Shown one piece after another: positions 1-64,000 of a stretch of 64,000 nt of DNA (its first letter is position 1; the number at the start of each line of letters is the position of its first letter). Location of the stretch: the NCBI GenBank assembly GCA_010671905.1, contig JAAHII010000001.1:3472001-3536000 (forward strand), in the 5' to 3' direction. A model generated the notes under the pieces. It made no database searches. It saw only the letters and a list, made by a program, of their open reading frames with translations, and had not been told where the DNA came from. Position numbers and translations under genes: made by a program. The DNA is from Leptolyngbya sp. SIOISBB (lineage in GTDB: Bacteria > Cyanobacteriota > Cyanobacteriia > Phormidesmidales > Phormidesmidaceae).

Positions 1-1136
1 GCACTAAAGAACGCTCCCATCCCGGTCAGGGCATAAGTCGTGGTGTTGCTGCTGGCCAAGGTATCGACGGGGAGACCAAACCAACCATGGCTGGCTTGCG
101 CGACAAAACTCACTAAACTCCCTAGAGCCGCTCCGAGGACCAAAGCTGGGGCAAATAAGCCCCCCGATGCTCCGGACCCATACGCTAGCAAGGTGAGGAC
201 AAATTTGACGACGAAGGCGAGCGCTATCATTTGCCAGGCACCGTTGCCGGTAATCAACAATTCTCGCAACCCGGTATTATCTTGAGCCGCGATCGGCAAC
301 AGCGCGCCCACAAGCCCTGTAAAACCGCCTGCCAGTCCAATGCGGAGAGGCAGGCTGATGGTTTTCATCTGTTGAAAAAAGTGCAGGCTAGTGAAAACAC
401 CTTGGCTGAAAATGCCCCCAAAGATGCCTGCGAGGACTCCTAGCAGGATGAGAAAGGGTAAATCTTGCACAGAGAGGCCGGTTTGCATCGTGCTAAAGGT
501 GCTGAGATTTAAGCCTTGACCGCCCAATAGCCGTGACACGACGGCTCCAACAAACGAGGCCAAAATGGCCGTCCCCAAGGTTAAGTTCGAGAAATCTTGG
601 AGCAGTTCCTCCACCACAAACAGGACGCCTGCGATCGGGGCATTAAACCCGGCAGCCAACCCGGCGGCGGCCCCAGCGGCGAGCAACTGCCGCCGATATT
701 CTGGCGAGGTCGGCACCCATTGGCTGAGTTGCGCGGCCAGTGCGGCGCCAATTTGTACTGTGGGGCCTTGCCGCCCGAGTGATAGGCCCGCTCCCAGTGC
801 CAAGATCGTGCTGCCCAATTTTGCCAGCGCCACCCGTAAATTGAGGGAAATATCCACATAAGCGAGGGCAGCCTTGACTTTCGGAATGCCGCTGCCGGTG
901 GCTTCGGGGGCTACCCGTTCCAGGAGCCAACCTGATGCCATACCGCCCAGAAGACCGACGAGCGGTAACAGTAACCAGGTCGGCAGGGTGCTGGTCAACC
1001 GCCAATCGGTTAAAATCTCAACACTTTGTTTCAGGGCGACGGCAGCGAGTCCTGAAACTACCCCAATAATGCAGGCTTCTAAGAAGGCAACCCGCTTGGG
1101 ACCAAAAAATCTGTGCAAGCGCCGAAAGCGCAGCAT
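1..1136 (-). CDS. ClC-family chloride channel/antiporter (3' end outside window)
   Basis: Membrane chloride channel or Cl-/H+ antiporter reading leftward off the window edge; about 378 N-terminal residues are visible. The ATG is the first start after an in-frame TAA 15 bases upstream. Family motifs are clear: GSGIP (81-85), GRQGP (121-125) and GFNAPIAG (about 160-167), separated by hydrophobic helices. In characterised ClC transporters the second motif is GREGP and its Glu is the external gate; here the codon is CAA (Gln), a change known in the E. coli protein to uncouple proton transport. Family assignment is firm; whether this one is a channel or a transporter is open. It stands alone, 172 bp from the next gene. 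Confidence 0.9.
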   Translation of the reverse strand, partial: MLRFRRLHRFFGPKRVAFLEACIIGVVSGLAAVALKQSVEILTDWRLTSTLPTWLLLPLVGLLGGMASGWLLERVAPEATGSGIPKVKAALAYVDISLNLRVALAKLGSTILALGAGLSLGRQGPTVQIGAALAAQLSQWVPTSPEYRRQLLAAGAAAGLAAGFNAPIAGVLFVVEELLQDFSNLTLGTAILASFVGAVVSRLLGGQGLNLSTFSTMQTGLSVQDLPFLILLGVLAGIFGGIFSQGVFTSLHFFQQMKTISLPLRIGLAGGFTGLVGALLPIAAQDNTGLRELLITGNGAWQMIALAFVVKFVLTLLAYGSGASGGLFAPALVLGAALGSLVSFVAQASHGWFGLPVDTLASSNTTTYALTGMGAFFS

Positions 1137-1308
1137 GGCGTGGTGTGCTTAAACAACAATGAAGAGAATGCACAGGTTTGTTGTATCACAGGCTGGCAAC
1201 CGATTGATACCGATTGATATTGAGGCTTCTCTAAGGCTTAATAGAGCTGAAGGATACTTCTGGTGCAGCACTGTTGGGCGCAGTTGCCTAATGCCCCAGG
1301 CCAGCGCG

Positions 1309-2661
1309 TTACCTTGCGCCTGTGATCGATAACGCTTCCAACAGCACCGAGGGGGTAAAACAAGCGCCGTTCCAATCAGCGTCCTGGCCGATCGCCTGCA
1401 GATTCATCAGGGCCGTATAAACATTCCCTGAAACCATCGTATCTTTTACCCGTCCCTGAATGACGCCGTTGACGACTCGATAGCCGAGGTCAATATTGAT
1501 CGAAAAGTCGCCAGAAATGCCTGCAGTTTCTCCTAAAATCTGATCGATGACGATCGCATCGTCGAGTTGTTGCACGAGCTCCGTAAAGGTCTGCGGCCCT
1601 GGCTGAATCAAGGTATTAAACAAGCCTGGAGTTGGAGCACTGCCCAAACCTGGCCGAAAGCCGTTGCCAGTAGAACCGCCTCCGAGTTCTTTACCCACGG
1701 TGAGATCGGTGTAAAACAGCCGCAGGATGCCCTGATCGATGAAGATCAACTTTTGGGTAGAGGTGCCCTCGTCATCAAAGGGACAGCTGAAGGGGCCGAT
1801 ATCGGGATCTTGATAAAGGGTGAGGGCTGACGAGGTGACTTGTTCCCCCAGGCGATCGCTCCAAGGTGAAGAGCCTTCTAACACGCGCTTACCACTGAGC
1901 GCTGCTTGCACTGTTCCCCATAGCGTGTCTGCTGCTTTGGCCGTGAATAAGACCGGTGCCCGACCAACGATCGGCTCAACGTTCTGCTCCGCCCAATGCA
2001 GGCGCTTCAAGATCTGGTGGGCGAGGGCTTCTGGAGAGAGGGCGTCACGTTTGACCTGTCCGTCGCCGACACTCAAGAAGTCGTCACCACGGACCCACTC
2101 AACGCCCAGATAACTGCTCAGGGTGGTATCGCTGTAGCCGTAGTCCAGCCCACGGGAGTTCACAAAACGAGTGGTTTCAGTGTCACATTCGAACTCGGCC
2201 TCGCAGATCACCTCAGGATACTGATCGCGAATCAGGGCGATCGCGATGTTGCCCCACTCAATCATTTGCTCGACCGCAACGGCCTGCCCAACATCGGGAA
2301 AATTCTGAGGCGTCCCGGCACTGAGCTCGATCGGTTCGGGATCATTGAGCTGGCTAATCGCGATCGCCTTATCCACTAAAGCTTGGGCCGTGATAGGGCC
2401 ATGAGCGACCGCAATCCCTGGGCGACCTTCATGCCAGAGCCGCAATGCCGTACCTTCTAAGTTATTGCTTTCTAACTGTTTGAGGCGATTGGCTTCAAAA
2501 AAGACAGGATGGGCCGACGAACTGGACTGAAACACTTCCGCTGCTTCGGCGCCCGCCTGCTTTGCCAACTCTAGCAGTTGTTCTGGCAAGGTGTTCCAGT
2601 TTGCCTCTGCCCCCATACTGCGTGCGCCAATCCCAAACCGTTTTTGATATCTCTCTATCAT
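1309..2661 (-). CDS. pmbA: PmbA/TldE-like metalloprotease-family protein
   Basis: A 450-residue member of the TldD/PmbA (TldE) family, cytoplasmic proteins that act as a TldD-TldE heterodimer to degrade or trim peptides. The length and the C-terminal block around residues 385-425 (GISGDFSINI, then GYRVVNG and KDTMVSGN) fit the family. I see no HExxxH zinc motif, which TldD carries and PmbA/TldE lacks, so this is the PmbA-type partner; no TldD gene is in the window. An alternative ATG lies at 2616 (MGAEANWN) and is equally plausible because no strong ribosome binding site separates the two. Single-gene unit. Confidence 0.85.
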   Translation of the reverse strand: MIERYQKRFGIGARSMGAEANWNTLPEQLLELAKQAGAEAAEVFQSSSSAHPVFFEANRLKQLESNNLEGTALRLWHEGRPGIAVAHGPITAQALVDKAIAISQLNDPEPIELSAGTPQNFPDVGQAVAVEQMIEWGNIAIALIRDQYPEVICEAEFECDTETTRFVNSRGLDYGYSDTTLSSYLGVEWVRGDDFLSVGDGQVKRDALSPEALAHQILKRLHWAEQNVEPIVGRAPVLFTAKAADTLWGTVQAALSGKRVLEGSSPWSDRLGEQVTSSALTLYQDPDIGPFSCPFDDEGTSTQKLIFIDQGILRLFYTDLTVGKELGGGSTGNGFRPGLGSAPTPGLFNTLIQPGPQTFTELVQQLDDAIVIDQILGETAGISGDFSINIDLGYRVVNGVIQGRVKDTMVSGNVYTALMNLQAIGQDADWNGACFTPSVLLEALSITGAR

Positions 2662-2969
2662 CCTGGATTGGGGACATTTCCACCAGTAGGCGCGCCGTAT
2701 TCGCGTTGGGGTCAGGGGTGGTGGAATGATGGGGGGGGTAAGTAGCAGGATGGCTGAGTGGCTAGTCCTCTATGGCACAAGTTGCGATACCCCTCCAGCA
2801 CCCGCTCCCCCTTGCTCCCCTGGCCCCTTATCCATCACAAATGGCATGCAAATTTACGCCGTTGTGTACTAGTGCGATTGCTATGATGACTGTTGCCTCG
2901 TTCACATGGCCCTCTGCCCTTGCCACCGGATCCCTCACAGCGACAGGCTCTGCGAGACAATTGCCGCCC
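2662..2969. other. Intergenic stretch without a supported gene
   Basis: Between two leftward genes. Contains a G-run near 2731 and short C-rich tracts; the longest reading frame here has a low-complexity Pro/Leu composition and no recognisable domain. I see no clear terminator or operator. Confidence 0.5.
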
Positions 2970-3896
2970 TTACGCCACAGGTTGCAGCACCCGCTGAGAT
3001 TGCTGCCAAACTTTTTCTAGGGTTTCCATAAAGGCATACACCGGTGGTGGTCTGAGTGCCTCTGCCAATTGAATGACCCCAATGACCCGCTCGATGGGGA
3101 CCGGTAACTCAGCCACAACTAAGTTGGGGGGAATCGGCTCGGCTGCGAGCTGAGCCATGATCGTCACCCCAAGGCCTTGCTGCACCATGCTCAAAGCAGT
3201 AGAGTCTTCACGCACTTCGTAAGCGGGCTCTAAATCGTAACCGGCAGCGGCGAGATGACTTTGTAAAATTTCTCGGCAGCCATCCTCTGGCGGTGGCAAA
3301 ATCAAAGACTGCTGTAAGATTTTGGCCCAAGTGCATGGACCGGCAAGACTGCGAGCATCCGGGGGAGCCAGGAGAATGTAGCGATCGCGCAGCAGTTCCC
3401 AAGCTTCAAAGTCAGGACCCGTCGGCAGGTAGGTGAAGCCAATGTCGGCTTGGCCCTGACGCACCGCTCGCTCGACTTTGTGATAGTCCTGTGATTCTTG
3501 GATGCTGACCTGAATACCGGGGTAGTCTTGGCGAAATTGCTGAATCACTTCTGGCAGGATATGGGTGGCCACGCTCCGAAAGCCAGCAATGCGCACGAGG
3601 CCCTGTTGTAAGCCGCGGGCACGCTGGGCTAGCTGCCCAATCGTGGCTAGCGAATTCATCATCCGATGGGCTTCGGCGGTGATGGTTTCGCCCAGGGGCG
3701 TCAATGCTGCGCCCTGACGTCCCCGCGTCAGCAGCACTACTCCCAACTCTTCTTCGAGGGTCGCGATCGCATGACTGACGGCTGATTGTGACAAGTCAAG
3801 CTGGAGTGCCGCATCGCTAAAGGTCCCGGTATCGGCGATCGCCACCAGTGCCCGCAGTTGCGAAATCTTGAGCCGATAGGGATTGACCTCACCCAT
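2970..3896 (-). CDS. LysR-family transcriptional regulator
   Basis: DNA-binding regulator of 308 residues, the usual LysR length. Residues 8-67 form the winged helix-turn-helix (KISQLRALVAIADTGTF, then DLSQSAVSHAIATLEEELG and TRGRQGAALTPLG). The remainder is a LysR substrate-binding domain that would sense a small effector. It is divergently transcribed from a TauE/SafE exporter with only 55 bp between the start codons, the classic layout of a LysR regulator controlling its neighbour and itself. The effector is unknown; a sulfur-containing anion is a guess based only on the partner. Confidence 0.93.
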   Translation of the reverse strand: MGEVNPYRLKISQLRALVAIADTGTFSDAALQLDLSQSAVSHAIATLEEELGVVLLTRGRQGAALTPLGETITAEAHRMMNSLATIGQLAQRARGLQQGLVRIAGFRSVATHILPEVIQQFRQDYPGIQVSIQESQDYHKVERAVRQGQADIGFTYLPTGPDFEAWELLRDRYILLAPPDARSLAGPCTWAKILQQSLILPPPEDGCREILQSHLAAAGYDLEPAYEVREDSTALSMVQQGLGVTIMAQLAAEPIPPNLVVAELPVPIERVIGVIQLAEALRPPPVYAFMETLEKVWQQSQRVLQPVA

Positions 3897-3951
3897 GCTG
3901 CGAAATTCCTGATTTCATCCTCTAATCATAGACGGGACACCGATAGAACTA

Positions 3952-4704
3952 TTGATGGCTGAATCACTCTTAACCGCATTGATTCTTTTTGGGGCGACTT
4001 TGATTTCGTCTACCTTTGGTTTTGGCAGCGCCCTGTTTGCGATGCCGTTGTTGACTTTGTTGCTCGGGCTTTCTACCGCAACTCCTTTGTTTGGCCTGGT
4101 AGGACCGACGATCTCCAGCATTATTCTGATCCGCAATTGGCAGTTAGTAGACCTATCATCCGCCTGGCGGTTGGTGCTCTCGACCTTAGTGGGCATTCCG
4201 CTGGGGGTGCGGCTAGTGACTCAGGTACCTGGGGAAAGTTTGACCCGCCTTCTAGGTATCTGTTTGATTGGCTTTGGCTGGTATCGTCTGGGTCGGTGGC
4301 GCTTGCTCAAATTAGAGTCCGCTCGCTGGTCTGGTCTGTTTGGCTTTGTGGCCGGGATCTTGGGGGGGGCTTACAACACTAACGGACCCCCCGTCGTGAT
4401 TTATGGCGAAATGCGCCGCTGGTCTCCGACAGAGTTTCGGGCAACCTTGCAAAGTTATTTTTTACCCACCGGCCTGGGCATTTTAGCCAGTCATGCCCTG
4501 TCGGGTTTCTGGAACGAGCAGATTTTTGAACTTTATGGTGTGTCATTACCTGGAATTTTGCTGGCGATCGCGATCGGCGGCTGGATTAATCACCGACTGC
4601 CCACCGAGCGGTTTCAATCCTTTTTGTCCGTCTTACTCATCGGTCTAGGGATTATGTTATGGCTCTTAGAGGATGACAACATGGCCGTATCCTTCTGTTG
4701 GTAA
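3952..4704 (+). CDS. TauE/SafE-family membrane exporter
   Basis: A 250-residue inner-membrane protein with about eight hydrophobic segments and the family signature near the N terminus (ISSTFGFGSALFAMPLL) plus the second-half repeat GGAYNTNGPPVVIYG (about residues 138-152). TauE/SafE proteins export sulfite, sulfoacetate or related organic anions. The divergent LysR gene 55 bp away is its probable regulator. Start chosen at the ATG directly preceding the first hydrophobic helix. Substrate cannot be told from sequence. Confidence 0.9.
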   Translation: MMAESLLTALILFGATLISSTFGFGSALFAMPLLTLLLGLSTATPLFGLVGPTISSIILIRNWQLVDLSSAWRLVLSTLVGIPLGVRLVTQVPGESLTRLLGICLIGFGWYRLGRWRLLKLESARWSGLFGFVAGILGGAYNTNGPPVVIYGEMRRWSPTEFRATLQSYFLPTGLGILASHALSGFWNEQIFELYGVSLPGILLAIAIGGWINHRLPTERFQSFLSVLLIGLGIMLWLLEDDNMAVSFCW

Positions 4705-5042
4705 GCTTTTTTAAGCACTATAGCTAGTCAAACAATAAGGCCGTTGTGCAGAGACGCAACTAGGCGGATATGGTTGAGAAGGCATCATTCATGGGGGGGA
4801 GTGATCTCTACCCCATCCCTGAAAGTCCGCATGTGAGAGAATTCTGGGAGCCTTTTCACCCTCTCAGGGTGTGGCTGTGAAACGGCTGTGGACAGAGCAA
4901 TAATTACTGACATTAGTCCTACCGTTGACAATTGGCGACAACGCGCACTAGCAAGTGTTTGGAGCTGGTTGCCAATTGTGGTTATCGCTGAGTTTTGTCT
5001 GAGGCATACTGCTGTCAACGTCTATATCAATCCGAACCTGAG
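4705..5042. other. Intergenic stretch without a supported gene
   Basis: Lies between the convergent exporter and acetyltransferase genes. An imperfect inverted repeat pairs ACAATTGGC near 4928 with GCCAATTGT near 4970. Nothing else stands out; reading frames here have no coding features. Confidence 0.45.
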
Positions 5043-5552
5043 TCAGTGATATTCCTGCTCAATCTGTTTCTGCATGAGATGCACTTCTGCATGACCGAGC
5101 TGAGGCCCCAGATCGCGCCAGCCATTCTTTCGGTAAAACCTCGTAGCTTGAAGGTTTGTGGGGCTGACGCTCAAGCGGGCTGACTGAAATCCCAAGTCGG
5201 CAAAATAGGTCATTGCATACTGGTCAAGGTAATGTCCCAACCCACGATTGCGATAGGCGGGTGCTAAGTAGAAGAGATTGACATAAGCGATCTCTGGTTG
5301 ACTTTTGAACCGATTCATTTCAATTTGCCCGATGATGGTATCCCCTTGCCAAACGTGAACACAACTACCAGGCATCGATTGCATCAGGTTCTGCAACCAG
5401 CCTAGATATCGCTCATGTCCTTTGCCATCTGACTCATAAAAGCGTTCATCTGAGCCGAAACTACAAACGAAAGAATCCGCACGAAACGTGATGGCGATCG
5501 CAGCCGCAGCATCCAGATTGATGGGGGCAAATGTCAACTTTGCTTCAGTCAT
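5043..5552 (-). CDS. GNAT-family N-acetyltransferase
   Basis: About 169 residues with the GNAT fold: beta-strand region IGQIEMNRF, then a family-like acetyl-CoA loop in LAPAYRNRGLGHYLDQYA (motif R/QxxGxG/A realised as RNRGLG), followed by a late RLSVSPTNLQATRFYRKNGW motif typical of GNAT motif B, where Asn and Tyr help bind CoA. Substrate unknown. The ATG at 5552 is preferred; an in-frame start 15 bases further upstream is possible. Isolated between unrelated genes. Confidence 0.85.
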   Translation of the reverse strand: MTEAKLTFAPINLDAAAAIAITFRADSFVCSFGSDERFYESDGKGHERYLGWLQNLMQSMPGSCVHVWQGDTIIGQIEMNRFKSQPEIAYVNLFYLAPAYRNRGLGHYLDQYAMTYFADLGFQSARLSVSPTNLQATRFYRKNGWRDLGPQLGHAEVHLMQKQIEQEYH

Positions 5553-5740
5553 GCTTCTGAAGTGCATGGGATGAAAATTTGCGCCGGTGCTTCACCCTCT
5601 AAAATGACCACCCATTTGAGAGCTGAGTGTTCACTTGACGGCAGGACGGTATCCGTACCGTCGAAATGTCTCTATTCTAAATTTTGGCAAAATACTGAGA
5701 AGCGATCGCTCATTTTCTCCTCCACACCAGCGCTTTAGGG

Positions 5741-6113
5741 TCACCCAGGTTGATGATGCTCTACGATATCAATCCCGATACCGTTGGGGTCAAGGATGGC
5801 AAAGTGGAGATCGCCCCACGCTTCACTGCGCAACTCCACCTCAATCGGAACGCCAAGTGCCGCAATTCGTTCATACTCTGACACGACATCGTCAACATCA
5901 ATGGCGATCCAGACGCCCTTACCTGCTAATGCGCATTGGAAGATGGGGGGTTGAAATTGCAGATCAGGTAGCATGAAGCCGAGATCGCTGTTGCCTAATC
6001 TCAGTAAAATAAACCAATCACTTTCAAAAATGACGTGACAACCAAACAAGCGGGTGTAGAAATCTTTAGATTCCTGCACTTTTTTTAGTCACAATTCCTG
6101 TCCAGAGTTTCAT
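5741..6113 (-). pseudogene. VOC/glyoxalase-family protein, frameshifted in an A7 run
   Basis: The C-terminal 112 residues form a VOC (glyoxalase/bleomycin-resistance) half-domain: FYTRLFGCHVIFESDW, IAIDVDDV and FAILDPNGIGIDIVEH are typical. The true start is an ATG at 6113 with an AAGGAG ribosome site at 6121-6126; from it MKLWTGIVTKK is read, the normal VOC opening. The frame then breaks in a run of seven A (6080-6086); removing one A joins MKLWTGIVTKK to VQESKDFYTRL without a gap. So the gene is either recently inactivated, slips during transcription, or is misread in the assembly. A GTG at 6079 could give a shortened product but would lose the first beta strand. Confidence 0.8.
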
Positions 6114-6154
6114 TGAGGGGCTCCTTAATTCTTGGATGGAGCCCAGTGTGTCAC

Positions 6155-6919
6155 TCACTCACTACGCAGGTCTTGTAAAAAAGCGACAGAGTCACCCGCA
6201 AGTTGGGTAGGCGATACACCTGCAAGATCCTGAAAGTCATGATTCATATGACTCTGATCCGTGTAATTCAGCTCAGCCGCGATATGCGCTAGTGGCAGAG
6301 CGCTGGGTTGGGAAATCAGGTTGGCGGCATGGTGAAACCGAATAATTTTTGCGAAAGTTTTAGCCGATATCCCAACGGTTTGTCGAAATACGCGTTCAAA
6401 TTGGCGGCGGCTCTGGCCAAATACTTCAGCAGCTTCACTCATCCGCGTCGTACCACGAGTTGCTTCAATGAAGCGGATCACATCATCAATTCTCTGATCG
6501 GTCGGTGGATACTTGTTCAAGTGATTAGCCAAGCATGTGTTGAGCTGGACGGCTGCATTACTCTCTAAAAAAAATGTCTCGGAAACCTCATTTATGGAAA
6601 ACTTGAGGGCGTCATGCGTAGCGGTGTAGGTATCAGTCAAATCATGCGCACTGGGACAGATGAAATGGCGGCTTTGACCCGGCTTAAATCGAATGCCCAG
6701 ATAGTGACAGTTTTGCCCTTTAGAAATATTGGTTCTTGTCGTTGTGGTGCCATAGAGCCAACTGCTGATGGTGGTTTCGTCAGTTTGAATGACCAAATCC
6801 ACGGCTCCATCCGGCAACGCAACATGCAACCTGTCAGAATTATCGCGACTCAACCAATAGTGGCTAACAAAGTTTTGCAGCGCTGGTGCTGGGAGGATAA
6901 GGACATACTTTGAACTCAT
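6155..6919 (-). CDS. AraC-family transcriptional regulator
   Basis: Regulator with an N-terminal sensing half resembling the DUF6597-type domain (PALQNFVSHYWLSR, LPDGAVDLVIQ, FKPGQSRHF) and a C-terminal AraC double helix-turn-helix from about residue 150 (MSEAAEVFGQSRRQFERVF, then LAHIAAELNYTDQSHMNHDF and the closing GVSPTQL). Start set at the ATG at 6919 (MSSKYVLI), which leaves the typical N terminus; an upstream in-frame ATG at 6946 adds nine residues. The VOC gene downstream on the same strand lies about 40 bp away and may be co-transcribed. Confidence 0.9.
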   Translation of the reverse strand: MSSKYVLILPAPALQNFVSHYWLSRDNSDRLHVALPDGAVDLVIQTDETTISSWLYGTTTTRTNISKGQNCHYLGIRFKPGQSRHFICPSAHDLTDTYTATHDALKFSINEVSETFFLESNAAVQLNTCLANHLNKYPPTDQRIDDVIRFIEATRGTTRMSEAAEVFGQSRRQFERVFRQTVGISAKTFAKIIRFHHAANLISQPSALPLAHIAAELNYTDQSHMNHDFQDLAGVSPTQLAGDSVAFLQDLRSE

Positions 6920-7126
6920 TGATATCGCGAATACGATATACGCCAAATAATGAAAGAGAAATGTTCGACTTGATCAGTCAGATGGATACTGATGTCATCG
7001 AATCGCTCTTAATTCTAGAAGCTATCATCATTTAGCGATAGAACTCCTTGGACTAGGGAAACAGCCGAGGGAGTATCTCACTTCTGCTACAACTGCTGTT
7101 CAATATCCGCGATCGCCCCAAATCTG

Positions 7127-8203
7127 CTACAGCCGTAGTTCTAAATTGGTGATCGTCTCTTCAACTTCTGTGAGACTAGGGTCTATCTCTAAAGCTCGAT
7201 GGTATTGCGCGATCGCTTCCGGGTAATGTCCTTGTTTGGCTAGTGCAGTGCCCAGGTTGGTGTGAGCCAAGGCAGATTTCGGGTCGAGACGAATAGCCTC
7301 GCGAAGGGCAGCCTCTGCTTCTTCGTAGAATCCCTGTTCGCGTAGCGTCACGCCTAAGCCATTATGGGCTTTGGCATCGTTCGAGTCTAAACGAAGGGCT
7401 TCGCGAAAGGCGGCCTCCGCCTCTTCGTAGAATCTCTGTTCGCCTAGCGCCATGCCCAAGCCAGTGTGGGCTTTTGCATAACCAGGGTCCGGGCGGAGGG
7501 CGGCGCGATAGGCAGCCTCCGCTTCTTCGTAGCGATCTTGGTCTAACAATGCTGTGCCCAAGCCAAGGTGGGCTTTTTTATAGTTCGGGTCCAGGCGGAG
7601 GGCTTTGCGATGGGCGACTTCGGCTTCAGCATGACGGCCTTGTTCGCCTAGCGCCGCGCCCAGACCAGTTTGCGCCAGCGCATCACTGGGATCCAGGCGG
7701 AGGGCTTCGCGAAAGGCGACTTCGGCTTCAGCATGACGGCCTTGTTCTCTCAGCGCCACACCCAAGTTATGGTGAGCCAGAGCTAGGTTAGGGGCAAAAC
7801 GGAGGGCTTCACGATGGGCGGTCTCGGCTTCTTCATAACGACTTTGTCCCCTTAGCGCCACTCCCAGACTAGTGTGAGTCAGTGCAAGGTCAGGGTCTAG
7901 GCGGAGGGCTTCGCGATAAGCAGCCTCGGCTTCTGCGTAGCGGTCTTGTTCTAACAGGAGAGAGCCCAAGTTGATACGCAAGGAAAGAACATCAGGATAG
8001 AGGGAAATGGTTTGTTGAATAATAGACTCAACCCCATCGTAAGCATGGAGTTCATAACTACTGATGAACTCTAGAAATAAGCCCTCATTGCTGTGATTTT
8101 GGGCTTGAGTAGGCGATGCAAAAGTGTAGAGTGTAGAGCTAAAACTAGCCCCCATGACCGCTAGGTAAGCGTATCCAAGAGCGACCTTAACGAGAGAACG
8201 CAT
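7127..8203 (-). CDS. Exported TPR-repeat protein
   Basis: 358 residues: a hydrophobic N-terminal signal or anchor (about residues 5-25) followed by about eight tandem 34-residue tetratricopeptide repeats of the form YEEAEAAYREALRLDPxxAxAHxxLGxALxxQGR. The DNA of the repeats is itself near-repetitive between about 7240 and 7960. TPR arrays bind partner proteins; no catalytic domain is present. The partner cannot be inferred, as neighbours are unrelated. Such repeat arrays expand and shrink easily, so repeat number may vary between strains. Confidence 0.88.
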   Translation of the reverse strand: MRSLVKVALGYAYLAVMGASFSSTLYTFASPTQAQNHSNEGLFLEFISSYELHAYDGVESIIQQTISLYPDVLSLRINLGSLLLEQDRYAEAEAAYREALRLDPDLALTHTSLGVALRGQSRYEEAETAHREALRFAPNLALAHHNLGVALREQGRHAEAEVAFREALRLDPSDALAQTGLGAALGEQGRHAEAEVAHRKALRLDPNYKKAHLGLGTALLDQDRYEEAEAAYRAALRPDPGYAKAHTGLGMALGEQRFYEEAEAAFREALRLDSNDAKAHNGLGVTLREQGFYEEAEAALREAIRLDPKSALAHTNLGTALAKQGHYPEAIAQYHRALEIDPSLTEVEETITNLELRL

Positions 8204-8354
8204 AGGCTCGGAAAAACAAACTTCCTTTCATTATGAAAATCTACTTGCAGTTTTAGTACATAGTATTGCAACAAATTTACTCAGTCAGCTAAGAGTGTTG
8301 CTCAGAGGTTATTTCAGCCTGCTAGAGTAGCGGTGTTTTGACTTCTAGCCTTTT

Positions 8355-9075
8355 CTTAACATGCGCTGTTGTTAGTCCTGTAGATTGTCGCCTGCGATGG
8401 CGATACCCCAGACACCGCGCCCTCCTCCGAAGAGCCGCCAGCATCGACAGCCGTAGAGCCGCCATCCGCGCTTGAACTGCCCGATACGGCAGTCGAAGCC
8501 CCGCCTGTTTCGCAGCTTTACTAATGCGGCTAACATTCCCATGACAGATGCCCCCAGCCCCTCACGCCAGAGGCTTGATGACAACAGCTTCAGCAGCCGG
8601 ATGAAGCACTGTATAGGTGATGCTGAGTCACGCCCTCGCCCCCGGCACGAGCAACCAAGCGAACTCTCAGTTAGAGAACTGTGCCACCCAGTGCAACCTG
8701 TCAGACGAGGGCCGATCGCAGGCGGAGTAAATTGGTCAGGCATTTCGCGATCGCGGGGTGGTGGCGCAGCAGGTCTTATCGAGCCAGTGGTGTCGTTGTT
8801 TAGAGACGGCAGAGCTGATGGGGTTAGCAGAGGTCGAGCCGTTCACACCACTGAATTCCTTTTTCCGCGATCGCAGCATGGCTGAGGCCCAAACCACGGA
8901 AGTCCAACAGTATTTGCTATCCCCAGCCGAGACTCCGGGCGTGATGGTCATGGTGACCCATCAGGTGAATGTCACTGACTTGACAGGCATTGTGCCGCAA
9001 TCGGGTGAGGCGGTAGTCTTGCGAGTGGCAGACACCAGTCTGACTCAGATTGGACAGTTCCGACCAGAGTTGTAG
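8355..9075 (+). pseudogene. Histidine-phosphatase-family lipoprotein, decayed
   Basis: Remnant of a secreted SixA/phosphoglycerate-mutase-like gene. In one frame from about 8359 a lipoprotein signal is legible (HALLLVL, stop, IVACDGDTPD), then a Pro/Ala/Glu linker to about 8510. After further stops, LQQPDEALYR appears near 8593; a frameshift then leads to VMLSHALAPG, where the catalytic Arg-His of the RHG motif has become Ser-His. An in-frame TAA near 8728 interrupts the domain, and the last third (SSQWCRCLETAEL, ending in THQVNVTDL and RPEL) is intact to 9075. At least two stops, one frameshift and an active-site change make function very unlikely. The 318-bp open stretch from 8758 is only its tail. 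Confidence 0.8.
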
Positions 9076-9141
9076 ACCGGATGATGGGTGCGATCGCGTT
9101 ACAGTAATAAGGCTGTATTACGCCCTAACAGCAGGCTCGCT

Positions 9142-9798
9142 ATGCAAATTCAGGAGACCCCTACGGAATATCACGACGGCCTGTTCGACCGGCTGTTTAT
9201 TCGCCTCTTTAGCCGCAAAATGGCTAATGCTGTTGGCCAAAAAACATCGCTTAAGGGGTACGACGGTTTCGTTGACTTGTCGCAAAAAATCATGAAAGGG
9301 CGCAGTGCCGACGAGCAGCAGGCGCTCGTGGCAATTGTCCTCAAGTCGCTAGTCCCGGCCCCAGTGCTGTGGCTGATTCGCACCTTATTTTCGCCGACCC
9401 AGCTAGTGTGCGAACTCAACGCCTGGTTTGCGACGATCTTATTTGAGTGGTTGGTGGGGCCTTGCGAAGTCACAGAAGTGACGGTGATGGGTGATGACGG
9501 TCAACCTCGCCAGCAAAAAAGCGGGGTCCACATGCAAAGATGCCGCTATCTTGAACAAAGTCGCTGTGTCGGCATGTGTGTCAACATGTGCAAATTGCCC
9601 ACCCAGCAATTCTTTACCCAAGACTTTGGCATTCCGTTGACCATGACCCCGAATTTTGAGGACTTCAGCTGCGAGATGGTGTTTGGCGCTCCTCCACCCG
9701 AGTTAAGCACTGAAGACTGCTATCAAACTCCATGCTTGGCAAACGAATGTACGATGGCGACTGCAAATGGTCAGCCTTGCCCTAAAGTTCGAGAATAA
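9142..9798 (+). CDS. D27-like (DUF4033) protein
   Basis: About 218 residues with the DUF4033 C-terminal region found in plant beta-carotene isomerase D27 and its cyanobacterial homologues: a Cys-rich core CRYLEQSRCVGMCVNMCKLP (about residues 133-152), then TMTPNFEDFSCEMVFG and CYQTPCLANEC. In plants D27 is an iron-containing all-trans/9-cis carotene isomerase in strigolactone synthesis; in cyanobacteria the function is mostly unproved. The ATG at 9142 (MQIQETPTEYHDGLFDRLF) matches the usual start; the frame is open 54 bases further upstream but without coding character. Not operonic. Confidence 0.85.
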   Translation: MQIQETPTEYHDGLFDRLFIRLFSRKMANAVGQKTSLKGYDGFVDLSQKIMKGRSADEQQALVAIVLKSLVPAPVLWLIRTLFSPTQLVCELNAWFATILFEWLVGPCEVTEVTVMGDDGQPRQQKSGVHMQRCRYLEQSRCVGMCVNMCKLPTQQFFTQDFGIPLTMTPNFEDFSCEMVFGAPPPELSTEDCYQTPCLANECTMATANGQPCPKVRE

Positions 9799-10051
9799 CT
9801 GTGCCCTGACCCCTCTCTGCCTTCTTAAGGATAGGCAGAGAGGGGAAACCGCCATTTTGCAGGTCAGGGTAGAGTTTTAGGAGGGGGTGTTTGAAGTGTT
9901 CAACCTTTGAGCCTTGAAGATACAGTTTCAAGCCCTCAATCACCTGGGAATCGTGGCGGGCATCAGGGATGAATGATATTAGTCGAAACCATTGATTGCC
10001 AACTCGCGCCACAGCCGCAGCCAACTGTGAGTCCGGGCGGTGGCGATCCAA
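9782..10051 (-). CDS. Unknown protein, possibly truncated by an IS remnant
   Basis: An 89-residue frame I do not recognise (ISFIPDARHDSQVIEGLKLY and LLKLYPDLQNGGFPSLPIL are the most protein-like parts). Its 5' end overlaps the left edge of the IS1634-type remnant at about 10031, so it could be the surviving 3' part of a gene cut by that insertion. It also overlaps the last 17 bp of the D27-like gene. It may not be coding at all. Confidence 0.25.
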   Translation of the reverse strand: MDRHRPDSQLAAAVARVGNQWFRLISFIPDARHDSQVIEGLKLYLQGSKVEHFKHPLLKLYPDLQNGGFPSLPILKKAERGQGTVILEL

Positions 10052-10983
10052 GCCATGCTGCTCAACGGGGTAGGCTGGGTGAGTGCCCCGTTGTACTGGT
10101 TTGAGCCGTTCTTTGTGGGCACAGCGATGGGAGCGGGGCTGACCGCCGAGCAGTTGAAGGATGCCCGCTGAGAGCGAGCGCTGAATGTGGTCTGGGAGGC
10201 GGGTCTGAGTGGCTGGTTGATGACAATTGCGATGCCAGCTGATCAGCGCTTCGGTGTGAGTGCGCCGAGTCTGCCTCTCGACACCAGTCGCTTCAGCGTC
10301 ACTGGGACTGACCCATCGTCTGAGTCTGAAGAGGAGGCGTTAGCCCCGCTGAAGATGACCTATGGCTACTCCCAAGAGCATCGGCCATGGTACCGACTCT
10401 CAGGGGGCACCGTGGAACGGCAGGCGCACTATGGCCAAGCCGGACGTTCCGCTCCAGGCCAGCCCCCCTCATACAACAGCTTTTATCTCCAGGCCGCAGT
10501 GGTCCCGTCGCCACCGGCAATTGGCCTCGCTCAGCGACGAGCCGGACGCTTCATCTTAGCCACCAATATGCTATCGGCAATCGACTTCATCGCCAGTCCA
10601 GTCCTCGTCACCGACAAAGACCAGCAGGTTCCAGAAAGGGGCTGCCGCTTTCTCCAAGACCCTTTGTTCTTCACTAGCGGTGTGTTTCTCAAGACGCCAT
10701 CGCGGGTGGCGGTCCTCACCTTCGCCATGGGCCTCGCTTTGATGGTTTAGACCTTGGCCCCAGGCCAACTGCGACAAGCACGGCCGCACAAGGCGAAACG
10801 ATTCCCAACCAACTCGGGAAACCGACTGCCAAACCCTCACTGCGATGGGTCTGCATGTGTTTTCAGGCAGCCCACTGGTGCCAATTAGACCAGACCCCTC
10901 AAATTTCTCACTGGACCGACATCCGGGTCAAGCTGCTCGGATTCTTCGGCGCACCTTGCCAGAAATACGATCTCCTCTGCTGA
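10031..10983 (+). pseudogene. IS1634/IS4-type transposase, decayed
   Basis: Remnant of a DDE transposase. The N-terminal part reads VAIQAMLLNGVGWVSAPLYW and LTAEQLKDAR, then an in-frame TGA near 10169, followed by VWEAGLSGWLMTIAM and LDTSRFSVTG, the usual first-Asp strand, then MTYGYSQEHRP. The middle is shortened and scrambled (about 10390-10520). The C-terminal part resumes with GRFILATN and ERGCRFLQDPLFF (the YREK-like region), a stop near 10748, a frameshift near 10790 and a tail that ends KLLGFFGAPCQKYDLLC at 10983. I could not define inverted repeats. The element is dead. Confidence 0.8.
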
Positions 10984-11573
10984 AAACCTGCGAAATGGTT
11001 AGGTTACGATATCGCCTCGCTAAGGTTCATCGTTACGGTAAGCGCCTGGCGTTACCCAAAGGCGATCGCTGACTTCCAGCGGGGGTTCCATAGATCCTGA
11101 AACCACGTAAAAAGCCCTTGTCACCGGTCTTCCACAGTCGTAGTTCAGCGCGACTAATCGCCAGCCTAGTCAGAAAGTCAGCTGATACTTACGAGTCGGT
11201 TTTGGAGACGACTGGAGGGCTAACGGTTGCCACATTACAGATACCTAATGCCAAACAACAATGTCGCAACTTGAGGGAACTGCTGACGATCGCGATGATT
11301 CTGATTCGGTAGTCCAGATCGTCTGCAGGATTTTTCAAGCAAGCGATCGCTCCTCCCCACCCTCATCTAGATTCCCAACGTGTTAGCAAGGCCAGTCGCA
11401 TTCAACTGCGATCGCCCATTTGCCAAAATTTCACCTCATAGGCTGACGACATCTCGTTTGACATGGAGGCACCCTGATCGATGCTCTCTGTTTCTCTCTA
11501 GATCCCTAGCCAGTATCGTCCAGGGAAGCAACCGTCTCCTAAGCGGTAGGTGGCGCCTTCCTGGATGGACTGA
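10984..11573. other. Intergenic stretch without a supported gene
   Basis: Nearly 600 bp between the transposase remnant and the 3' end of the CAP-domain gene. It contains several GCGATCGC octamers but no reading frame with coding character and no recognisable RNA. It may be degraded flank of the dead insertion element. Confidence 0.45.
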
Positions 11574-12710
11574 CTAGGCGCCAGTACGTCCTTCTGCAAA
11601 CCCAAACTGAATATAGTGACGAGTGGCTGCGTTCAAATCTGCGCCTAACGCGGCTTGCAAATCTGCATAGTTGTTGAGGTAAATCGACGGGTCAAAACTC
11701 CCGAACTCTCGATTCTCTTTGCTACCATGCGAAATATAATGCTGGGTCGCAGCCGCTAAATCATAGCCAAACGCCTGGATTAAATCAGCATTCGAGGCTA
11801 AGTATCGCCCTTCATCAAAAAGGTCTTGCTGGCGGTTTTCGCGCTGTCCGTTTTGTCGGTAATGTTGTCTGGCGGCTGCAAGATTATAGCCAAAGGCATT
11901 AATCAAGTCGTCATAGGATGCGAGATATTGCGCCGGATCGAAGATGCCACCCTCTGTCGATCGGCCTTCCCAATAGCCCATCTGGATGTAATGTATCGTG
12001 GCAGCTTGTAAGTCATTGCCAAAGGCATTGGTCAGGTCATCGTAAGCCGCCAAATACCGAGCCGCATCAAATAGATTTGGCGATCTCCCTTCATATTGAC
12101 CGGTGTTCAGGTAGTGCGCTTGCAGGGCGGCAGCATCACTGCCATAAACCTCGATTAAATCACTATAGGAAGCTCCATATAGCAGTGGGTCAAATCCTGG
12201 CGGTAAAGCGGAATTAGAGGTTGGCGTCCCTGTTCCTGTGGGGACAGGAGAGCTTGAACCCCCATTCGGCGAGGGTGGTGTGGTGCCAGGGTTTTCTATC
12301 GTGCCTTTGCCAAAAACCTGGGTCCAATAAGTATTGAAGTTGACGGATCCGGTGTCGTTGGCTAGGAAGTAAAAACCTATGCCGATCTCATTCCAATTAG
12401 CATTGAGAATATTGGCGCGGTGACCTGAACTGCCTAGCCATGCATTGAAAACTGCTTGGGGTGTTGATTGACCAACCGCAATATTCTCACCGACAAATCT
12501 AGATTCATAACCAAAATCTTCAGCTCGATCTTGAGAGTTATTGCCTGCTGGGTCTCGATGACTAAAAAAGTCAGCGATCGCCATATTTTGAGAATGATAT
12601 TGAGCGGCCTCTGCTAAATCAAGATCAACTGAAAGGGGAGATAAATTGTTCTGAACACGAAAATCATTCGTCAGATTAATCAACTCTAGAACAAAAGCAT
12701 TATTTTCCAT
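11574..12710 (-). CDS. CAP (SCP/PR-1/YkwD) domain protein with five C-terminal repeats
   Basis: 378 residues. Residues 5-135 are a bacterial CAP domain (LINLTNDFRVQNNLSPLSVD, YHSQNMAIADFFSHRDPAG, GENIAVGQ, SSGHRANIL, YWTQVFGKG), keeping the His and Glu positions of the family cavity. A Pro/Gly/Ser/Thr linker (about 138-168) leads to five tandem repeats of about 47 residues with the pattern FDxxxYLAxYxDLxxAFG...A..HY...G..EGR. These repeats occur in secreted cyanobacterial proteins and are probably wall- or matrix-binding. No classical signal peptide is visible, so export would need another route or a start not seen here. Monocistronic. Confidence 0.85.
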   Translation of the reverse strand: MENNAFVLELINLTNDFRVQNNLSPLSVDLDLAEAAQYHSQNMAIADFFSHRDPAGNNSQDRAEDFGYESRFVGENIAVGQSTPQAVFNAWLGSSGHRANILNANWNEIGIGFYFLANDTGSVNFNTYWTQVFGKGTIENPGTTPPSPNGGSSSPVPTGTGTPTSNSALPPGFDPLLYGASYSDLIEVYGSDAAALQAHYLNTGQYEGRSPNLFDAARYLAAYDDLTNAFGNDLQAATIHYIQMGYWEGRSTEGGIFDPAQYLASYDDLINAFGYNLAAARQHYRQNGQRENRQQDLFDEGRYLASNADLIQAFGYDLAAATQHYISHGSKENREFGSFDPSIYLNNYADLQAALGADLNAATRHYIQFGFAEGRTGA

Positions 12711-13655
12711 AATGAATGACCTGCTTTTTCAGCAGATCTAATGAATTACAGATTCAGCATTGAAATACCCTGTTCATCCACAACACTCGCTTTATCAAGG
12801 GTTAGCACTGAGGTAGATGATGAAGTGCCTTACCACCCGAGATAAATTGTTTGCTGGCTTTCGGTAATTACGGCTATCCCGTAAATCAAGTGCGCTCTGG
12901 CTGAGCCACATAGCATTTTCTGGCCTAATGAGGTATACCTTTTTGACTTAGTACAAAGTCTCCAGGAAGTCTCTACCCCTCATTCGCTGTCAAAATCCTG
13001 TAGCTTGACTCAAAAGTGAAAGTCGCGCGTCTCTCACGCTTTGAATCTTTAGGAGTACACTTCTTCTGAAAAGAACTCTTGGTAGGTGCCTGAACTCAAT
13101 ATGGCAAGGGTAGGAAAGAGTGACAATGATGAATTTACGTGGGTAAGAAATTAAAAGAACTAAGGAGATACGCAAAAACCGAATGGGTAAGCTGTCCAGA
13201 TATCCGAGATTTCTACTACGGCTTGTTGAGAGCTGATTGACCAAAACGCTTACGGCGTCTTCTAATTAACGTACCGCTCTCAGGCAGCCTGCTTACCTTA
13301 ATCATCATGAGTTTTTAGACAGCTCTGGGATTTTCAACTCATCCATAATCGTCAGTTGAGAGAGTCACAACCATGCCAAAAACTCTTCACTAACTCTTCA
13401 CTCAAAATGCGGCTCTAATGATGATCAATCAGCTTCAGAAAATACTGCAAATCGCAGTTGAGTTCGGCTACCTGCAGTAGCCACAACTCCTGCCCAGTCA
13501 GCTTTGCAATTCTGCCTTCTGCTCTCTGCTTTCATCCTTGTGCTATATCAGGCCGGATGGTCATGGCGATTCCACAAGCCGACAGCTTGAACCCGGGTTG
13601 GCTGCAGCAATGACTTCCCTATGGACTTAATCAAGCTGCTTAGATCGCTGTGACA
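12711..13655. other. Long intergenic stretch without a supported gene
   Basis: About 945 bp between two leftward genes. No frame longer than 84 codons, none with domain features, and composition is less GC-rich than neighbouring genes. The part next to 12710 must hold the CAP-gene promoter, but I could not place one convincingly. Confidence 0.45.
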
Positions 13656-14186
13656 TCAGTCATAAACCGACCCCAAGCGACCCGCTGGCGAATAAATGAA
13701 TGCCGCCCTGCCAATAATATTTTCTTCGGGGAGAAAACCCCAATGAGTGCTGTCAAAAGCATTGTTGCGATTGTCTCCCAAAACTACGTAAGCATCTTCG
13801 GGAATCGTCACTGCCTCGAATGTATATGTAGGCGGCTCGCTAATGTAAGGCTCTGACAGCGGTACCTCATTGATCAATGTTTGACCATCACGGACTTCAA
13901 TGGTTTCGCCTGGCAGGCCGATAACGCGAAATATCCACGGATCTTGCCTCATCGGATCTCCCCCGAGTGCGGGCGGCGGCGGCGGCGTAAACGTCACGAT
14001 GTCGCCCCGCTGGGGATGCGCATTTCTGTAAACACCCGGTGAAATCAAGAGGCTATCGTCGACTTGGAGAGTTGGCTCCATAGAGCTTCCAGGTACGTCG
14101 AAGGATCTGGGTACCGAGCCGACACAACCGTAGTTCAAAGCGACCAGTAGCCCACCTGACAGGGCCAGCCCAATCTTTCGACTCAT
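13656..14186 (-). CDS. Signal-peptidase-I-like protein lacking the catalytic lysine
   Basis: About 176 residues from MSRKIGLALSGG, with one N-terminal membrane segment, then the Ser-containing box VPGSSMEPTL (Ser35), GDIVTF, FRVIGLPGETIEV and the late GDNRNNAFDSTHWGFLPEENIIG box, all typical of signal peptidase I (S26). In active enzymes the third box begins with the general-base Lys (K-R-V/I-x-G-L-P-G). Here that position is Phe (WIFRVIGLPG, codon TTT), so the Ser/Lys dyad is incomplete. It may be inactive, use another base, or have a different role. Upstream in-frame starts reach 14276 but add a poor N terminus. No operon partner. Confidence 0.75.
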   Translation of the reverse strand: MSRKIGLALSGGLLVALNYGCVGSVPRSFDVPGSSMEPTLQVDDSLLISPGVYRNAHPQRGDIVTFTPPPPPALGGDPMRQDPWIFRVIGLPGETIEVRDGQTLINEVPLSEPYISEPPTYTFEAVTIPEDAYVVLGDNRNNAFDSTHWGFLPEENIIGRAAFIYSPAGRLGSVYD

Positions 14187-14350
14187 GACCTGGGTAGATG
14201 ACCAAAACCGCAGTGAGTAAACCATAAGGCAGAGACTGAACTCAGGAACCGTGGACGCGTTTCTGTCAGAAATCAACCCTGCAATTATGGGTTTCAGCCC
14301 GCCAAGGCGGTAGGGCTGCTATGGCACAATCTGGATTGGTCAGGTCGAGG

Positions 14351-16060
14351 TTAGAACAAGAAGTAGCGTTGGGCCATGGGTAGCACGTCGGCCGGTTCGC
14401 AGGTGAGCAGTTCGCCATCGGCGCGCACTTCGTAGGTTTCGGGATTGACCTCCATGTGGGGCTGATAGGTGTTGAGCTTCATGTCGGCTTTGCTGAGACT
14501 GCGGATGGTGTGGACCGCTTCGGGTGGTTTTTGCAGACCGATTTGGGCCGCGATGCCTGAGTCCACGGCAGCTTTGGACATAAAGCTAACATTAGTGGCC
14601 GCGATCGCCCCGCCATAACTGCCAAACATGGGTCGCATGTGGACGGGCTGCGGCGTCGGGATACTGGCATTGGGATCCCCCATTTGCGCCCAGGCGATCG
14701 CGCCCCCTTTGATCACGATTTCTGGTTTCACGCCAAACATCGCCGGTTTCCAGAGACACAGATCGGCTAGCTTACCCTCTTCGACAGAACCGATGATATG
14801 GGAAACCCCGTGGGTGATGGCGGCGTTAATGGTGTACTTAGCGATGTACCGTTTGGCTCGGTGGTTGTCATTGCGATCGCTGTCTTCTGACAGAGCGCCG
14901 CGCTGCACTTTCATTTTGTGAGCCGTTTGCCAAGTGCGAATGATGACTTCACCCACTCGTCCCATCGCCTGAGAGTCGGACGAGATCATGCTGAAGGCCC
15001 CCAAATCATGCAGGATGTCTTCGGCGGCGATGGTTTCGCGGCGAATGCGGGATTCGGCAAAGGCCACGTCTTCAGGAATGCTGCGGCTGAGGTGGTGACA
15101 CACCATCAACATATCGAGGTGTTCTTCGAGGGTGTTGGTGGTGTAGGGTCGGGTCGGATTAGTGGAGGAGGGCAACACGTTGCTCTCGCCACACACTTTG
15201 ATGATGTCCGGAGCGTGTCCGCCCCCCGCACCTTCCGTGTGATAAGTGTGAATCGTGCGGCCCTTGAAGGCGGCGATGGTGTCTTCGACAAACCCCGATT
15301 CATTCAATGTGTCGGTGTGAATGGCGACCTGCACGTCATAATCTTCCGCCACGCTGAGACAGGTATCGATCGCGGCGGGCGTCGTCCCCCAGTCCTCGTG
15401 CAGCTTCAGACCCACGGCCCCCGCTTCTACTTGCTCTCGCAGTCCCGGCTGCAGCGCACTATTGCCCTTCCCCATAAAGCCAAAGTTGAGGGGAAAGGCG
15501 TCAATTGCCTGATACATCCGCCAAATATGCCAGGGACCAGGGGTACAGGTCGTGGCATTCGTTCCCGTGGCAGGGCCGGTGCCGCCGCCGATCATGGTGG
15601 TCACGCCGGAGGCGATCGCCGTTTCAATCTGCTGGGGACAAATGAAGTGAATGTGAGCGTCGATGCCGCCTGCCGTGAGGATCTGGCCTTCCCCTGCGAT
15701 CGCTTCAGTACTCGGCCCCACAATAATGTCGATGTTGTCTTGAATGTAGGGATTGCCTGCTTTGCCAATTTTGGTGATGCGACCATCCTTGATGCCGATA
15801 TCGGCTTTGACGATGCCCCACCAGTCCAGAATCAGCGCATTGGTGATCACCGTGTCAACTGCGCCATCGGCCCGCGAGATGGGCGATTGCCCCATGCCAT
15901 CGCGAATGACCTTACCACCGCCAAATTTCACTTCATCGCCATAGGTCGTGAAGTCCTGCTCCACTTCGATGATGAGTTCAGTATCGGCCAACCGCACGCG
16001 ATCGCCCACTGTGGGGCCATAGGTTTCAGCATAGGCGCGGCGATCCATGCGGTAGCTCAT
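14351..16060 (-). CDS. ureC: Urease alpha subunit
   Basis: Catalytic subunit of the nickel enzyme that hydrolyses urea to ammonia and CO2. The 569-residue length and sequence are canonical: [19 protein letters not shown] near the start, the Ni-binding HIHFICPQQ, the carbamylated-lysine segment [10 protein letters not shown], the His flap MVCHHL, and SDSQAMGR. Start is the ATG at 16060, seven bases after GAGGA; an in-frame TTG lies two codons upstream. No other urease genes are adjacent, as is common for the scattered ure genes of cyanobacteria, so subunits UreA/UreB and the nickel chaperones must be elsewhere. Confidence 0.97.
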
Positions 16061-16282
16061 GGGCAATCCTCAAAATGCAATTCACAGCAAACTATAGAGG
16101 CAATGGACCATATCAGTCGCTAAATTGCCTACAGCCGAAAATATTTTACGGCGAGTTGCTTTGTCGGAGGACGATTCACCGCCATTTGTAACGATGGTGA
16201 AGCTAGGCAAGAGAGTTTCCTAGCCTAGCCACGGTGCAGTTACCAATACGAGGCAGATTCAGACCTACAATCAGCAGATCTA

Positions 16283-16450
16283 TTAGCTATGGCACGTGCA
16301 GCCCGTATGACCACAGCCAGAACCTTCAGTATGGCCATTGGCACAGGCGTCGCTGCAATAGTATTGCCCCGCTTTTTCAACTGCCTTACTGGTATCCACA
16401 ATGCACAGACAAGAGTCACAAGCACATTTCATTTGAGTAACAGTCGTCAT
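16283..16450 (-). CDS. smtA: SmtA-type metallothionein
   Basis: A 55-residue zinc/cadmium-binding metallothionein, too short for routine gene calling. The sequence has nine Cys (9, 11, 14, 16, 32, 36, 46, 51, 53) and three His (40, 48, 54) in the order known for Synechococcus SmtA: KCACDSCLCIVD, then YYCSDACANGHT and GCGHTGCTCHS. It should hold a Zn4 cluster in the cytoplasm. A GGAG site lies six bases before the ATG. It is divergent from the SmtB-type repressor gene at 16618, and SmtB-like operator sequences lie between them (16485-16498 and 16514-16529), so induction by zinc or cadmium is expected. Confidence 0.95.
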   Translation of the reverse strand: MTTVTQMKCACDSCLCIVDTSKAVEKAGQYYCSDACANGHTEGSGCGHTGCTCHS

Positions 16451-16484
16451 GGTAGTCTCCTCAGCCGATAGAATGGCAGATAGT

Positions 16485-16529
16485 TGAACAGGTATTCATG
16501 GATAATATAACACTTGAATGCTTGTTCAA
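16485..16529. promoter_or_regulatory. smt operator region (two ArsR/SmtB-type sites)
   Basis: Between smtA and smtB. Site 1, TGAACAGGTATTCA (16485-16498), matches the known smt operator half-site arrangement TGAACA-N2-TATTCA apart from the two spacer bases. Site 2, TTGAATGCTTGTTCAA (16514-16529), is a second imperfect palindrome. An A/T-rich stretch (GATAATATAA, 16501-16510) between them could serve as -10 for one direction. SmtB without metal would block both genes. Confidence 0.75.
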
Positions 16530-16617
16530 GTATCTAGATACACATTCTTTAGCTCTGACTAAAATGGCTGAGCTGAAGTTGCAAGCGGTGAAGTTGCTGG
16601 TAGCGATCGACTGATTG

Positions 16618-16971
16618 ATGTCGAACTCTGAAGACAAGACGGTGCAGGCGATCGGGGTGGATGTTCCGGTTAGTGGGATTCTCAGTGTGGAAAAGGCGCA
16701 GCGGATGGCTGAGTTTTTTGGGGTGCTGGGAGACCCAAATCGCTGGCGCATTCTGTCTGCCTTGGCCTTAAAAGAATTACGCGTGGGAGAATTGGCTGAG
16801 GCAGTTGACATGAGTGAATCAGCTGTTTCTCATCAATTGAGGGTATTGCGCACGATGCGGCTCGTCAGCTACCGAAAACAGGGCCGCAGTGTGTACTACT
16901 GCCTGAAGGACGACCACATCTTTAATCTCTATCAGGAAGCCTCAGAGCACCTGGATGAACCTGACGATTGA
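16618..16971 (+). CDS. smtB: SmtB-type zinc-sensing ArsR repressor
   Basis: 117-residue winged-helix repressor. The recognition helix is MSESAVSHQLRVLRTMRLV (about residues 62-80). The alpha-5 zinc site of SmtB is fully present near the C terminus: D-x-H (DDH) followed 11 residues later by His and then Glu (HLDE), the D104/H106/H117/E120 arrangement of Synechococcus SmtB. Zinc binding releases the operator. Start is the ATG at 16618; a TTG one codon earlier also fits. It is divergent from smtA, its expected target. Confidence 0.93.
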   Translation: MSNSEDKTVQAIGVDVPVSGILSVEKAQRMAEFFGVLGDPNRWRILSALALKELRVGELAEAVDMSESAVSHQLRVLRTMRLVSYRKQGRSVYYCLKDDHIFNLYQEASEHLDEPDD

Positions 16972-17065
16972 TTGGGAATAACTCTGATGGCAGCATTGCT
17001 GGGGCAATCTCGTTTGGGCCGACGGAAACGCAACTGGGAGGTTTGAGACTCTTCCCCTATCCGCG

Positions 17066-17228
17066 TCAAACCGTCCCAAATCCCTTACTCTGGATTCCAT
17101 AGCGTACCGTCCGGAAACTCAAGGCGCTGGTGTATGGACTGTCAGGGTATAAGTGGCCTTCCCCAGTTCTCTGCCGACATTGCCGACGCCGACGACCTGG
17201 CGATCGCACAGAGCCCGATGCAGTAAGC
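17066..17228 (-). pseudogene. Orphan copy of the 3' end of the metallophosphatase gene
   Basis: About 160 bp align in the same orientation with the last part of the phosphatase gene at 18032-18190. The encoded tails are nearly the same: SPYTSALSFRTVRYGIQSKGFG here, SPYTNAVSFRTVRYGTQSKGFG there. The copy lies directly downstream of the PIN-domain toxin gene, so the toxin-antitoxin pair is framed by two direct copies of the phosphatase 3' end. No start or upstream half of the gene is present. Confidence 0.8.
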
Positions 17229-17258
17229 TGAGATAGCCAACGGGAAACGGATTGCTCG

Positions 17259-17681
17259 TTAGGGACGAAATACGCGATTGAAAAATTCTTTGCGATAGCG
17301 ACGGTAAATATCGAAGTCCTTGTCCAGGGTAGCGATCGCCGCAACATTCAAACGCTCAGAGATCGCAATCAGCGCCAAGTCCGAAAAGTCGCCGGGCAGA
17401 TCTGCATACTGTTTATTAAGCTCTACTATCCGATCAAAGTCTTCTGCTAGTAGAGGTTTGCAGACGTAAACACCTCGTGCCAGATGATTCAGAAATTCAT
17501 TCTGCACTTGCCAGTTTGACGAAAGTAACCACATGACCTCAGTAACACAGCCCACTGTCGTGATCAGGCGAGCGGTACAGCGAGTGAAAAAATCAACAAC
17601 CGCGTCATGGTGACGATCAGCGGCATCGTAAAACGCTACAAGCAATCCAGTATCCACCAAAACGTCAGGAGGTAGCGTCAT
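17259..17681 (-). CDS. VapC-type PIN-domain ribonuclease toxin
   Basis: 140-residue PIN-domain protein. Acidic metal ligands are visible at DVLVDTGLLVAFYDAADRHH (first Asp), TEVMWLL (Glu), DFSDLALIAIS (Asp) and TLDKDFDIYR (Asp). Such toxins cleave RNA unless held by the partner antitoxin. The start ATG overlaps the stop of the upstream antitoxin gene by four bases (17678-17681), the usual coupled arrangement. The pair sits between a full and a partial copy of the phosphatase 3' end. Confidence 0.9.
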   Translation of the reverse strand: MTLPPDVLVDTGLLVAFYDAADRHHDAVVDFFTRCTARLITTVGCVTEVMWLLSSNWQVQNEFLNHLARGVYVCKPLLAEDFDRIVELNKQYADLPGDFSDLALIAISERLNVAAIATLDKDFDIYRRYRKEFFNRVFRP

Positions 17682-17923
17682 GATTCAGCCCGATGCCGAG
17701 CGTGAATCCGTTCACCCATAATCTGCCGACGTGTGTCTCTGTCAGATAGCCCACCTTCCGAAAGTAAATGCTGAGGCATTCCTCCCATGCGTTCTAAAAC
17801 AGTCTGTGGAGGTTCTGAATTGACGACTTCCCGTTGAATAAGCTGCACCAAGTAACTCAGCAGCGCCATTTGCTCAGACAGGGGCAATTCTTGCACTTGT
17901 GGGAAAAGTTGTTGGGCTTGCAT
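17678..17923 (-). CDS. Antitoxin of a VapBC-type pair
   Basis: 81-residue small protein with an N-terminal helical segment (QELPLSEQMALLSYLVQLIQ) like the dimer region of many cyanobacterial VapB-like antitoxins, and an unstructured basic tail that would wrap the toxin. It overlaps the downstream toxin gene by four bases. Assigned from gene order and length; the DNA-binding fold itself is not obvious. Confidence 0.75.
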   Translation of the reverse strand: MQAQQLFPQVQELPLSEQMALLSYLVQLIQREVVNSEPPQTVLERMGGMPQHLLSEGGLSDRDTRRQIMGERIHARHRAES

Positions 17924-18031
17924 CTGAAATCAGAGAAGGTGAACAGTGATACAGGCTGATGAGACTCACTCACACCATTATGTTGTCATATTCAATATCA
18001 AAAAGAACCGTTCCTGCGTATCCCTACACAC

Positions 18032-18766
18032 TCACACCGACCCAAATCCCTTGCTCTGGGTGCCGTAGCGTACCGTTCGGAAACTGACTGCATTGGTGTA
18101 GGGGCTGTATAGCGTGTAAGTGGCTTTCCCTGCGTTTTTGCCGACACTGCCAACTCCAACAATCTGGCGATCGCGCACGGTCTGGGTCATCGTCTGCGCT
18201 GGGTCATCCAAAGTTGTCACAGTAGAGGTCACTGCCCCTGCCGGAATTTGCAGTTGAAAGGTCTGGCCCGATCGCCCACAAAACAGTGTGTTAGCCTCTG
18301 CCCGCAGCAGTCGGTCCAGCAGTTGCATGGGTGGCGTTTCCGGTATCAATAGGTCATGGCACCCTACTGTACTGCCATGAATCAGCAGACAATCAAATTC
18401 AAAGAAGCCAAAGTCCAGCGATTTGAGCCACTGAACCGTTTGCCGCGATACCGATTTCCAGAGTTGCTCAACCCCATCGGGGCCTGCCTGCTTCAACAAC
18501 TCGGTGGCCTCCGGATCACTGCCCATACCGTGTAAATTGAAGCACTGCTCTTCCCACCAGCCAAGGCAAACTTGAGGTTCCAGCTCACCCCGGCGCGGTT
18601 GCCGCACCCGCTGCACCAGTGCCTCACATTGCGGATCGGGGCCGACGAGATCGCCCAGAATATACAGCGCTTCGACCTGGTAGCGGACTCGCTTGAGGTC
18701 AGCGAGCACCGTTTCGTAAGCGGAGAGATTGCCGTTAATGCCGGAGAGAATGGCCCAGTGAGTCAT
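18032..18766 (-). CDS. Metallophosphoesterase (YfcE/MJ0936-like)
   Basis: 244 residues with the calcineurin-like phosphoesterase pattern: a degenerate first metal motif (SGINGNLSAYETVL, where D-x-H is replaced), then LYILGDLVGPDPQ (GDxxG), CLLIHGSTVGC (xxHG) and FCGRSGQTF in place of GHTH. Loss of the first D-x-H and of the GHTH His suggests a weak or non-enzymatic protein. It resembles the C-terminal half of the neighbouring GTPase-phosphatase gene (19248-20066), so the two are probably an old duplication. Its 3' end is repeated at 17066-17228. Confidence 0.8.
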   Translation of the reverse strand: MTHWAILSGINGNLSAYETVLADLKRVRYQVEALYILGDLVGPDPQCEALVQRVRQPRRGELEPQVCLGWWEEQCFNLHGMGSDPEATELLKQAGPDGVEQLWKSVSRQTVQWLKSLDFGFFEFDCLLIHGSTVGCHDLLIPETPPMQLLDRLLRAEANTLFCGRSGQTFQLQIPAGAVTSTVTTLDDPAQTMTQTVRDRQIVGVGSVGKNAGKATYTLYSPYTNAVSFRTVRYGTQSKGFGSV

Positions 18767-18842
18767 GGGATGAGAGTGGATGGGTGGTTGAGGACGAGGG
18801 TGGTTGAGGTAAGGGGATCGGGTAAATGAATAACGTCAGTTC

Positions 18843-19153
18843 GGGTTAAATCAACCTCAAGTCAGATCGGTATCTTTGGGGCACATTTCCCCTCCTTAGG
18901 AGGGGTTAGGGGTGGGTTTTTCAATCATACGAAGTCCCCTTCAGACCCACCCCGCCCTGCGGGCACCCCTCCGTGGAGGGGATTGGGGTAACTGGTTTTG
19001 GGTTAAATCAACCTCAGTCAGATCGGTATCTTTGGGGCACATTTCCCCTCCTCAGGAGGGGTTAGGGGTGGGTTTTCCAATCATGTAAAGTCCCCTTCAG
19101 ACCCATCCCGCCCTGCGGGCACCCCTCCGTGGAGGGGATTGGGGTAACTGGTT
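18843..19153. repeat. Two tandem copies of a ~157-bp GC-rich repeat
   Basis: Copy 1 about 18843-18999 and copy 2 about 19000-19153 differ at only a few positions. Each begins GGGTTAAATCAACCTCA and contains CCCCTCCTnAGGAGGGG, AGGGGTGGGTTT and ACCCCTCCGTGGAGGGGA, that is, several nested inverted repeats. It has no coding potential. The structure fits a small non-autonomous element or a strongly folded RNA/terminator unit between two leftward genes. Confidence 0.85.
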
Positions 19154-19247
19154 GACTGAAAGTCGTGATCACGAATTCACGCTGAATAGGGTGAACTCAG
19201 TTCTGATCGCCACTCCCTGTTCCCTGTTCCCTATTCCCTACTCCCCT

Positions 19248-20066
19248 CTACCGTTCACAAACATGAGTGGGATCGTCGGCTTTTTCCGCGTACTCCAACC
19301 CCTGAGAGAGCCGCCAGGCAAAGATCGCCGGGAGTCCTTTTTCGAGAATGGCGGCACAGGTTTTGGCATAGTCGTATTCCACTTCGCGAAGTTCAGCTTG
19401 TTGGGTGTCGGTGTTGTAAATGACGTAAGTGGCGTTAGGGCGACCATGGCGAGGTTCGCCGACGGAACCCGCATTGATGATGCGTTTGAGAGAAGAGAGA
19501 GGAGTGGGAGAGTGGGAGGGTGGCTGAGTGGCTGGGTGAACAGCTTTGAGGGTGAGATGGCTGTTTTCCAGGTGCCGCACGTAGGGAACATGGGTGTGAC
19601 CGCAGAAAAGGGTGTCGGCTCCGGTGGTGAGGACTCGTTCCAGAGCGATGAAGGCACTGGTGTCGGGCAGCAAATATTCGTGCTGGCTATGGGGACTGCC
19701 GTGGACGAAGCATAGATTGTCCTGTTGCAGCGTCAGCGGCAGTGCAGCCAGATAGGCACGGGTTTCGGGGGTGACTTCGCGATTTGTCCACTCGTGGGCC
19801 AGGTGACCTCGGGTTTCTGCCAGCAGCGAGGGATAGCTACAATCGCAGGCATTGAGCCCATCAACGATATCTTCATCCCAACAGCCCTGACAGGTGGGGA
19901 TGTCAAGTTCGCGAATACGGGCGACGACTTCGTTGGGATAGGGACCGTAACCCACCAGATCGCCGAGGCAGTAAATCCGATCAACGGGCTGCTGATCAAT
20001 CTCCCGCAGGACAGCCTCCAATGCCTCCAAGTTGCTGTGGATGCAGGACAGAACGGCAATATTCAT
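19248..20066 (-). CDS. Metallophosphoesterase, second half of a GTPase-phosphatase reading frame
   Basis: About 272 residues beginning MNIAVLSCIHSNLEALEAVL, with the metal motifs of the YfcE-like phosphoesterases: CIHSN (first motif, Cys replacing the usual Asp), CLGDLVGYGPYPNE, WDED in place of GNHD, FVHGSPH and CGHTHVPY. Most metal ligands are kept. The ATG at 20066 is preceded by GGAGG at ideal distance, yet no stop separates it from the upstream GTPase half, so the product may be made alone, as a fusion, or both. It belongs to a unit behind a Zur-type box at 20832-20847. Confidence 0.8.
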   Translation of the reverse strand: MNIAVLSCIHSNLEALEAVLREIDQQPVDRIYCLGDLVGYGPYPNEVVARIRELDIPTCQGCWDEDIVDGLNACDCSYPSLLAETRGHLAHEWTNREVTPETRAYLAALPLTLQQDNLCFVHGSPHSQHEYLLPDTSAFIALERVLTTGADTLFCGHTHVPYVRHLENSHLTLKAVHPATQPPSHSPTPLSSLKRIINAGSVGEPRHGRPNATYVIYNTDTQQAELREVEYDYAKTCAAILEKGLPAIFAWRLSQGLEYAEKADDPTHVCER

Positions 20067-20813
20067 GCGACCTCCAGGGGGATAGAGTCTTTCAGGGTAG
20101 CCTGATGAGCGGCGAGGAGGGAGTCGGATAAATAGCAGTCTTTGAGGGGTGGCGGCGATCGCCCCTTCATCTAATCCCTGCCCGACTACCTCGATGCCAC
20201 TAAAGCGATTGGGGCGGCCCTGCACCCAGCGAGGTAGATTGAGTTCGGTGTAGGCGCTACCGGGCAAGCTATTCACAAAATCTAGATGAAAAGCCTGACC
20301 ATCCGCCAGCTCAAAAATGCCTTTGGCTCGATGCACTTCGCCATAGGCTCCCTGAGTCAACTCTTGCCAGAAGGTATCTAGGCTGGGCGGGTCGAACACT
20401 TGACCGCTCAAAGGCGCTCGCCACAACTGCGCCGATTTGACGTCAAGGGTGGATTGATTGCCGCGAATTACCTGATCGGCCCACAGTTGCCAGCCTGCAT
20501 CCTGATGTTCTTCACCCACAAGAGCGATCCGGCGGTGGGGCAGAGCTTCTAATAGCGGCATGTCCGTCTCTAATTGAAAGCCCATTTCAAAATAGGCGGG
20601 TACCCCGTCAGCTAAGTGTCTCAGCAATTCCGTTTCGGGCTGATGATGGAAGATCTCGACTTGGGGAAACCGGGTGGCGACCCGAGTGGCATCAATGGGC
20701 ACTGTACCAGTTCCCGGTGTGACGTAAACGGCGGCTGTCGGAGCCTGAGCGAGTTCCTGAAGAATCCAGGTCGTTTTGCCTGCGCCACAGGGGCCAGCGA
20801 CGACAGTGATCAT
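20067..20813 (-). CDS. Small CobW-like G3E GTPase, fused in frame to the phosphoesterase
   Basis: About 249 residues from ATG 20813 (MITVVAGPCGAGKTTW), with a clear P-loop GPCGAGKT and a C-terminal CobW_C-like stretch (RAKGIFELADGQAFHLDFVN, then RPNRFSGIEVVGQGLD). It lacks the CxCC metal motif of the larger COG0523 proteins, so it is a divergent member. The frame continues with no stop into the phosphoesterase. It is divergent from the flavoprotein gene at 20887, and a Zur-type box lies between their starts. The family context suggests metal allocation during zinc shortage; the enzymatic role is unknown. Confidence 0.75.
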
Positions 20814-20831
20814 GGGCTTGCGGAGTGACAA

Positions 20832-20847
20832 CGATAATCATTATCAT
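20832..20847. promoter_or_regulatory. Zur-type box
   Basis: Sequence CGATAATCATTATCAT, a near-perfect copy of the TGATAATnATTATCA palindrome. It lies 19 bp before the GTPase start and 40 bp before the flavoprotein start and could repress both. Confidence 0.8.
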
Positions 20848-20886
20848 ATTGTTCGCATCCTGTTTGAGCAACCTCAGTCATCCGTT

Positions 20887-22128
20887 ATGGCTCAGTCGCA
20901 GACCGATATTGCCGTCATTGGGGCTGGACCGCAGGCCCTCACCCTCGTTACCCACGTTTTGCAAAAGAAGGCGAAACTGCGCGATCGCATCCAGGTATTT
21001 GACCCCAGCGGCACCTGGATGACCCAGTGGCAGCAGCAGTTTGCGGCGCAAGAGATTCAGGAGTTGCGATCGCCCGCTGTTCATCATCCCGACCCTAATG
21101 CCCATGCCCTGCGTACCTTTGCCGAAGGGCGCTATGCGGAACTGCATCCCCCCTATGATCGCCCCGGTACGCGATTGTTTCAAGAGTTCTGTGACATGGT
21201 AGTGCAGCGTTGGCAGTTGCAAAATCATGTGGTGTCCGCTGCGGTCACCCGCCTGGAGCCCTGGCAGAAAAAACCTTCCCGATTTCGGTTGACCTTATCG
21301 ACCGGGGATACCGTGCTGGCGCGGCGGGTCGTGTTAGCCGCTGGCGGCGGGCAGCCCTACCTCCCCGATTGGGTCAAGCAACTCAGTGCTGTCTATCCTC
21401 CCGAACGGTTGTGTCATGCCAACCAGATTCGGTTGCCTGCCCTCAGTTCCCTCGCGGGTGAAACTGTGCTCATTGTCGGTGGCGGGTTGACCAGCGGGCA
21501 CTTGGCCGTTGGGGCGGTGAAGCGCGGCGCAAACGTGGTGATGATGGCGCGGCGCACCTTCCAAGAAAAGATATTTGATGCTGAGCCGGGGTGGCTGGGG
21601 CCAAAGTATCTCAAAGGATTTCACGCCGAATCGGATATGGAAGCTCGCTGGCAAATGGTCCAGGAAGCCCGCAACGGCGGCTCCTTGACGCCCGCGATGA
21701 TGACGCGCCTGCGAAAACTTCAGCGGCAGGGGCACATTACCTTCTACGAACACTGTCAGGTAGCAGATGCCCAGTGGCAAGGGGACACCTGGAAAGTCTG
21801 CTGCGACAACCATGCAGCCCATGACTGCATCGCCCATCAACCCATCCATCGCATCTGGTTCGCGACAGGAACGACCCTCGATATCCGATCGCATCCCCTA
21901 TTAGCCGATATCTGGGAGCGCCACCCCATCACTACTGTCAATGGCTTACCCGTATTGGATGAACACCTCCGCTGGCCAGGGTGTGAACTGTTTTTGATGG
22001 GACCCTGGGCGGCGTTGCGAGTGGGTCCCGTCGCGCGGAATTTGTTTGGCGGTAAGCTAGCCTGCGATCGCATCGTGCCCGCCTTGACCAAAGCCACCCT
22101 ATCGTTCGCCACAGCCCATACGCCATAA
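20887..22128 (+). CDS. FAD/NAD(P)-binding oxidoreductase
   Basis: 413 residues with an N-terminal FAD site (IAVIGAGPQALTLVTHVL, GxGxxx(x)A type) and a central second dinucleotide site (VLIVGGGLTSGHLAVGAVKRG, about residues 195-215). The order resembles the flavin N-monooxygenase/FAD-NAD(P) family (PF13454-like) that acts on small molecules. The substrate is unknown. The start ATG at 20887 matches the family N terminus. The stop overlaps the start of the downstream ArsR gene by one base (TAATG), so they are translated as a unit. A Zur-type box upstream suggests induction when zinc is short. Confidence 0.8.
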   Translation: MAQSQTDIAVIGAGPQALTLVTHVLQKKAKLRDRIQVFDPSGTWMTQWQQQFAAQEIQELRSPAVHHPDPNAHALRTFAEGRYAELHPPYDRPGTRLFQEFCDMVVQRWQLQNHVVSAAVTRLEPWQKKPSRFRLTLSTGDTVLARRVVLAAGGGQPYLPDWVKQLSAVYPPERLCHANQIRLPALSSLAGETVLIVGGGLTSGHLAVGAVKRGANVVMMARRTFQEKIFDAEPGWLGPKYLKGFHAESDMEARWQMVQEARNGGSLTPAMMTRLRKLQRQGHITFYEHCQVADAQWQGDTWKVCCDNHAAHDCIAHQPIHRIWFATGTTLDIRSHPLLADIWERHPITTVNGLPVLDEHLRWPGCELFLMGPWAALRVGPVARNLFGGKLACDRIVPALTKATLSFATAHTP

Positions 22129-22520
22129 TGAGCCCATGCAACCTAGAGCTGCCTGTGAGTGATGCCAAGCCTAAGGACATTTGCCAGATTCGGTGCTTTA
22201 ACGTCGAACTGGTCAATCATGTCCAAAATACTCTGCCCAGTGATGACACTCTGGAGACGGCCCAAATCGTCTTTAGTGCGCTGGGCGATCGCTCACGACT
22301 GAAAATTTTGTATGCCCTGAGCCATGATCAGGAACTCTGCGTTTGCGATATCGCTACCCTGCTAGAGGTTAAAGTCGCGACCGCCTCTCATCATCTGCGC
22401 AAGCTGCGGGACTTGAAGATTCTCAAGTATCGCAATGATGGCAAGCTGGCCTATTATTCTTTGCGCGATCGGCGGGTATCCGACATTCTCAACTATTCAC
22501 TGAGACAGTTAGTTGATTAA
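22128..22520 (+). CDS. CadC/AztR-like metal-sensing ArsR repressor
   Basis: 130 residues. The winged helix includes the metal box ELCVCDIATLLEVKVATASHH (about residues 80-100), the alpha-3 Cys site of CadC, AztR and ArsR, and the N terminus has two more Cys (ICQIRCFN) that commonly complete the thiolate site. The SmtB-type alpha-5 ligands are missing, so it should sense Cd, Pb or Zn by sulfur ligands. It is coupled to the flavoprotein gene (TAATG). A candidate target is the CDF exporter at 24694. Its 3' end is duplicated at 23266-23450. Confidence 0.9.
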   Translation: MSPCNLELPVSDAKPKDICQIRCFNVELVNHVQNTLPSDDTLETAQIVFSALGDRSRLKILYALSHDQELCVCDIATLLEVKVATASHHLRKLRDLKILKYRNDGKLAYYSLRDRRVSDILNYSLRQLVD

Positions 22521-22646
22521 GAATTTTAGGAATGAGAAGGCATGTGATGGGCGCGCTGTGCAGCAGCAAGGAAGTTTGACATCTCATCAGCAATTCTGTT
22601 CCATCCTCACCCAGGTAGCTTTAGCACACTGGTAACGACCCAAGCC

Positions 22647-23210
22647 TTACTCCAGTAGCCAAGCAAACAACGCTTTGACCGTCAGCTGTAACTCACTCGC
22701 AAAGGATGTTACAGGAATGATTCCATCGGGCTCATCGAATACTTCAGGGGCTTGTTTTGGACGATAGACAAACACAGTTTGTTCACCTGGATCAATTAAC
22801 CAACCCACTTCAGTTCCGTGCTGCAAGCAATGAAGAATATTCTTAGTTACTTTCGTTTGGCTTTGATCAGGAGACAGGATTTCAATGGTCCAATCTGGTG
22901 CAGCCGGGAATGTGTTGGCCACTTCCCCATTCTCATCACGAGGAATTCGGTTCCACAGAAACACTGAAATATCAGGAACCGTTGAACGACCCCCAAAGGT
23001 ACAGCGGAGCTCAGGAAAGGCACGAGCAATCTGCTTTGGCTTAACTACCCCATTGATAGCGGTCACAAGTTCCCCTTGAATAACGCTGTGTTTCCCTTGG
23101 GGCATCGGTTTCTGAATAATTTGGCCATCAATGTATTCGCTTGCCGGTTTGGTCTCTGGCAATTGTAGAAACTCTGCCAAGGTCAGCGTTTTAGCTGGTG
23201 CTTGTACCAT
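22647..23210 (-). CDS. Uma2-family (DUF820) predicted endonuclease
   Basis: 187 residues with the PD-(D/E)xK-like Uma2 core: the N-terminal LTLAEFLQLPETKPASEYIDG, then GGRSTVPDISVFLW (catalytic Asp), PDWTIEILSPDQSQTKVTKN (E-x-K) and GWLIDPGEQTVFVYRP. These genes are very abundant and mobile in cyanobacteria; their physiological role is unproved. It reads opposite to the ArsR gene and is enclosed by that gene and a second copy of the ArsR 3' end. Confidence 0.92.
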   Translation of the reverse strand: MVQAPAKTLTLAEFLQLPETKPASEYIDGQIIQKPMPQGKHSVIQGELVTAINGVVKPKQIARAFPELRCTFGGRSTVPDISVFLWNRIPRDENGEVANTFPAAPDWTIEILSPDQSQTKVTKNILHCLQHGTEVGWLIDPGEQTVFVYRPKQAPEVFDEPDGIIPVTSFASELQLTVKALFAWLLE

Positions 23211-23265
23211 TTAGGCTTTCCCCCCACATACCAGAGCAGAAACTAATCCCTATTTTATCTAGCAA

Positions 23266-23450
23266 CACGACTCTGCTGGAGGTGAAAGTCGCAGCGACCT
23301 TCCACCATCTCCGCAAACTTCGGGACTTGAAGATTCTCAAATATCGCAACGATGGCAAGTTGGCTTACTATTCGTTACGCGATCGCAGGGTATCTGAAAT
23401 TCTCAATTACTCGCTGAAACAGTCAGTAGATTAAGGATTTTAGGGATGAT
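23266..23450 (+). pseudogene. Orphan copy of the 3' end of the ArsR gene
   Basis: From TTLLEVKVAATFHHLRKL to the stop at 23434 the frame nearly repeats residues 87-130 of the ArsR gene at 22128, and the homology continues past the stop (GATTTTAGGGATGA versus GAATTTTAGGAATGA). The N-terminal half of the gene is missing. The following 280 bp, up to the GFA-type gene, hold nothing I can identify. Confidence 0.9.
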
Positions 23451-23729
23451 GAAGTTCATAACGTGGGGCTGAGCAACGGCCAGTATTTCCTGATTAGTTG
23501 CCTAGAGTTTTCAATCCGTCCGCTCCTGCACAAGATTAGACGACCCAGGCAGAACGCGCTTTTGTCGCTATCACTGATTAGCTTTCCCAAGCGCTTCCAT
23601 CAGAGTTTCATCATTTGGCCCTATCGAGCGACTTTCGGCGAAGGTCTGAAGGAATACCGAAGCAGTATCTTCGCATTGCAACTCAATTTGGTTCAGCTCA
23701 TTGGACGAACCAAAGGTACATATTTACGC

Positions 23730-24149
23730 TTATGTGCTCTGTTGGGGAGACTGCGAAAAGTGTGGCAATTCCTCATTCAGGCAAACCCACGAGGCTGCGC
23801 TTGATGTCCAGATATCCAATGCAGGAGAAAAATTGCTTTGGTCATCAAACGTCGTAAAGCGTATGGATGTGAAATCTGGCATCGCTTCGCCGGTTGTGAA
23901 CAAGGGGCTACCGCAGTTTGAGCAAAAACTTCGCGTTGTCGGCAAGCCACTTGACGCGCGAACCGAGTGTTCTTTTGGTGAGCCGGTGACTTTAATGGAC
24001 TTTGTTGAGACGACTACGCCGGATGCGAACGGTGCCCCGCTAGATAGTTGGCAATCACAGCAATGACAATTCAGCATTGCCAGAGGGGCGCTGTCACACT
24101 CGTAGCGTATGGCACCACATGCGCAGCCACCTGAAAATGGAACCTTCAT
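23730..24149 (-). CDS. GFA-family (CENP-V/Mss4-like) zinc-binding protein
   Basis: 139 residues of the glutathione-dependent formaldehyde-activating family. Zinc-binding Cys sets are visible: GGCACGAIRYEC, NCHCCDCQLSSGAPFA (the CHCxxC core) and FCSNCGSPLF. Members are proposed to bind S-hydroxymethyl-glutathione, though most family members have unknown substrates. ATG at 24149 follows a normal leader. Not in an evident operon. Confidence 0.92.
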   Translation of the reverse strand: MKVPFSGGCACGAIRYECDSAPLAMLNCHCCDCQLSSGAPFASGVVVSTKSIKVTGSPKEHSVRASSGLPTTRSFCSNCGSPLFTTGEAMPDFTSIRFTTFDDQSNFSPALDIWTSSAASWVCLNEELPHFSQSPQQST

Positions 24150-24189
24150 AAAAGACCTCTTTGCTCAGCTCTTCGTGGATTCTTGGCCC

Positions 24190-24224
24190 GTGCTAGACCA
24201 CGCTAGCACAGCCCGGTCTAGCAC
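24190..24224. repeat. Perfect 10-bp inverted repeat
   Basis: GTGCTAGACC (24190-24199) and GGTCTAGCAC (24215-24224) can form a hairpin with a 15-base loop that itself repeats CTAGCAC. It lies 41 bp upstream of the GFA gene start. No T-run follows on either strand, so it is not an obvious terminator. Confidence 0.6.
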
Positions 24225-24285
24225 AACATGGATCGAGTTATTGCTGGTACCTTTGATGTAAGAAGAAGTGAACGTAAAAATTAAA

Positions 24286-24495
24286 ATGGGCGGCAAAACG
24301 GATTTGGATCGAGTGGTTGCTTACATTCCTTCTGAGTGCAAAAAAGAATTGGAGGAATGGGCACAGACAGATGAAAGATCTGTTTCTTGGGTGGTCGCAA
24401 AATTAATTGACAAGGCTTTGCAAGAACGCCGCAAGCAACAAGGGCCTTCAACAGTAACGGATAAGCTTGCAGGTTCATCCACACCAATAACCTAA
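24286..24495 (+). CDS. Small ribbon-helix-helix-like protein
   Basis: 69 residues from ATG 24286 (MGGKTDLDRVVAYIPSECKK). The pattern VVAYIPSECKKELEEWAQTDERSVSWVVAKLIDKALQER resembles a CopG/Arc-type ribbon-helix-helix: one beta strand followed by two helices. A GTG six codons upstream is an alternative start. It could be a lone antitoxin-like or plasmid-type regulator; no toxin gene is adjacent. Confidence 0.6.
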   Translation: MGGKTDLDRVVAYIPSECKKELEEWAQTDERSVSWVVAKLIDKALQERRKQQGPSTVTDKLAGSSTPIT

Positions 24496-24659
24496 ACGGT
24501 ATACCTATTATTCAACGCCTGATCCGCAGGATAATAAGTCATCTGCCCGTCGTAACATCGCAAATCTGACGGATAAGACCCAATCCTCTAGAAGCGATGC
24601 AGCAATTTCCTTAGATTCCGAAAAACACTCAAATGAACGTCATAATGATTTATCCTTTA

Positions 24660-24677
24660 TTCAAATATTCATTTGAA
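24660..24677. promoter_or_regulatory. Candidate ArsR/CadC-type operator
   Basis: TTCAAATATTCATTTGAA, a near-perfect palindrome ending 16 bp before the start of the CDF-type exporter. It resembles the staphylococcal cad operator, which carries CTCAAATA and ATTTGAAT half sites. A second half site, CAAATGAACG, lies at 24629-24639. The ArsR protein at 22128 is the likeliest ligand. Confidence 0.65.
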
Positions 24678-24693
24678 CGTTTGGGTGAATACA

Positions 24694-25305
24694 ATGGCCG
24701 ATCGCTGCTGTCAGAATAAAGCCGAAGCCTTGACTCAGCTCAAGGAACGTCAGGCACGAGTGCTTTGGGTGGTGTTGGGGATTAATCTCGTGATGTTTGT
24801 CGTCGAGTTTGGCGCGGGCGTGCGAGCGGCTTCCCTGTCGCTGACGGGGGACTCGCTGGATATGTTGGGCGATGCCCTGGTCTATGGCACCAGTCTCTAT
24901 GTGATTCATCGCAGCGCCAAGGCTCAGGCAGGCGCGGCTCTGTTGAAGGGCGTGATTATGTTTGGGTTTGCGATCGCTGTCTTTGCCCGCGCCGTCTACC
25001 AATTTATGATTGGGGCGGCTCCCACGGCAGAAATTATGGGGTTCATTGGCTTGGTAGCCCTGGCAGCTAACTTGATCTGTCTGTTGCTGCTCACCCGCCA
25101 TCGCCAAGACAACTTGAACATGTCGTCCGTCTGGCTCTGCTCCCGCAATGACATTATCGCCAATACGTCAGTTTTGGCTGCAGCGGGATTGGTCTTGCTG
25201 ACCCACTCTCCCATTCCAGATTTGTTGGTGGGTCTGCTACTGACTGTCGTATTTGCCCGCTCTGCTGGCACGGTGTTGTCGCAATCCTGGCGGGCGATCG
25301 CTTGA
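24694..25305 (+). CDS. Short CDF-type cation transporter
   Basis: 203 residues with a Cys-containing cytoplasmic lead (MADRCCQNKAEAL) and about six transmembrane helices. LTGDSLDMLGDALVYG in helix 2 corresponds to the metal-binding D-x-x-x-D element of cation diffusion facilitators; the second site in helix 5 (RNDIIANTSVL) is atypical. It lacks the usual C-terminal cytoplasmic domain, as do other short CDF proteins found next to ArsR genes. Predicted to export Zn or Cd. The palindrome at 24660-24677 and the CadC-like repressor nearby suggest induction by metal excess. Confidence 0.82.
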   Translation: MADRCCQNKAEALTQLKERQARVLWVVLGINLVMFVVEFGAGVRAASLSLTGDSLDMLGDALVYGTSLYVIHRSAKAQAGAALLKGVIMFGFAIAVFARAVYQFMIGAAPTAEIMGFIGLVALAANLICLLLLTRHRQDNLNMSSVWLCSRNDIIANTSVLAAAGLVLLTHSPIPDLLVGLLLTVVFARSAGTVLSQSWRAIA

Positions 25306-25366
25306 AATCATCCCTGGCCTAACCTGGCAGCTTGCAGGCAGACGTCATCAAACCTCTGCACCGCAA

Positions 25367-26425
25367 TTAGCCAAACCCCTTGCCCCGATTACTCTGCTGC
25401 CACACCAGCCACTCGCCCTGCAGCCCACCGGCAGCGAGCCATTTGCCAGTGGGGCTCCAGGCGATGTTGGAGAATCCCTGGGGGGCACCTTCTAGAATCT
25501 GGGCGACTTGTTGAGCCTTTTTCCAGAGGCAGAGTTGGCCGTCTTCAGCGGCGGAGGCCAGGAGAATACTGCCGGGTTGAAAGGCGATCGCGTTCACCCG
25601 TCCATCGTGCAAGTCGAGGACTTGGGCATCCCAACCGTCGTTGGCGTCACTTTTTTTGCGCCAAATTACCACGTCCGTGCCGCTAGCGGTCGCTAATAAA
25701 GGCGCTTTGCCAACAGTGACGTTAGACCAGGCGAGTTGGCGCACTTTTCCAGGAAAACCGCGCATCTGCCAGGGATCAGCGCTGTCAAAGGGCCAGACCA
25801 GCAAAGTGTGATCGAGATTGCCGGAGGCGAGGTATTGGCCATCCGGGGAGGGGGCGATCGCGACACTGGCGGCAGCGATTTCGCGCACCTCTGGATCAGC
25901 ATCCCAGTCATCACTGGGCCAGATTTTGACGCCCTGATGGCCGCTAACCATCAGATGACTGCCCTGGGGGTGCCAGACTAAATCGAGTACCGACGAGGTC
26001 TCAAACTGGAGGGTAGTGGTAATTTCTGCCGTTTCAGCGTCCCAGACTTGGGCATAGCGACCGAGGCTAAAGGCGAGTTCGTTGCGGGTCGGATGCCAGG
26101 TGAGGCGATCGAGCCAGGTGCGGGGGTGAGGGAGGACAATGGGTGGTTGGGTCAGTGATTGGATGGGCCAGATCAAGAGCTCGCCCGATTGGCCGCCAGC
26201 GGCGAGGTAATGACCGTCCGCAGAAAAGGCCAGACAATCGATGGATTGATCATTGGCTGACTGGAGGCAATGCTCTTCCTGGGTTTCAGGATTGATCAGG
26301 AGGATTTCGCCAGCGGCAGAGGCGATCGCGAGGGCATGATTGGGCGACCAAGCGATCGCCGTCACATAGTCATTGAGATAGCCTTGTCGATCAACACTCA
26401 GAAATGTTTTGGTCACACTAGGCAC
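25367..26425 (-). CDS. WD40-repeat protein in the CobW operon
   Basis: 352 residues that look like one seven-bladed WD40 propeller: repeated units end in LLINP, LLIWP, AQVWD, VKIWP, LLVWP, VVIWR, LCLWK and WLVWQ. No other domain or signal peptide. Its first 13 bp overlap the end of the COG0523 gene, so both are made from one transcript behind the Zur-type box at 27399. A clear paralogue lies at 43243 behind another Zur-type box. A scaffold role for zinc handling is an inference from this context. Confidence 0.88.
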   Translation of the reverse strand: MPSVTKTFLSVDRQGYLNDYVTAIAWSPNHALAIASAAGEILLINPETQEEHCLQSANDQSIDCLAFSADGHYLAAGGQSGELLIWPIQSLTQPPIVLPHPRTWLDRLTWHPTRNELAFSLGRYAQVWDAETAEITTTLQFETSSVLDLVWHPQGSHLMVSGHQGVKIWPSDDWDADPEVREIAAASVAIAPSPDGQYLASGNLDHTLLVWPFDSADPWQMRGFPGKVRQLAWSNVTVGKAPLLATASGTDVVIWRKKSDANDGWDAQVLDLHDGRVNAIAFQPGSILLASAAEDGQLCLWKKAQQVAQILEGAPQGFSNIAWSPTGKWLAAGGLQGEWLVWQQSNRGKGFG

Positions 26426-27381
26426 GCGCGAAAGTCCTCCCGCAGTTGGGTTTCGTTTAGGTTGCGACCAATAAAGACCAGCTCATTCTTGCGGGTTTCA
26501 GTCGACTTCCAGGGGCGATCGGCCCGACCATCAAACAGCATGTGTACACCCTGGAACACAAACCGCTGATCTTCTCCGGCCATATTGAGGATACCTTTCA
26601 TCCGAAAGATGTCGGGTCCCTGGGTTTGCAGCAGTTCGCTGAGCCAGGCGTTGAGTTTTTCGCCATCCAGTTCCCCCGCTTCTACCAGGGCAATGGAGCC
26701 GACGGTTTCGTCATGTTCGTGGGCATCTTCGCCCAAAAAGTCGGGGTCAACTTCTAGCGCTCGATTCAGGTCAAAGGCATTGACACCCAGAATGGACTCC
26801 ATCTCAATGGCGGCATCACGGGTACGGTAAACCTTGGCCATCGCGTTCATCGAGTGAATCCGGGCTTCTAGCGCTGCCAGATCGGCCTCACTCACCAAGT
26901 CGGTTTTGTTGAGCAAAATCACATCAGCAAAGGCGATCTGTTCCTGGGCTTCGTCGGCCTCCCAATGGTCATGAATATGCTTGGCATCGACGACGGTGAC
27001 GACCGCATCCAAGTTGAGCCGACCCTGCATGTCTTCATCCACAAAGAAGGTCTGGATGACGGGGGCCGGGTCAGCTAAGCCAGTAGTTTCAATCACCAGA
27101 TGATCAAACTTGTCGCGCCGCTTCATCAGGTTGCCAATGATGCGAATCAGATCGCCCCGCACCGTACAGCAGATGCAGCCGTTATTCATCTCAAAGATTT
27201 CTTCGTCGGCGTCAATCACGAGCTGATTGTCGATGCCGACTTCCCCAAACTCATTGACGATCACCGCCACCTTCTTACCGTGTTCGTAGGTGAGGATGCG
27301 GTTCAGCAAGGTGGTTTTGCCAGCTCCCAAATACCCCGTCAGGACGGTCACTGGCACGGTGTCGATCGCGGTATTGACCAT
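26413..27381 (-). CDS. COG0523 zinc-chaperone-type GTPase (CobW-like)
   Basis: 322 residues. The P-loop GYLGAGKT is at 16-23, the metal motif CICC at 69-72, the switch region ETTGLADP, the guanine motif LLNKTD, an acidic His-bearing loop EDAHEHDE (about 220-227), and a CobW_C domain ending in NELVFIGRNLNETQL. Zur-regulated members of this family deliver zinc to client enzymes under scarcity. The Zur-type box 18 bp upstream of the ATG supports this role here. A WD40 gene follows with a 13-bp overlap. Confidence 0.95.
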   Translation of the reverse strand: MVNTAIDTVPVTVLTGYLGAGKTTLLNRILTYEHGKKVAVIVNEFGEVGIDNQLVIDADEEIFEMNNGCICCTVRGDLIRIIGNLMKRRDKFDHLVIETTGLADPAPVIQTFFVDEDMQGRLNLDAVVTVVDAKHIHDHWEADEAQEQIAFADVILLNKTDLVSEADLAALEARIHSMNAMAKVYRTRDAAIEMESILGVNAFDLNRALEVDPDFLGEDAHEHDETVGSIALVEAGELDGEKLNAWLSELLQTQGPDIFRMKGILNMAGEDQRFVFQGVHMLFDGRADRPWKSTETRKNELVFIGRNLNETQLREDFRACLV

Positions 27382-27398
27382 GGTGAATCACCCACAAG

Positions 27399-27411
27399 AA
27401 TGATAATCATT
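27399..27411. promoter_or_regulatory. Zur-type box
   Basis: AATGATAATCATT, a perfect palindrome around its central base, 18 bp upstream of the COG0523 GTPase start. It matches the core of the other boxes in the window. Confidence 0.8.
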
Positions 27412-27727
27412 CCTAGTCTAAGGCAAGATCCAGTCCGTCGAGACGTCTTGTCTGACTTGGTCTTGTTAAGTATCTCAATGCTGCAAAGGATTTTGTTTGC
27501 AGGCCCTAAGCGCTGTGTGGATGTTAGGAAATGGGACTTAGGCTAAAAGAGTTGGCCGGTTGCTGGCGATCTTTGACTGTCGGGATACTATGCGAAGGGG
27601 TTGTCTGCGATCGGGCAAATTTAGGTTGTATATGTAGAAACTTTCAGCCCATCTACCCTATTCAGGACAGTGTACAGAAACTTTCCGTCCAATAACATTG
27701 TTATGTTGACAGCCCCCAATTGAACTT

Positions 27728-28153
27728 ATGAAGCAGCTGCGTCAACTTACAAACAACGATCTTGCTTCAAACCCGATATGGGAATGTTGTGGTGATGCTG
27801 ACGCGACAACTAGCGTCACGCCATGTGCTTCGTTCGCTGATCCTGACCGCGTCGGCTACATCGCCCGTACCAAATTCATTCTTAATGATGGATCAGTCCA
27901 CTTTGGGTACTGTTCACCATCGGATGATTCAGGGCTCGATTACATACAGCCAGTAATCATCGCATCAGGTGGCCATGTTCCCTTTTGGCACGACACTCAA
28001 CCATCGCACCCAGAACCGGACACCATGCTTCGCTTGCTCGGCAAAAAGGCTGCAGATGTCTTTCCCGTACAATTCAGTTGTTTGGCTTCGTTTGACGGAA
28101 CGATGCTTTCCGGCACAATCACTCACCTACATGTCCCCGAAAAGGCAACATAA
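27728..28153 (+). CDS. Unknown 141-residue protein
   Basis: Not recognised. The sequence is soluble, with acidic and aromatic patches (NDGSVHFGYCSPSDDSGLDYIQP, then HVPFWHDTQPSHPEPDTMLRL) and four Cys. The GC content and codon choice differ somewhat from the island genes on both sides. An imperfect stem with attC-like ends follows the stop (28150-28245), so it may be a captured cassette. Function unknown. Confidence 0.6.
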   Translation: MKQLRQLTNNDLASNPIWECCGDADATTSVTPCASFADPDRVGYIARTKFILNDGSVHFGYCSPSDDSGLDYIQPVIIASGGHVPFWHDTQPSHPEPDTMLRLLGKKAADVFPVQFSCLASFDGTMLSGTITHLHVPEKAT

Positions 28154-28245
28154 CAAACAGATGAACTGGCGCCGGAACAGCTGAGCTGGCTCGCTTCGCT
28201 TGTTCACGTTGACTTCCGGCCCGGTTATCCTTGACGTTAGCCCCT
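28150..28245. repeat. attC-like imperfect stem after the unknown gene
   Basis: The region begins TAACAAAC directly at the stop and ends GACGTTAGCCC. Inner arms AACTGGCGCCGGAA (about 28164-28177) and TTCCGGCCCGGTT (about 28213-28225) pair imperfectly. The layout resembles an integron attC site, but the outer box GTTAGCC departs from the GTTRRRY consensus and no integrase is present. Tentative. Confidence 0.3.
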
Positions 28246-28371
28246 GGGTTATCAATAAGGGAAATTGTTCAAAGCTTTTGACTTGTTCATAGGAACTTTG
28301 GGAACTCAGGCAGGCTGCCGACTTCTCGTGTATAGGGGATATAATTCTGTGCGGTCAAATTGCTTATTCTC

Positions 28372-28755
28372 ATGCCAGCGAATGACTCTGAGTTGCAAGC
28401 TCAAGCCCAAAATATTCTGGATGCGATCGCTTTTATCCCGTTTGAGCAGTGCCAACCATTAAGCCGTGATTTTGGTCATCTTCCTGCGCTTCCTGGCATT
28501 TATGCGATTCGACACAAGAACGGTGGATTGCTTTATGTCGGTAAAACAAAGAGTTGACGAAGCCGCTTTAGCGGCGGGCATAAAGCTTTCTTATGGGCGT
28601 GGCTTGATAAATATGACGACGGGGACGTCCGGATCGCCACACAGATCATTCCGTATTGGGAAAACCCCGCGTTACTATCGGAGCTAGAAGCCATCATTCT
28701 AAGAGCCACTGATCCCCCCTTACAACGCCCAGATTTCTATCGAAAGGTGATGTGA
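28372..28755 (+). pseudogene. GIY-YIG nuclease-like gene with a premature stop
   Basis: From ATG 28372 (MPANDSELQ) the frame reads PALPGIYAIRHKNGGLLYVGKTKS, a GIY-YIG core, then TGA at 28555-28557. The same frame continues with SRFSGGHKAFLWAWLD, RIATQIIPYW, LLSELEAIILRATDPPLQRPDFY and stops at 28755. The Glu of LELEAxxI-type metal motif is kept (LSELEAII). One base change to a sense codon would restore a single 127-residue protein. The stop overlaps the next start (TGATG), so the pair was once coupled. Confidence 0.85.
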
Positions 28756-28961
28756 TGCAAGCCAAACTTCAAGAACAACTTTCTCCCAATGATGCTGAAG
28801 TTATTTTAGGTCGATTACCTGAGCGAATTCGGATGGCTCTAATGGAGCGGGCTGCTGAGATTGAATATCCCATTGAAGCGGTGGTTGAGATGGCGATCGC
28901 GAGTTTTCTTGATTCAGAGGCTTTGGGCTTCGCAGATTGTAAGCCCGGTCGGGGCCAATAG
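28755..28961 (+). CDS. Small unknown protein coupled to the GIY-YIG gene
   Basis: 68 residues (MQAKLQEQLSPNDAEVILGR, then LPERIRMALMERAAEIEYP and VVEMAIASFLDSEALGF), largely helical. Its ATG overlaps the stop of the interrupted GIY-YIG gene by one base. Gene pairing with a nuclease suggests a partner or antitoxin-like protein, but I do not recognise the family. Confidence 0.6.
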   Translation: MQAKLQEQLSPNDAEVILGRLPERIRMALMERAAEIEYPIEAVVEMAIASFLDSEALGFADCKPGRGQ

Positions 28962-29124
28962 ACTTTCGTAGTTGGCGATCGCGCACTCTAGCGATTCGAA
29001 TACGCGGACAAACCACAACAAATTTTGCGTCGTTTCCAAGTTCTTTGCTACCGCTGAACTTCGTCGTTAGCTGGCTCTATATTGTCTGTAAGATATTCGC
29101 AACTCTTATAAGTTGCCCAGAAAA

Positions 29125-29622
29125 TTAAGGCAGTTCGATCTCGTTGACAAGTTGCAAAACACTTTTGTACAAAGGCTCTGAAACCCAAAACCCAGCTTCA
29201 TCGATCAACGCATCCAATAGCGTTTTCACCTTGATGATCAAGCCTTTATTTTTCGCTTCGACTAAGATTCCGAGAATACCTGTGTAGCGCAGATTCAGCC
29301 TGCTTGCAATCAACCGACCTCGGCGTTCATCAATCAAAACTTGTTCAGCTTGCATCTCGACAGCCAGAGCAATCGCTTCTGCTTCTCCAAAATCTAGTTC
29401 GCTGTTCAGAACTTCGACAAGGGTGCGATCGCTAATAGTACGAATTTGAATTCAGTCAAAGGTTTGTACTTCAGTCACACCTGAAACAGGAAAATTGGGA
29501 TCGGTTAATTCTCGATAAACGGCTTCGGGTATAAAAACCGTTCCATACAGCTGATGAAGAAGATAGAGGTGATTAATTGCAGCGAGATTATTGATGGGTG
29601 ATGTGTCACTGACAACAATCAC
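29125..29622 (-). pseudogene. DUF3368 PIN-like toxin with a premature stop
   Basis: From the GTG at 29622 the frame reads IVVSDTSPINNLAAINHL and FIPEAVYRELTDP, then VTEVQTFD and a TGA near 29455, continuing in frame with IQIRTISDRTLVEVLNSELDFGEAEAIALAVE, LIDERRGRLIASRLNL and GILVEAKNKG. These are the DUF3368 PIN features with all acidic residues in place. A single Trp-to-stop-like change (TGA) breaks it. The start overlaps the UPF0175 antitoxin stop by four bases (GTGA). Confidence 0.85.
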
Positions 29623-29864
29623 AATCTACCCATCTCCCGGAGGTTTTGAATGTCCTGCTCAAAATCCTCTACTCCGTAATGTACTGGGATGTGGCGACTA
29701 GCGAGTAAATGTTGAAAAGCAACACGGTGCATTCCCGCAAAACGACTGGCTTGAGCAAGGGTAAGTTTTTCAAGCTGAAAGAGCATGATAGCGATTTCTT
29801 GACGCATTTCAGCTTCACTCATGCGAGTGGCAGTTAAGACTTCATCAGTAACAACAACACTCAT
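29619..29864 (-). CDS. UPF0175-family antitoxin
   Basis: 81 residues from ATG 29864 (MSVVVTDEVLTATRMSEAEM). The helix-turn-helix EKLTLAQASRFAGMHRVAFQHLLASRHIPVHYG and the closing DFEQDIQNLREMG are typical of UPF0175, the antitoxin partner of DUF3368 toxins. The frame is open 132 bases further upstream, but this start gives the usual family length. With the toxin broken, it may now be an orphan antitoxin. Confidence 0.9.
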   Translation of the reverse strand: MSVVVTDEVLTATRMSEAEMRQEIAIMLFQLEKLTLAQASRFAGMHRVAFQHLLASRHIPVHYGVEDFEQDIQNLREMGRL

Positions 29865-30035
29865 AGCCCAATTCCTTGCTACTTCCACAATTGTACGCTT
29901 GTGATCTCGAATGGGTCTGATTTTGTCCCAGTCAGCAAGCACTGCGTTGGTGCGGCTGGTCAAGGTTATTGGTGAACGTTCAAGTCTATCTATCACCGCA
30001 AAACTTCACTGTTAGAGGCCTTTTCTCGTTCCCTT

Positions 30036-30962
30036 CTACAAGGTTACGGAAGCTAAAAACGGTCTGATGGTTTCTGCCACAGCGTCTCCATATTCCTCGG
30101 CTTGGCCTAAGGTGCCGGGTAAACAGGTGGACTGCACTTTAGGTAGCGCCACCATTGCCTCCATTTCCGCTTTCGAGGCGGGGGGAGCCTGCTCTGCCAC
30201 CACAACCATCACTGGACAGGTAATTGACTCGATGGATTGCAGACATGTCTCGCGGCTCGGCATCGGATCGAGCCCGCCCGTGACAAAAGCGGCGGGGGCG
30301 TAGCGGCCTCCGGGCTGCTGGGTGCTTTCGTGACGTTGCTGAATGTAGTCTGGCGTCAGGCGCTGTTCATCCACAAAGACGTGGCGACGATACATCCACT
30401 TCAGAAAGGCGGGGTGGGTATTGAGACTGTAGAGAGCCTGCCCCAGCAGAGGCGTTCTCACCAATTCCTTGACGCCCGATCGCACAGTTGGCGGTGCTCC
30501 CATGACGGCTAGCGGCCCGCGCCAGGTGGGAGCCACCAGTACGAGTTTGGAACCGATTGTGGGGTGATGAACAGCTAAGTTCAGCGCATAGCCAGCCGCA
30601 TGACCCGCCGCCACGATCGCGATCGGCGTCTCGAAGGTCGCGGTCACAAAGTCCTGCAGAAACTGGGTGTATAACGCTGGGCCATAATCCAGGGGCAGGC
30701 GATCAGATTCTCCAAAACCCGGCCAGTCAAGAGCGGTGATTTGAAACTGAGACGCTAACCCTGCCGCCAAGTCCTTCAGTTCTGCCCGATTTGAGACCGT
30801 GCTAAAGGCGGGTAGCAGCAGTACCGGCTCACCCTCACCGACCGTTTCATAGGTCACCGTTAGGGCTTGCCCCTGCCATTGCCAGTCATAGGTTTGGGCG
30901 ATACCGCCGAGCTGAGATTGCCGAGGCGATAGAGGGAGATCGTGCTCTAATGTTCTGGCCAT
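30036..30962 (-). CDS. Alpha/beta-hydrolase-fold protein lacking the serine nucleophile
   Basis: 308 residues with an alpha/beta hydrolase outline: GEPVLLLPAFSTVSNRAE (oxyanion region), ALDWPGFGESDRLP, and the nucleophile elbow written AAGHAAGYAL, where the Ser of GxSxG is Ala (GHAAG). The late Asp (TGGLDPMPS) is present, but no acid/His pair is convincing. It is therefore probably not a classical hydrolase. It overlaps the upstream unknown gene by 16 bp and belongs to the hemB transcript behind a Zur-type box. Confidence 0.85.
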   Translation of the reverse strand: MARTLEHDLPLSPRQSQLGGIAQTYDWQWQGQALTVTYETVGEGEPVLLLPAFSTVSNRAELKDLAAGLASQFQITALDWPGFGESDRLPLDYGPALYTQFLQDFVTATFETPIAIVAAGHAAGYALNLAVHHPTIGSKLVLVAPTWRGPLAVMGAPPTVRSGVKELVRTPLLGQALYSLNTHPAFLKWMYRRHVFVDEQRLTPDYIQQRHESTQQPGGRYAPAAFVTGGLDPMPSRETCLQSIESITCPVMVVVAEQAPPASKAEMEAMVALPKVQSTCLPGTLGQAEEYGDAVAETIRPFLASVTL

Positions 30963-31354
30963 ACTGATCCCTGTTTGCTGGTAGCGCTATGGGTTGATTC
31001 TAAGAGGAGAAAATCCCGGTCGTTGATCAAGACTTTCTGAAATGAACACGCCTCCCATTCTCCCTGTAATGCAGTTTGCTTGGCAAAGCGTTTGTAAACT
31101 TGACCCGGTAGTAGCCCCAAGCTGCAATAAGGCCAGTTGGCCACGGTGGCGGCTCGATTGCCCAAGCACCAACCGCCCGGCTGAATCACCACAGCAGGAT
31201 GGGGGCGGCTCATGATCCAGGCTTTCGCAGCCGCCTTGAGGCAGGACTGCAAATCGCTGGAGTTCCACACAGCACCGCTCAAATGTCGCAGTTGGTAAGT
31301 GCCATCCGACAAAGGCAGAATGCAACACTCCAGGAAATTCATGGTGTTGTTCAT
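30947..31354 (-). CDS. Conserved-looking unknown protein in the hemB operon
   Basis: 135 residues from ATG 31354 (MNNTMNFLECCILPLSDGTY). Not recognised. Notable parts are HLSGAVWNSSDLQSCLKAAAKAW and PGGWCLGNRAATVANWPYCSLGLLPGQVYKRF. Four bases separate it from the hemB stop and it overlaps the hydrolase-like gene, so all three are one unit. In-frame starts up to 31393 would overlap hemB and are less likely. Confidence 0.75.
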   Translation of the reverse strand: MNNTMNFLECCILPLSDGTYQLRHLSGAVWNSSDLQSCLKAAAKAWIMSRPHPAVVIQPGGWCLGNRAATVANWPYCSLGLLPGQVYKRFAKQTALQGEWEACSFQKVLINDRDFLLLESTHSATSKQGSVWPEH

Positions 31355-31358
31355 CGAT

Positions 31359-32855
<1,497 letters not shown>

Positions 32856-32984
32856 ACTCGCTCGTATCAGTCGTTAATTTTATGCATTAGAGAAGGAACG
32901 CAATTCGCCTGACTTCTCAATATCCTCTCTGCCAGTAGGAGCATGACATGCAATGCTCCTACTACCAGACTTCATAAGTCAGCA

Positions 32985-33761
32985 CTAATCGCTGTAGACC
33001 AACCGGGTAGCTGCCCGCTGTTCAAACAACAGATATTCTTCCATGATGCTCCAGAAAAAGGCCCGTAGGGTTTTGCGACGGGTGGCGGCGGGGAGCTGAT
33101 AGTCAAAGGGAGAGTCGCAGGGTTTGAGTTTCGCCAGGTGATTTTCGCAGGCGCAGCCATGTTCAATAAAGTAGCCGTGGCGACTGGAAACGCTGTCGAT
33201 CAATCGACGTAGCATCGATACATAGCCGCCATGCAAAATGGCATCAAATTGCCGGGCTACGCCGAGATCTTGCTCACTAAATCGGAAAGAACGAAGTTCA
33301 AACACATCATCACGCTGCAGCGGATGTAAAAACGTCCAATAAAAGGTGGCGGGTACGTCATAACCGAGTTCATCAAACAGGTCACTGACGGTATCGATTA
33401 GGGCCATGCGCTCAGAAGTTTGGTGACCACTCACCTGTTGACGAATGTCTTCAAAATCAGGGTAGTGCTCAGGTAAAAATGCATTCCCGTAGTGCTCCAC
33501 GGCTTCATAGGCCAGTTGGCCATTGCCTTCACAGTAGGCGGCTTTGAGATGAGCTGCTTGGGGGCGATCGCAGAATAGCACCTGGCCCTGTTGGTGCTTG
33601 GCCAAAAATACCTGAGCCATGGCAGTGTACATCTTCGGCTCACTCATCCAGTCCCCAATCGCAATACGTTGCCAACTGGCGGGCATGGCCGCAAGAGGTA
33701 TGGCGGGTTCTCCTTCAATTGTGGTCAACGTTTGCCCTGGAGCAGTTGGGACGAAAACCAT
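32985..33761 (-). CDS. Unknown 258-residue protein
   Basis: I do not recognise the family. The protein is soluble, has no signal peptide, and carries several Cys and His in ENGCACENHL-like context (actual: FIEHGCACENHLAKLKPCDS near residue 200). A further feature is HGGYVSMLRRLIDSVSSRHG. Good coding character over its full length. The intact IS1-type element lies 88 bp upstream of its start and could have separated it from its promoter. Confidence 0.75.
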   Translation of the reverse strand: MVFVPTAPGQTLTTIEGEPAIPLAAMPASWQRIAIGDWMSEPKMYTAMAQVFLAKHQQGQVLFCDRPQAAHLKAAYCEGNGQLAYEAVEHYGNAFLPEHYPDFEDIRQQVSGHQTSERMALIDTVSDLFDELGYDVPATFYWTFLHPLQRDDVFELRSFRFSEQDLGVARQFDAILHGGYVSMLRRLIDSVSSRHGYFIEHGCACENHLAKLKPCDSPFDYQLPAATRRKTLRAFFWSIMEEYLLFEQRAATRLVYSD

Positions 33762-33887
33762 AGAATGTGTTCTCCTGACAGGTAGATGTCGTTGTTTACC
33801 GATGAGGTGAAGAAATACCCCATCAGTGGCCGAAGATATAACAAACCCGGCGTTGCATAATCAAAAGATGAATTAGGATAATCGGTG

Positions 33888-34247
33888 ATGCAATGTCCAG
33901 AGTGCGGGGCGACTCACATCCGTAAGAATGGCAGGAGAAAAGGTAAGCAAAACCACATTTGTGTAACTTGTGGTCGTCAGTTTATTGATGCCTACGATCC
34001 ACACCGGGGCTACTCGGATGCGGTGAGACGCGAATGTCTCAAGATGTACGTCAATGGCTCAGGATTTCGGGCCATCGAACGCGTCAAAGGAGTGCATCAT
34101 ACAACGGTCATTACCTGGGTGAAGCAGTTGGGTGACCTTCTGCCTGAGGCTTATAACCCTGACACGACCCCCGAGGTGGGGGAGCTCGACGAACTAGAAA
34201 CCTTTGTGGGCTCAAAAAAACCGGATTTGGCTATGGACGGCTGTTGA
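33888..34247 (+). CDS. IS1-family InsA-like protein
   Basis: 119 residues from ATG 33888 (one codon after a GTG). It has an N-terminal zinc finger (MQCPECGATHIRKNGRRKGK, then HICVTCGRQFID) and a helix-turn-helix (FRAIERVKGVHHTTVITWVKQL). In IS1, InsA alone is a repressor, and a -1 shift at an A-run fuses it to InsB to give active transposase. A run of seven A followed by C at about 34215-34222 lies in the right place. Confidence 0.93.
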   Translation: MQCPECGATHIRKNGRRKGKQNHICVTCGRQFIDAYDPHRGYSDAVRRECLKMYVNGSGFRAIERVKGVHHTTVITWVKQLGDLLPEAYNPDTTPEVGELDELETFVGSKKPDLAMDGC

Positions 34248-34590
34248 CCACTTCCGCCAGGGCCTCTTGGGTTGGGTTCTCGGGGACCATAGTGCCGAAA
34301 CCTTTCGTCCCCTTTGGGAACTGGTTGCCCAGTGGCAATGCTATTTCTATATCACCGATGGGTGGTCGGTCTATCCGGGCTTCATTCCGGAAGGCGATCA
34401 GATTGTTAGCAAAACGTACATGACTCGGGTGGAAGGCGAAAACACACGCCTCCGACATTATCTGGCCCGCCTGCATCGCAAGACACTGTGCTATTCAAAG
34501 TCCGTGGAAATGCTGGCTCACTCGGTTCGACTGCTACTTCACTACCTTAAGTTCGACGACGTTCCAGTCCCACCAAGATTCATCTCTTGA
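34204..34590 (+). CDS. IS1-family InsB-like transposase domain
   Basis: 128 residues in the -1 frame relative to InsA. It contains the DDE-type catalytic region: WLWTAVDHFRQGLLGWVLGD (first Asp), YFYITDGWSVYPGFIP (second Asp) and VEGENTRLRHYLARLHRKTLCYSKS (Glu, with the Arg/Lys-rich helix). Expected to be translated as a fusion to InsA through the A7 slippery site. No damage is visible, so the element is probably still active. Confidence 0.93.
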   Translation: MWAQKNRIWLWTAVDHFRQGLLGWVLGDHSAETFRPLWELVAQWQCYFYITDGWSVYPGFIPEGDQIVSKTYMTRVEGENTRLRHYLARLHRKTLCYSKSVEMLAHSVRLLLHYLKFDDVPVPPRFIS

Positions 34591-34610
34591 TTCAGCAACG
34601 CCACAAACCC

Positions 34611-35169
34611 TATGTTGGAAATCCTTAGCTTAATGTGGAGCCATTAATCGCAAGATTGTTTTATATGGAGTCCTCCTAATCACCCACAACAACGATGTTT
34701 ACTCTACAAGAGCCTCAGAAGATTTTGTTGAGGGCACCAAGTAACCGGACTTGATATTGCTGATCTTGAAAAGGACATTCTCTGAAAAGGTGCTTTCTCG
34801 ACAGTTTTCTCGTTTCAGAATTATCACAATCTAATATCTTTATGAGTGCGCTTCCTCGACTCCGAGGCTTATCGTGAGTTTGTTTCCATCAGAAGCCAGA
34901 TTCTCAATCAAACGCCTGAAATGAGAGACTGTTGAATCACGGCAGGGGAAGTTGAAACTGGAACGGCTCTCATTACCCCTACTTTGAGACGACAACTTTC
35001 CGCAAAGTTACGACGATGGGCATTAGATCCTCCAAATCTTGATATTCCCAATGCTTGGAGAACTAACGGCAAAATGCAGCGGTGGCAGATACCCTTAAGT
35101 TCATCACCAAGGGCCTGCTTTCGACTGTCTGCGGCTATGGAGTGTTGGGCGGCGGACGCATCCGGGGGT
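34611..35169. other. Intergenic stretch without a supported gene
   Basis: Right of the IS1 element. Reading frames in 34984-35298 have no coding character and overlap the Coq4-like gene on the other strand. I see no RNA gene; the right part may include the Coq4-like gene terminator. Confidence 0.4.
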
Positions 35170-35658
35170 TCATTTCACAAAAGGCAACAGATCAAATTCT
35201 TGGCGGATATCCAGAAGAGAACGCTCAAGCAACGGCTCAAACTCGAGAAATGGCAACAGTTTTTGACGATTGCGGGTTTTAAACCAAATTGGGAGTAATT
35301 CCAAAACCACCCCAGGTAGTACCCTCAAAACTGCTCCATATAGCCAGAGAGATCCCTTTTCTCTGATCATGTCCTGGTACATCACATCAACGGCGGGGGA
35401 ATTGTTCATTTTCAAGTACGCCTGAAATGTACATTCACTCGTCCACCAGAATAACGGCAGAATTTTTAGCTCATCGTACATTCCTGTATCACAACCGTAA
35501 ATCACATGCCCTACATCGTGCGCCCGCAAGATTTTGCCGAAGTCTGAAGGCTGTGTCGTTGGATCAGTCACATGTGGATTGAGGGCATAGTACTCTGCCA
35601 GACCTTCTTGTAAGGTTTGGGTACTGTGCTTGTTTATATAAAGAGGTTTTGGGATCAT
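35170..35658 (-). CDS. Coq4-like protein
   Basis: 162 residues from ATG 35658 (MIPKPLYINKHSTQTLQEGL). The motif H-D-x-x-H-(x11)-E is complete: AHDVGHVIYGCDTGMYDE (about residues 46-63), the metal-binding signature of Coq4, which in eukaryotes and some bacteria supports ubiquinone synthesis. Cyanobacteria make plastoquinone rather than ubiquinone, so the role here must differ. Divergent from a TetR regulator with a palindrome between them (35666-35683). An earlier in-frame start at 35715 would overlap the TetR gene and is rejected. Confidence 0.8.
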   Translation of the reverse strand: MIPKPLYINKHSTQTLQEGLAEYYALNPHVTDPTTQPSDFGKILRAHDVGHVIYGCDTGMYDELKILPLFWWTSECTFQAYLKMNNSPAVDVMYQDMIREKGSLWLYGAVLRVLPGVVLELLPIWFKTRNRQKLLPFLEFEPLLERSLLDIRQEFDLLPFVK

Positions 35659-35665
35659 GTTGTTT

Positions 35666-35683
35666 CGATACGATGCTGTATCG
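35666..35683. promoter_or_regulatory. Candidate TetR operator
   Basis: CGATAC-GATGCT-GTATCG: a perfect 6-bp inverted repeat with a 6-bp spacer, centred between the divergent starts of the Coq4-like and TetR genes. TATAAT follows at 35689-35694. Typical size and position for a TetR dimer site. Confidence 0.65.
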
Positions 35684-35701
35684 TAAATTATAATGGCACC
35701 T

Positions 35702-36277
35702 ATGAACGATGCCAAGAAAAGAACACCAGGAAGACCTCGCAGCGCGGCATCTCACCAAGCAATCTTGCAAGCCGCGCTGGAATTGTTGTCAGAAGTTGGC
35801 TTTGAGGCAATGAGTATTGAGGCGATCGCTTCTCGTGCTGGAGTCGGTAAGACAACCATTTATCGGCGTTATAGCAGTAAGGATGAGCTGGTTGCCGATG
35901 CCATTGAGAGCATTCGGGAAGAGGTGTCAATTCCTGATACTGGAAATCTTTGGAGTGACATAGACGCACTCATTGAGAATGCTGCACAAATCACCCTTAC
36001 TCCACTTGGACGGCAGAGTGTTGCCATGATTATCGGTAGTGCATCGAGCAATCCTGCGTTTGCCCAAATTTACTGGGAAAAATATCTACAACCCCGACGA
36101 CAATCCTTCGCCATTGTGATCGAACGGGCAAAAGCAAGAAATGAAGTTCTAGAAGACTTAGATTCAGATTTGGTTTTTGACACGATGAGCGGCATCATGC
36201 TTTACGCATTGATCTTCCCGCCTACTGAATCTTGGACAGCCTATATCCGTCGTGCCCTGAGTTTGCTGCTTAGATGA
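35702..36277 (+). CDS. TetR-family transcriptional regulator
   Basis: About 191 residues. N-terminal helix-turn-helix: SHQAILQAALELLSEVGFEAMSIEAIASRAGVGKTTIYRRYSSKDEL split across residues 15-62, followed by a helical ligand domain with the TetR_C-like end (YALIFPPTESWTAYIRRAL). The ATG at 35702 is preferred because TATAAT at 35689-35694 overlaps the alternative ATG at 35693. Probably controls the divergent Coq4-like gene and itself. Confidence 0.9.
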   Translation: MNDAKKRTPGRPRSAASHQAILQAALELLSEVGFEAMSIEAIASRAGVGKTTIYRRYSSKDELVADAIESIREEVSIPDTGNLWSDIDALIENAAQITLTPLGRQSVAMIIGSASSNPAFAQIYWEKYLQPRRQSFAIVIERAKARNEVLEDLDSDLVFDTMSGIMLYALIFPPTESWTAYIRRALSLLLR

Positions 36278-36364
36278 GATTGATGTGATTAGCTTTGAAA
36301 GCGCTCAAACAAACTGGATGTGCCGTCTCCACCGATAGCCCACAGCCGCCTAACTATGAAGGTA

Positions 36365-36700
36365 TAGAGAACAGTTCCACAGAACTCCCTTACATGAGAA
36401 ATTAGGTGGAACTATTTCAGCCTGATTCTCTGATTTTGGGCGTTTAGATGGAAACACGTCAGTCTAATACCCCCATACAGGTGATTAGGTAGACGAGTTC
36501 AGTGTAATCATTCCTCAGTTGCACGCCTGGAATTGCTCAGGGTTTGTTTATCATCCTTCTGCAACACAGTTCATCAACTTCGCTTTCATCGCCTTGAGAT
36601 CCAGGTTGCGGCCAATGCAGACGAGTTGAATGCTGGGTAGCCTTTGCCATTCGCAGTCTTCGAACTGAAATCACTTCCCCGTGAAGCGGAAAAAGTGGTG
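36365..36700. repeat. Dispersed repeat, copy 1 (contains a cobW_C remnant)
   Basis: About 330 bp that align with 49260-49660. Shared elements are GATTAGGTAGACGAGTTCAG, TTTCAGCCTGAT and CACGCCTGGAA, followed by the cobW 3'-end remnant. Parts such as GTAGAAACTTTCAGCC also occur near 27635. Not related to any IS end I know. Confidence 0.8.
36551..36680 (-). pseudogene. cobW_C remnant, copy 1
   Basis: Reads FQFEDCEWQRLPSIQLVCIG, RNLDLKAMKAKLMNCVAEG and stop: the last 42 residues of a COG0523 GTPase. Compare NELVFIGRNLNETQL in the intact gene at 26413; this remnant derives from a different paralogue. No upstream GTPase domain is present. Confidence 0.85.
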
Positions 36701-36819
36701 GGCGGAGTTTGCTTTGCAGCAAGATACTCCTCACTATGCGAGATAGTTCTGGCAGCAGGCAAAAGCCTAGGAACCACCCTCTGAGAAAACACTCAATTCT
36801 CTAGCGCCGTGATAAATTG

Positions 36820-36836
36820 AGAATGATAATCATTCT
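36820..36836. promoter_or_regulatory. Zur-type box
   Basis: AGAATGATAATCATTCT, a 17-bp palindrome 14 bp upstream of the thrS start. Confidence 0.88.
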
Positions 36837-36850
36837 AGCTTTGGCTTTTC

Positions 36851-38719
36851 ATGGTCAGTCAAGTCGCTCGTTCGCAGTCCACAACCAGTCCAGCAGCAGA
36901 TGATGCGGAGCAGTTAGCGCGGCTTCGTCATACCTGTGCTCATGTGTTGGCTATGGCGGTGCAAACCCTGTTCCCGGAGACTAAAGTTACCATTGGCCCC
37001 TGCACCGATACGGGCTTTTACTACGACTTTGACCGGGCAGAACCCTTTACACCTGAGGATCTCAAGCGCATCACCACCGAAATGCGGCGCATCATTCGGG
37101 CGAATCTGCCGATCATTCGCGAAACCGTAGAGCGCGATGACATCCGGGCTGAAATTGAGCAGCTGAACGAACCCTACAAGCTGGAAATTCTCGACAGCAT
37201 CCCCACCGATGAGCCGATTACCCGCTACTACATCGGTTGTCCCGACTCGCTGCCCGTCACCGCAGAGCCGTCTCTGTTCAATCCACCCCCTGCCAATACC
37301 CCGAGCCCGGCAACGCGTTGCTGGTGGGATTTGTGTGCCGGTCCTCACCTGAGCCGTACCGGTGAACTGCACCCCAAAGCCTTTGCGCTAGAGAGTGTGG
37401 CCGGAGCCTACTGGCGGGGCGATGAAACTCAACCGCAGCTTCAGCGTATTTACGGCACTGCGTGGGAAACACCAGAACAATTAAAAGCCTACCTAACGCA
37501 AAAAGAGGAAGCCAAACGTCGCGACCATCGCAAACTGGGGCAGACCTTGAATCTGTTCAGCATTCAAGAGGCGGCTGGGGGTGGGCTGGTGTTCTGGCAT
37601 CCCAAGGGAGCCCGAATGCGCCTGCTGATTGAGGATTACTGGCGTCAGGCCCACCTGCAGGCGGGCTATGAGCTGCTCTACACCCCCCACATTGCCAATC
37701 GCGACCTCTGGCAAACCTCTGGGCATCTCGACTTTTATCAAGAGAACATGTTTGAGCAGATCGCTGTGGAAACGCAGCAGTATCAGCTCAAACCCATGAA
37801 CTGTCCTTTCCACGTGCTGACCTATCAGCATCAGCTCCACTCTTATCGAGAGTTGCCGATTCGCTGGGCCGAACTGGGCACGGTGTATCGCTATGAGCGA
37901 TCGGGGGTGCTCCACGGACTGATGCGCGTACGCGGGTTTACCCAGGATGATGCTCACATTTTCTGCCTGCCGGAGCAGGTAACCGATGAGATTCTGGGGG
38001 TGTTGAACCTGACAGAACAGATTTTGTCGGACTTTGGCTTTACCGACTATGAGGTAAATCTTTCGACCCGTCCGGCCAAGTCTGTGGGCAGCGACGAAAT
38101 TTGGGAACTGGCGACCTCGGCGTTGCAAAAAGCGCTGGATATCAAAGAGTGGGCCTACGTGGTTGATGAGGGGGGCGGTGCCTTCTACGGTCCCAAAATC
38201 GATATCAAGATCAAGGATGCCATCGGTCGGCTGTGGCAGTGCTCCACAATTCAGGTGGACTTTAACCTGCCGGAGCGCTTTGATTTGAACTATGTTGCAG
38301 CGGATGGCTCCCGGCAGCGGCCAATTATGATTCACCGGGCTATTTTTGGTTCCCTGGAACGATTTTTCGGCATTCTGGTGGAAAACTATGCGGGGATTTT
38401 TCCCTTGTGGCTGGCTCCGGTACAGGTGCGACTGTTGCCCGTGAGTGATGCTCAGCGTGACTACGCCAATCAGGTGGCCCAGACATTGCAACAACAAGGT
38501 TTCCGAGTGGAGGTGGATACCAGTGGTGAGCGTCTGGGTAAGCAAATTCGCACCGCAGAATTAGAGAAGATTCCGGTTATTTCTGTGATCGGTCAGCGAG
38601 AAATGGACTCTCAGACATTAGGCGTGCGCACCCGTCAGAGTGGTGATTTGGGAGCGCTGAAAGTACCAGAAGTCGTCGAGAAATTGCAAGGGGCGATCGC
38701 TCAGAAGACTATCTGTTAG
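36851..38719 (+). CDS. thrS: Threonyl-tRNA synthetase, second copy type
   Basis: Charges tRNA-Thr. 622 residues; it starts directly at the editing domain (HTCAH at 27-31 and CAGPH near 165) and lacks the N-terminal TGS domain of standard ThrRS. The class II core is complete: MNCPFH (Cys near 318), RYERSGVLHGLMRVRGFTQDDAH (motif 2, His near 370) and IMIHRAIFGSLERF (His near 494), so the active-site zinc ligands are retained, followed by an anticodon domain. A Zur-type box 14 bp upstream marks it as the zinc-starvation copy known in other cyanobacteria. The constitutive copy should be elsewhere. Confidence 0.95.
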   Translation: MVSQVARSQSTTSPAADDAEQLARLRHTCAHVLAMAVQTLFPETKVTIGPCTDTGFYYDFDRAEPFTPEDLKRITTEMRRIIRANLPIIRETVERDDIRAEIEQLNEPYKLEILDSIPTDEPITRYYIGCPDSLPVTAEPSLFNPPPANTPSPATRCWWDLCAGPHLSRTGELHPKAFALESVAGAYWRGDETQPQLQRIYGTAWETPEQLKAYLTQKEEAKRRDHRKLGQTLNLFSIQEAAGGGLVFWHPKGARMRLLIEDYWRQAHLQAGYELLYTPHIANRDLWQTSGHLDFYQENMFEQIAVETQQYQLKPMNCPFHVLTYQHQLHSYRELPIRWAELGTVYRYERSGVLHGLMRVRGFTQDDAHIFCLPEQVTDEILGVLNLTEQILSDFGFTDYEVNLSTRPAKSVGSDEIWELATSALQKALDIKEWAYVVDEGGGAFYGPKIDIKIKDAIGRLWQCSTIQVDFNLPERFDLNYVAADGSRQRPIMIHRAIFGSLERFFGILVENYAGIFPLWLAPVQVRLLPVSDAQRDYANQVAQTLQQQGFRVEVDTSGERLGKQIRTAELEKIPVISVIGQREMDSQTLGVRTRQSGDLGALKVPEVVEKLQGAIAQKTIC

Positions 38720-38798
38720 TCATTATTTTCGGTTTCTCAAACGTCAAAGTGAACCGATGAGGTTTCACAAAGTTGCTCAAGTAATGAGGTAAACGTCC

Positions 38799-38987
38799 AT
38801 GACTGTCGTTCAGCACTACGCAACCAATTGTCTAGAAAACGTCAAGGTGATGCTGATTTCTCCAAGCCAAACTCTAGCATCATCGACGGTGGAATATTGC
38901 ATTTCCAGCGGGTTTGTCAAAATCATGCCCGCTGATGGTCGCACCTTGATTACCCACATCAGTAATGTGGTGATTGAAGTGACCTGA
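38799..38987 (+). CDS. Small unknown protein between thrS and the FGE-like gene
   Basis: 62 residues (MTVVQHYATNCLENVKVMLI, then TVEYCISSGFVKIMPADGR) with a GAGGT ribosome site before the ATG. It is 13 bp from the next start, so co-translated. Not recognised; composition suggests a small soluble beta-rich protein. Confidence 0.6.
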   Translation: MTVVQHYATNCLENVKVMLISPSQTLASSTVEYCISSGFVKIMPADGRTLITHISNVVIEVT

Positions 38988-39000
38988 TGTGACAAGCGTA

Positions 39001-39879
39001 ATGTCCTTTGAGTTTGAGACAGTTTATCTCAACGGATTGGGTCAAGTCCGTGAATCTGGTCGCCATACTGGAATCTGTTTCACGGAAGAACTGACACGTG
39101 GAGTCAATATAGAATTGATGTTGATTCCAGGCGGATCTTTTTTAATGGGTGCCGCTTCTGATGAAATGGGGCATCCCTCTGATGAAATCCCTCAACATCC
39201 TGTGACAGTTGACGCTTTTTGGATGGGTAAGTTTTTGGTGACACAGGCTCAGTGGAAAGCGATCGCTGATCTTCCTTTAATTCGTGATGAACTAGAGCGA
39301 ATGCCCGCCTGCTACCGGGGGGCTGATCGCCCAGTTGAGCAAGTCTCCTGGTTTGAGGCGATCGAGTTTTGTGAAAGACTAGCAACCAAAACAGGTCGCT
39401 CTTATCGATTGCCCAGCGAAGCAGAATGGGAATATGCCTGTCGTGCTGCAACATCTACCCCATTTCATTTTGGCGATATCCTCACGCGATCAGTGGCGAA
39501 TTACAACAGTCAGGCCAGCATCAGTAAAACCCAGAAACGCGGCAAGCAGACAACCCCCGTCGGCAACTTTGGGATTGCCAATGCGTTTGGTTTGTACGAT
39601 ATGCACGGCAATGTTTACGAATGGTGCGCAGATCATTGGCACGTTAACTATTATGGTGCTCCAACCGATGGTACAGCCTGGATTAGGGATGGGGATTCAA
39701 CTCGGCGAGTCATTCGTGGCGGCTCTTGGAATGATGTTGCGGCCAACTGTCGGTCAGCGTTTCGTGCGCCGGATGATGCAGAAGATGGGCATGATGACTT
39801 GGGATTTCGAGTTGTTTGTCAAGATGTCGGCATTCTGGAGCGCTCGGAACCTGGCAGAAGGCGAACCACGTTGGTGTAA
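39001..39879 (+). CDS. Formylglycine-generating-enzyme (SUMF1) family protein
   Basis: 292 residues of the FGE-sulfatase/SUMF1 fold: IPGGSFLMGAASDEMGHPSD, HPVTVDAFWMGKFLVTQAQW, the PVEQVSWFEAIEFCERLATK block, YRLPSEAEWEYACRA, GLYDMHGNVYEWCADHWH and VIRGGSWNDVAANCRSAFR, closing with DLGFRVV. True FGE uses a Cys pair with copper; one equivalent Cys (NCRSA) is visible, the other is not, so it is more likely a general member of this family. Start ATG 39001; a GTG lies four codons upstream. Same orientation as thrS. Confidence 0.9.
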   Translation: MSFEFETVYLNGLGQVRESGRHTGICFTEELTRGVNIELMLIPGGSFLMGAASDEMGHPSDEIPQHPVTVDAFWMGKFLVTQAQWKAIADLPLIRDELERMPACYRGADRPVEQVSWFEAIEFCERLATKTGRSYRLPSEAEWEYACRAATSTPFHFGDILTRSVANYNSQASISKTQKRGKQTTPVGNFGIANAFGLYDMHGNVYEWCADHWHVNYYGAPTDGTAWIRDGDSTRRVIRGGSWNDVAANCRSAFRAPDDAEDGHDDLGFRVVCQDVGILERSEPGRRRTTLV

Positions 39880-40058
39880 TCCTGACAGCACCGGGCGAAA
39901 AGAACCGGCGAAGTGCATCGTCAAAGATGTGGTTGAAGCTGTAACCGTTGCTTGTTTTCCCGACTTATACACCGCATTGAGCGACAATCCCCCTGATCAA
40001 GTCCAAAAAATCACACTGACGTCTACTCCCTAACCAATACAGCCAGTGAGGTACTGTG

Positions 40059-40316
40059 ATGAACCTCTTTTCTCAATCTCGGCCCAAATCTAATCCAGCC
40101 GCTTTGCAACAGCTCAAGACCTGGATCTATGACCTGCTGAAACTTGACCCGGAGGTGTCGATCTCGGTGAGTCAGCTGCAGTGCCAAGAACCCGGTTGTC
40201 CGCCGATTGAAACCGCTATCACCATTTTGAGCCAGCCTGCCCAGCAATACAAAATCCACAAAGCGTTGGATGACATTGAGCAGGTCGATGTCATCCGCCT
40301 GTTTCAAACTGAGTAA
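40059..40316 (+). CDS. Small conserved-looking protein with a CxEPGCPPxET motif
   Basis: 85 residues from ATG 40059 (a GTG one codon earlier is possible). The core LQCQEPGCPPIETAITIL followed by QYKIHKALDDI is distinctive. I associate this motif with small proteins that neighbour COG0523 genes, but have no function to offer. Five bases separate it from the DUF1636 gene, so they form one unit. Confidence 0.75.
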   Translation: MNLFSQSRPKSNPAALQQLKTWIYDLLKLDPEVSISVSQLQCQEPGCPPIETAITILSQPAQQYKIHKALDDIEQVDVIRLFQTE

Positions 40317-40321
40317 ATGCC

Positions 40322-40708
40322 ATGTCTCAGCACACGTTATTTATTTGCACTTCCTGCGCCTTTGCCGCTGGTCAACGAGAGCACTTGGGCCAGCGGGGAG
40401 GGTATCAGCTTTGGCAGCGTTTGTTGAAATGTCAGCAACAAGGGCAGCTACCGCCGACTGTTAAGGTTCAACCGGTGGAGTGCCTCAGTGCCTGCAATCG
40501 GTTCTGCACGATCGCGATCGCCTCTCCCGCAAAGACAACCCTCATGTTTGGCGATTTGCCCGCTCTCGACAGCGCGACTGCCATTGTTCAATTGGCGATT
40601 CAGTATGCGGCCAGTGGCGATGGGGTGATACCCCGTAGGGACCGTCTTACCCTGCTGCAGAAAGGAATTCTGGCTCGTATTCCGCCCGTGCTGCCTCCTC
40701 AGCCCTGA
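40322..40708 (+). CDS. DUF1636-family metal-binding protein
   Basis: 128 residues with the thioredoxin-fold, ferredoxin-like Cys set of DUF1636: LFICTSCAF (CxxC) and VECLSACNRFCTIAI (CxxxCxxxC). Probably binds Fe-S or zinc. Members often sit next to COG0523 zinc genes, which fits this location. Directly follows the small CxEPGCPP protein. Confidence 0.85.
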   Translation: MSQHTLFICTSCAFAAGQREHLGQRGGYQLWQRLLKCQQQGQLPPTVKVQPVECLSACNRFCTIAIASPAKTTLMFGDLPALDSATAIVQLAIQYAASGDGVIPRRDRLTLLQKGILARIPPVLPPQP

Positions 40709-40844
40709 GGAATGTGTTAGCTTACACTGTGGGCTTATTGAGAATAAATATCATTTATGTAGCTGTCAGAGGATTGACGGGTATCGCATACTCTGGCAAC
40801 CCATTTCCGATATGCAGGCGAGATGCGGCTCACTTTGAGCTTGT

Positions 40845-41426
40845 ATGCATCAATTTGCTTCCACCCCAGCCCCAGTGACTCAGCCCGTGATTTATCAATT
40901 CAAACGACGAGAGAGCATTCCCCTACGGAAAAACACCCTGTGGCATTTCCAGACTGGAGCTGCTCGCCTGTTGACCCTCTCTGAAGAGGGTGCCGCCATT
41001 ACTTTGGGGTTTTGGGGCGCGGGCGATTTTACTGGACAGCCGCTCATCGGCATTCAACCCTGCGAGTTGGAATGCCTGATGGATGTCGAAGCCGTTCGAC
41101 TACATCTTGAGCAGTGTCGGGAATTGCCACAGGTGACGATGGCCCATCTGCATCAGATGCAAGCGCTGATTCGCATGCGACAGGGCAACATGCCGCAGCG
41201 GTTACAACTGCTGCTCATCTGGTTGGGACAGAAGTTTGGTTGCCCCACCGAGGGCGGGCAGTTGATTCAGCTGCGATTAACTCACCAAGAACTGGCTGAC
41301 ACCATCGGCACCACCCGCGTGACAGTCACTCGACTCATGCAAAATCTGGAACAGCAGGGCAGCCTCTGCTATTCCAGACAACAGATTGTTTTACGGCAAA
41401 CCTGGTGGTGCGATCGCACGGCCTGA
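40845..41426 (+). CDS. Crp/Fnr-family transcriptional regulator
   Basis: 193 residues: a short cyclic-nucleotide-type sensor half (WHFQTGAARLLTLSEEGAAI, FWGAGDFTGQPLIG) and a Crp helix-turn-helix (LTHQELADTIGTTRVTVTRLMQNLEQQG, written here with positions about 145-172). No cAMP-binding RxSxxE-type motif is seen, so it senses something else or is constitutive. A weak Zur-like sequence lies at 40741-40757 upstream. Confidence 0.9.
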   Translation: MHQFASTPAPVTQPVIYQFKRRESIPLRKNTLWHFQTGAARLLTLSEEGAAITLGFWGAGDFTGQPLIGIQPCELECLMDVEAVRLHLEQCRELPQVTMAHLHQMQALIRMRQGNMPQRLQLLLIWLGQKFGCPTEGGQLIQLRLTHQELADTIGTTRVTVTRLMQNLEQQGSLCYSRQQIVLRQTWWCDRTA

Positions 41427-41592
41427 TCGGATGACTTAGTCTATCGGACCATTTATGACAAGCTGCAGTTTGATCAGGTCGCCCTGGATGCTTGAAACAG
41501 CTTCCTAGCATGTATTTCAATTCCGCATTCCGACCTCTGCATTCCGCATTTTGCCCTGAAAATAAACCCGTCAAACTCTGATTCGATGTTTC

Positions 41593-42815
41593 TCAAGCGA
41601 CCTGTTTCGTGAGGTCAACCTGATAGCCAAGTTTTTCCAGTCGCCGCTGTAAGCGATTCACAACGGTCTGTTCCTTGCGTTCATCACAGTAGTTGGCCCC
41701 GAGGTCTTGATACTCCGTTTTGCGGGAGAGGAGGTGATAGGCGATGGTGAGAATGGAGTGAGCGACGGCAATGGCGGCGCGTTTTTTTGCCCCGCCGAGC
41801 GGCGAGACGCTGATACTGGGACTGGAGGTAAGTGTCCTTTTTCCGCCCGGCAGCATGGGCAGCTTCGGTGAGGGTAGTGCGGAGATAGCGATTGCCGTGG
41901 CCGGTGCGACCATGTTTGCGCTTACCGGCACTGGTATTGTTGCCAGGACAGAGTTTAGCCCAAGAGGCGAGATGTTGAGCGGAAGGAAAACGACTCATGT
42001 CCCAGCCGATTTCGGCGAGGAGTTCTTGCGCCCCTCGGGGCCCCACCCCGGGAATGGTCTGCAGTCGTTTCAGGTCATCCTCCAAAGGGCGCAACCGCTC
42101 CCCCAATTTCGAGGTCGAGCCGTAAGATGCGAGCATCCAGGGCAGCCAAATGACCTAATTGTTCCTGGAGGAGAAACCGTTGGTGGGCCCCCATCAGCCC
42201 CTGTAAGGCTTGCACGAGTTCGTCATGTTTATTGCGCAAGCGCCCTTTCGCTAAGTTAGCCAGCGTTTCCGGATCGTCTTCGCCGTTCACCATCGCTCCC
42301 AGCATCAGCCGCACACTCTTGCCGGTCAACTTGCTGGCGACGGCACCCAGTTTGATGTTGGCACCTTCCAGCACTTTCTCTAAGCGGTTGAACTCCCGCG
42401 CGCGCTCCTCAATCAGGCTGCGCCGATAGCGCATCAGTTCCCGCAGTTCCCGCTGTGCTTTGGGAGGCACAAAGCTCCGGCGCAACAGCCCATGACGCAT
42501 CAGGTCACACAGCCAGTGACTATCCTGTACGTCGGTCTTGCGACCCGGCACCGCTCGAAAGTCCCGCGCGTTCACCAACCACAGGTCAAAGTCATCCCCT
42601 TCCAACAGGTTGTAAAGCGGTTTCCAGTACACCCCCGTCGATTCCATCACCACTTGCTGCACCTCGCACTCGTGCAGCCAATCTGCCAATTCCAGCAACT
42701 CAGTCGTCATCATGCCAAAACTGCGGGTTTCCTTCAGCCTCGGCGTCTGCACATGCACCACACTTTGACGTTTACCGATATCAATCGCGGCGACTTCTCG
42801 ATAGACTACTTCCAT
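41593..42815 (-). pseudogene. IS110-family transposase with two frameshifts
   Basis: DEDD-type transposase. The N-terminal frame (42815 down to about 42080) begins MEVVYREVAAIDIGKRQSVV and includes VMESTGVYW and VPGRKTDVQDSHWL, giving Asp, Glu and Asp of the RuvC-like site. The C-terminal frame reads LQTIPGVGPRGAQELLAEIG and LCPGNNTSAGKRKHGRTGHG (with the Ser/transposase_20 region), then a third frame ends AAIAVAHSILTIAYHLLSR to 41593. The first break is in a G5 run near 42085, the second in an A7 run near 41785. It is either dead or these are base-calling errors. Confidence 0.9.
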
Positions 42816-42851
42816 CACTCCAGTCTCCAACGTCGACAAACACGGTTCACT

Positions 42852-42940
42852 AGCCGTTTTTTTACAGGAAGAGTTTGCCCTGCGTACTCCCGCTCGTGAC
42901 GTCGCGAGCGGGGTGACAATTCGGAGTACCTCAAACGGCT
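42852..42940. ncRNA. Nested stem structure upstream of the IS110 transposase
   Basis: Three nested perfect arms flank one loop: AGCCGTTT (42852-42859) with AAACGGCT (42933-42940); GTACTCC (42884-42890) with GGAGTAC (42923-42929); CCCGCTCG (42889-42896) with CGAGCGGG (42905-42912). It sits in the non-coding end of the IS110 element just upstream of the transposase start, where members of this family encode the bridge RNA. Assignment as a bridge RNA is an inference. Confidence 0.5.
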
Positions 42941-43158
42941 TGGGTCAGGTTGCTATACGGGGTACATCACACCAAATATGCGCCGACCTCGCAGAACCGA
43001 TATCTGACATATACTCCCTTTTCATCCTTTGGAGTGTCGCCACTGCGTCATGAGCCGTTGCTATACAGCTTCCGGCTCGACGAGATTCAACCTGGTGGTG
43101 ATCATGAAGCGGAAATCGTTCCCTACCCAACAGCTTGACGACTAAATTTAAATTAGAA

Positions 43159-43173
43159 TGATAATCATTATCA
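43159..43173. promoter_or_regulatory. Zur-type box
   Basis: TGATAATCATTATCA, a perfect palindrome around its central base, 69 bp upstream of the second WD40 gene. An extra AGAA precedes it. Confidence 0.85.
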
Positions 43174-43242
43174 CTTTGTCTTGGTGTGCGGGTCAGAGTT
43201 TCTGGCGACCGGTCAGTTCATCCCGTTAGTTCAGATTGTCCT

Positions 43243-44352
43243 ATGTCCTCTCTCGAACCCCTGGTAGAACTTCAGGCTCAGCGATCGCTGTCGGAATACA
43301 TTACCGCCTTGGTTTGGTCGCCAGTCGGGAACAGGTTGGCGATCGCTTCTGCGGCTGGGGAGGTGCTTCTGTGGCAAGACTTTCAAGCAACCCTATTGCA
43401 GGCCGCCAATGGCGCTTCTATTGATGTTCTAGGGTTTTCTGGTGAGGGGCAGTGGTTGGCTGCAGCCGGTCAGGCTGGGGAGGTGATGCTCTGGCGGCTG
43501 TCTGCTGACTCGCCTGAACTGGTCGAGACCCTGACCTGGGGTTCAGCCTGGATCGATCGCCTACAGTGGCACCCCCATCAACCCTGGCTCGCTTATAACT
43601 GTGGCAAAACAGTTCAGATTTGGGCTGCCGACCAAGGTGAAACCCTGGCCACCCTGGAATTGTCTGCCAATGTGCAGGATCTGGGCTGGTCTCCCGATGG
43701 CACTCACCTGGCGGTTTCGGCTCAGCAACGGGTTCAAATTTGGGAAACGTCTCGCTGGAGCTCCCCTCAATATGAATGGGCACTGCAGGCTGCCAGTCGA
43801 GTCTTGAAATGGTCCCCTGAGGGAGCTTATCTGGCTTCAGCTAATCAGGATAACAGTGTCGGCGTCCTCACCTGGAACAACGTCCGTGCCCTGAAGCCAT
43901 CTTCGGCTCATCAAGCCGATTTGCCCGCTCTGCTGGCAGGGCTGCCCGGCAAGGTGCGGCAACTCGCCTGGGCCGATATTCCAGATGTTGATCGTTCTCC
44001 CATTTTGGCAACCGCCACGCGGAACCTGGTTGTCATGTGGATCCTGATTCCCGAGGAGGGGTGGCAGAGTTGGTTGCTGGATTTGCACCAAGACACCATT
44101 CTGGATGTGGCCTTTCAGCCCCAAACTGGCTTGCTGGCCTCCCTATCCGAGGATGGCTGCATTCTACTGTGGCAGGCGGCTATAGAACCCATGCAAGTAC
44201 TGAAAGGAGCCCAGGAGGGCTTTTCCTGTTTGACCTGGCACTCGACCGGAGAGTACTTGGCTGCGGGGGGTCAGCAGGGTGAGGTGCTGGTGTGGAGCCT
44301 CTGCCCCGATGCCAGACAGCGGCTTTGTCAGCCACTGGAGGCGCTATCGTGA
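43243..44352 (+). CDS. WD40-repeat protein, second paralogue
   Basis: 369 residues from ATG 43243. Seven WD40-like blades end in VLLWQ, VMLWR, VQIWA, VQIWE, GVLTW, VVMWI, ILLWQ and VLVWS. It is a paralogue of the WD40 gene at 25367: both open with SEYITALVWSP or NDYVTAIAWSP and keep ASAAGEVLL or ASAAGEILL. Preceded by a Zur-type box and translationally coupled to the next gene (GTGA overlap). Confidence 0.88.
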   Translation: MSSLEPLVELQAQRSLSEYITALVWSPVGNRLAIASAAGEVLLWQDFQATLLQAANGASIDVLGFSGEGQWLAAAGQAGEVMLWRLSADSPELVETLTWGSAWIDRLQWHPHQPWLAYNCGKTVQIWAADQGETLATLELSANVQDLGWSPDGTHLAVSAQQRVQIWETSRWSSPQYEWALQAASRVLKWSPEGAYLASANQDNSVGVLTWNNVRALKPSSAHQADLPALLAGLPGKVRQLAWADIPDVDRSPILATATRNLVVMWILIPEEGWQSWLLDLHQDTILDVAFQPQTGLLASLSEDGCILLWQAAIEPMQVLKGAQEGFSCLTWHSTGEYLAAGGQQGEVLVWSLCPDARQRLCQPLEALS

Positions 44353-44876
44353 GTCTGAGTTCTCTCTTACCCGCGTTCGGCGAAGCCATTCGTTGCCCCT
44401 GCTGCAATCACCCGATTCCGGCACTGGTGTTGACGAATGCCTATCTCTGCCCCCGCCATGGTCTGTTTGAAGTCAGTGTTGCTGAGGATGGTATTATCCA
44501 TCTCGGCTCGGGGCGGCACTGGCGGTTCTGGCAGGGCCAATGGTATCGCCAGCATCAGCAAGTCGAGAGCCTACGAGCCGAAATTTTTGCGGCGCTCGAT
44601 CATCTCCACCATCAGGGGTTTTACGCAACCGGAATCACTCTGGCCCAGCGATATCGAAAGTTGGTAACCCCTTATGTAGAGTCCCGGTCTGATTGGTTTC
44701 GCCAGGTCTACTACAGTAAGTTGCGTTTATTTGGGTTGCCGGTCACCTTTCAGCCCGATACGCAGACGGGTTCTCGATGGCAGGTGATCGCCTTTGAACT
44801 TGCTAAAAAGCTGGGGTCACCCAAAACCTACCGCTATTTCGTCTGTACTCGCATGAATGAGGGATTGAGGAAATGA
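44349..44876 (+). CDS. Conserved cyanobacterial-type protein with a CPCC motif
   Basis: 175 residues from GTG 44349, which overlaps the WD40 stop by four bases. The N-terminal Cys motif IRCPCCNHPIPALVLTNAYLC plus PRHGLFEV could bind a metal. Later segments (HWRFWQGQWYRQHQ, GFYATGITLAQRYRKLV) look like a cyanobacteria-restricted family similar to TIGR02652; I am not certain of that name. Co-expressed with a Zur-controlled WD40 gene. Confidence 0.75.
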   Translation: MSLSSLLPAFGEAIRCPCCNHPIPALVLTNAYLCPRHGLFEVSVAEDGIIHLGSGRHWRFWQGQWYRQHQQVESLRAEIFAALDHLHHQGFYATGITLAQRYRKLVTPYVESRSDWFRQVYYSKLRLFGLPVTFQPDTQTGSRWQVIAFELAKKLGSPKTYRYFVCTRMNEGLRK

Positions 44877-44963
44877 AGACTGGAAAAAGTAGCCAGAATC
44901 ACGCTCATTCTCGCTGATCCATCTCGTTCACTGCTGATGACTTCCTAAGAGGAGGACAACACT

Positions 44964-45720
44964 ATGGCTCCACTGCTCATTCTGGCTCATGTTGAGGCGG
45001 CTGGTCGGTTAACGGCGTTGCTGAACGGGCAGCTGACGCCGACAGCGATCGCTGCCGGAATTGCGATCGCGTATGCCTTCGGTGCGGTGCATGCGCTTTC
45101 CCCCGGACACGGCAAAACTCTGGTGGGCGCTTATCTGGTGGGCAGCCGAGGCACCCCGCAGGCCGCTCTTTGGCTGGGGTTAACCACTACGGTGACTCAT
45201 ACCCTGACGGTTTTCATTTTGGGAGTGATCACTTTGCTAGCCTCCCATTACATTGATCTTGACCGGATTTATCCGATCTTGGGAGCCGTCAGTGGGTTGG
45301 CGATTTGTCTGGTGGGGCTGCGGCTACTGGGCATGCGCTTGAGGGATGGACATCACCATCACCACCACAGCGATCATCACCACCACGCTCATCATCACCA
45401 TGACGATCAATCGAGGGCAGACTGGTCATCGATTTTGGCCATTGGTATTTCGGGTGGGTTGGTGCCCTGTCCATCGGCCCTGGTTTTGTTGTTAAGCGCG
45501 ATCGCCCTCCACCAAATCGCCTACGGGTTAGTGCTCATCGGTGGCTTTAGTTTAGGCCTCGCCTCCGTGCTGACTAGCCTGGGACTAGCCGCTGTTTATG
45601 GACAACAGTGGCTGGAAAAAATCCCCCTTGGGAGCTGGAGTAATGCAGCGGCTGTCAGTGGTCAGTGCTCTAGCAACAGTCTGCATTGGTTTGGGTCTGA
45701 CCACAGTGGCAGTGATGGGA
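44964..45720 (+). CDS. NicO/RcnA-like metal exporter, C-terminus frameshifted
   Basis: Membrane protein with about six helices and the family motifs HALSPGHGKTLVGAYLVGSRG and THTLTVFILGVITL, then a long His-rich loop (about residues 128-150) and GISGGLVPCPSALVLLLS. Predicted Ni/Co or other divalent-metal efflux or allocation. Near 45635 the frame leaves the expected one; restoring it gives MQRLSVVSALATVCIGLGLT, the normal last helix, ending TAA at 45720. As read, the frame runs to 45806 with an unrelated tail. Its 3' end recurs at 46515 and 53139. Confidence 0.82.
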
Positions 45721-45768
45721 TAAGGCGTAGGAACGGTTGGGGGCGCGGCTACCGACAAGGCAACTCAA

Positions 45769-46110
45769 CTAGGATCGCGAGGGTAAAAGCGGCTCAAGAT
45801 CATTGAGCAACTGAGGCAGGCTGGTTTGCAGCGTCGCCCAGACCCGTTTGATGTCAACATTTCCATAGTCGTGGATAAGTTTGTCACGCATCCCAGCGAT
45901 CGCTCGCCAATCAATGGCTGAATGCTGCGATCGGAACTCTGGTGACAGCCGTTTCACGGCTTCTCCCACAACGGCGATTTGATAGAGCACGGCTGACTGA
46001 GTTTTAAGATCGGTGGCAAAGTCGTTCAGGGTCAAGCCTTCCACAAATGCTAAGGCTGACTCAGCGGCCTGGGCAATATCGAGCAGCGATGCATGATCAC
46101 GCGGATACAT
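45769..46110 (-). CDS. HepT-like HEPN toxin
   Basis: 113 residues from ATG 46110 (MYPRDHASLLDIAQAAESAL). The HEPN RNase motif R-x4-6-H is present as RDKLIHDYGNVD. HepT is normally silenced by di- or tri-AMPylation by its MntA partner. The start overlaps the MntA gene by 14 bp. Lies between the NicO gene and a second copy of the NicO 3' end, in opposite orientation. Confidence 0.9.
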   Translation of the reverse strand: MYPRDHASLLDIAQAAESALAFVEGLTLNDFATDLKTQSAVLYQIAVVGEAVKRLSPEFRSQHSAIDWRAIAGMRDKLIHDYGNVDIKRVWATLQTSLPQLLNDLEPLLPSRS

Positions 46111-46426
46111 AGGTATCAGAGTAAACGACCTGAGCGGTATCGAGAATTTCGTCGCGGCGCAGCCAGTTATCGCTACTTGCAATAGCCTGTTTTTCTACCA
46201 GGTCAATATCGCGCCCCGTCAAATCCGTCAGTTCATACTCCATGTTGACGAGATCCAGCAGGGTCCAGGGAGCGTCAGGAGCGAAGGTGACGAGCACATC
46301 GATATCGCTGTCAGAATGGAAGTCGTCTCGCAAAACGGAGCCAAACAATGACAACTCCGTAATTTGCCATTTTTGGCAAAAGTGTTGAATGGTGTCGGGG
46401 GCTAGGTCAATTGGAAGACTGTTCAT
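46097..46426 (-). CDS. MntA-like nucleotidyltransferase antitoxin
   Basis: 109 residues with the minimal nucleotidyltransferase signature G-S-x10-D-x-D: LFGSVLRDDFHSDSDIDVLV (about residues 27-46). It would AMPylate the HepT toxin encoded downstream. ATG at 46426 gives the usual length. The two genes overlap by 14 bp. Confidence 0.92.
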   Translation of the reverse strand: MNSLPIDLAPDTIQHFCQKWQITELSLFGSVLRDDFHSDSDIDVLVTFAPDAPWTLLDLVNMEYELTDLTGRDIDLVEKQAIASSDNWLRRDEILDTAQVVYSDTYVSA

Positions 46427-46514
46427 GCTGCCATTCTAGAAAATGATGGTCGCTGCCAGCCATTTAGCTCAACCGTAGCCTACATCAGTGGAACGCGATC
46501 TCCGAAGGCCGTTC

Positions 46515-46818
46515 TCTGATCATCGCGCTACTACACCAAATCACCTATGGGCTAGTGCTCATAGGTGGCTTTAGTCTTGGCTTGGCATCGGTATTCACGG
46601 CTCTAGGGTTAGCCGCCGTTTATGGACAACAGTGGCTTGAAAGTTTCCCTTTCGGTAACGGGGTGATGTAGCGGCTGTCAGTAGTCAGCGCCTTGGTCAC
46701 AATAGGCATTGGCCTCGGTTTAACAACAGTGGCATTGATGGGATGAGACGCGGGCATAGTTAGCAAAGAGGAGCAACTAGGCACTAGCATCCTGAATCTT
46801 GGCACCTATCATCTGAAC
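46515..46818 (+). pseudogene. Orphan copy of the NicO 3' end, copy 2
   Basis: About 230 bp match 45494-45740 in direct orientation: ALLHQITYGLVLIGGFSLGL, GLAAVYGQQWLESFPF, then a stop where the parent has Met-Gln, then SVVSALVTIGIGLGL. The following 70 bp, including CAACTAGGCACTAGCATCCT, recur at 53210-53277. No N-terminal half exists here. Confidence 0.88.
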
Positions 46819-46954
46819 GATGGAATGCAGCGGCAGGAGGTATCCTCGAATTCAGCATCGGAGGCGATCGTCTGTCCGCTACCATGAAGTGTTAGATTGC
46901 ATAGTCACTAGAATCACAGATCACTCAACGTGCTGCTTTTGAGTAGAAGCCGTG

Positions 46955-47843
46955 TTACGCAGAACTACTTACAAATTTTTCCCCATCCCATTGATAAATT
47001 TCGTCAAAATCGCAAACTAAATCACTCACTCCCATCGTTTTCGTGGCTAATACGCCCACTCTCTTACAAGCGTAGTCACTGTCAAATGTCTCCCCCTTTG
47101 GAAAGACGGACAGACCAATAAATTCGCCCCCATCTTTCCCATAGGTGCCCCGAAATCTCATCTTCAAAACCATCCCCATCTAGATCAATGGATAGTTTTT
47201 TCACTTGGTTAAACTGGTTCAAATCAAATTCTTCCGACCTTAATTCAGCAATTGCAGGTATTTCTTTGCGCTCAAACTCTTCTACTTTGACGGCTTCCCC
47301 TGAAACTAGTATTAATCTTTCTGTAACTTCCCTAGGACGATCTAGATTTATACCCTCGTTACTAGATATTACACGTACACTCCATCCTGTTTCCCATTCC
47401 TCAATAACAGGATCAATCCATGAGTAGCCAAAAGAATCACTTCGTTGAAAATGCCCATCACCCAAGTAAGAAATAAAGAAGAAGCTATCTCCACAACAAT
47501 TTCCACCACATGCAGTGACAACTTCAATTAGAGCATCAAGGGAACCATTGTCATCGTAGTCTCTCTGGTCAAACACCTTCATGCATAATTCTTCACTCTC
47601 ATTAATTAATGAATATTCTTGATCATTAACTTTAGCTATCAATCTTGAGAACGCTCCGTTAGCATCCTCGACAAGATACTCAAGTTCAACACTAGATAAT
47701 TCGTCTTCTTCAACTATCTCAGCAGTAGAGATGGTTTGATTAACCTTGCTTCCACACCCTCCCAAAAATAAAGCAACAGTAAAATGTAGACAAAATAATG
47801 CTCCACGTAGAAACTCTAAATTCTGATTATCTACTCTACCCAT
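46955..47843 (-). pseudogene. Secreted lipoprotein of unknown family, frameshifted in a G5 run
   Basis: N terminus has a lipobox (LFLGGCGSK). The body contains KVFDQRDYDDNGSLDALIEV and SIDLDGDGFEDEISG, two Asp-rich loops like VCBS/EF-type calcium sites. The frame stops at 47082, but shifting one base in a GGGGG run near 47092 continues KGETFDSDYACKRVGVLATK and FDEIYQWDGEKFVSSSA to 46955 with good coding character. Without the shift a 253-residue protein ending SKGGDI is made. The function is unknown. Confidence 0.7.
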
Positions 47844-47956
47844 ATTCTCTCGTAGAAAGCCAATTAACTAAGTACACCTTAAAAGAATATATCTTTAATG
47901 TTCTCTTGCTTTTTGTTTAAGCCTAAATCCTCAAACTTTCAGCCTAAGAAGATGAG

Positions 47957-48994
47957 CTACTGCATGGAACGTTCACGAATATATATCGGAAAATCCTTGT
48001 CTAACGAAGTTTGAGCTGCATATTGCTCAGCTTCACTTTTACTTCCAAAATTGCCACCTCTTACAAAAAATAAACCCTCCTCTTCGGATTCATCCACAAA
48101 GACAGGAAACCCTCTCGCTTGAAGTGTCAGTTGGAGATCTAGAGTATTCCATAGCTCAGAAAAAGCCCCTAACTGAATAGTATATTGACCATCAGTAGAT
48201 GCTCGTTCAAGATGAGTAGTAGATTCAGGCAGGCTTAAAACGCTGAAGCTTTGATCGGTAGGTAGTTCGTATACTTTCCCGTCAATGCTATATTTCAATT
48301 TGACAGAAAATCTATAAATTCCTGGTGAATCGGCAGAGACTTTAATCGCCAAAAAATCAGATTCCCCCGCATTTATCCGGTGATAAACTTGACCAATGGC
48401 AGCATCCTCGTTGTTAGATCTACCAGTTTCGTAGTCCACGGGGAAAGCAAGGGCATTATAGACCTTCCGGGAAGGGGAGATTTTTACAATGTAGTCGTCA
48501 TAAGCCTGAGGTGCCCCAGCCGTATAGGTATATCCAAATTGGTCCAGTTGAATGTCACTGGCAATAGTGTTCACATAGTCTTGAACTTCAATTTCGACTT
48601 CTTCAACATTGAGCAATTTATCATCGGTCAAATTTGAAATTCTGACTTTGATTGGAATTCCACCGCCAGCTAATACGGCAACTTTTTCGTCTGAGATTAC
48701 TTTTGCGATGTCGCTTGCAGAGTAAGGATCAAAACTAGGGTAAGCACCTTCGAATTCCTCAGTTGATACAAAGTAAATCCCCCTTGTATCAGTGATTAAT
48801 TCTGCATTTGCTCTAATATTTGGACTTGGGATAGATTCAACGAATTTCTCTCCAACATCTCCTACGGATATCAATGAGTCAGAAATTTGCCCAACACCAA
48901 TCGCAATTGCGGAAGCAACCAATACCAGCCCAACCCATCCTTTTTTTCGCAGCCGATGTTTAATTTTTTGATCGGGATAGCTTTCATTAGTCAT
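47957..48994 (-). CDS. Membrane-anchored protein with a SPOR-like domain
   Basis: 345 residues: cytoplasmic basic start, one membrane helix (WVGLVLVASAIAIGVGQI, about residues 20-37), a long extracytoplasmic beta-rich part, and a C-terminal SPOR-like repeat (YTIQLGAFSELWNTLDLQLT, then GLFFVRGGNFGSKSEAEQYA). SPOR domains bind denuded peptidoglycan at division sites. The central part is not recognised. Lower GC than the island genes, like the lipoprotein next to it; both may be of foreign origin. Confidence 0.75.
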   Translation of the reverse strand: MTNESYPDQKIKHRLRKKGWVGLVLVASAIAIGVGQISDSLISVGDVGEKFVESIPSPNIRANAELITDTRGIYFVSTEEFEGAYPSFDPYSASDIAKVISDEKVAVLAGGGIPIKVRISNLTDDKLLNVEEVEIEVQDYVNTIASDIQLDQFGYTYTAGAPQAYDDYIVKISPSRKVYNALAFPVDYETGRSNNEDAAIGQVYHRINAGESDFLAIKVSADSPGIYRFSVKLKYSIDGKVYELPTDQSFSVLSLPESTTHLERASTDGQYTIQLGAFSELWNTLDLQLTLQARGFPVFVDESEEEGLFFVRGGNFGSKSEAEQYAAQTSLDKDFPIYIRERSMQ

Positions 48995-49259
48995 AGAACA
49001 CCCTTCCTCAGAGAATCACCTCTGCCAAAAGATGAAAACTCTATAAGCTCGAAGGCATCCTCTAATCATCTGCAGCGATCTTATAGAAAGCCTTCTCTAT
49101 CTAAATAGATTTTATTACTGAAACTACATATCAGGTGGGAATTAATAATCTTCTAATTTTGCCGAGGGAAAATTTTTGAAACGATAAGAGCCTTGATGAA
49201 AATCGATATGTAATTACGTCACCATTGTTTATTTTCAATACTGGTATACGGCAAGCTAA

Positions 49260-49660
49260 CTATATAAATAGAGAGAACCATTCCACATAACTCGCTCAAA
49301 TGGGCATTTAGGTAGAAACTTTTCAGCCTGATACCCTGATTTGAGCGTTTAGGTAGAAATGTGTCAGCCTAATCCCTCTATCTAGGTGATTAGGTAGACG
49401 AGTTCAGTATAATCACCCCTCCATTACACGCCTGGAACTGCATAGGGTCTGTTTATCATTCTGGCTGGTGGTCTACTCAATGCAATCTGCCCCCCAAAAC
49501 TGCAACCTACTTCCCCTCGGCTATACGGTTCATTAGCTTTTCTGCCATCACCTTGAGGTCTAGTTTGCGACCAATGCAGACCAATTGGGTGCTGGGTGTT
49601 CCTGGCCATTCAGAGCCTTCGAGCTGAAATTGCTTACCTGTGAGTGGGCAAAAGTGACGG
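49260..49660. repeat. Dispersed repeat, copy 2 (contains a cobW_C remnant)
   Basis: Aligns with 36365-36700, sharing GATTAGGTAGACGAGTTCAG and CACGCCTGGAA. An extra ~40 bp lies between the shared 5' block and the cobW remnant. Internally the unit TTTAGGTAGAAA occurs twice (near 49308 and 49350). The rest of the gap from 48995 to 49260 is A/T-rich and without a gene. Confidence 0.8.
49507..49650 (-). pseudogene. cobW_C remnant, copy 2
   Basis: Reads GKQFQLEGSEWPGTPSTQLV, CIGRKLDLKVMAEKLMNRIA, EGK and stop: the last ~45 residues of a COG0523 protein, closely related to the remnant at 36551. The two differ at many synonymous and several amino-acid positions, so the duplication is old. Confidence 0.85.
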
Positions 49661-49865
49661 CTGAGTTCTCTGATAACTCACCCATCTGCTTCCCTATGAT
49701 GCTTGCCATAAAGCACTGTCCTCAGGAGGACTTCGATATGGGTAGTACAGGGAGCGTCAGTTCATGGTCAGAGTCTCTGTTAGTTGCCATGATTCAGTAT
49801 CCGGTTCCAGTCATTACTGGCCCAGAAGATACGGGACATGGGTAGTTACAATTTGACAGAATCAC

Positions 49866-51299
49866 TTAGCTGGCGGCTGGCATGGGCTTCACATTCTCTT
49901 CGGCAAAAATACCCTTAGGAATGATGCCATGCACGCCCCAGTTGCCATCGACCACCTGAGTAATCGCAAAGTCAGTACCGACCGTAATCAGCGAAAAGGC
50001 TTCATCTTCAGTCAGGTTCATGCCATTCATCAAAAAGTCGCGGGCCTTGGCGGAGCTATCTTTGAGCGCCGGATCGAGCGAAGACACCGTATAAATTTCT
50101 GACTGGGCGTCTTCTCCCAGAGCTTCTAAATAGTTCGGGTAGGTAAAGCCGTGAACAATCCAGGAATCAGGAGTTTCCAGCAGAGGATAGTTGACGCCCT
50201 CCAAAATGGTTCCTGTTAGGTCGGCTTGCTTATGCAGAACAAATTGGAATACCCCAGTAATCGAGGTCTCAATGGCAGTGCCATCCAGTTCTGAGTCGCC
50301 TTGAGAAGCGTGGGCATCTCCGCCCGAGAACAGAGCACCGGGCACAGCGACCGGTAGGTACAGAGAGGTGCCCACGCCAATGTTGCGGTTATCGATGTTG
50401 CCGCCAAAGTAACCCGGCGGAATGGAATCAACTACATCGGCTTCGCTAGGCACCACACCCATAGAGCCCAGGTGCAAACGGAGGGGAATTTTGACCCCTT
50501 CCAGGGTTTCTTCAATTTCGGTGACGGTGTCGTGATCAACAAGGATGCCAGGATAGTCAATCGTTTCATGGACTTTTCCCTCGGGGGTCGTTTGGGGCGT
50601 CCACTGGTAGCGGTAGACGGCCTCGGCCCACGATTTCTCACCTGTAGCATCCATTTCGTATAGCGTAATCACCTCGCGTGGTTTGGGGTCTTCTTTGTAG
50701 TTGTCGTACTGAAAGCCCCACCAAGCCGAAGCGTTAGAACCATAGGTCTTGGTCGGATCCATACCGCTGGGACGCAACTTCAGATCGACCACGCGCACCT
50801 CCAGCAGATCGCCGGGTTCGGCACCGCAGACATAGACGGGACCGGTGAGAATGTGTACGCCCGGACCGCGATCGCTAACGACTTTGCCCTCAGCCGTCCA
50901 GCTGTAAATGGCTTCGATGGCGGGGTCGCCGGCAATCATGAGATCGTAGTCATCACCTGCGTGGTGAGTAATGGTCTCCAGGGTGACGTAGTCCTGAGAA
51001 TTAACGGAAATCACTGGTGCCAGATTTTTGCTGTAGTAGCCCCAGTGAACTGTATCAGGGCTAGCAGCCACCTCGTAGTGGCGAGGACTGGTGGCGCTAC
51101 CGCCACAGCTCGTGGGCATCGTACTTTCAATCGGAGGCACTGCCGCACTCACCGGGGGCATACCAACGGATAGAAAACTCGCCATCAAACAGAGAAGCAG
51201 CGTGGCAACAAACAAAGACGGCCAGGTCTTCAGCCCACGCATTTTACGATTTTCAGCCATTTTGTCTTTCCTGAAGGGGTTTTGGCTTAAGAATTTCAA
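49866..51299 (-). CDS. Secreted acetamidase/formamidase-family protein
   Basis: About 470 residues. A signal peptide is clear in the first 50 (PSLFVATLLLCLMASFLSVG then AAVPP). The FmdA/AmdA fold follows: GPVYVCGAEPGDLLEVRVVD, PLRLHLGSMGVVPSEADVVD, SIPPGYFGGNIDNRNIGVGT and GALFSGGDAHASQGDSEL. These enzymes release ammonia from short amides and hold a metal in the GGD-H pocket. An alternative start at the internal Met of MAENRKMRG (about 51258) has a normal signal peptide too. Isolated gene. Confidence 0.9.
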   Translation of the reverse strand: MKFLSQNPFRKDKMAENRKMRGLKTWPSLFVATLLLCLMASFLSVGMPPVSAAVPPIESTMPTSCGGSATSPRHYEVAASPDTVHWGYYSKNLAPVISVNSQDYVTLETITHHAGDDYDLMIAGDPAIEAIYSWTAEGKVVSDRGPGVHILTGPVYVCGAEPGDLLEVRVVDLKLRPSGMDPTKTYGSNASAWWGFQYDNYKEDPKPREVITLYEMDATGEKSWAEAVYRYQWTPQTTPEGKVHETIDYPGILVDHDTVTEIEETLEGVKIPLRLHLGSMGVVPSEADVVDSIPPGYFGGNIDNRNIGVGTSLYLPVAVPGALFSGGDAHASQGDSELDGTAIETSITGVFQFVLHKQADLTGTILEGVNYPLLETPDSWIVHGFTYPNYLEALGEDAQSEIYTVSSLDPALKDSSAKARDFLMNGMNLTEDEAFSLITVGTDFAITQVVDGNWGVHGIIPKGIFAEENVKPMPAAS

Positions 51300-51504
51300 T
51301 CATGTTTCTACAGAATCCCAATAGCGTTTGTTATCTAGATGACACTCCTTTAGCGATGGCGGCGATCGCTTACCCATCGGGTGGGGCGTTTCCCGACATA
51401 AAGTGGAGTGCATTGGCGACAGGTGAGCTGAATGACGAGGGATAGTGCAAGATCATATCTGTGTCCCGCCTGTCATCAAGCGTCGTTTTTCATCCCCGAA
51501 TACT

Positions 51505-52020
51505 ATGGCTGCAGCCGCCTTTATCCCCGTCTCCATCACCGTTCTCACTGTCTCCGACAGCCGCACCGAAGCCACAGATAAATCGGGTCAGCTGTTGGTA
51601 GAGCACCTGCAAACCGCAGGCCACACCCTGGCTGAGAAAGCGATCGTGCCCGACAACATTTACCAAATTCGAGCCGTGGTCTCCCGCTGGATTGCCGATG
51701 CTGGGGTACAGGCCATCATCACCACAGGGGGCACGGGAGTCACCGGGCGGGACGGCACCCCTGAAGCTATTGCCCCCCTGCTGGATAAAGAACTCCCCGG
51801 CTTTGGCGAAATCTTTCGGATGGTGTCTTACCAGGAGATTAAAACTTCCACCGTGCAGTCCCGTGCCCTAGCGGGGGTGGCCAATGGCACCTACATTTTT
51901 TGCTTGCCAGGGTCATCGGGGGCTTGCCGCACCGGCTGGAATGCCCTGATTAACGACCAGCTGGATGCCCGCCATCGACCCTGTAATCTGGTGGAGCTGA
52001 TGCCCCGCCTACTGGAGTAA
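51505..52020 (+). CDS. moaB: Molybdopterin adenylyltransferase-type protein MoaB
   Basis: 171 residues from ATG 51505 ([20 protein letters not shown]). MoaB/MogA features: [75 protein letters not shown] and the C-terminal NLVELMPRL. It adenylates molybdopterin during molybdenum cofactor synthesis. Divergent from the acetamidase gene; no other moa genes nearby. Confidence 0.95.
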
Positions 52021-52166
52021 GCGGATTGACGTATCCCTCGTTGACACTCTGATGGGTTTGTCTGGCTCACTCGGGTATAGCATCTCCCTCCTGGAGAGAA
52101 CATCGCCCAGGATTCACAGAAAGACACGTTAAGAAAAGTATCTCTCCAGGATTGATTAATTTACAC

Positions 52167-52190
52167 ATTTGCGCAAATATGCAAATATAG
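52167..52190. promoter_or_regulatory. Candidate operator of the ArsR / Cys-rich peptide operon
   Basis: ATTTGCGCAAAT (52167-52178) is a perfect 12-bp palindrome, followed by a further half site ATGCAAATAT (52179-52188). It ends 5 bp before the ArsR start. Such A/T-flanked palindromes fit ArsR-type autoregulation. Confidence 0.6.
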
Positions 52191-52194
52191 ACTC

Positions 52195-52500
52195 ATGAAC
52201 GAAAAAGAGGCACAAGAGTTAGCAGATTTGCTGAAGGCGTTGGGAGAGTTTAATCGGCTTTCCCTGGTCTATGAATTGTGTCAATGCAAAGCACCTCAAA
52301 ATGCGATGTGCTTATGTGAATACTGCAGCGTGGACGCTTCTGGTGTATCGCGTCATCTGAAGGTTTTGTCGCAAGAGGGGATTGTTAGCTCCGAACGGAA
52401 AGGGCGCGAGATACAGTACTCCCTCAACAAGACTGAAGTGTTAAAGCGGCTTCGCAAGCTTATCGAGTTTATTGAAGCAGCACCATCGCTTGAAACATAG
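52195..52500 (+). CDS. Cys-rich ArsR-family metal sensor
   Basis: 101 residues. Winged helix with the recognition helix VDASGVSRHLKVLSQEGIV. A dense Cys cluster precedes it: YELCQCKAPQNAMCLCEYC (about residues 26-44), six Cys that could form a thiolate metal or arsenic site. It differs from both other ArsR proteins in the window. A tiny Cys-rich peptide gene follows 11 bp after the stop and should be its target. Confidence 0.9.
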   Translation: MNEKEAQELADLLKALGEFNRLSLVYELCQCKAPQNAMCLCEYCSVDASGVSRHLKVLSQEGIVSSERKGREIQYSLNKTEVLKRLRKLIEFIEAAPSLET

Positions 52501-52510
52501 GAGAGAAGAC

Positions 52511-52621
52511 ATGGAAAATAATACGAAAAACACGACTTGTAATTGTGATTGTGGCAATGACAAATGCTGTGAAGAAAAGACATGTGAGTGCTGTAAGGAA
52601 ACTTGCTGCTGTGGCGAGTAG
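52511..52621 (+). CDS. 36-residue Cys-rich metallothionein-like peptide
   Basis: MENNTKNTTCNCDCGNDKCC followed by EEKTCECCKETCCCGE. Eleven of 36 residues are Cys (10, 12, 14, 19, 20, 25, 27, 28, 32, 33, 34), in CxCxC, CC and CCC clusters, with no aromatic residue and no His. A GGAGAG ribosome site precedes the ATG, and the gene follows the Cys-rich ArsR gene by 10 bases. It looks like a soft-metal-binding metallothionein, but it does not match SmtA or any class I can name. Confidence 0.85.
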   Translation: MENNTKNTTCNCDCGNDKCCEEKTCECCKETCCCGE

Positions 52622-52747
52622 ATTTTAGCTCCTACAAGCTATTGGCTGAACGCTTCTTGCTCAGTAAATAGCTAAACACAGCTCGTTTTTTTGTTAGGGG
52701 TTAGCTCTACGCTGCCCCTAATTTATTGTCTTAACTTTATATTTGAA

Positions 52748-53083
52748 TTAATCTTGATTATCAGTTGAGTCAAAAAAGAAAAAGTCTGTTTTCTCCTCAT
52801 CGATAGCCAGATGATTTTGATAGTAATCGGCCAATTCTTGGGACGAAATTGGATGCTGAATCGGGTCATCAAAAAATGCCTTTACTCGAAGGTAGCGGCG
52901 TAGCCCAGCCGCGCTGGCATCTTCACAGGTTGCTGCCAAAAAATCCTTTGGTAAAGTGTTACTGACCTTGAGCCAAGCCGCCAACAGAACCCCTTCGATA
53001 TCGTCCGAAGGGGCTCGATCCATCAAGGACTCCAGCCCTTCTAAAATTTCAATAATGGGAATGAGTTGAGCGTCATCAAGCAT
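52748..53083 (-). CDS. Unknown small protein behind a Zur-type box
   Basis: 111 residues from ATG 53083 (MLDDAQLIPIIEILEGLESL). Helical and acidic, with ISSQELADYYQNHLAIDEEK and a Phe-rich end (DFFFFDSTDNQD). Not recognised. A TTG at 53107 would add eight residues but begins inside the Zur-type box (53106-53118). Its control suggests a role in zinc scarcity. Confidence 0.7.
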   Translation of the reverse strand: MLDDAQLIPIIEILEGLESLMDRAPSDDIEGVLLAAWLKVSNTLPKDFLAATCEDASAAGLRRYLRVKAFFDDPIQHPISSQELADYYQNHLAIDEEKTDFFFFDSTDNQD

Positions 53084-53105
53084 TGTCTTCGCTTTGTGCC
53101 ATGAC

Positions 53106-53118
53106 AATGATTATCATT
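53106..53118. promoter_or_regulatory. Zur-type box
   Basis: AATGATTATCATT, a perfect palindrome around one base, 23 bp upstream of the small unknown gene. Confidence 0.82.
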
Positions 53119-53138
53119 ACCGTATTCTTGCATGTCAA

Positions 53139-53277
53139 TGGTCAGCTTTCTGACAACAGTCTGCATTGGCTTCGGTCTGACAACAGTAGCGTTGATGGGA
53201 TAAGACGCAGGCATAGTTAGCAAAGAGGACCAACTAGGCACTAGCATCCTGAATCTTGGCACCTATCATCTGAACAA
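53139..53277 (+). pseudogene. Orphan copy of the NicO 3' end, copy 3
   Basis: Matches the end of the NicO gene (GTCTGCATTGG, then GACAACAGTAGCGTTGATGG) and continues through the same downstream block as copy 2 (GCATAGTTAGCAAAGAGG, CACTAGCATCCTGAATCTTG). Only the last ~25 codons of the parent gene are present. It directly adjoins the Zur-type box at 53106. Confidence 0.82.
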
Positions 53278-53353
53278 TCAGCATCACCGGGCCGTGACTA
53301 GCGATGCTCCACTGGGAATTGCGGCACCGACACAGTTCCGGTGCCTGCTTTTG

Positions 53354-54209
53354 TTAGGTATGGCCATCTGTGTGCTCGGCAACCGCACGACCGATTTCGT
53401 GCCAAACCTCATCATTAAAAAACATGTGTCCGGCGCGTTCTAGTCGCACTAGTTTAGCGTCAGATACAAGTCGAGCGGTAGCTTCACCGTTATCGATCGG
53501 AACGAGTGGGTCGTCCGAACCGTGAATGACAAGTACTCGACAATCCGACTCGGAGACCATCTTTACAAGAGTGTTTGGAACAGTGGTCATGGCGTGGATA
53601 TGATTGGTTGCGACCTGGGAATTGCGCGGGTCGCCAACATATTAATGCGCTGGTGTATTGAACCGCAGCTTGTTCGTCAAACGGACGGTCACCATTCAGA
53701 AATCGCCAGCTTTCGACCCAGCCACTGAGGTCTTTTTCGAAATTGCCAGTTGGTTGGTTTTCCATCAACTTTTGCCATGTGGATTCCTTGGCGCTTGTCA
53801 TACCAAGTTCAGCGTACATTTTGGGCGTAACAGTTGAACCAGCCGAGATGGAAGTCACCGACGCGGCTAGAGCTGGGAAATTACACATGACCATCTGCGC
53901 CAGGTAACCACCCATTGAGTGTCCGACGAGGTGAGCCGTCCCTTTATCAAGCTTTTCGAGAAGGGCCAACAAATCGAGCAATAGTTCGTCGATCGAATAG
54001 GGCTCATCAAAATGAGTCGAGTAGCTAGTGTCCCGGTGACTGTAGCGAACGACAAAGCGACCATGCGCTGCGAGGTCACGGCAAAAAAAGTCAGGCCAGA
54101 ATTGTGCTGGAGCCCCAGCGCCCGGAATCAGCAACACGAGTGGATCGCCACCATCCCCAAAGGCATCGTACGCAAGCTCGACGGAATCACGGACGACTAA
54201 CAAGTCCAT
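53354..54209 (-). pseudogene. Alpha/beta hydrolase with one frameshift
   Basis: From ATG 54209 (MDLLVVRDSVELAYDAFGDG) the domain is legible: LLIPGAGAPAQFWPDFF, HLVGHSMGGYLAQMVM (nucleophile Ser in GHSMG) and the cap region to about 53640. The frame is then lost; in the other frame YVGDPRNSQVATNHIHAMTT continues into CRVLVIHGSDDPLVP (Asp) and LERAGHMFFNDEVW (His) to 53354. The triad is complete across the two frames, so a single-base error near 53645 separates two halves of one enzyme. Confidence 0.85.
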
Positions 54210-54243
54210 GTTTAGTACCTAACTATTGATTCAACGTCAGATC

Positions 54244-54281
54244 TGACGGATAAGAGCCATGGTTCAGGCTCTTATCCGTCA
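54244..54281. repeat. Perfect 15-bp inverted repeat
   Basis: TGACGGATAAGAGCC (54244-54258) and GGCTCTTATCCGTCA (54267-54281) with an 8-base loop. Nearby TTATCCGTCAC recurs at about 54356-54366, and TGACGGATAAGA recurs at about 24568. No T-run follows. Confidence 0.7.
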
Positions 54282-54672
54282 CTTTTAATTGATAACATCC
54301 CCATTTCCAGAACTTATCGGCAACTTTTGACGTATATCTCTGGGAATCCAGGGTGTTATCCGTCACTTGTGCCTGATCAGGCCTCCTATGAGGGAGGTAT
54401 AGAGCATCCATTATGGCCTCACCTAAGCCATCACGTTGGCTCAATCAATAGAAAAAACCGGGTCCGGACAGGCATCGCCCACCGCCCCTATCTGACCTGC
54501 TTAAAGCCTGATCCATTGGTTGTTTCGACCATACCCACAGTTCCCCTCCACTATGCATCAGCGACTGATAATCCCCAGGACATGAACTCGTACTGAGGGC
54601 CCTGGCTAGAAAGAGCTGACGCCATTGGTCTACCCGTCTACCTGTGACCCAACAGCCCCTAGACTGGAGCTG
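54282..54672. other. Intergenic stretch without a supported gene
   Basis: About 390 bp between the hairpin and the next Zur-type box. Apart from a further TTATCCGTCAC motif I see no gene, RNA or clear terminator. Confidence 0.45.
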
Positions 54673-54689
54673 TGATAATGATTATCATT
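54673..54689. promoter_or_regulatory. Zur-type box
   Basis: TGATAATGATTATCATT, containing both forms of the core, 30 bp upstream of the flavoprotein start. Confidence 0.85.
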
Positions 54690-54719
54690 CTATTGGCCTC
54701 ATCACCCGGATAAACCAGC

Positions 54720-55844
54720 GTGAGTCAACCTCAAACGAATCAGTCCTATGACGTTGTGATTGTGGGTGCCGGAGCGGCAGGTATCGGCTGTGGCGTCGTG
54801 CTCCAAGAACTGGGTCTAGAGCGCTTCGCAATTTTGGACAGACACCAAGTAGGAGCTTCCTTTAGCCGCTGGCCTGAGGAGATGAACTTCATCACCCCGT
54901 CATTTCCCAGTCACGGTTTTGGCCTGCTCGACCTGAACGCCGTGACCTTGAAGACCTCGCCTGCGATCGCCTTTCGCCGCGAACATATCAGCGGCAAGCA
55001 GTACGCCCTGTACTTGCAGACTGTGGCCGATCACTTTGAGCTGCCGATCCAGACAGAAGTCGATGTGCAAACCGTTGAGCCCTTGTCCCAGGGTGGCTTT
55101 ACCCTGCACACCAGCAGCGGTGAAATTTCTACCCGGTTTGTCATTTGGGCCGCCGGGGAGTATCAATATCCCCATCTCAATCCTTTTCCAGGGGCCGAGC
55201 ACTGCCTCCACAACGCTCAAATTCGGTCGTGGACAGATCTAGAGGGCGACGAATTCCTCATCATCGGCGGCTACGAAAGCGGCATGGATGCGGCGGCTAA
55301 TTTAGTGGCCCTGGGAAAGAAAGTCGGCGTGCTCGATCGCACGGGAGCCTGGGCCGATCCTGACACGGATCCCAGCGTATCTCTATCGCCCTACACCTTA
55401 CAGCGCCTGGAATTCGTCTATCGCACCGGTCGCCTGGATATGGTCAGTGACGCGCCCATCGAATCGGTCGAACCCATCCCCGGTGGCTACGCGGTCTACA
55501 GCGAATACCAGAAGTGGATGACGGCTAATCCCCCCATTCTCTGCACCGGGTTCGACACCAGCTTGAAACAGATTGCGCCCCTATTCGACTGGTCTGAAGG
55601 TTATGCCGCGCTCACTGAGAACGACGAATCCACCATCACCCGAGGTCTTTTTGTGAGTGGTCCCTCAGTCCGCCATGGCGACCTGATTTTCTGCTTCATC
55701 TATAAATTTCGCCAGCGTTTTGCCGTCATCGCCAATGCGATCGCCTATCGCCTCGGCCTCGACCCCACCCCCCTCGAAGCCTACCGTGAAGCCGGTCTCT
55801 TCCTTGACGACCTCTCGTGTTGCGATAACGACTGCATCTGCTAG
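54720..55844 (+). CDS. CzcO-like FAD monooxygenase with a C-terminal Cys cluster
   Basis: 374 residues from a GTG. FAD site VVIVGAGAAGIGCGVVLQEL (about residues 12-31) and a second site LIIGGYESGMDAAANLVALG (about 180-199), an arrangement seen in COG2072-type flavoproteins related to flavin-containing monooxygenases. The C terminus DLSCCDNDCIC is unusual and could bind metal. Substrate unknown. It leads a unit with a FeoB-like transporter behind a Zur-type box, suggesting a part in metal acquisition. Confidence 0.85.
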   Translation: MSQPQTNQSYDVVIVGAGAAGIGCGVVLQELGLERFAILDRHQVGASFSRWPEEMNFITPSFPSHGFGLLDLNAVTLKTSPAIAFRREHISGKQYALYLQTVADHFELPIQTEVDVQTVEPLSQGGFTLHTSSGEISTRFVIWAAGEYQYPHLNPFPGAEHCLHNAQIRSWTDLEGDEFLIIGGYESGMDAAANLVALGKKVGVLDRTGAWADPDTDPSVSLSPYTLQRLEFVYRTGRLDMVSDAPIESVEPIPGGYAVYSEYQKWMTANPPILCTGFDTSLKQIAPLFDWSEGYAALTENDESTITRGLFVSGPSVRHGDLIFCFIYKFRQRFAVIANAIAYRLGLDPTPLEAYREAGLFLDDLSCCDNDCIC

Positions 55845-56059
55845 CAGGTTCAGAGTTTTGAATTATGAATTATGAATTATGAATTTTGAATTCTTTTAAT
55901 CAGCCGCCAACTCAAAACTCAAAACCAAGAACTTGTAACTTTTCCCTCCCCCACTCTCCCCATCTCCCCCACTCCCCACATCACTCCTACTCCACCCTCC
56001 TACCCATCCACTCCCCACTCTCCCCATCTCCCCCACTCCCCATCTCCCCACTCTCCCTC
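55845..56059. repeat. Low-complexity spacer: ATGAATT repeats and a C/T-rich tract
   Basis: ATGAATT is repeated four times from about 55863, followed by about 130 bp of CTCCCC/CATC simple sequence. A reading frame is open through it but has no coding character; it reflects the simple sequence. The tract separates two genes of the same apparent unit. Confidence 0.7.
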
Positions 56060-57697
56060 ATGCCCACCGCCCCACCCATCCAACGCACTACCGTCATTGT
56101 CGGCAAAGAAAGCACCGGCAAGTCTGAACTGGCCGCAGCGCTCACCGGGCGATCGCCCACCAGCACTAACATTCAGGGCTCGACGATCGCCTGCGAAACC
56201 TATCAGACCCGAGACGACGTCTTTATCGACACCCCCGGCATTCTCTTTCGCTCCGACACCGCCACCACCCGCACGGCTCTAGCCCAACTCCAGACCCATG
56301 ACCGGATTTTGTTAGTCGTTAAAGCGACCCATATGGATGAGGATCTAGCGGATTTGCTGCCGCTAGTGGTCGGGAAGCAAGGACTGGTGGTGGTCACCTT
56401 TTGGGATAAAGTGCTGCCCTCTGACTTCACCCAGCAGGTTTTGGGGCGTTGGGAGCAAACCTCGCAGGTGAAGTTTATTCCTGCGGATGCTCGTCATTTA
56501 AGCCCGGATCAGCGCCAGCAGATTTTCGAAGGATTGCAGACTCCGTTCACCTTTTCCCCACAATGGCAACCGATTCCGGCGGGCTGGCGGATCGAGCCTG
56601 CGCCCACTTGGTTGGAACATCCCCGCTGGGGTGGAGTGCTGGCCATCTTATTATTGCTGTTGCCGGCGGTCATTGCCGTCTGGGTCGCTAATGGCGTTGC
56701 CGGCCTGCTCGATCCGCTGATCCAAACGGGTTTAGCCCCGCTGGTCAATGTCCTATCTCAGGCACCCTCGCTACTAGAGGCAATTTTGATTGGCCGCTAT
56801 GGCCTAGTGACGATGGGGCCGCTGTTGTTTGTCTGGGCAGTGCCGACGGTGATTCTGTATGCCCTGTTTTTAGGTGCTTATAAAGCCAGTGGTTTAGTGG
56901 AACGCATTACCGTGGCGTTGCATCCACTCCTGAGACCGTTTGGCCTCTCTGGGCGAGATTTGGTGCGGGTGATTATGGGGTTTGGCTGCAATGTACCTGC
57001 CGTGATCAGCACTCGCGCCTGTTCCAATTGCTCTCGGCAGACCTGTGTGAGTGCGATCGCTTTTGGCTCCGCCTGTTCCTACCAGTTTGGGGCCACCCTG
57101 GGGGTCTTCAGCGCCGCCAATTTACCGGGTTTAGTCGTGCCCTATCTGGGCTACTTAACCCTAACCACCCTGATCTACACCCGCCTAATTGCACCTAAAG
57201 CCGCCCGCTCAGCCCGCAACACCTTGATGATCGAACAGCGCACCTTTCTGGAAGTGCCCCGCTGGTCGGCCATCTGGCGCGAAACCCAGGGCACTCTCAG
57301 CCAGTTTTTTACCAACGCGATTCCCATTTTCTTGGTAATTACAGTGATTGCCTCGGTGTTGGACTGGTTTGGCCTCATCACCGCTTTGGCCGGATTAATT
57401 AATCCTTTGATGGGACTGTTTAATCTGCCCCCCGAAGCGGCTGTACCCGTGATTTTGGCCTCCATTCGCAAAGACGGACTGCTGCTCTTTGCCGAACCAA
57501 ACACCCTGGCGGTACTCACCCCCCTGCAAATCTTGACGGGTGTGTACCTGGCTGGGGTGTTGCTGCCCTGTCTGGTCACTGCTCTCACCATCGCTCGCGA
57601 ACAGTCGGTGCGGTTTGCGGTGGGGTTGATGGCTCGTCAGGCGATCGCCGCGATCGCGTTTTCGATGCTGTTGGCCTGGGGAGGCGGCTGGTTGTAA
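56060..57697 (+). CDS. FeoB-like GTPase membrane transporter
   Basis: 545 residues from ATG 56060. A short G-domain carries the P-loop VGKESTGKS (14-22) and G3 DTPG; the G4 motif is TFWDK rather than NxxD. The membrane part keeps FeoB features: MGFGCNVPAVISTRACSN (GxGCxxP) and Gate-like segments separated by many helices. It is shorter than FeoB (about 770 residues) and lacks FeoA. Given its Zur-type box and flavoprotein partner it may carry zinc rather than iron, which is inference. Its last codons recur at 58615. Confidence 0.85.
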   Translation: MPTAPPIQRTTVIVGKESTGKSELAAALTGRSPTSTNIQGSTIACETYQTRDDVFIDTPGILFRSDTATTRTALAQLQTHDRILLVVKATHMDEDLADLLPLVVGKQGLVVVTFWDKVLPSDFTQQVLGRWEQTSQVKFIPADARHLSPDQRQQIFEGLQTPFTFSPQWQPIPAGWRIEPAPTWLEHPRWGGVLAILLLLLPAVIAVWVANGVAGLLDPLIQTGLAPLVNVLSQAPSLLEAILIGRYGLVTMGPLLFVWAVPTVILYALFLGAYKASGLVERITVALHPLLRPFGLSGRDLVRVIMGFGCNVPAVISTRACSNCSRQTCVSAIAFGSACSYQFGATLGVFSAANLPGLVVPYLGYLTLTTLIYTRLIAPKAARSARNTLMIEQRTFLEVPRWSAIWRETQGTLSQFFTNAIPIFLVITVIASVLDWFGLITALAGLINPLMGLFNLPPEAAVPVILASIRKDGLLLFAEPNTLAVLTPLQILTGVYLAGVLLPCLVTALTIAREQSVRFAVGLMARQAIAAIAFSMLLAWGGGWL

Positions 57698-57710
57698 CAG
57701 ATGCTGACGG

Positions 57711-58169
57711 CTACTCGGCCTCTGTATCAGGTTGCAGCTCATTCAAAACCAAAACTGTCAAATCTCGAACCAAGGCTAGACGCACATCATTGGTCAGGAA
57801 AAACGTAGCGCCTCTTTGCATAGCAGTTGCAATCTGAATGGCGTCTGGAGTTCGTAGGTTTTCTGTCGCTCTCAACTGAGCTGCAACTTCGGCGACCTCA
57901 ACCGAGACTGGTACGGTAATCAAGTTTTCTTGGGCAAGGACAATATCACGATACTGCTCAGCAAGTTTTACATTCCCTGAGCGTAGTGGATGAACCAAAA
58001 CTTCTGTCAGTGTCAACGTCGAAGTGACAACTTGAAACTCGCCTCGACTCATTGCTCCGAAAAAGGCACGAACCAGCTCCAAATACGCCTCATTTTGCTC
58101 GATGAAGTAAATCAATGGTGCCGTATCTAAGCCCACCGTTTGCCCTTCTAGTTGAGTCAGCCATTCCAT
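57711..58169 (-). CDS. PIN-domain toxin
   Basis: 152 residues with PIN-domain acidic sites: VGLDTAPLIYFIEQNE, STLTLTEVLVHPL, NLRTPDAIQIATAM and FLTNDVRLALV. It overlaps the antitoxin gene upstream by 13 bp. Reads toward the FeoB-like gene; a second copy of that gene's 3' end lies on the far side of the pair. Confidence 0.9.
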   Translation of the reverse strand: MEWLTQLEGQTVGLDTAPLIYFIEQNEAYLELVRAFFGAMSRGEFQVVTSTLTLTEVLVHPLRSGNVKLAEQYRDIVLAQENLITVPVSVEVAEVAAQLRATENLRTPDAIQIATAMQRGATFFLTNDVRLALVRDLTVLVLNELQPDTEAE

Positions 58170-58372
58170 GAAGCACGTTCCTGATTAACGTACTCTTGAG
58201 CATCAAAACCACGCCAAATTTCTTTACCTAACCCCTCTAGTTCCATAATGCTATGGCTGGGCTTTACAGGCATACGATTACGCACCATTACAGCTAACTC
58301 TTCTAGCAGGCGCAGCTGCTCATTTGGGCTAAGAGCCTCAGCTTGACGACGGACATCTTGATAGCTGGACAT
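58157..58372 (-). CDS. Antitoxin of the PIN-domain toxin
   Basis: 71 residues (MSSYQDVRRQAEALSPNEQL, then RLLEELAVMVRNRM). The first half looks like the helical dimer region of small cyanobacterial antitoxins; the second half is flexible (ELEGLGKEIWRGFDAQEYVNQE). It overlaps the toxin gene by 13 bp, which supports the call. Confidence 0.8.
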   Translation of the reverse strand: MSSYQDVRRQAEALSPNEQLRLLEELAVMVRNRMPVKPSHSIMELEGLGKEIWRGFDAQEYVNQERASWNG

Positions 58373-58614
58373 GCTTCTTATTCAATGCTTTTAACGCTAA
58401 TCATGACACACTGCCCACGTAGCTCACATTCTCGTTGCGCCTACTTACCTTGCTTCCAGATTCGCAATTAACTCGTCGTCAGCAGTCCGTTCTGATCGGA
58501 AGTCGCGCTTGGCTGCCGCGATCGCTGCGGATTCCGATTGGGAGGCATGGAGACTAACATCGTGAGGTAGCTAAAAAGTACGGGGCTGTATGATGACGGG
58601 CTGCATCTTGGGGC

Positions 58615-58668
58615 GCGATCGCATTTTCGGTGCTGTTAGCCTGGGGAGGCAGCTGGCTAGCCAGATGA
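58615..58668 (+). pseudogene. Orphan copy of the FeoB-like 3' end
   Basis: AIAFSVLLAWGGSWLAR and stop, versus AIAFSMLLAWGGGWL at the end of the FeoB-like gene. About 50 bp of clear similarity; no further upstream part of the gene is present. It flanks the PIN toxin-antitoxin pair on the side opposite the parent gene. Confidence 0.75.
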
Positions 58669-58753
58669 GAGATAGCTGGCTGGCCAGTGATTTTACCGTT
58701 GTCAACCGTTTCAGAGCCGACAATTATTGATGACTCAACGGGTATCGCTCCCT

Positions 58754-59485
58754 TTAAACAGACTTAGCTTGCCCCTTAGAGCGCTGCCAACGTCCAGCCA
58801 GTAGTGCGATCGCACCCAGTCCGACTAATGCACCCGGTTCAGGCACCTGGGTGGCAATCATCCTTTGGCCAAACTGCTCACCTGCCCCTGGATCGTCCAG
58901 TAGCTGTGCCCGCGTACGGGTAAAGAACGCCACATCAAGATGGGGGCCAAAACCTACCGGCAGATCAGGAAACTCATCGCCAAAATCAGTCAGGTGAACA
59001 TGGGGAATGGGTTCTCCATCTGGAGTCAGCGGAGCCGCTGACCAAAAATTTAGCCCCGTTGCCCCAACAGGGTCCCCCGCTTCATCGAACAGAACCGTAT
59101 ATTCTCCAATATCAATGCCATTCGGCTCATTAAAAAAGCCATCTTGCAAAATCTCACCCGTTTGGGTATCGAAATTAAAGTTGAACCCGGCATAGGTGAG
59201 GTGGTTATCCTCAAACGCTTGAATCAGATTGCCTTGCGGATCAAAGAAGGAAATATCAAAAGCGTCTAAATCATCACCTCGCACAATCCCGTCTTCATAG
59301 GTTTGGGTGTCGTCGTAGCTAAATTGTCCCTCAGCGCTATAACCCAGAATTTGCCCTGTCCATGAAAGGCGAAAGGTGACCGCCTGGGCTGGAGCCAGAG
59401 TGCCTAGACTCAGGGTCGTGCCGATGGCGATGGCGACCCCCGTCTTGCCGGTCAAAGAAACGATTGACTTACCAAAACTGGACAT
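58754..59485 (-). CDS. PEP-CTERM secreted protein behind a Zur-type box
   Basis: 243 residues: a signal peptide (VAIAIGTTLSLGTLAPAQA, about residues 16-34), a beta-rich central part with TYAGFNFNFDTQTGEILQDG and HVHLTDFGDEFPD, and the PEP-CTERM anchor VPEPGALVGLGAIALLAGRW. An exosortase-type system should process it at the surface. A Zur-type box lies 23 bp before the start. Whether it binds metal is unknown; the HVH pair is suggestive only. Confidence 0.88.
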   Translation of the reverse strand: MSSFGKSIVSLTGKTGVAIAIGTTLSLGTLAPAQAVTFRLSWTGQILGYSAEGQFSYDDTQTYEDGIVRGDDLDAFDISFFDPQGNLIQAFEDNHLTYAGFNFNFDTQTGEILQDGFFNEPNGIDIGEYTVLFDEAGDPVGATGLNFWSAAPLTPDGEPIPHVHLTDFGDEFPDLPVGFGPHLDVAFFTRTRAQLLDDPGAGEQFGQRMIATQVPEPGALVGLGAIALLAGRWQRSKGQAKSV

Positions 59486-59508
59486 CGAGAAAACCTCAAT
59501 CCCTAATT

Positions 59509-59525
59509 AGAATGATTATCATTCT
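59509..59525. promoter_or_regulatory. Zur-type box
   Basis: AGAATGATTATCATTCT, a 17-bp palindrome, identical to the hemB box. It is 23 bp before the PEP-CTERM gene and 181 bp before hisI. Confidence 0.85.
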
Positions 59526-59706
59526 CACAATATGCGAATATACAGAGGTAGATATGAACTCTTTGTAAAGTTGGTGTCTGCAAATTTAAAGCAAACCGAA
59601 ACAAGGCTGCCGCAGTTCCCCAATCAATCGCCAATCAACGCCCTCAGGTTCAACTGAGGCAACTTATTTGCGCTAGACCTGATTTGTCATTGTTACTCTC
59701 TGTCCT

Positions 59707-60192
59707 ATGTCATCTCCATTTGTTGCCCGTACCTCGGTTGAAGCTGTCGAAGAAGGCATGTTCTTGGCTCCTAAGTTTGATGCCCATGGGCTGATCCCCG
59801 TTATCACCACGGATGCTGCAACCGGTGAGGTGCTGATGCATGCCTATATGAATGAAGCCGCCTTGTTAAAAACCTTGGAAACAGGTGAAGCCCACTACTA
59901 CAGCCGCAGCCGTCAGCAGCTCTGGCACAAGGGAGCCACCAGTGGACTGGTGCAGACCGTGCAGCAATTGTTGATTGATGATGACCAGGATTGTTTGTGG
60001 ATGAAGGTTACGGTGGCTGGGTCAGGAGCCAGTTGCCATGTGGGCTATCGCTCTTGCTTTTACCGCCAGATTTCCCCTGGTGTGGGGCGGCTTGAGGCTG
60101 ATCAGCCGGTGGCGCTAGCGCTGACGGAACCGGCCAAAACGTTTGACCCCATCGCCGTTTATGGGGATGCGCCCAATCCGACTCAACTTTGA
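59707..60192 (+). CDS. hisI: Phosphoribosyl-AMP cyclohydrolase, second copy type
   Basis: Histidine pathway enzyme, 161 residues without the HisE domain. Motifs: [37 protein letters not shown], the metal-binding D-x-D-x-D as DDDQD, and the Cys loop [14 protein letters not shown]. The usual DCDGD Cys is replaced by Asp while two Cys of the CHxGxxSCF loop remain, a change reported in Zur-controlled HisI copies. Located between a Zur-type box and the CcmM-like gene, 15 bp upstream of it. Confidence 0.93.
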
Positions 60193-60207
60193 ACCAAGGA
60201 AGATACT

Positions 60208-61154
60208 ATGCCGCTGCGTCATCAACCCGCTCCGCCCACACCCTGGGATAGCGATCTAGATCAGCCCAACATTGCCGCATCTGCCTATGTCCATCCCCAG
60301 TGCAGTCTGATTGGGGATGTGCGCCTAGGCGAAAATGTCATCGTTGCCCCTAATACCTCCATTCGGGCAGACGAAGGAGCTCCCTTTACATTGGGGCGAA
60401 TACCAACATCCAAGATGGTGTGGTGATCCATGGGTTAGAGCAGGGGCGGGTCTTTGGCGATGACCAGCAAGCCTATTCAGTGTGGATTGGCGAAGGCACC
60501 TGCATTACCCACATGGCGTTGATTCACGGTCCGGCGTACGTCGGGAATGGGTGTTTTATTGGTTTTCGCTCGACAGTGTTTAATGCCCAGGTAGGCCACG
60601 GGTGCATTGTAATGATGCATGCCCTGATTGAGAATGTCGAGGTTCCCCCCGGCAAGTATGTGCAATCGGGAGCGGTGATTACGAATCAGCAGGCCGCCGA
60701 TCGCCTACCGGATGCTAACGAGAGCGATCGCACCTTCTCTCACCACGTGGTCAAAATCAACCAAGCTTTACGGGCTGGGTATCGCTGTGCCGACGATGGC
60801 ATCTGCGCCACCCCTTTGCCGAATTCGGCCTCCGGTAATGGCTCTAGTAATGGCACTCGGGCGATGCATCAAAATGGCCAGGCGTCTCACCCGCTACAGG
60901 CAGACATCGTAGACACCATCCGGCAACAACTTCGTCAGGGAAACCATATTGGCCTGGAATTTGCCGATGCCCGGCGATTTAAGGTGGGTTCTTGGCAGAG
61001 CGGTCCGGCGATCGCTAGCACCCATGAAGCCCAGGTACTGACCCAGGTGGAGCAGTTCTTAACGGATCACCCCAGCGACTATGTGCGTTTGCTGGGCATT
61101 GACCCCAAAGCAAAGCAGCGTCAATTAGAGCAAATGATTCAGAAGCCGGAGTGA
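60208..61154 (+). pseudogene. Short CcmM-like gamma-carbonic anhydrase, frameshifted
   Basis: Gamma-carbonic anhydrase domain with left-handed beta-helix followed by one RbcS-like (SSUL) domain. From ATG 60208 the frame reads SAYVHPQCSLIGDVRLGENV and [13 protein letters not shown]; one base is missing near 60395 in GGGG, and the other frame continues [33 protein letters not shown] and the SSUL domain ([30 protein letters not shown]). The three zinc His (IHG, THM, IHGP) are all present. Standard CcmM has three or more SSUL domains. It follows hisI by 15 bp. The 3' end recurs at 62221-62361. Confidence 0.85.
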
Positions 61155-61280
61155 GTTTCAAACAACAGATTCTTTATCAGTGAGCTGGTTTGAGCTTTTG
61201 AATTCCGCATCAACCGCTTCCACTAGCGCTACGAAGCGTTGCTCAACAATGCAATCAAACAACCACGTTACGCTGCATCA

Positions 61281-61676
61281 TCACGGAATGAAAATCCGTC
61301 TTGCACCCATGTAGTTGGCAATGTAAACCGCAATTTCAACAATTCGCTCAACACAGCGATCTCGATAACTTGAATCGTTTAGGATCTGATCAGCACTGCC
61401 AATAGTCACCACTGGCAAAGAATCTGGAGCATTTTCTTCGCGCATCACCTGCTCCAGCGAATCTTCATCTTTCATGCTGCGATTTGCGGTGAGCAGGATC
61501 ATCTGATTTTTCTGCGCTATTCGCCAAACAACTCTATCGTTGCTATCGATCGCTAATCCCACTTCCTCAAACATAACGAAGCGAATGGGAACAACATCAA
61601 GCCAACCTTGTCCAGCAATACTCCCCAGCAGAATCCGTGCATGTCCCTTCAAATTGTGATCAATCAAAAAAATCAC
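61281..61676 (-). CDS. DUF5615-family PIN-like toxin
   Basis: 131 residues from GTG 61676 (IFLIDHNLKGHARILLGSIA). DUF5615 traits: an early Asp (LIDHNL), RIAQKNQMILLTANRSMKDE and DSLPVVTIGSADQIL. Paired with DUF433 as toxin and antitoxin. A longer frame extends to 61793 but enters the antitoxin's C-terminal region and is not the real start. Lies between the CcmM-like gene and a copy of its 3' end. Confidence 0.85.
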   Translation of the reverse strand: MIFLIDHNLKGHARILLGSIAGQGWLDVVPIRFVMFEEVGLAIDSNDRVVWRIAQKNQMILLTANRSMKDEDSLEQVMREENAPDSLPVVTIGSADQILNDSSYRDRCVERIVEIAVYIANYMGARRIFIP

Positions 61677-62049
61677 GGCTGCAACTAGTGATGTGCCTTG
61701 GATGCCTGAAGTTTTTCCCACGCAGCTTCCAATCCAGGTGGGGGGGGGCAAGGGTGGAAATCCGAGCAGCCCGCTCACGATTCTGCTTTTCATAGTATTG
61801 TCGAAGCTCTTCAGTCTCTTGAAGGACTTGTTGATACTCAGCTTCTACTTCTGCACGATGCTTCTCGATGTAAGATAACGCCACATCAATTTGCGCTTTC
61901 GTTAGGTCAAATAAGCCCTGAATAAACTTGGGAGGATATTGAGCCGTCACGTAGTCCATCACATCGTAAAGGGTAATGCGGGTGCCTGATATTGTCAGTC
62001 CTCTCTCTGTGCGGATGACGGCTACTTGATCATTGGATGCCAAAGTCAC
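61660..62049 (-). CDS. DUF433-family antitoxin with a C9 tract
   Basis: About 120-129 residues. The DUF433 fold is clear: RTERGLTISGTRITLYDVMD, YVTAQYPPKFIQGLFDLTKA and QIDVALSYIEKHRAEVEAEY. Near the end a run of nine C on the coding strand (61740-61748) changes frame. As read it ends SCSRDFFD at 61660; with one more C it ends PPPPGLEAAWEKLQASKAHH at 61685, which looks native. The tract may be a sequencing error or a slip site. Confidence 0.85.
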   Translation of the reverse strand: MTLASNDQVAVIRTERGLTISGTRITLYDVMDYVTAQYPPKFIQGLFDLTKAQIDVALSYIEKHRAEVEAEYQQVLQETEELRQYYEKQNRERAARISTLAPPHLDWKLRGKNFRHPRHITSCSRDFFD

Positions 62050-62220
62050 AGCATAACCTCCTAGGATCGGCCCACCTCAATCGTATCTTATAGAGAAAGA
62101 GGGGCTTGTCTCATAAAGAAAAAGGGGCTTGCTTCCACGAGATCCGTGCAGGTATAACTCTGCCGAGGACTAAGCGATCAGGTAAAGGAAATAGTCTTTA
62201 GGTATCAGCCCCCTCCCTCT

Positions 62221-62361
62221 GCGATCGCCCATGAAGCCCAGGTACTCACCCAGGTGGAGCAGTTTTTGGCGAATCATCCCAATTACTATGCCCGGTTGCT
62301 GAGCATTGCTCCTAAAGCAAAACAGCGTCAGTTGGAGCGCATGATTCAGAAGCCAGAGTGA
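62221..62361 (+). pseudogene. Orphan copy of the CcmM-like 3' end
   Basis: Reads [46 protein letters not shown] and stop: 46 codons in intact frame, closely matching the end of the CcmM-like gene ([26 protein letters not shown]). Nothing upstream belongs to the gene; the 160 bp before it, back to the DUF433 start, hold no gene. Confidence 0.9.
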
Positions 62362-62437
62362 GCCTGAAAGATCAAATCCTGTACCATAGTGTGCTTTGTA
62401 GAATTTGTGAATTCTGTTAACACCATCTTTCCGTTAA

Positions 62438-62484
62438 CACCGCCTATCTCACTGCTGCAGCTAACAGCAGTGAGATAGGCGGTG
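62438..62484. terminator. Perfect 20-bp stem hairpin, candidate terminator
   Basis: CACCGCCTATCTCACTGCTG (62438-62457) pairs perfectly with 62465-62484 across a 7-base loop. It lies 64 bp past the end of the znuB gene. No T-run follows, so it would not be a classical intrinsic terminator; processing site or barrier between convergent units are alternatives. Confidence 0.55.
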
Positions 62485-62547
62485 CGCCAAGACTACTAAG
62501 ATAAGATGGGTATTCGTGATACTTGCAACATCCGATTCATTGAATGG

Positions 62548-63387
62548 CTAGACCCGCAAACGGAATCTCATCTTGCCCAGGCCCTGTTTCAGGAGCAAAC
62601 TGAGCAAATAGACGGCTCCAGCAACAAGAATAATCGTTGCGCCGGAGGTGAGATTGAACAAATAGGAGAGCCACAGCCCTGTCGTCGTAAACACTATCCC
62701 CAGCAGACTGGCCAGGACCATCATCTGCTTAATGTCCTGGACAAATTGGCCAGCGATCGCTGCGGGAATGGTTAACAGAGCAATCACCATAATCAATCCC
62801 ACCACCTGCATCACCATCACGACGGTCAGGGCGATCGCTGCCACCAGCGTGAGGTACAGGGCATCCACCGGAATGTTGCGGGTGGTGGCAAAAACAGGAT
62901 CAAAGGAAATGGCCAACAACTCTTTATAAAAGAGAATAACCATTGCGCCAATCATCAGGTTAAGGATGAGCATAATGATTAACTCCTGGCGGGGAACTGT
63001 GAGGATACTGCCAAAGAGATAGCTTATTAAATCCGCTTTGTAGCCCTGGGTTAAATCAATGGCAATAATGCCCACTGCCATACCGATGGCCCACATTACC
63101 CCGATAATTGTATCGGCCCGTTGTTGGGTCTTGCGCTCCACCCAGCCCATGCCCAGAGCCGCAGCCAGGGCAAACGCGATCGCTCCTAACACTGGATTAA
63201 CGCCAAAGAAATAGGCTAATCCAATACCCCCATAAGCAGCGTGGGCAATGCCCCCACTGATGAAAACAATGCGATTGACCACTACAAAAGGACCAATAAT
63301 GCCGCAGGCAATGCTCACCAGTATCCCGGCCAGGAGGGCATGACGCATAAAGTCAAATTGCAAAGCTTGTCCAATCGTTTCAATCAT
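62548..63387 (-). CDS. znuB: Zinc ABC transporter permease
   Basis: 279 residues from ATG 63387 (MIETIGQALQFDFMRHALLA), with about eight membrane helices and the ABC-3 metal-permease signature ISGGIAHAAYGGIGLAYFFG, then GIIAIDLTQGYKADLISYLF and [20 protein letters not shown]. Could carry Zn or Mn; the zinc context favours Zn. It overlaps the ATPase gene by eight bases (ATGATTGA), so both are translated as a unit. The binding protein ZnuA should lie outside the window. Confidence 0.92.
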   Translation of the reverse strand: MIETIGQALQFDFMRHALLAGILVSIACGIIGPFVVVNRIVFISGGIAHAAYGGIGLAYFFGVNPVLGAIAFALAAALGMGWVERKTQQRADTIIGVMWAIGMAVGIIAIDLTQGYKADLISYLFGSILTVPRQELIIMLILNLMIGAMVILFYKELLAISFDPVFATTRNIPVDALYLTLVAAIALTVVMVMQVVGLIMVIALLTIPAAIAGQFVQDIKQMMVLASLLGIVFTTTGLWLSYLFNLTSGATIILVAGAVYLLSLLLKQGLGKMRFRLRV

Positions 63388-64000
63388 TATGGTGGTGAGA
63401 AAAAACGCGGTGAGGAACACCGTGGGCAATCAGATCCACGGGGCATTGATAGGTTTGCTCAATCATTTCCGGCGTAATTAACTTGTCATTGTGGTAAAAA
63501 AGGCGATGGTTGAGGCATCCCACCGTCTTAACGTAGGTGGAAACAGCACTTAAGTTATGGGAAATCATCACAATGGTCAGAAATTGATTGAGATCTGCCA
63601 GTAAGTCATAAATACTTTTCTGGACTTTACTATCCACGTTAGCGGTGGGTTCATCCAGGAGTAAAACATGGGGCTCAGAAGCCAGGGCCCGCGCAATATA
63701 AACTCGCTGCCGCTCGCCGCCGGATAGCTGACCGATGGGACGCTCTCGTAATGCCAGCATGCCGACCTGCTCCAGGCTGCGAGTGACCATACTCTCATCC
63801 TTGCGGTTATACCGTCTCAGCAAAGGGCGTTTACCTGAGCGTCCCATGCGAACTACATCCTCCACCCGAATGGGAAACTCCCGATCGAATTCCAGGAGTT
63901 GGGGCACATAGCCCAGGTATTTTCGGCCCTGAGACACCGGGCGACCCATGATTTTGACTTCTCCGCTATTGGGTGAAATCAGCCCTAACAAAACCTTCAA
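63380..64000 (-). CDS. znuC: Zinc ABC transporter ATPase (5' end outside window)
   Basis: 206 residues visible; the Walker A motif lies beyond the right edge. Present are the Q-loop (VPQLLEFDREFPIRVEDVV), the signature LSGGERQRVYIARAL, Walker B VLLLDEPTANVD and the H-loop IVMISHNLSA. The C terminus ends HRVFSHHHND. ZnuC-type ATPases have a late His-rich end, which fits. Energises uptake through the overlapping permease gene. Confidence 0.92.
   Translation of the reverse strand: MKVLLGLISPNSGEVKIMGRPVSQGRKYLGYVPQLLEFDREFPIRVEDVVRMGRSGKRPLLRRYNRKDESMVTRSLEQVGMLALRERPIGQLSGGERQRVYIARALASEPHVLLLDEPTANVDSKVQKSIYDLLADLNQFLTIVMISHNLSAVSTYVKTVGCLNHRLFYHNDKLITPEMIEQTYQCPVDLIAHGVPHRVFSHHHND

Follow-up and report, generated by a model that had tools for sequence, protein, structure and literature searches.

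A short, cysteine-rich open reading frame behind an arsR gene of Leptolyngbya sp. SIOISBB raises the question of whether so small a frame encodes a metallothionein-like peptide and what kind of unit the two genes form. The frame lies in the 64,000-nucleotide stretch of DNA that we analysed (the window, whose coordinates are used below unless another locus is named) and runs on the forward strand from an ATG at 52511 to a TAG at 52619-52621. In agreement with a preliminary description of the window, its 36-aa product, MENNTKNTTCNCDCGNDKCCEEKTCECCKETCCCGE, contains 11 Cys residues (31%), no His and no aromatic residue, and such a peptide was present in 25 of the 26 loci examined. The ribosome site and the 10-base gap after arsR were likewise found as described: the gap spans 52501-52510, and an AGGAG that we read as the ribosome-binding site of the peptide (52499 to 52503, + strand) overlaps the arsR stop codon and stands 7 nt ahead of the ATG. 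The composition is metallothionein-like, with very small size, about 30% Cys, CxC and CC clusters, and few aromatics.

Because small frames of this length are common, we considered whether this one might be open by chance. With a limit of 20 to 100 aa, 8 or more Cys and a Cys content of 25% or more, such a frame occurs in one place in the window and did not occur at all in 60 order-2 Markov windows; only this strict limit is telling, because a laxer one (6 Cys, 15%) gave 59 hits in 60 simulated windows. In the 204,559 bases of 23 related loci, the strict limit returned 22 frames, which were the peptides themselves, and no others; the L035 frame continues past the CCC, falls slightly below 25% Cys and so misses the limit. 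The related loci came from a scan of genome_contigs with a three-row ArsR alignment as the query, the patterns being taken only from the ArsR N terminus and LKALGEFN. The scan was unselective for a small peptide, since its patterns came from ArsR alone, and yet a mini-peptide with 10 or 11 Cys lay downstream at all 23 of the loci that it found (G223's locus included), either directly behind arsR or slightly overlapping the arsR end. The preliminary description had staked its reading on conservation of the frame in relatives, and in these 23 loci the frame is conserved.

Alignment of 24 of the peptides (in alignment A3 the L013 row lacks the initial Met) revealed 10 invariant Cys residues and an eleventh in 23 of the 24. 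The pattern is CxCxC, 4 or 6 residues, and then CC-x4-CxCC-x3-CCC, with CxxCxC in place of CxCxC in two aligned peptides. Length ranges from 29 to 45 aa with the spacing fixed; 24 of 25 peptides have 11 Cys and one has 10, and the CCC is the exact C-terminal end in 21 of the 25 listed. His occurs in 2 of the 25 and an aromatic residue in 1. Over 25 loci, TGT and TGC are mixed at each of the 8 Cys columns of the C-terminal block, and the residues between these columns mostly drift. When the 25-residue peptide core of the window was compared with that of L013, the codon differences were 7 silent and 3 replacement, with no replacement at Cys; in the 101 codons of ArsR, 22 differences are silent and 17 are replacements. 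Judged from these alignments, the 36-aa, 11-Cys frame is a real coding sequence, and selection acts on a peptide, above all on its Cys spacing. The linkage at 23 of 23 loci, the Cys alignment, the simulated windows and the codon mixing contradict a chance open frame, and we regard its probability as negligible.

The 23 record titles cover four phyla (Pseudomonadota, Bdellovibrionota, Planctomycetota and Cyanobacteria). The Gammaproteobacteria among them include Halieaceae, Pseudomonadales, Alteromonadaceae, Woeseiaceae and others, and the remaining titles name Bdellovibrionales, Bacteriovoracaceae, Planctomycetota, one cyanobacterium and one unassigned bacterium. Because 20 of the 23 loci are labeled as metagenome-assembled genomes, any one assignment could be mistaken; the exceptions are Halioglobus pacificus, Alteromonas sp. 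5E99-2 and Cf. Phormidesmis sp. LEGE 11477. We also ran the peptide profile against the family to which the Halioglobus genome belongs, our one test that started from the peptide and did not depend on the ArsR scan; 5 of 140 genomes matched. Four of these held known loci (L018 and L020, together with L027 and L033 by identical ArsR), and the fifth held a new one, L051, in which an ArsR again adjoins the peptide.

The two-gene unit is rare, and the family with 5 of 140 is its densest group. In the cyanobacterial class, a single-sequence search detected the peptide in 2 of 388 genomes and a profile search in 2 of 378, the two carriers being the window's genome and G223. Around the Halioglobus genome, 2 of 369 genomes of its class had the unit, both known before and one of them the centre of the search; around L017's genome it was 1 of 114 across the phylum, and around L022's genome 1 of 130 across the class, in each case the centre itself. 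Each of 18 genomes tested, drawn from those of the 23 loci, carries a single copy. In the ArsR tree, a Bdellovibrionota row grouped with Pseudomonadota rows and the cyanobacterial rows stood together; in this weakly supported tree (3 of 22 inner branches starred), the grouping suggests horizontal spread of the unit. Carriage as phage cargo was considered and rejected, as neither ArsR alone nor the 25-row alignment found a relative in viral_contigs. Plasmid cargo was also rejected: 18 plasmid records match, all at less than 60% identity, and the best match covers two thirds of the query at 45%.

When the window and G141 are added, the pair is present at 24 of the 25 loci found through ArsR. The exception is G141, the third cyanobacterial genome with this ArsR (3 of 388 in the class and 3 of 63 in the family), in which the peptide was absent both from the arsR locus and from a class-wide profile search. 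Similarity between G141 and the window ends near window position 52505, immediately ahead of the peptide start, and the operator described below is present. Retention of ArsR and the operator without the peptide indicates that the peptide was lost or replaced while the sensor stayed, so that the ArsR of G141 may be useful alone or may be decaying. In the place of the peptide, at 1320-1478 (+) of L011 in this genome, is a cobalamin riboswitch (RF00174, 35.2 bits; gathering threshold, 31.5); it points at the 3' end of arsR and could be a rearrangement scar or an antisense element.

The near one-to-one linkage at these 24 of 25 loci and the single copy in 18 of 18 genomes might also mean that the peptide is a dedicated partner of the ArsR, for example one that delivers or removes metal to reset the switch, and not a metal store. 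A repressor and its sole target would be linked just as closely, however, and the non-Cys residues of the peptide drift and give no sign of a protein interface. With G141 also having the ArsR without the peptide, we consider such a partner role quite improbable.

Apart from ArsR, no protein cluster was common to more than 3 of 24 loci, and among the 25 of 121 Pfam families listed, none was found in more than 4 of the 74 neighbour frames scanned (of 81), nor did any metal-transport or ars gene among those families recur beside the pair at the 24 loci. What the loci share is therefore two genes and a switch. A short Cys-rich peptide with a conserved C terminus might be the precursor of a ribosomally made and modified metal-binding product, like methanobactin or bufferin. 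This origin is highly improbable in our judgment, as no maturase recurs among the families listed and the peptide is conserved as a whole and not as a core. A frame so short and rich in Cys, with CCC close to its end, could also be a leader peptide or attenuator, in which translation of the Cys codons would sense Cys supply or metal and control a downstream gene. Yet the frame lies downstream of arsR and has no consistent next gene (the next downstream frame of at least 110 aa, by mechanical frame calling at 23 loci, is on the opposite strand in 16 and on the same strand at 248-438 nt in 7), and eleven spaced Cys residues exceed what a leader needs; we therefore hold attenuation to be very unlikely.

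We tried to read the identity of the metal from the neighbours and abandoned the attempt, because the finds were too few to argue from. A cobW-type cluster occurs at 3 of 24 loci (with the domain confirmed for L017 and L022). Among the families listed, Fur-family frames account for 2 of the 74 scanned neighbours and ArsA_ATPase for one. A Pyr_redox_3 relative is common to the window and L022. At 54720-57697 of the window, this flavoprotein, which ends in SCCDNDCIC, adjoins an FeoB-like GTPase with Gate domains, and at 2166-4783 of L022 its relative stands beside a cobW gene, upstream of the arsR-peptide pair. These flavoprotein, FeoB-like and cobW neighbours are possibly metal-related company.

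Several other features of the surroundings are recorded here. Upstream of arsR, the window has a complete MoaB/MogA-like molybdopterin-binding gene (51445-52020); only its last 42 codons align in L013 (4782-4907, 64% identity), and L011 has none of it, a pattern that, by alignment, is one of shared synteny with decay. A 146-bp direct repeat, 86% identical, occupies 46676-46821 and 53133-53278, the second copy lying about 500 bp behind the operon. A 119-aa frame behind the operon (52748-53118, -), which had no Pfam or NCBIfam match, starts just beside AATGATTATCATT (53106-53118), a sequence that resembles a Fur/Zur-type box. At 45769-46426 (-), an NTP_transf_2 nucleotidyltransferase frame overlaps a small frame that by eye is HEPN-partner-like.

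The gene upstream of the peptide (52195 to 52500, +) encodes a protein of 101 aa that scored 25.8 bits against PF01022 (cut-off, 22) and 61.0 bits against NF033788 (cut-off, 55); by these curated cut-offs, it is a regulator of the ArsR/SmtB family. The preliminary description gave it six Cys residues, which has to be corrected to five (29, 31, 39, 41 and 44), because residue 43 (52321-52323), a Cys in the 24 other aligned rows, is Tyr in the window ArsR. C29, C39, C41 and C44 are present in all 25 aligned ArsRs, and C31 and C43 are each present in 24. The Cys-rich stretch CQCKAPQNAMCLCEYC of the predicted α2-α3 region (52279 to 52326, +) is the one that we propose as the metal site on the basis of the Cys conservation and an alignment with CadC. 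By profile, the nearest solved structures are Lmo1102 and the Cd/Pb/Zn sensor CadC, and the profile alignment places the CLC of the ArsR over the CVC of CadC, at a point where the AlphaFold2 model has no helix and low confidence. The model as a whole is of middling quality (mean pLDDT of 70.4) and leaves the Cys stretch unresolved; Foldseek matched it to ArsR-family structures, 2 of them at an E value of ≤0.001, with TM-scores of about 0.4 to 0.55. The spacing of C39, C41 and C44, CxCxxC, is one that we take to be that of the arsenite site of E. coli R773 ArsR. The predicted site is thiolate only, which points to soft metals. A three-Cys As(III) sensor, AfArsR, is described in PMC11212059 as having a site that is only partly arranged without metal.

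Cysteines in a regulator of this family could instead form a thiol switch, as in SqrR, BigR and RexT, and the locus would then be a redox or sulfane-sulfur module, with the peptide serving as a sink for thiols or persulfides. The structures that Foldseek matched to the ArsR model include SqrR and BigR, RexT, an ArsR relative, senses H2O2 according to PMC8960804, and a Cys-rich peptide could act as a thiol buffer. Against this, the dense and fixed CxCxC, CC, CxCC and CCC spacing of the peptide is typical of metal clusters and not of general thiol pools, and the CLC of the ArsR aligns with a metal-binding CVC in CadC. We consider a redox role unlikely.

The perfect palindrome that had been noted just upstream of arsR, ATTTGCGCAAAT at 52167-52178, is present and proved to be part of a larger element, the 24-bp operator ACATTTGCGCAAATATGCAAATAT (52165 to 52188, +). 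Its consensus, ATATTTGC-N8-GCAAATAT, precedes the ArsR start at all 26 loci with at least 13 of the 16 fixed positions matched, and the window matches 15; over the 26 loci together the element amounts to 35.2 bits. Of 20,000 60-mers drawn at random from these loci with the operators left in, 81 also reach 13. A dyad-symmetric sequence of the kind bound by ArsR/SmtB repressors thus stands at each of the 26 loci, where binding is predicted. The distance from the operator end to the arsR start is 5 to 7 nt in 23 of the 26; for L020, L022 and L031 the beginning of the search match was taken as the start, and by eye these loci have in-frame start codons 8, 6 and 6 nt behind the operator. Allowing one mismatch, we found the operator in the window's genome at its own site and at one other place.

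By eye, we also read a candidate arsR promoter at 52160 to 52188 (+), with TTTACA (52160-52165) and AAATAT (52183-52188) separated by 17 nt, so that the operator would overlap it. A generic sigma-70 scan did not call this site; near the operon, the generic promoter and terminator scan returned one unrelated promoter-like site and no terminator. TTGAC or TTTAC, again read by eye, stands directly before the operator in 17 of the 26 loci and not in the other 9. If this motif serves as the -35 box, the operator spans the spacer and the -10 element, and arsR would be transcribed with little or no leader.

Taken together, these results make it likely that the two genes form a self-contained, autoregulated metal-buffering unit consisting of a sensor and a metallothionein-like peptide. 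By analogy with the ArsR/SmtB family, from which we infer the cycle of repression and release, an ArsR dimer on the promoter-overlapping operator would keep the operon off until a thiophilic metal bound the Cys cluster between α2 and α3 and released the repressor. One transcript would then yield more repressor and the peptide, which, with 11 Cys and usually no His, would enclose the metal in a metal-thiolate cluster; as free metal fell, the repressor would rebind. For the metal, Cd/Zn/Pb and Cu/Ag appear about equally likely and As/Sb less so. The first group is suggested by the CadC-like Cys arrangement together with 11 Cys as in M4Cys11, and As/Sb by CxCxxC. Cu(I) is suggested by a His-free, CCC-bearing fungal metallothionein with a Cu4Cys8 cluster and by the sensor BxmR, as these are described in PMC13107397 and PMC10141476.

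The window also contains SmtA, as the preliminary description had stated. At 16283-16971 is a classical divergent SmtB/SmtA pair, with SmtA at 16283-16450 (-) and the ArsR/SmtB-family SmtB, which has a single Cys outside α3, at 16615-16971 (+); the window thus holds two different ArsR-metallothionein systems, and the single, differently placed Cys of SmtB means that the two probably answer different signals. This SmtA served as a positive control, matching PF02069 with an E value of 7.5e-26. None of the 24 peptides matched PF02069 at an E value of ≤10, the sole hit being LSR (E value of 0.15, in 13 of the 24), and in the profile comparison of the peptide with the window SmtA, 3 columns aligned at a probability of 1.2%. 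We therefore rejected the peptide as an SmtA relative, and the earlier statement that it does not resemble SmtA stands. Searches of NCBIfam and of PDB sequences gave no match either. Known bacterial metallothioneins use His and contain a zinc-finger fold (PMC10612145), whereas 23 of the 25 peptides lack His and 24 lack aromatics. The peptide probably works like a metallothionein outside the SmtA family, and the unit is probably an overlooked kind of bacterial metallothionein. The possible new metallothionein of the preliminary description gains support from the composition, the dedicated Cys-rich ArsR, the conserved operator and the lack of an SmtA match, and metal binding and metal-dependent expression are the inferred parts of it.

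Going further, we lean toward a bacterial metallothionein class unrelated to SmtA: a mostly His-free, single-cluster peptide, either M4Cys11-like or Cu(I)-thiolate, that travels between phyla in a portable two-gene sensor-plus-buffer unit, complete with a conserved operator of its own and a nearly leaderless repressor message. Among open-licence PMC papers, we recognised no prior description of the peptide, which is weak evidence of absence. By 2020, the biological function of only two bacterial metallothioneins, SmtA and MymT, had been investigated, as stated in PMC7387436. A further family, if true, would offer a very small, clean system for bacterial thiophilic-metal buffering; because the window's genome also has SmtB/SmtA, a division of labour would be testable in one organism. 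The peptide is short enough for chemical synthesis, the operator-sensor pair is a ready biosensor part, and the peptide marks genes of about 30 residues outside the Pfam and NCBIfam models.

Among known systems, SmtA, BmtA (itself of the SmtA type) and NmtA, with SmtB or AzuR, are likewise small Cys-rich peptides under ArsR/SmtB-type repressors, and control of metallothionein by this family is on record for SmtB/SmtA and AzuR/NmtA in PMC8790569. SmtA and its repressor are divergently transcribed, with the operator between the genes, according to PMC7387436, whereas arsR and the peptide gene are co-directional here; AzuR is an α5 sensor, whereas the sensor here has its Cys residues at the predicted α3. 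BxmR of Oscillatoria brevis, as outlined in PMC10141476, is an ArsR-family repressor with α3N Cys residues that senses Cu/Ag and Zn/Cd and controls its own gene and bmtA, whose product is there termed a metal chaperone. By this description, the arsR product would resemble it in α3-site Cys residues, in autoregulation and in having a metallothionein-like target, but BxmR has an additional α5 site and controls an ATPase. MymT, the copper metallothionein of Mycobacterium tuberculosis, of about 4.9 kDa, was also a small unannotated Cys-rich frame outside the SmtA type, according to PMC7558416 and PMC10141476; the likeness is one of description, and MymT is under RicR, of the CsoR family, and not under an ArsR (PMC10141476).

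CadC has a CxC in α3, as the profile alignment suggests for the ArsR here, which differs from CadC and R773 ArsR in the extra Cys residues 29 and 31 and from CadC in a shorter aligned stretch between the CxC and the recognition helix; its proposed target is a metallothionein-like peptide, whereas theirs is an efflux system. Beyond bacteria, the α domain of vertebrate metallothionein binds metal as M4Cys11 with 11 Cys in about 30 residues, much as the peptide has, and the metallothionein of Yarrowia lipolytica shares with it the CCC and the lack of His and forms a Cu4Cys8 cluster, as reported in PMC13107397; both are analogies only, with homology not expected.
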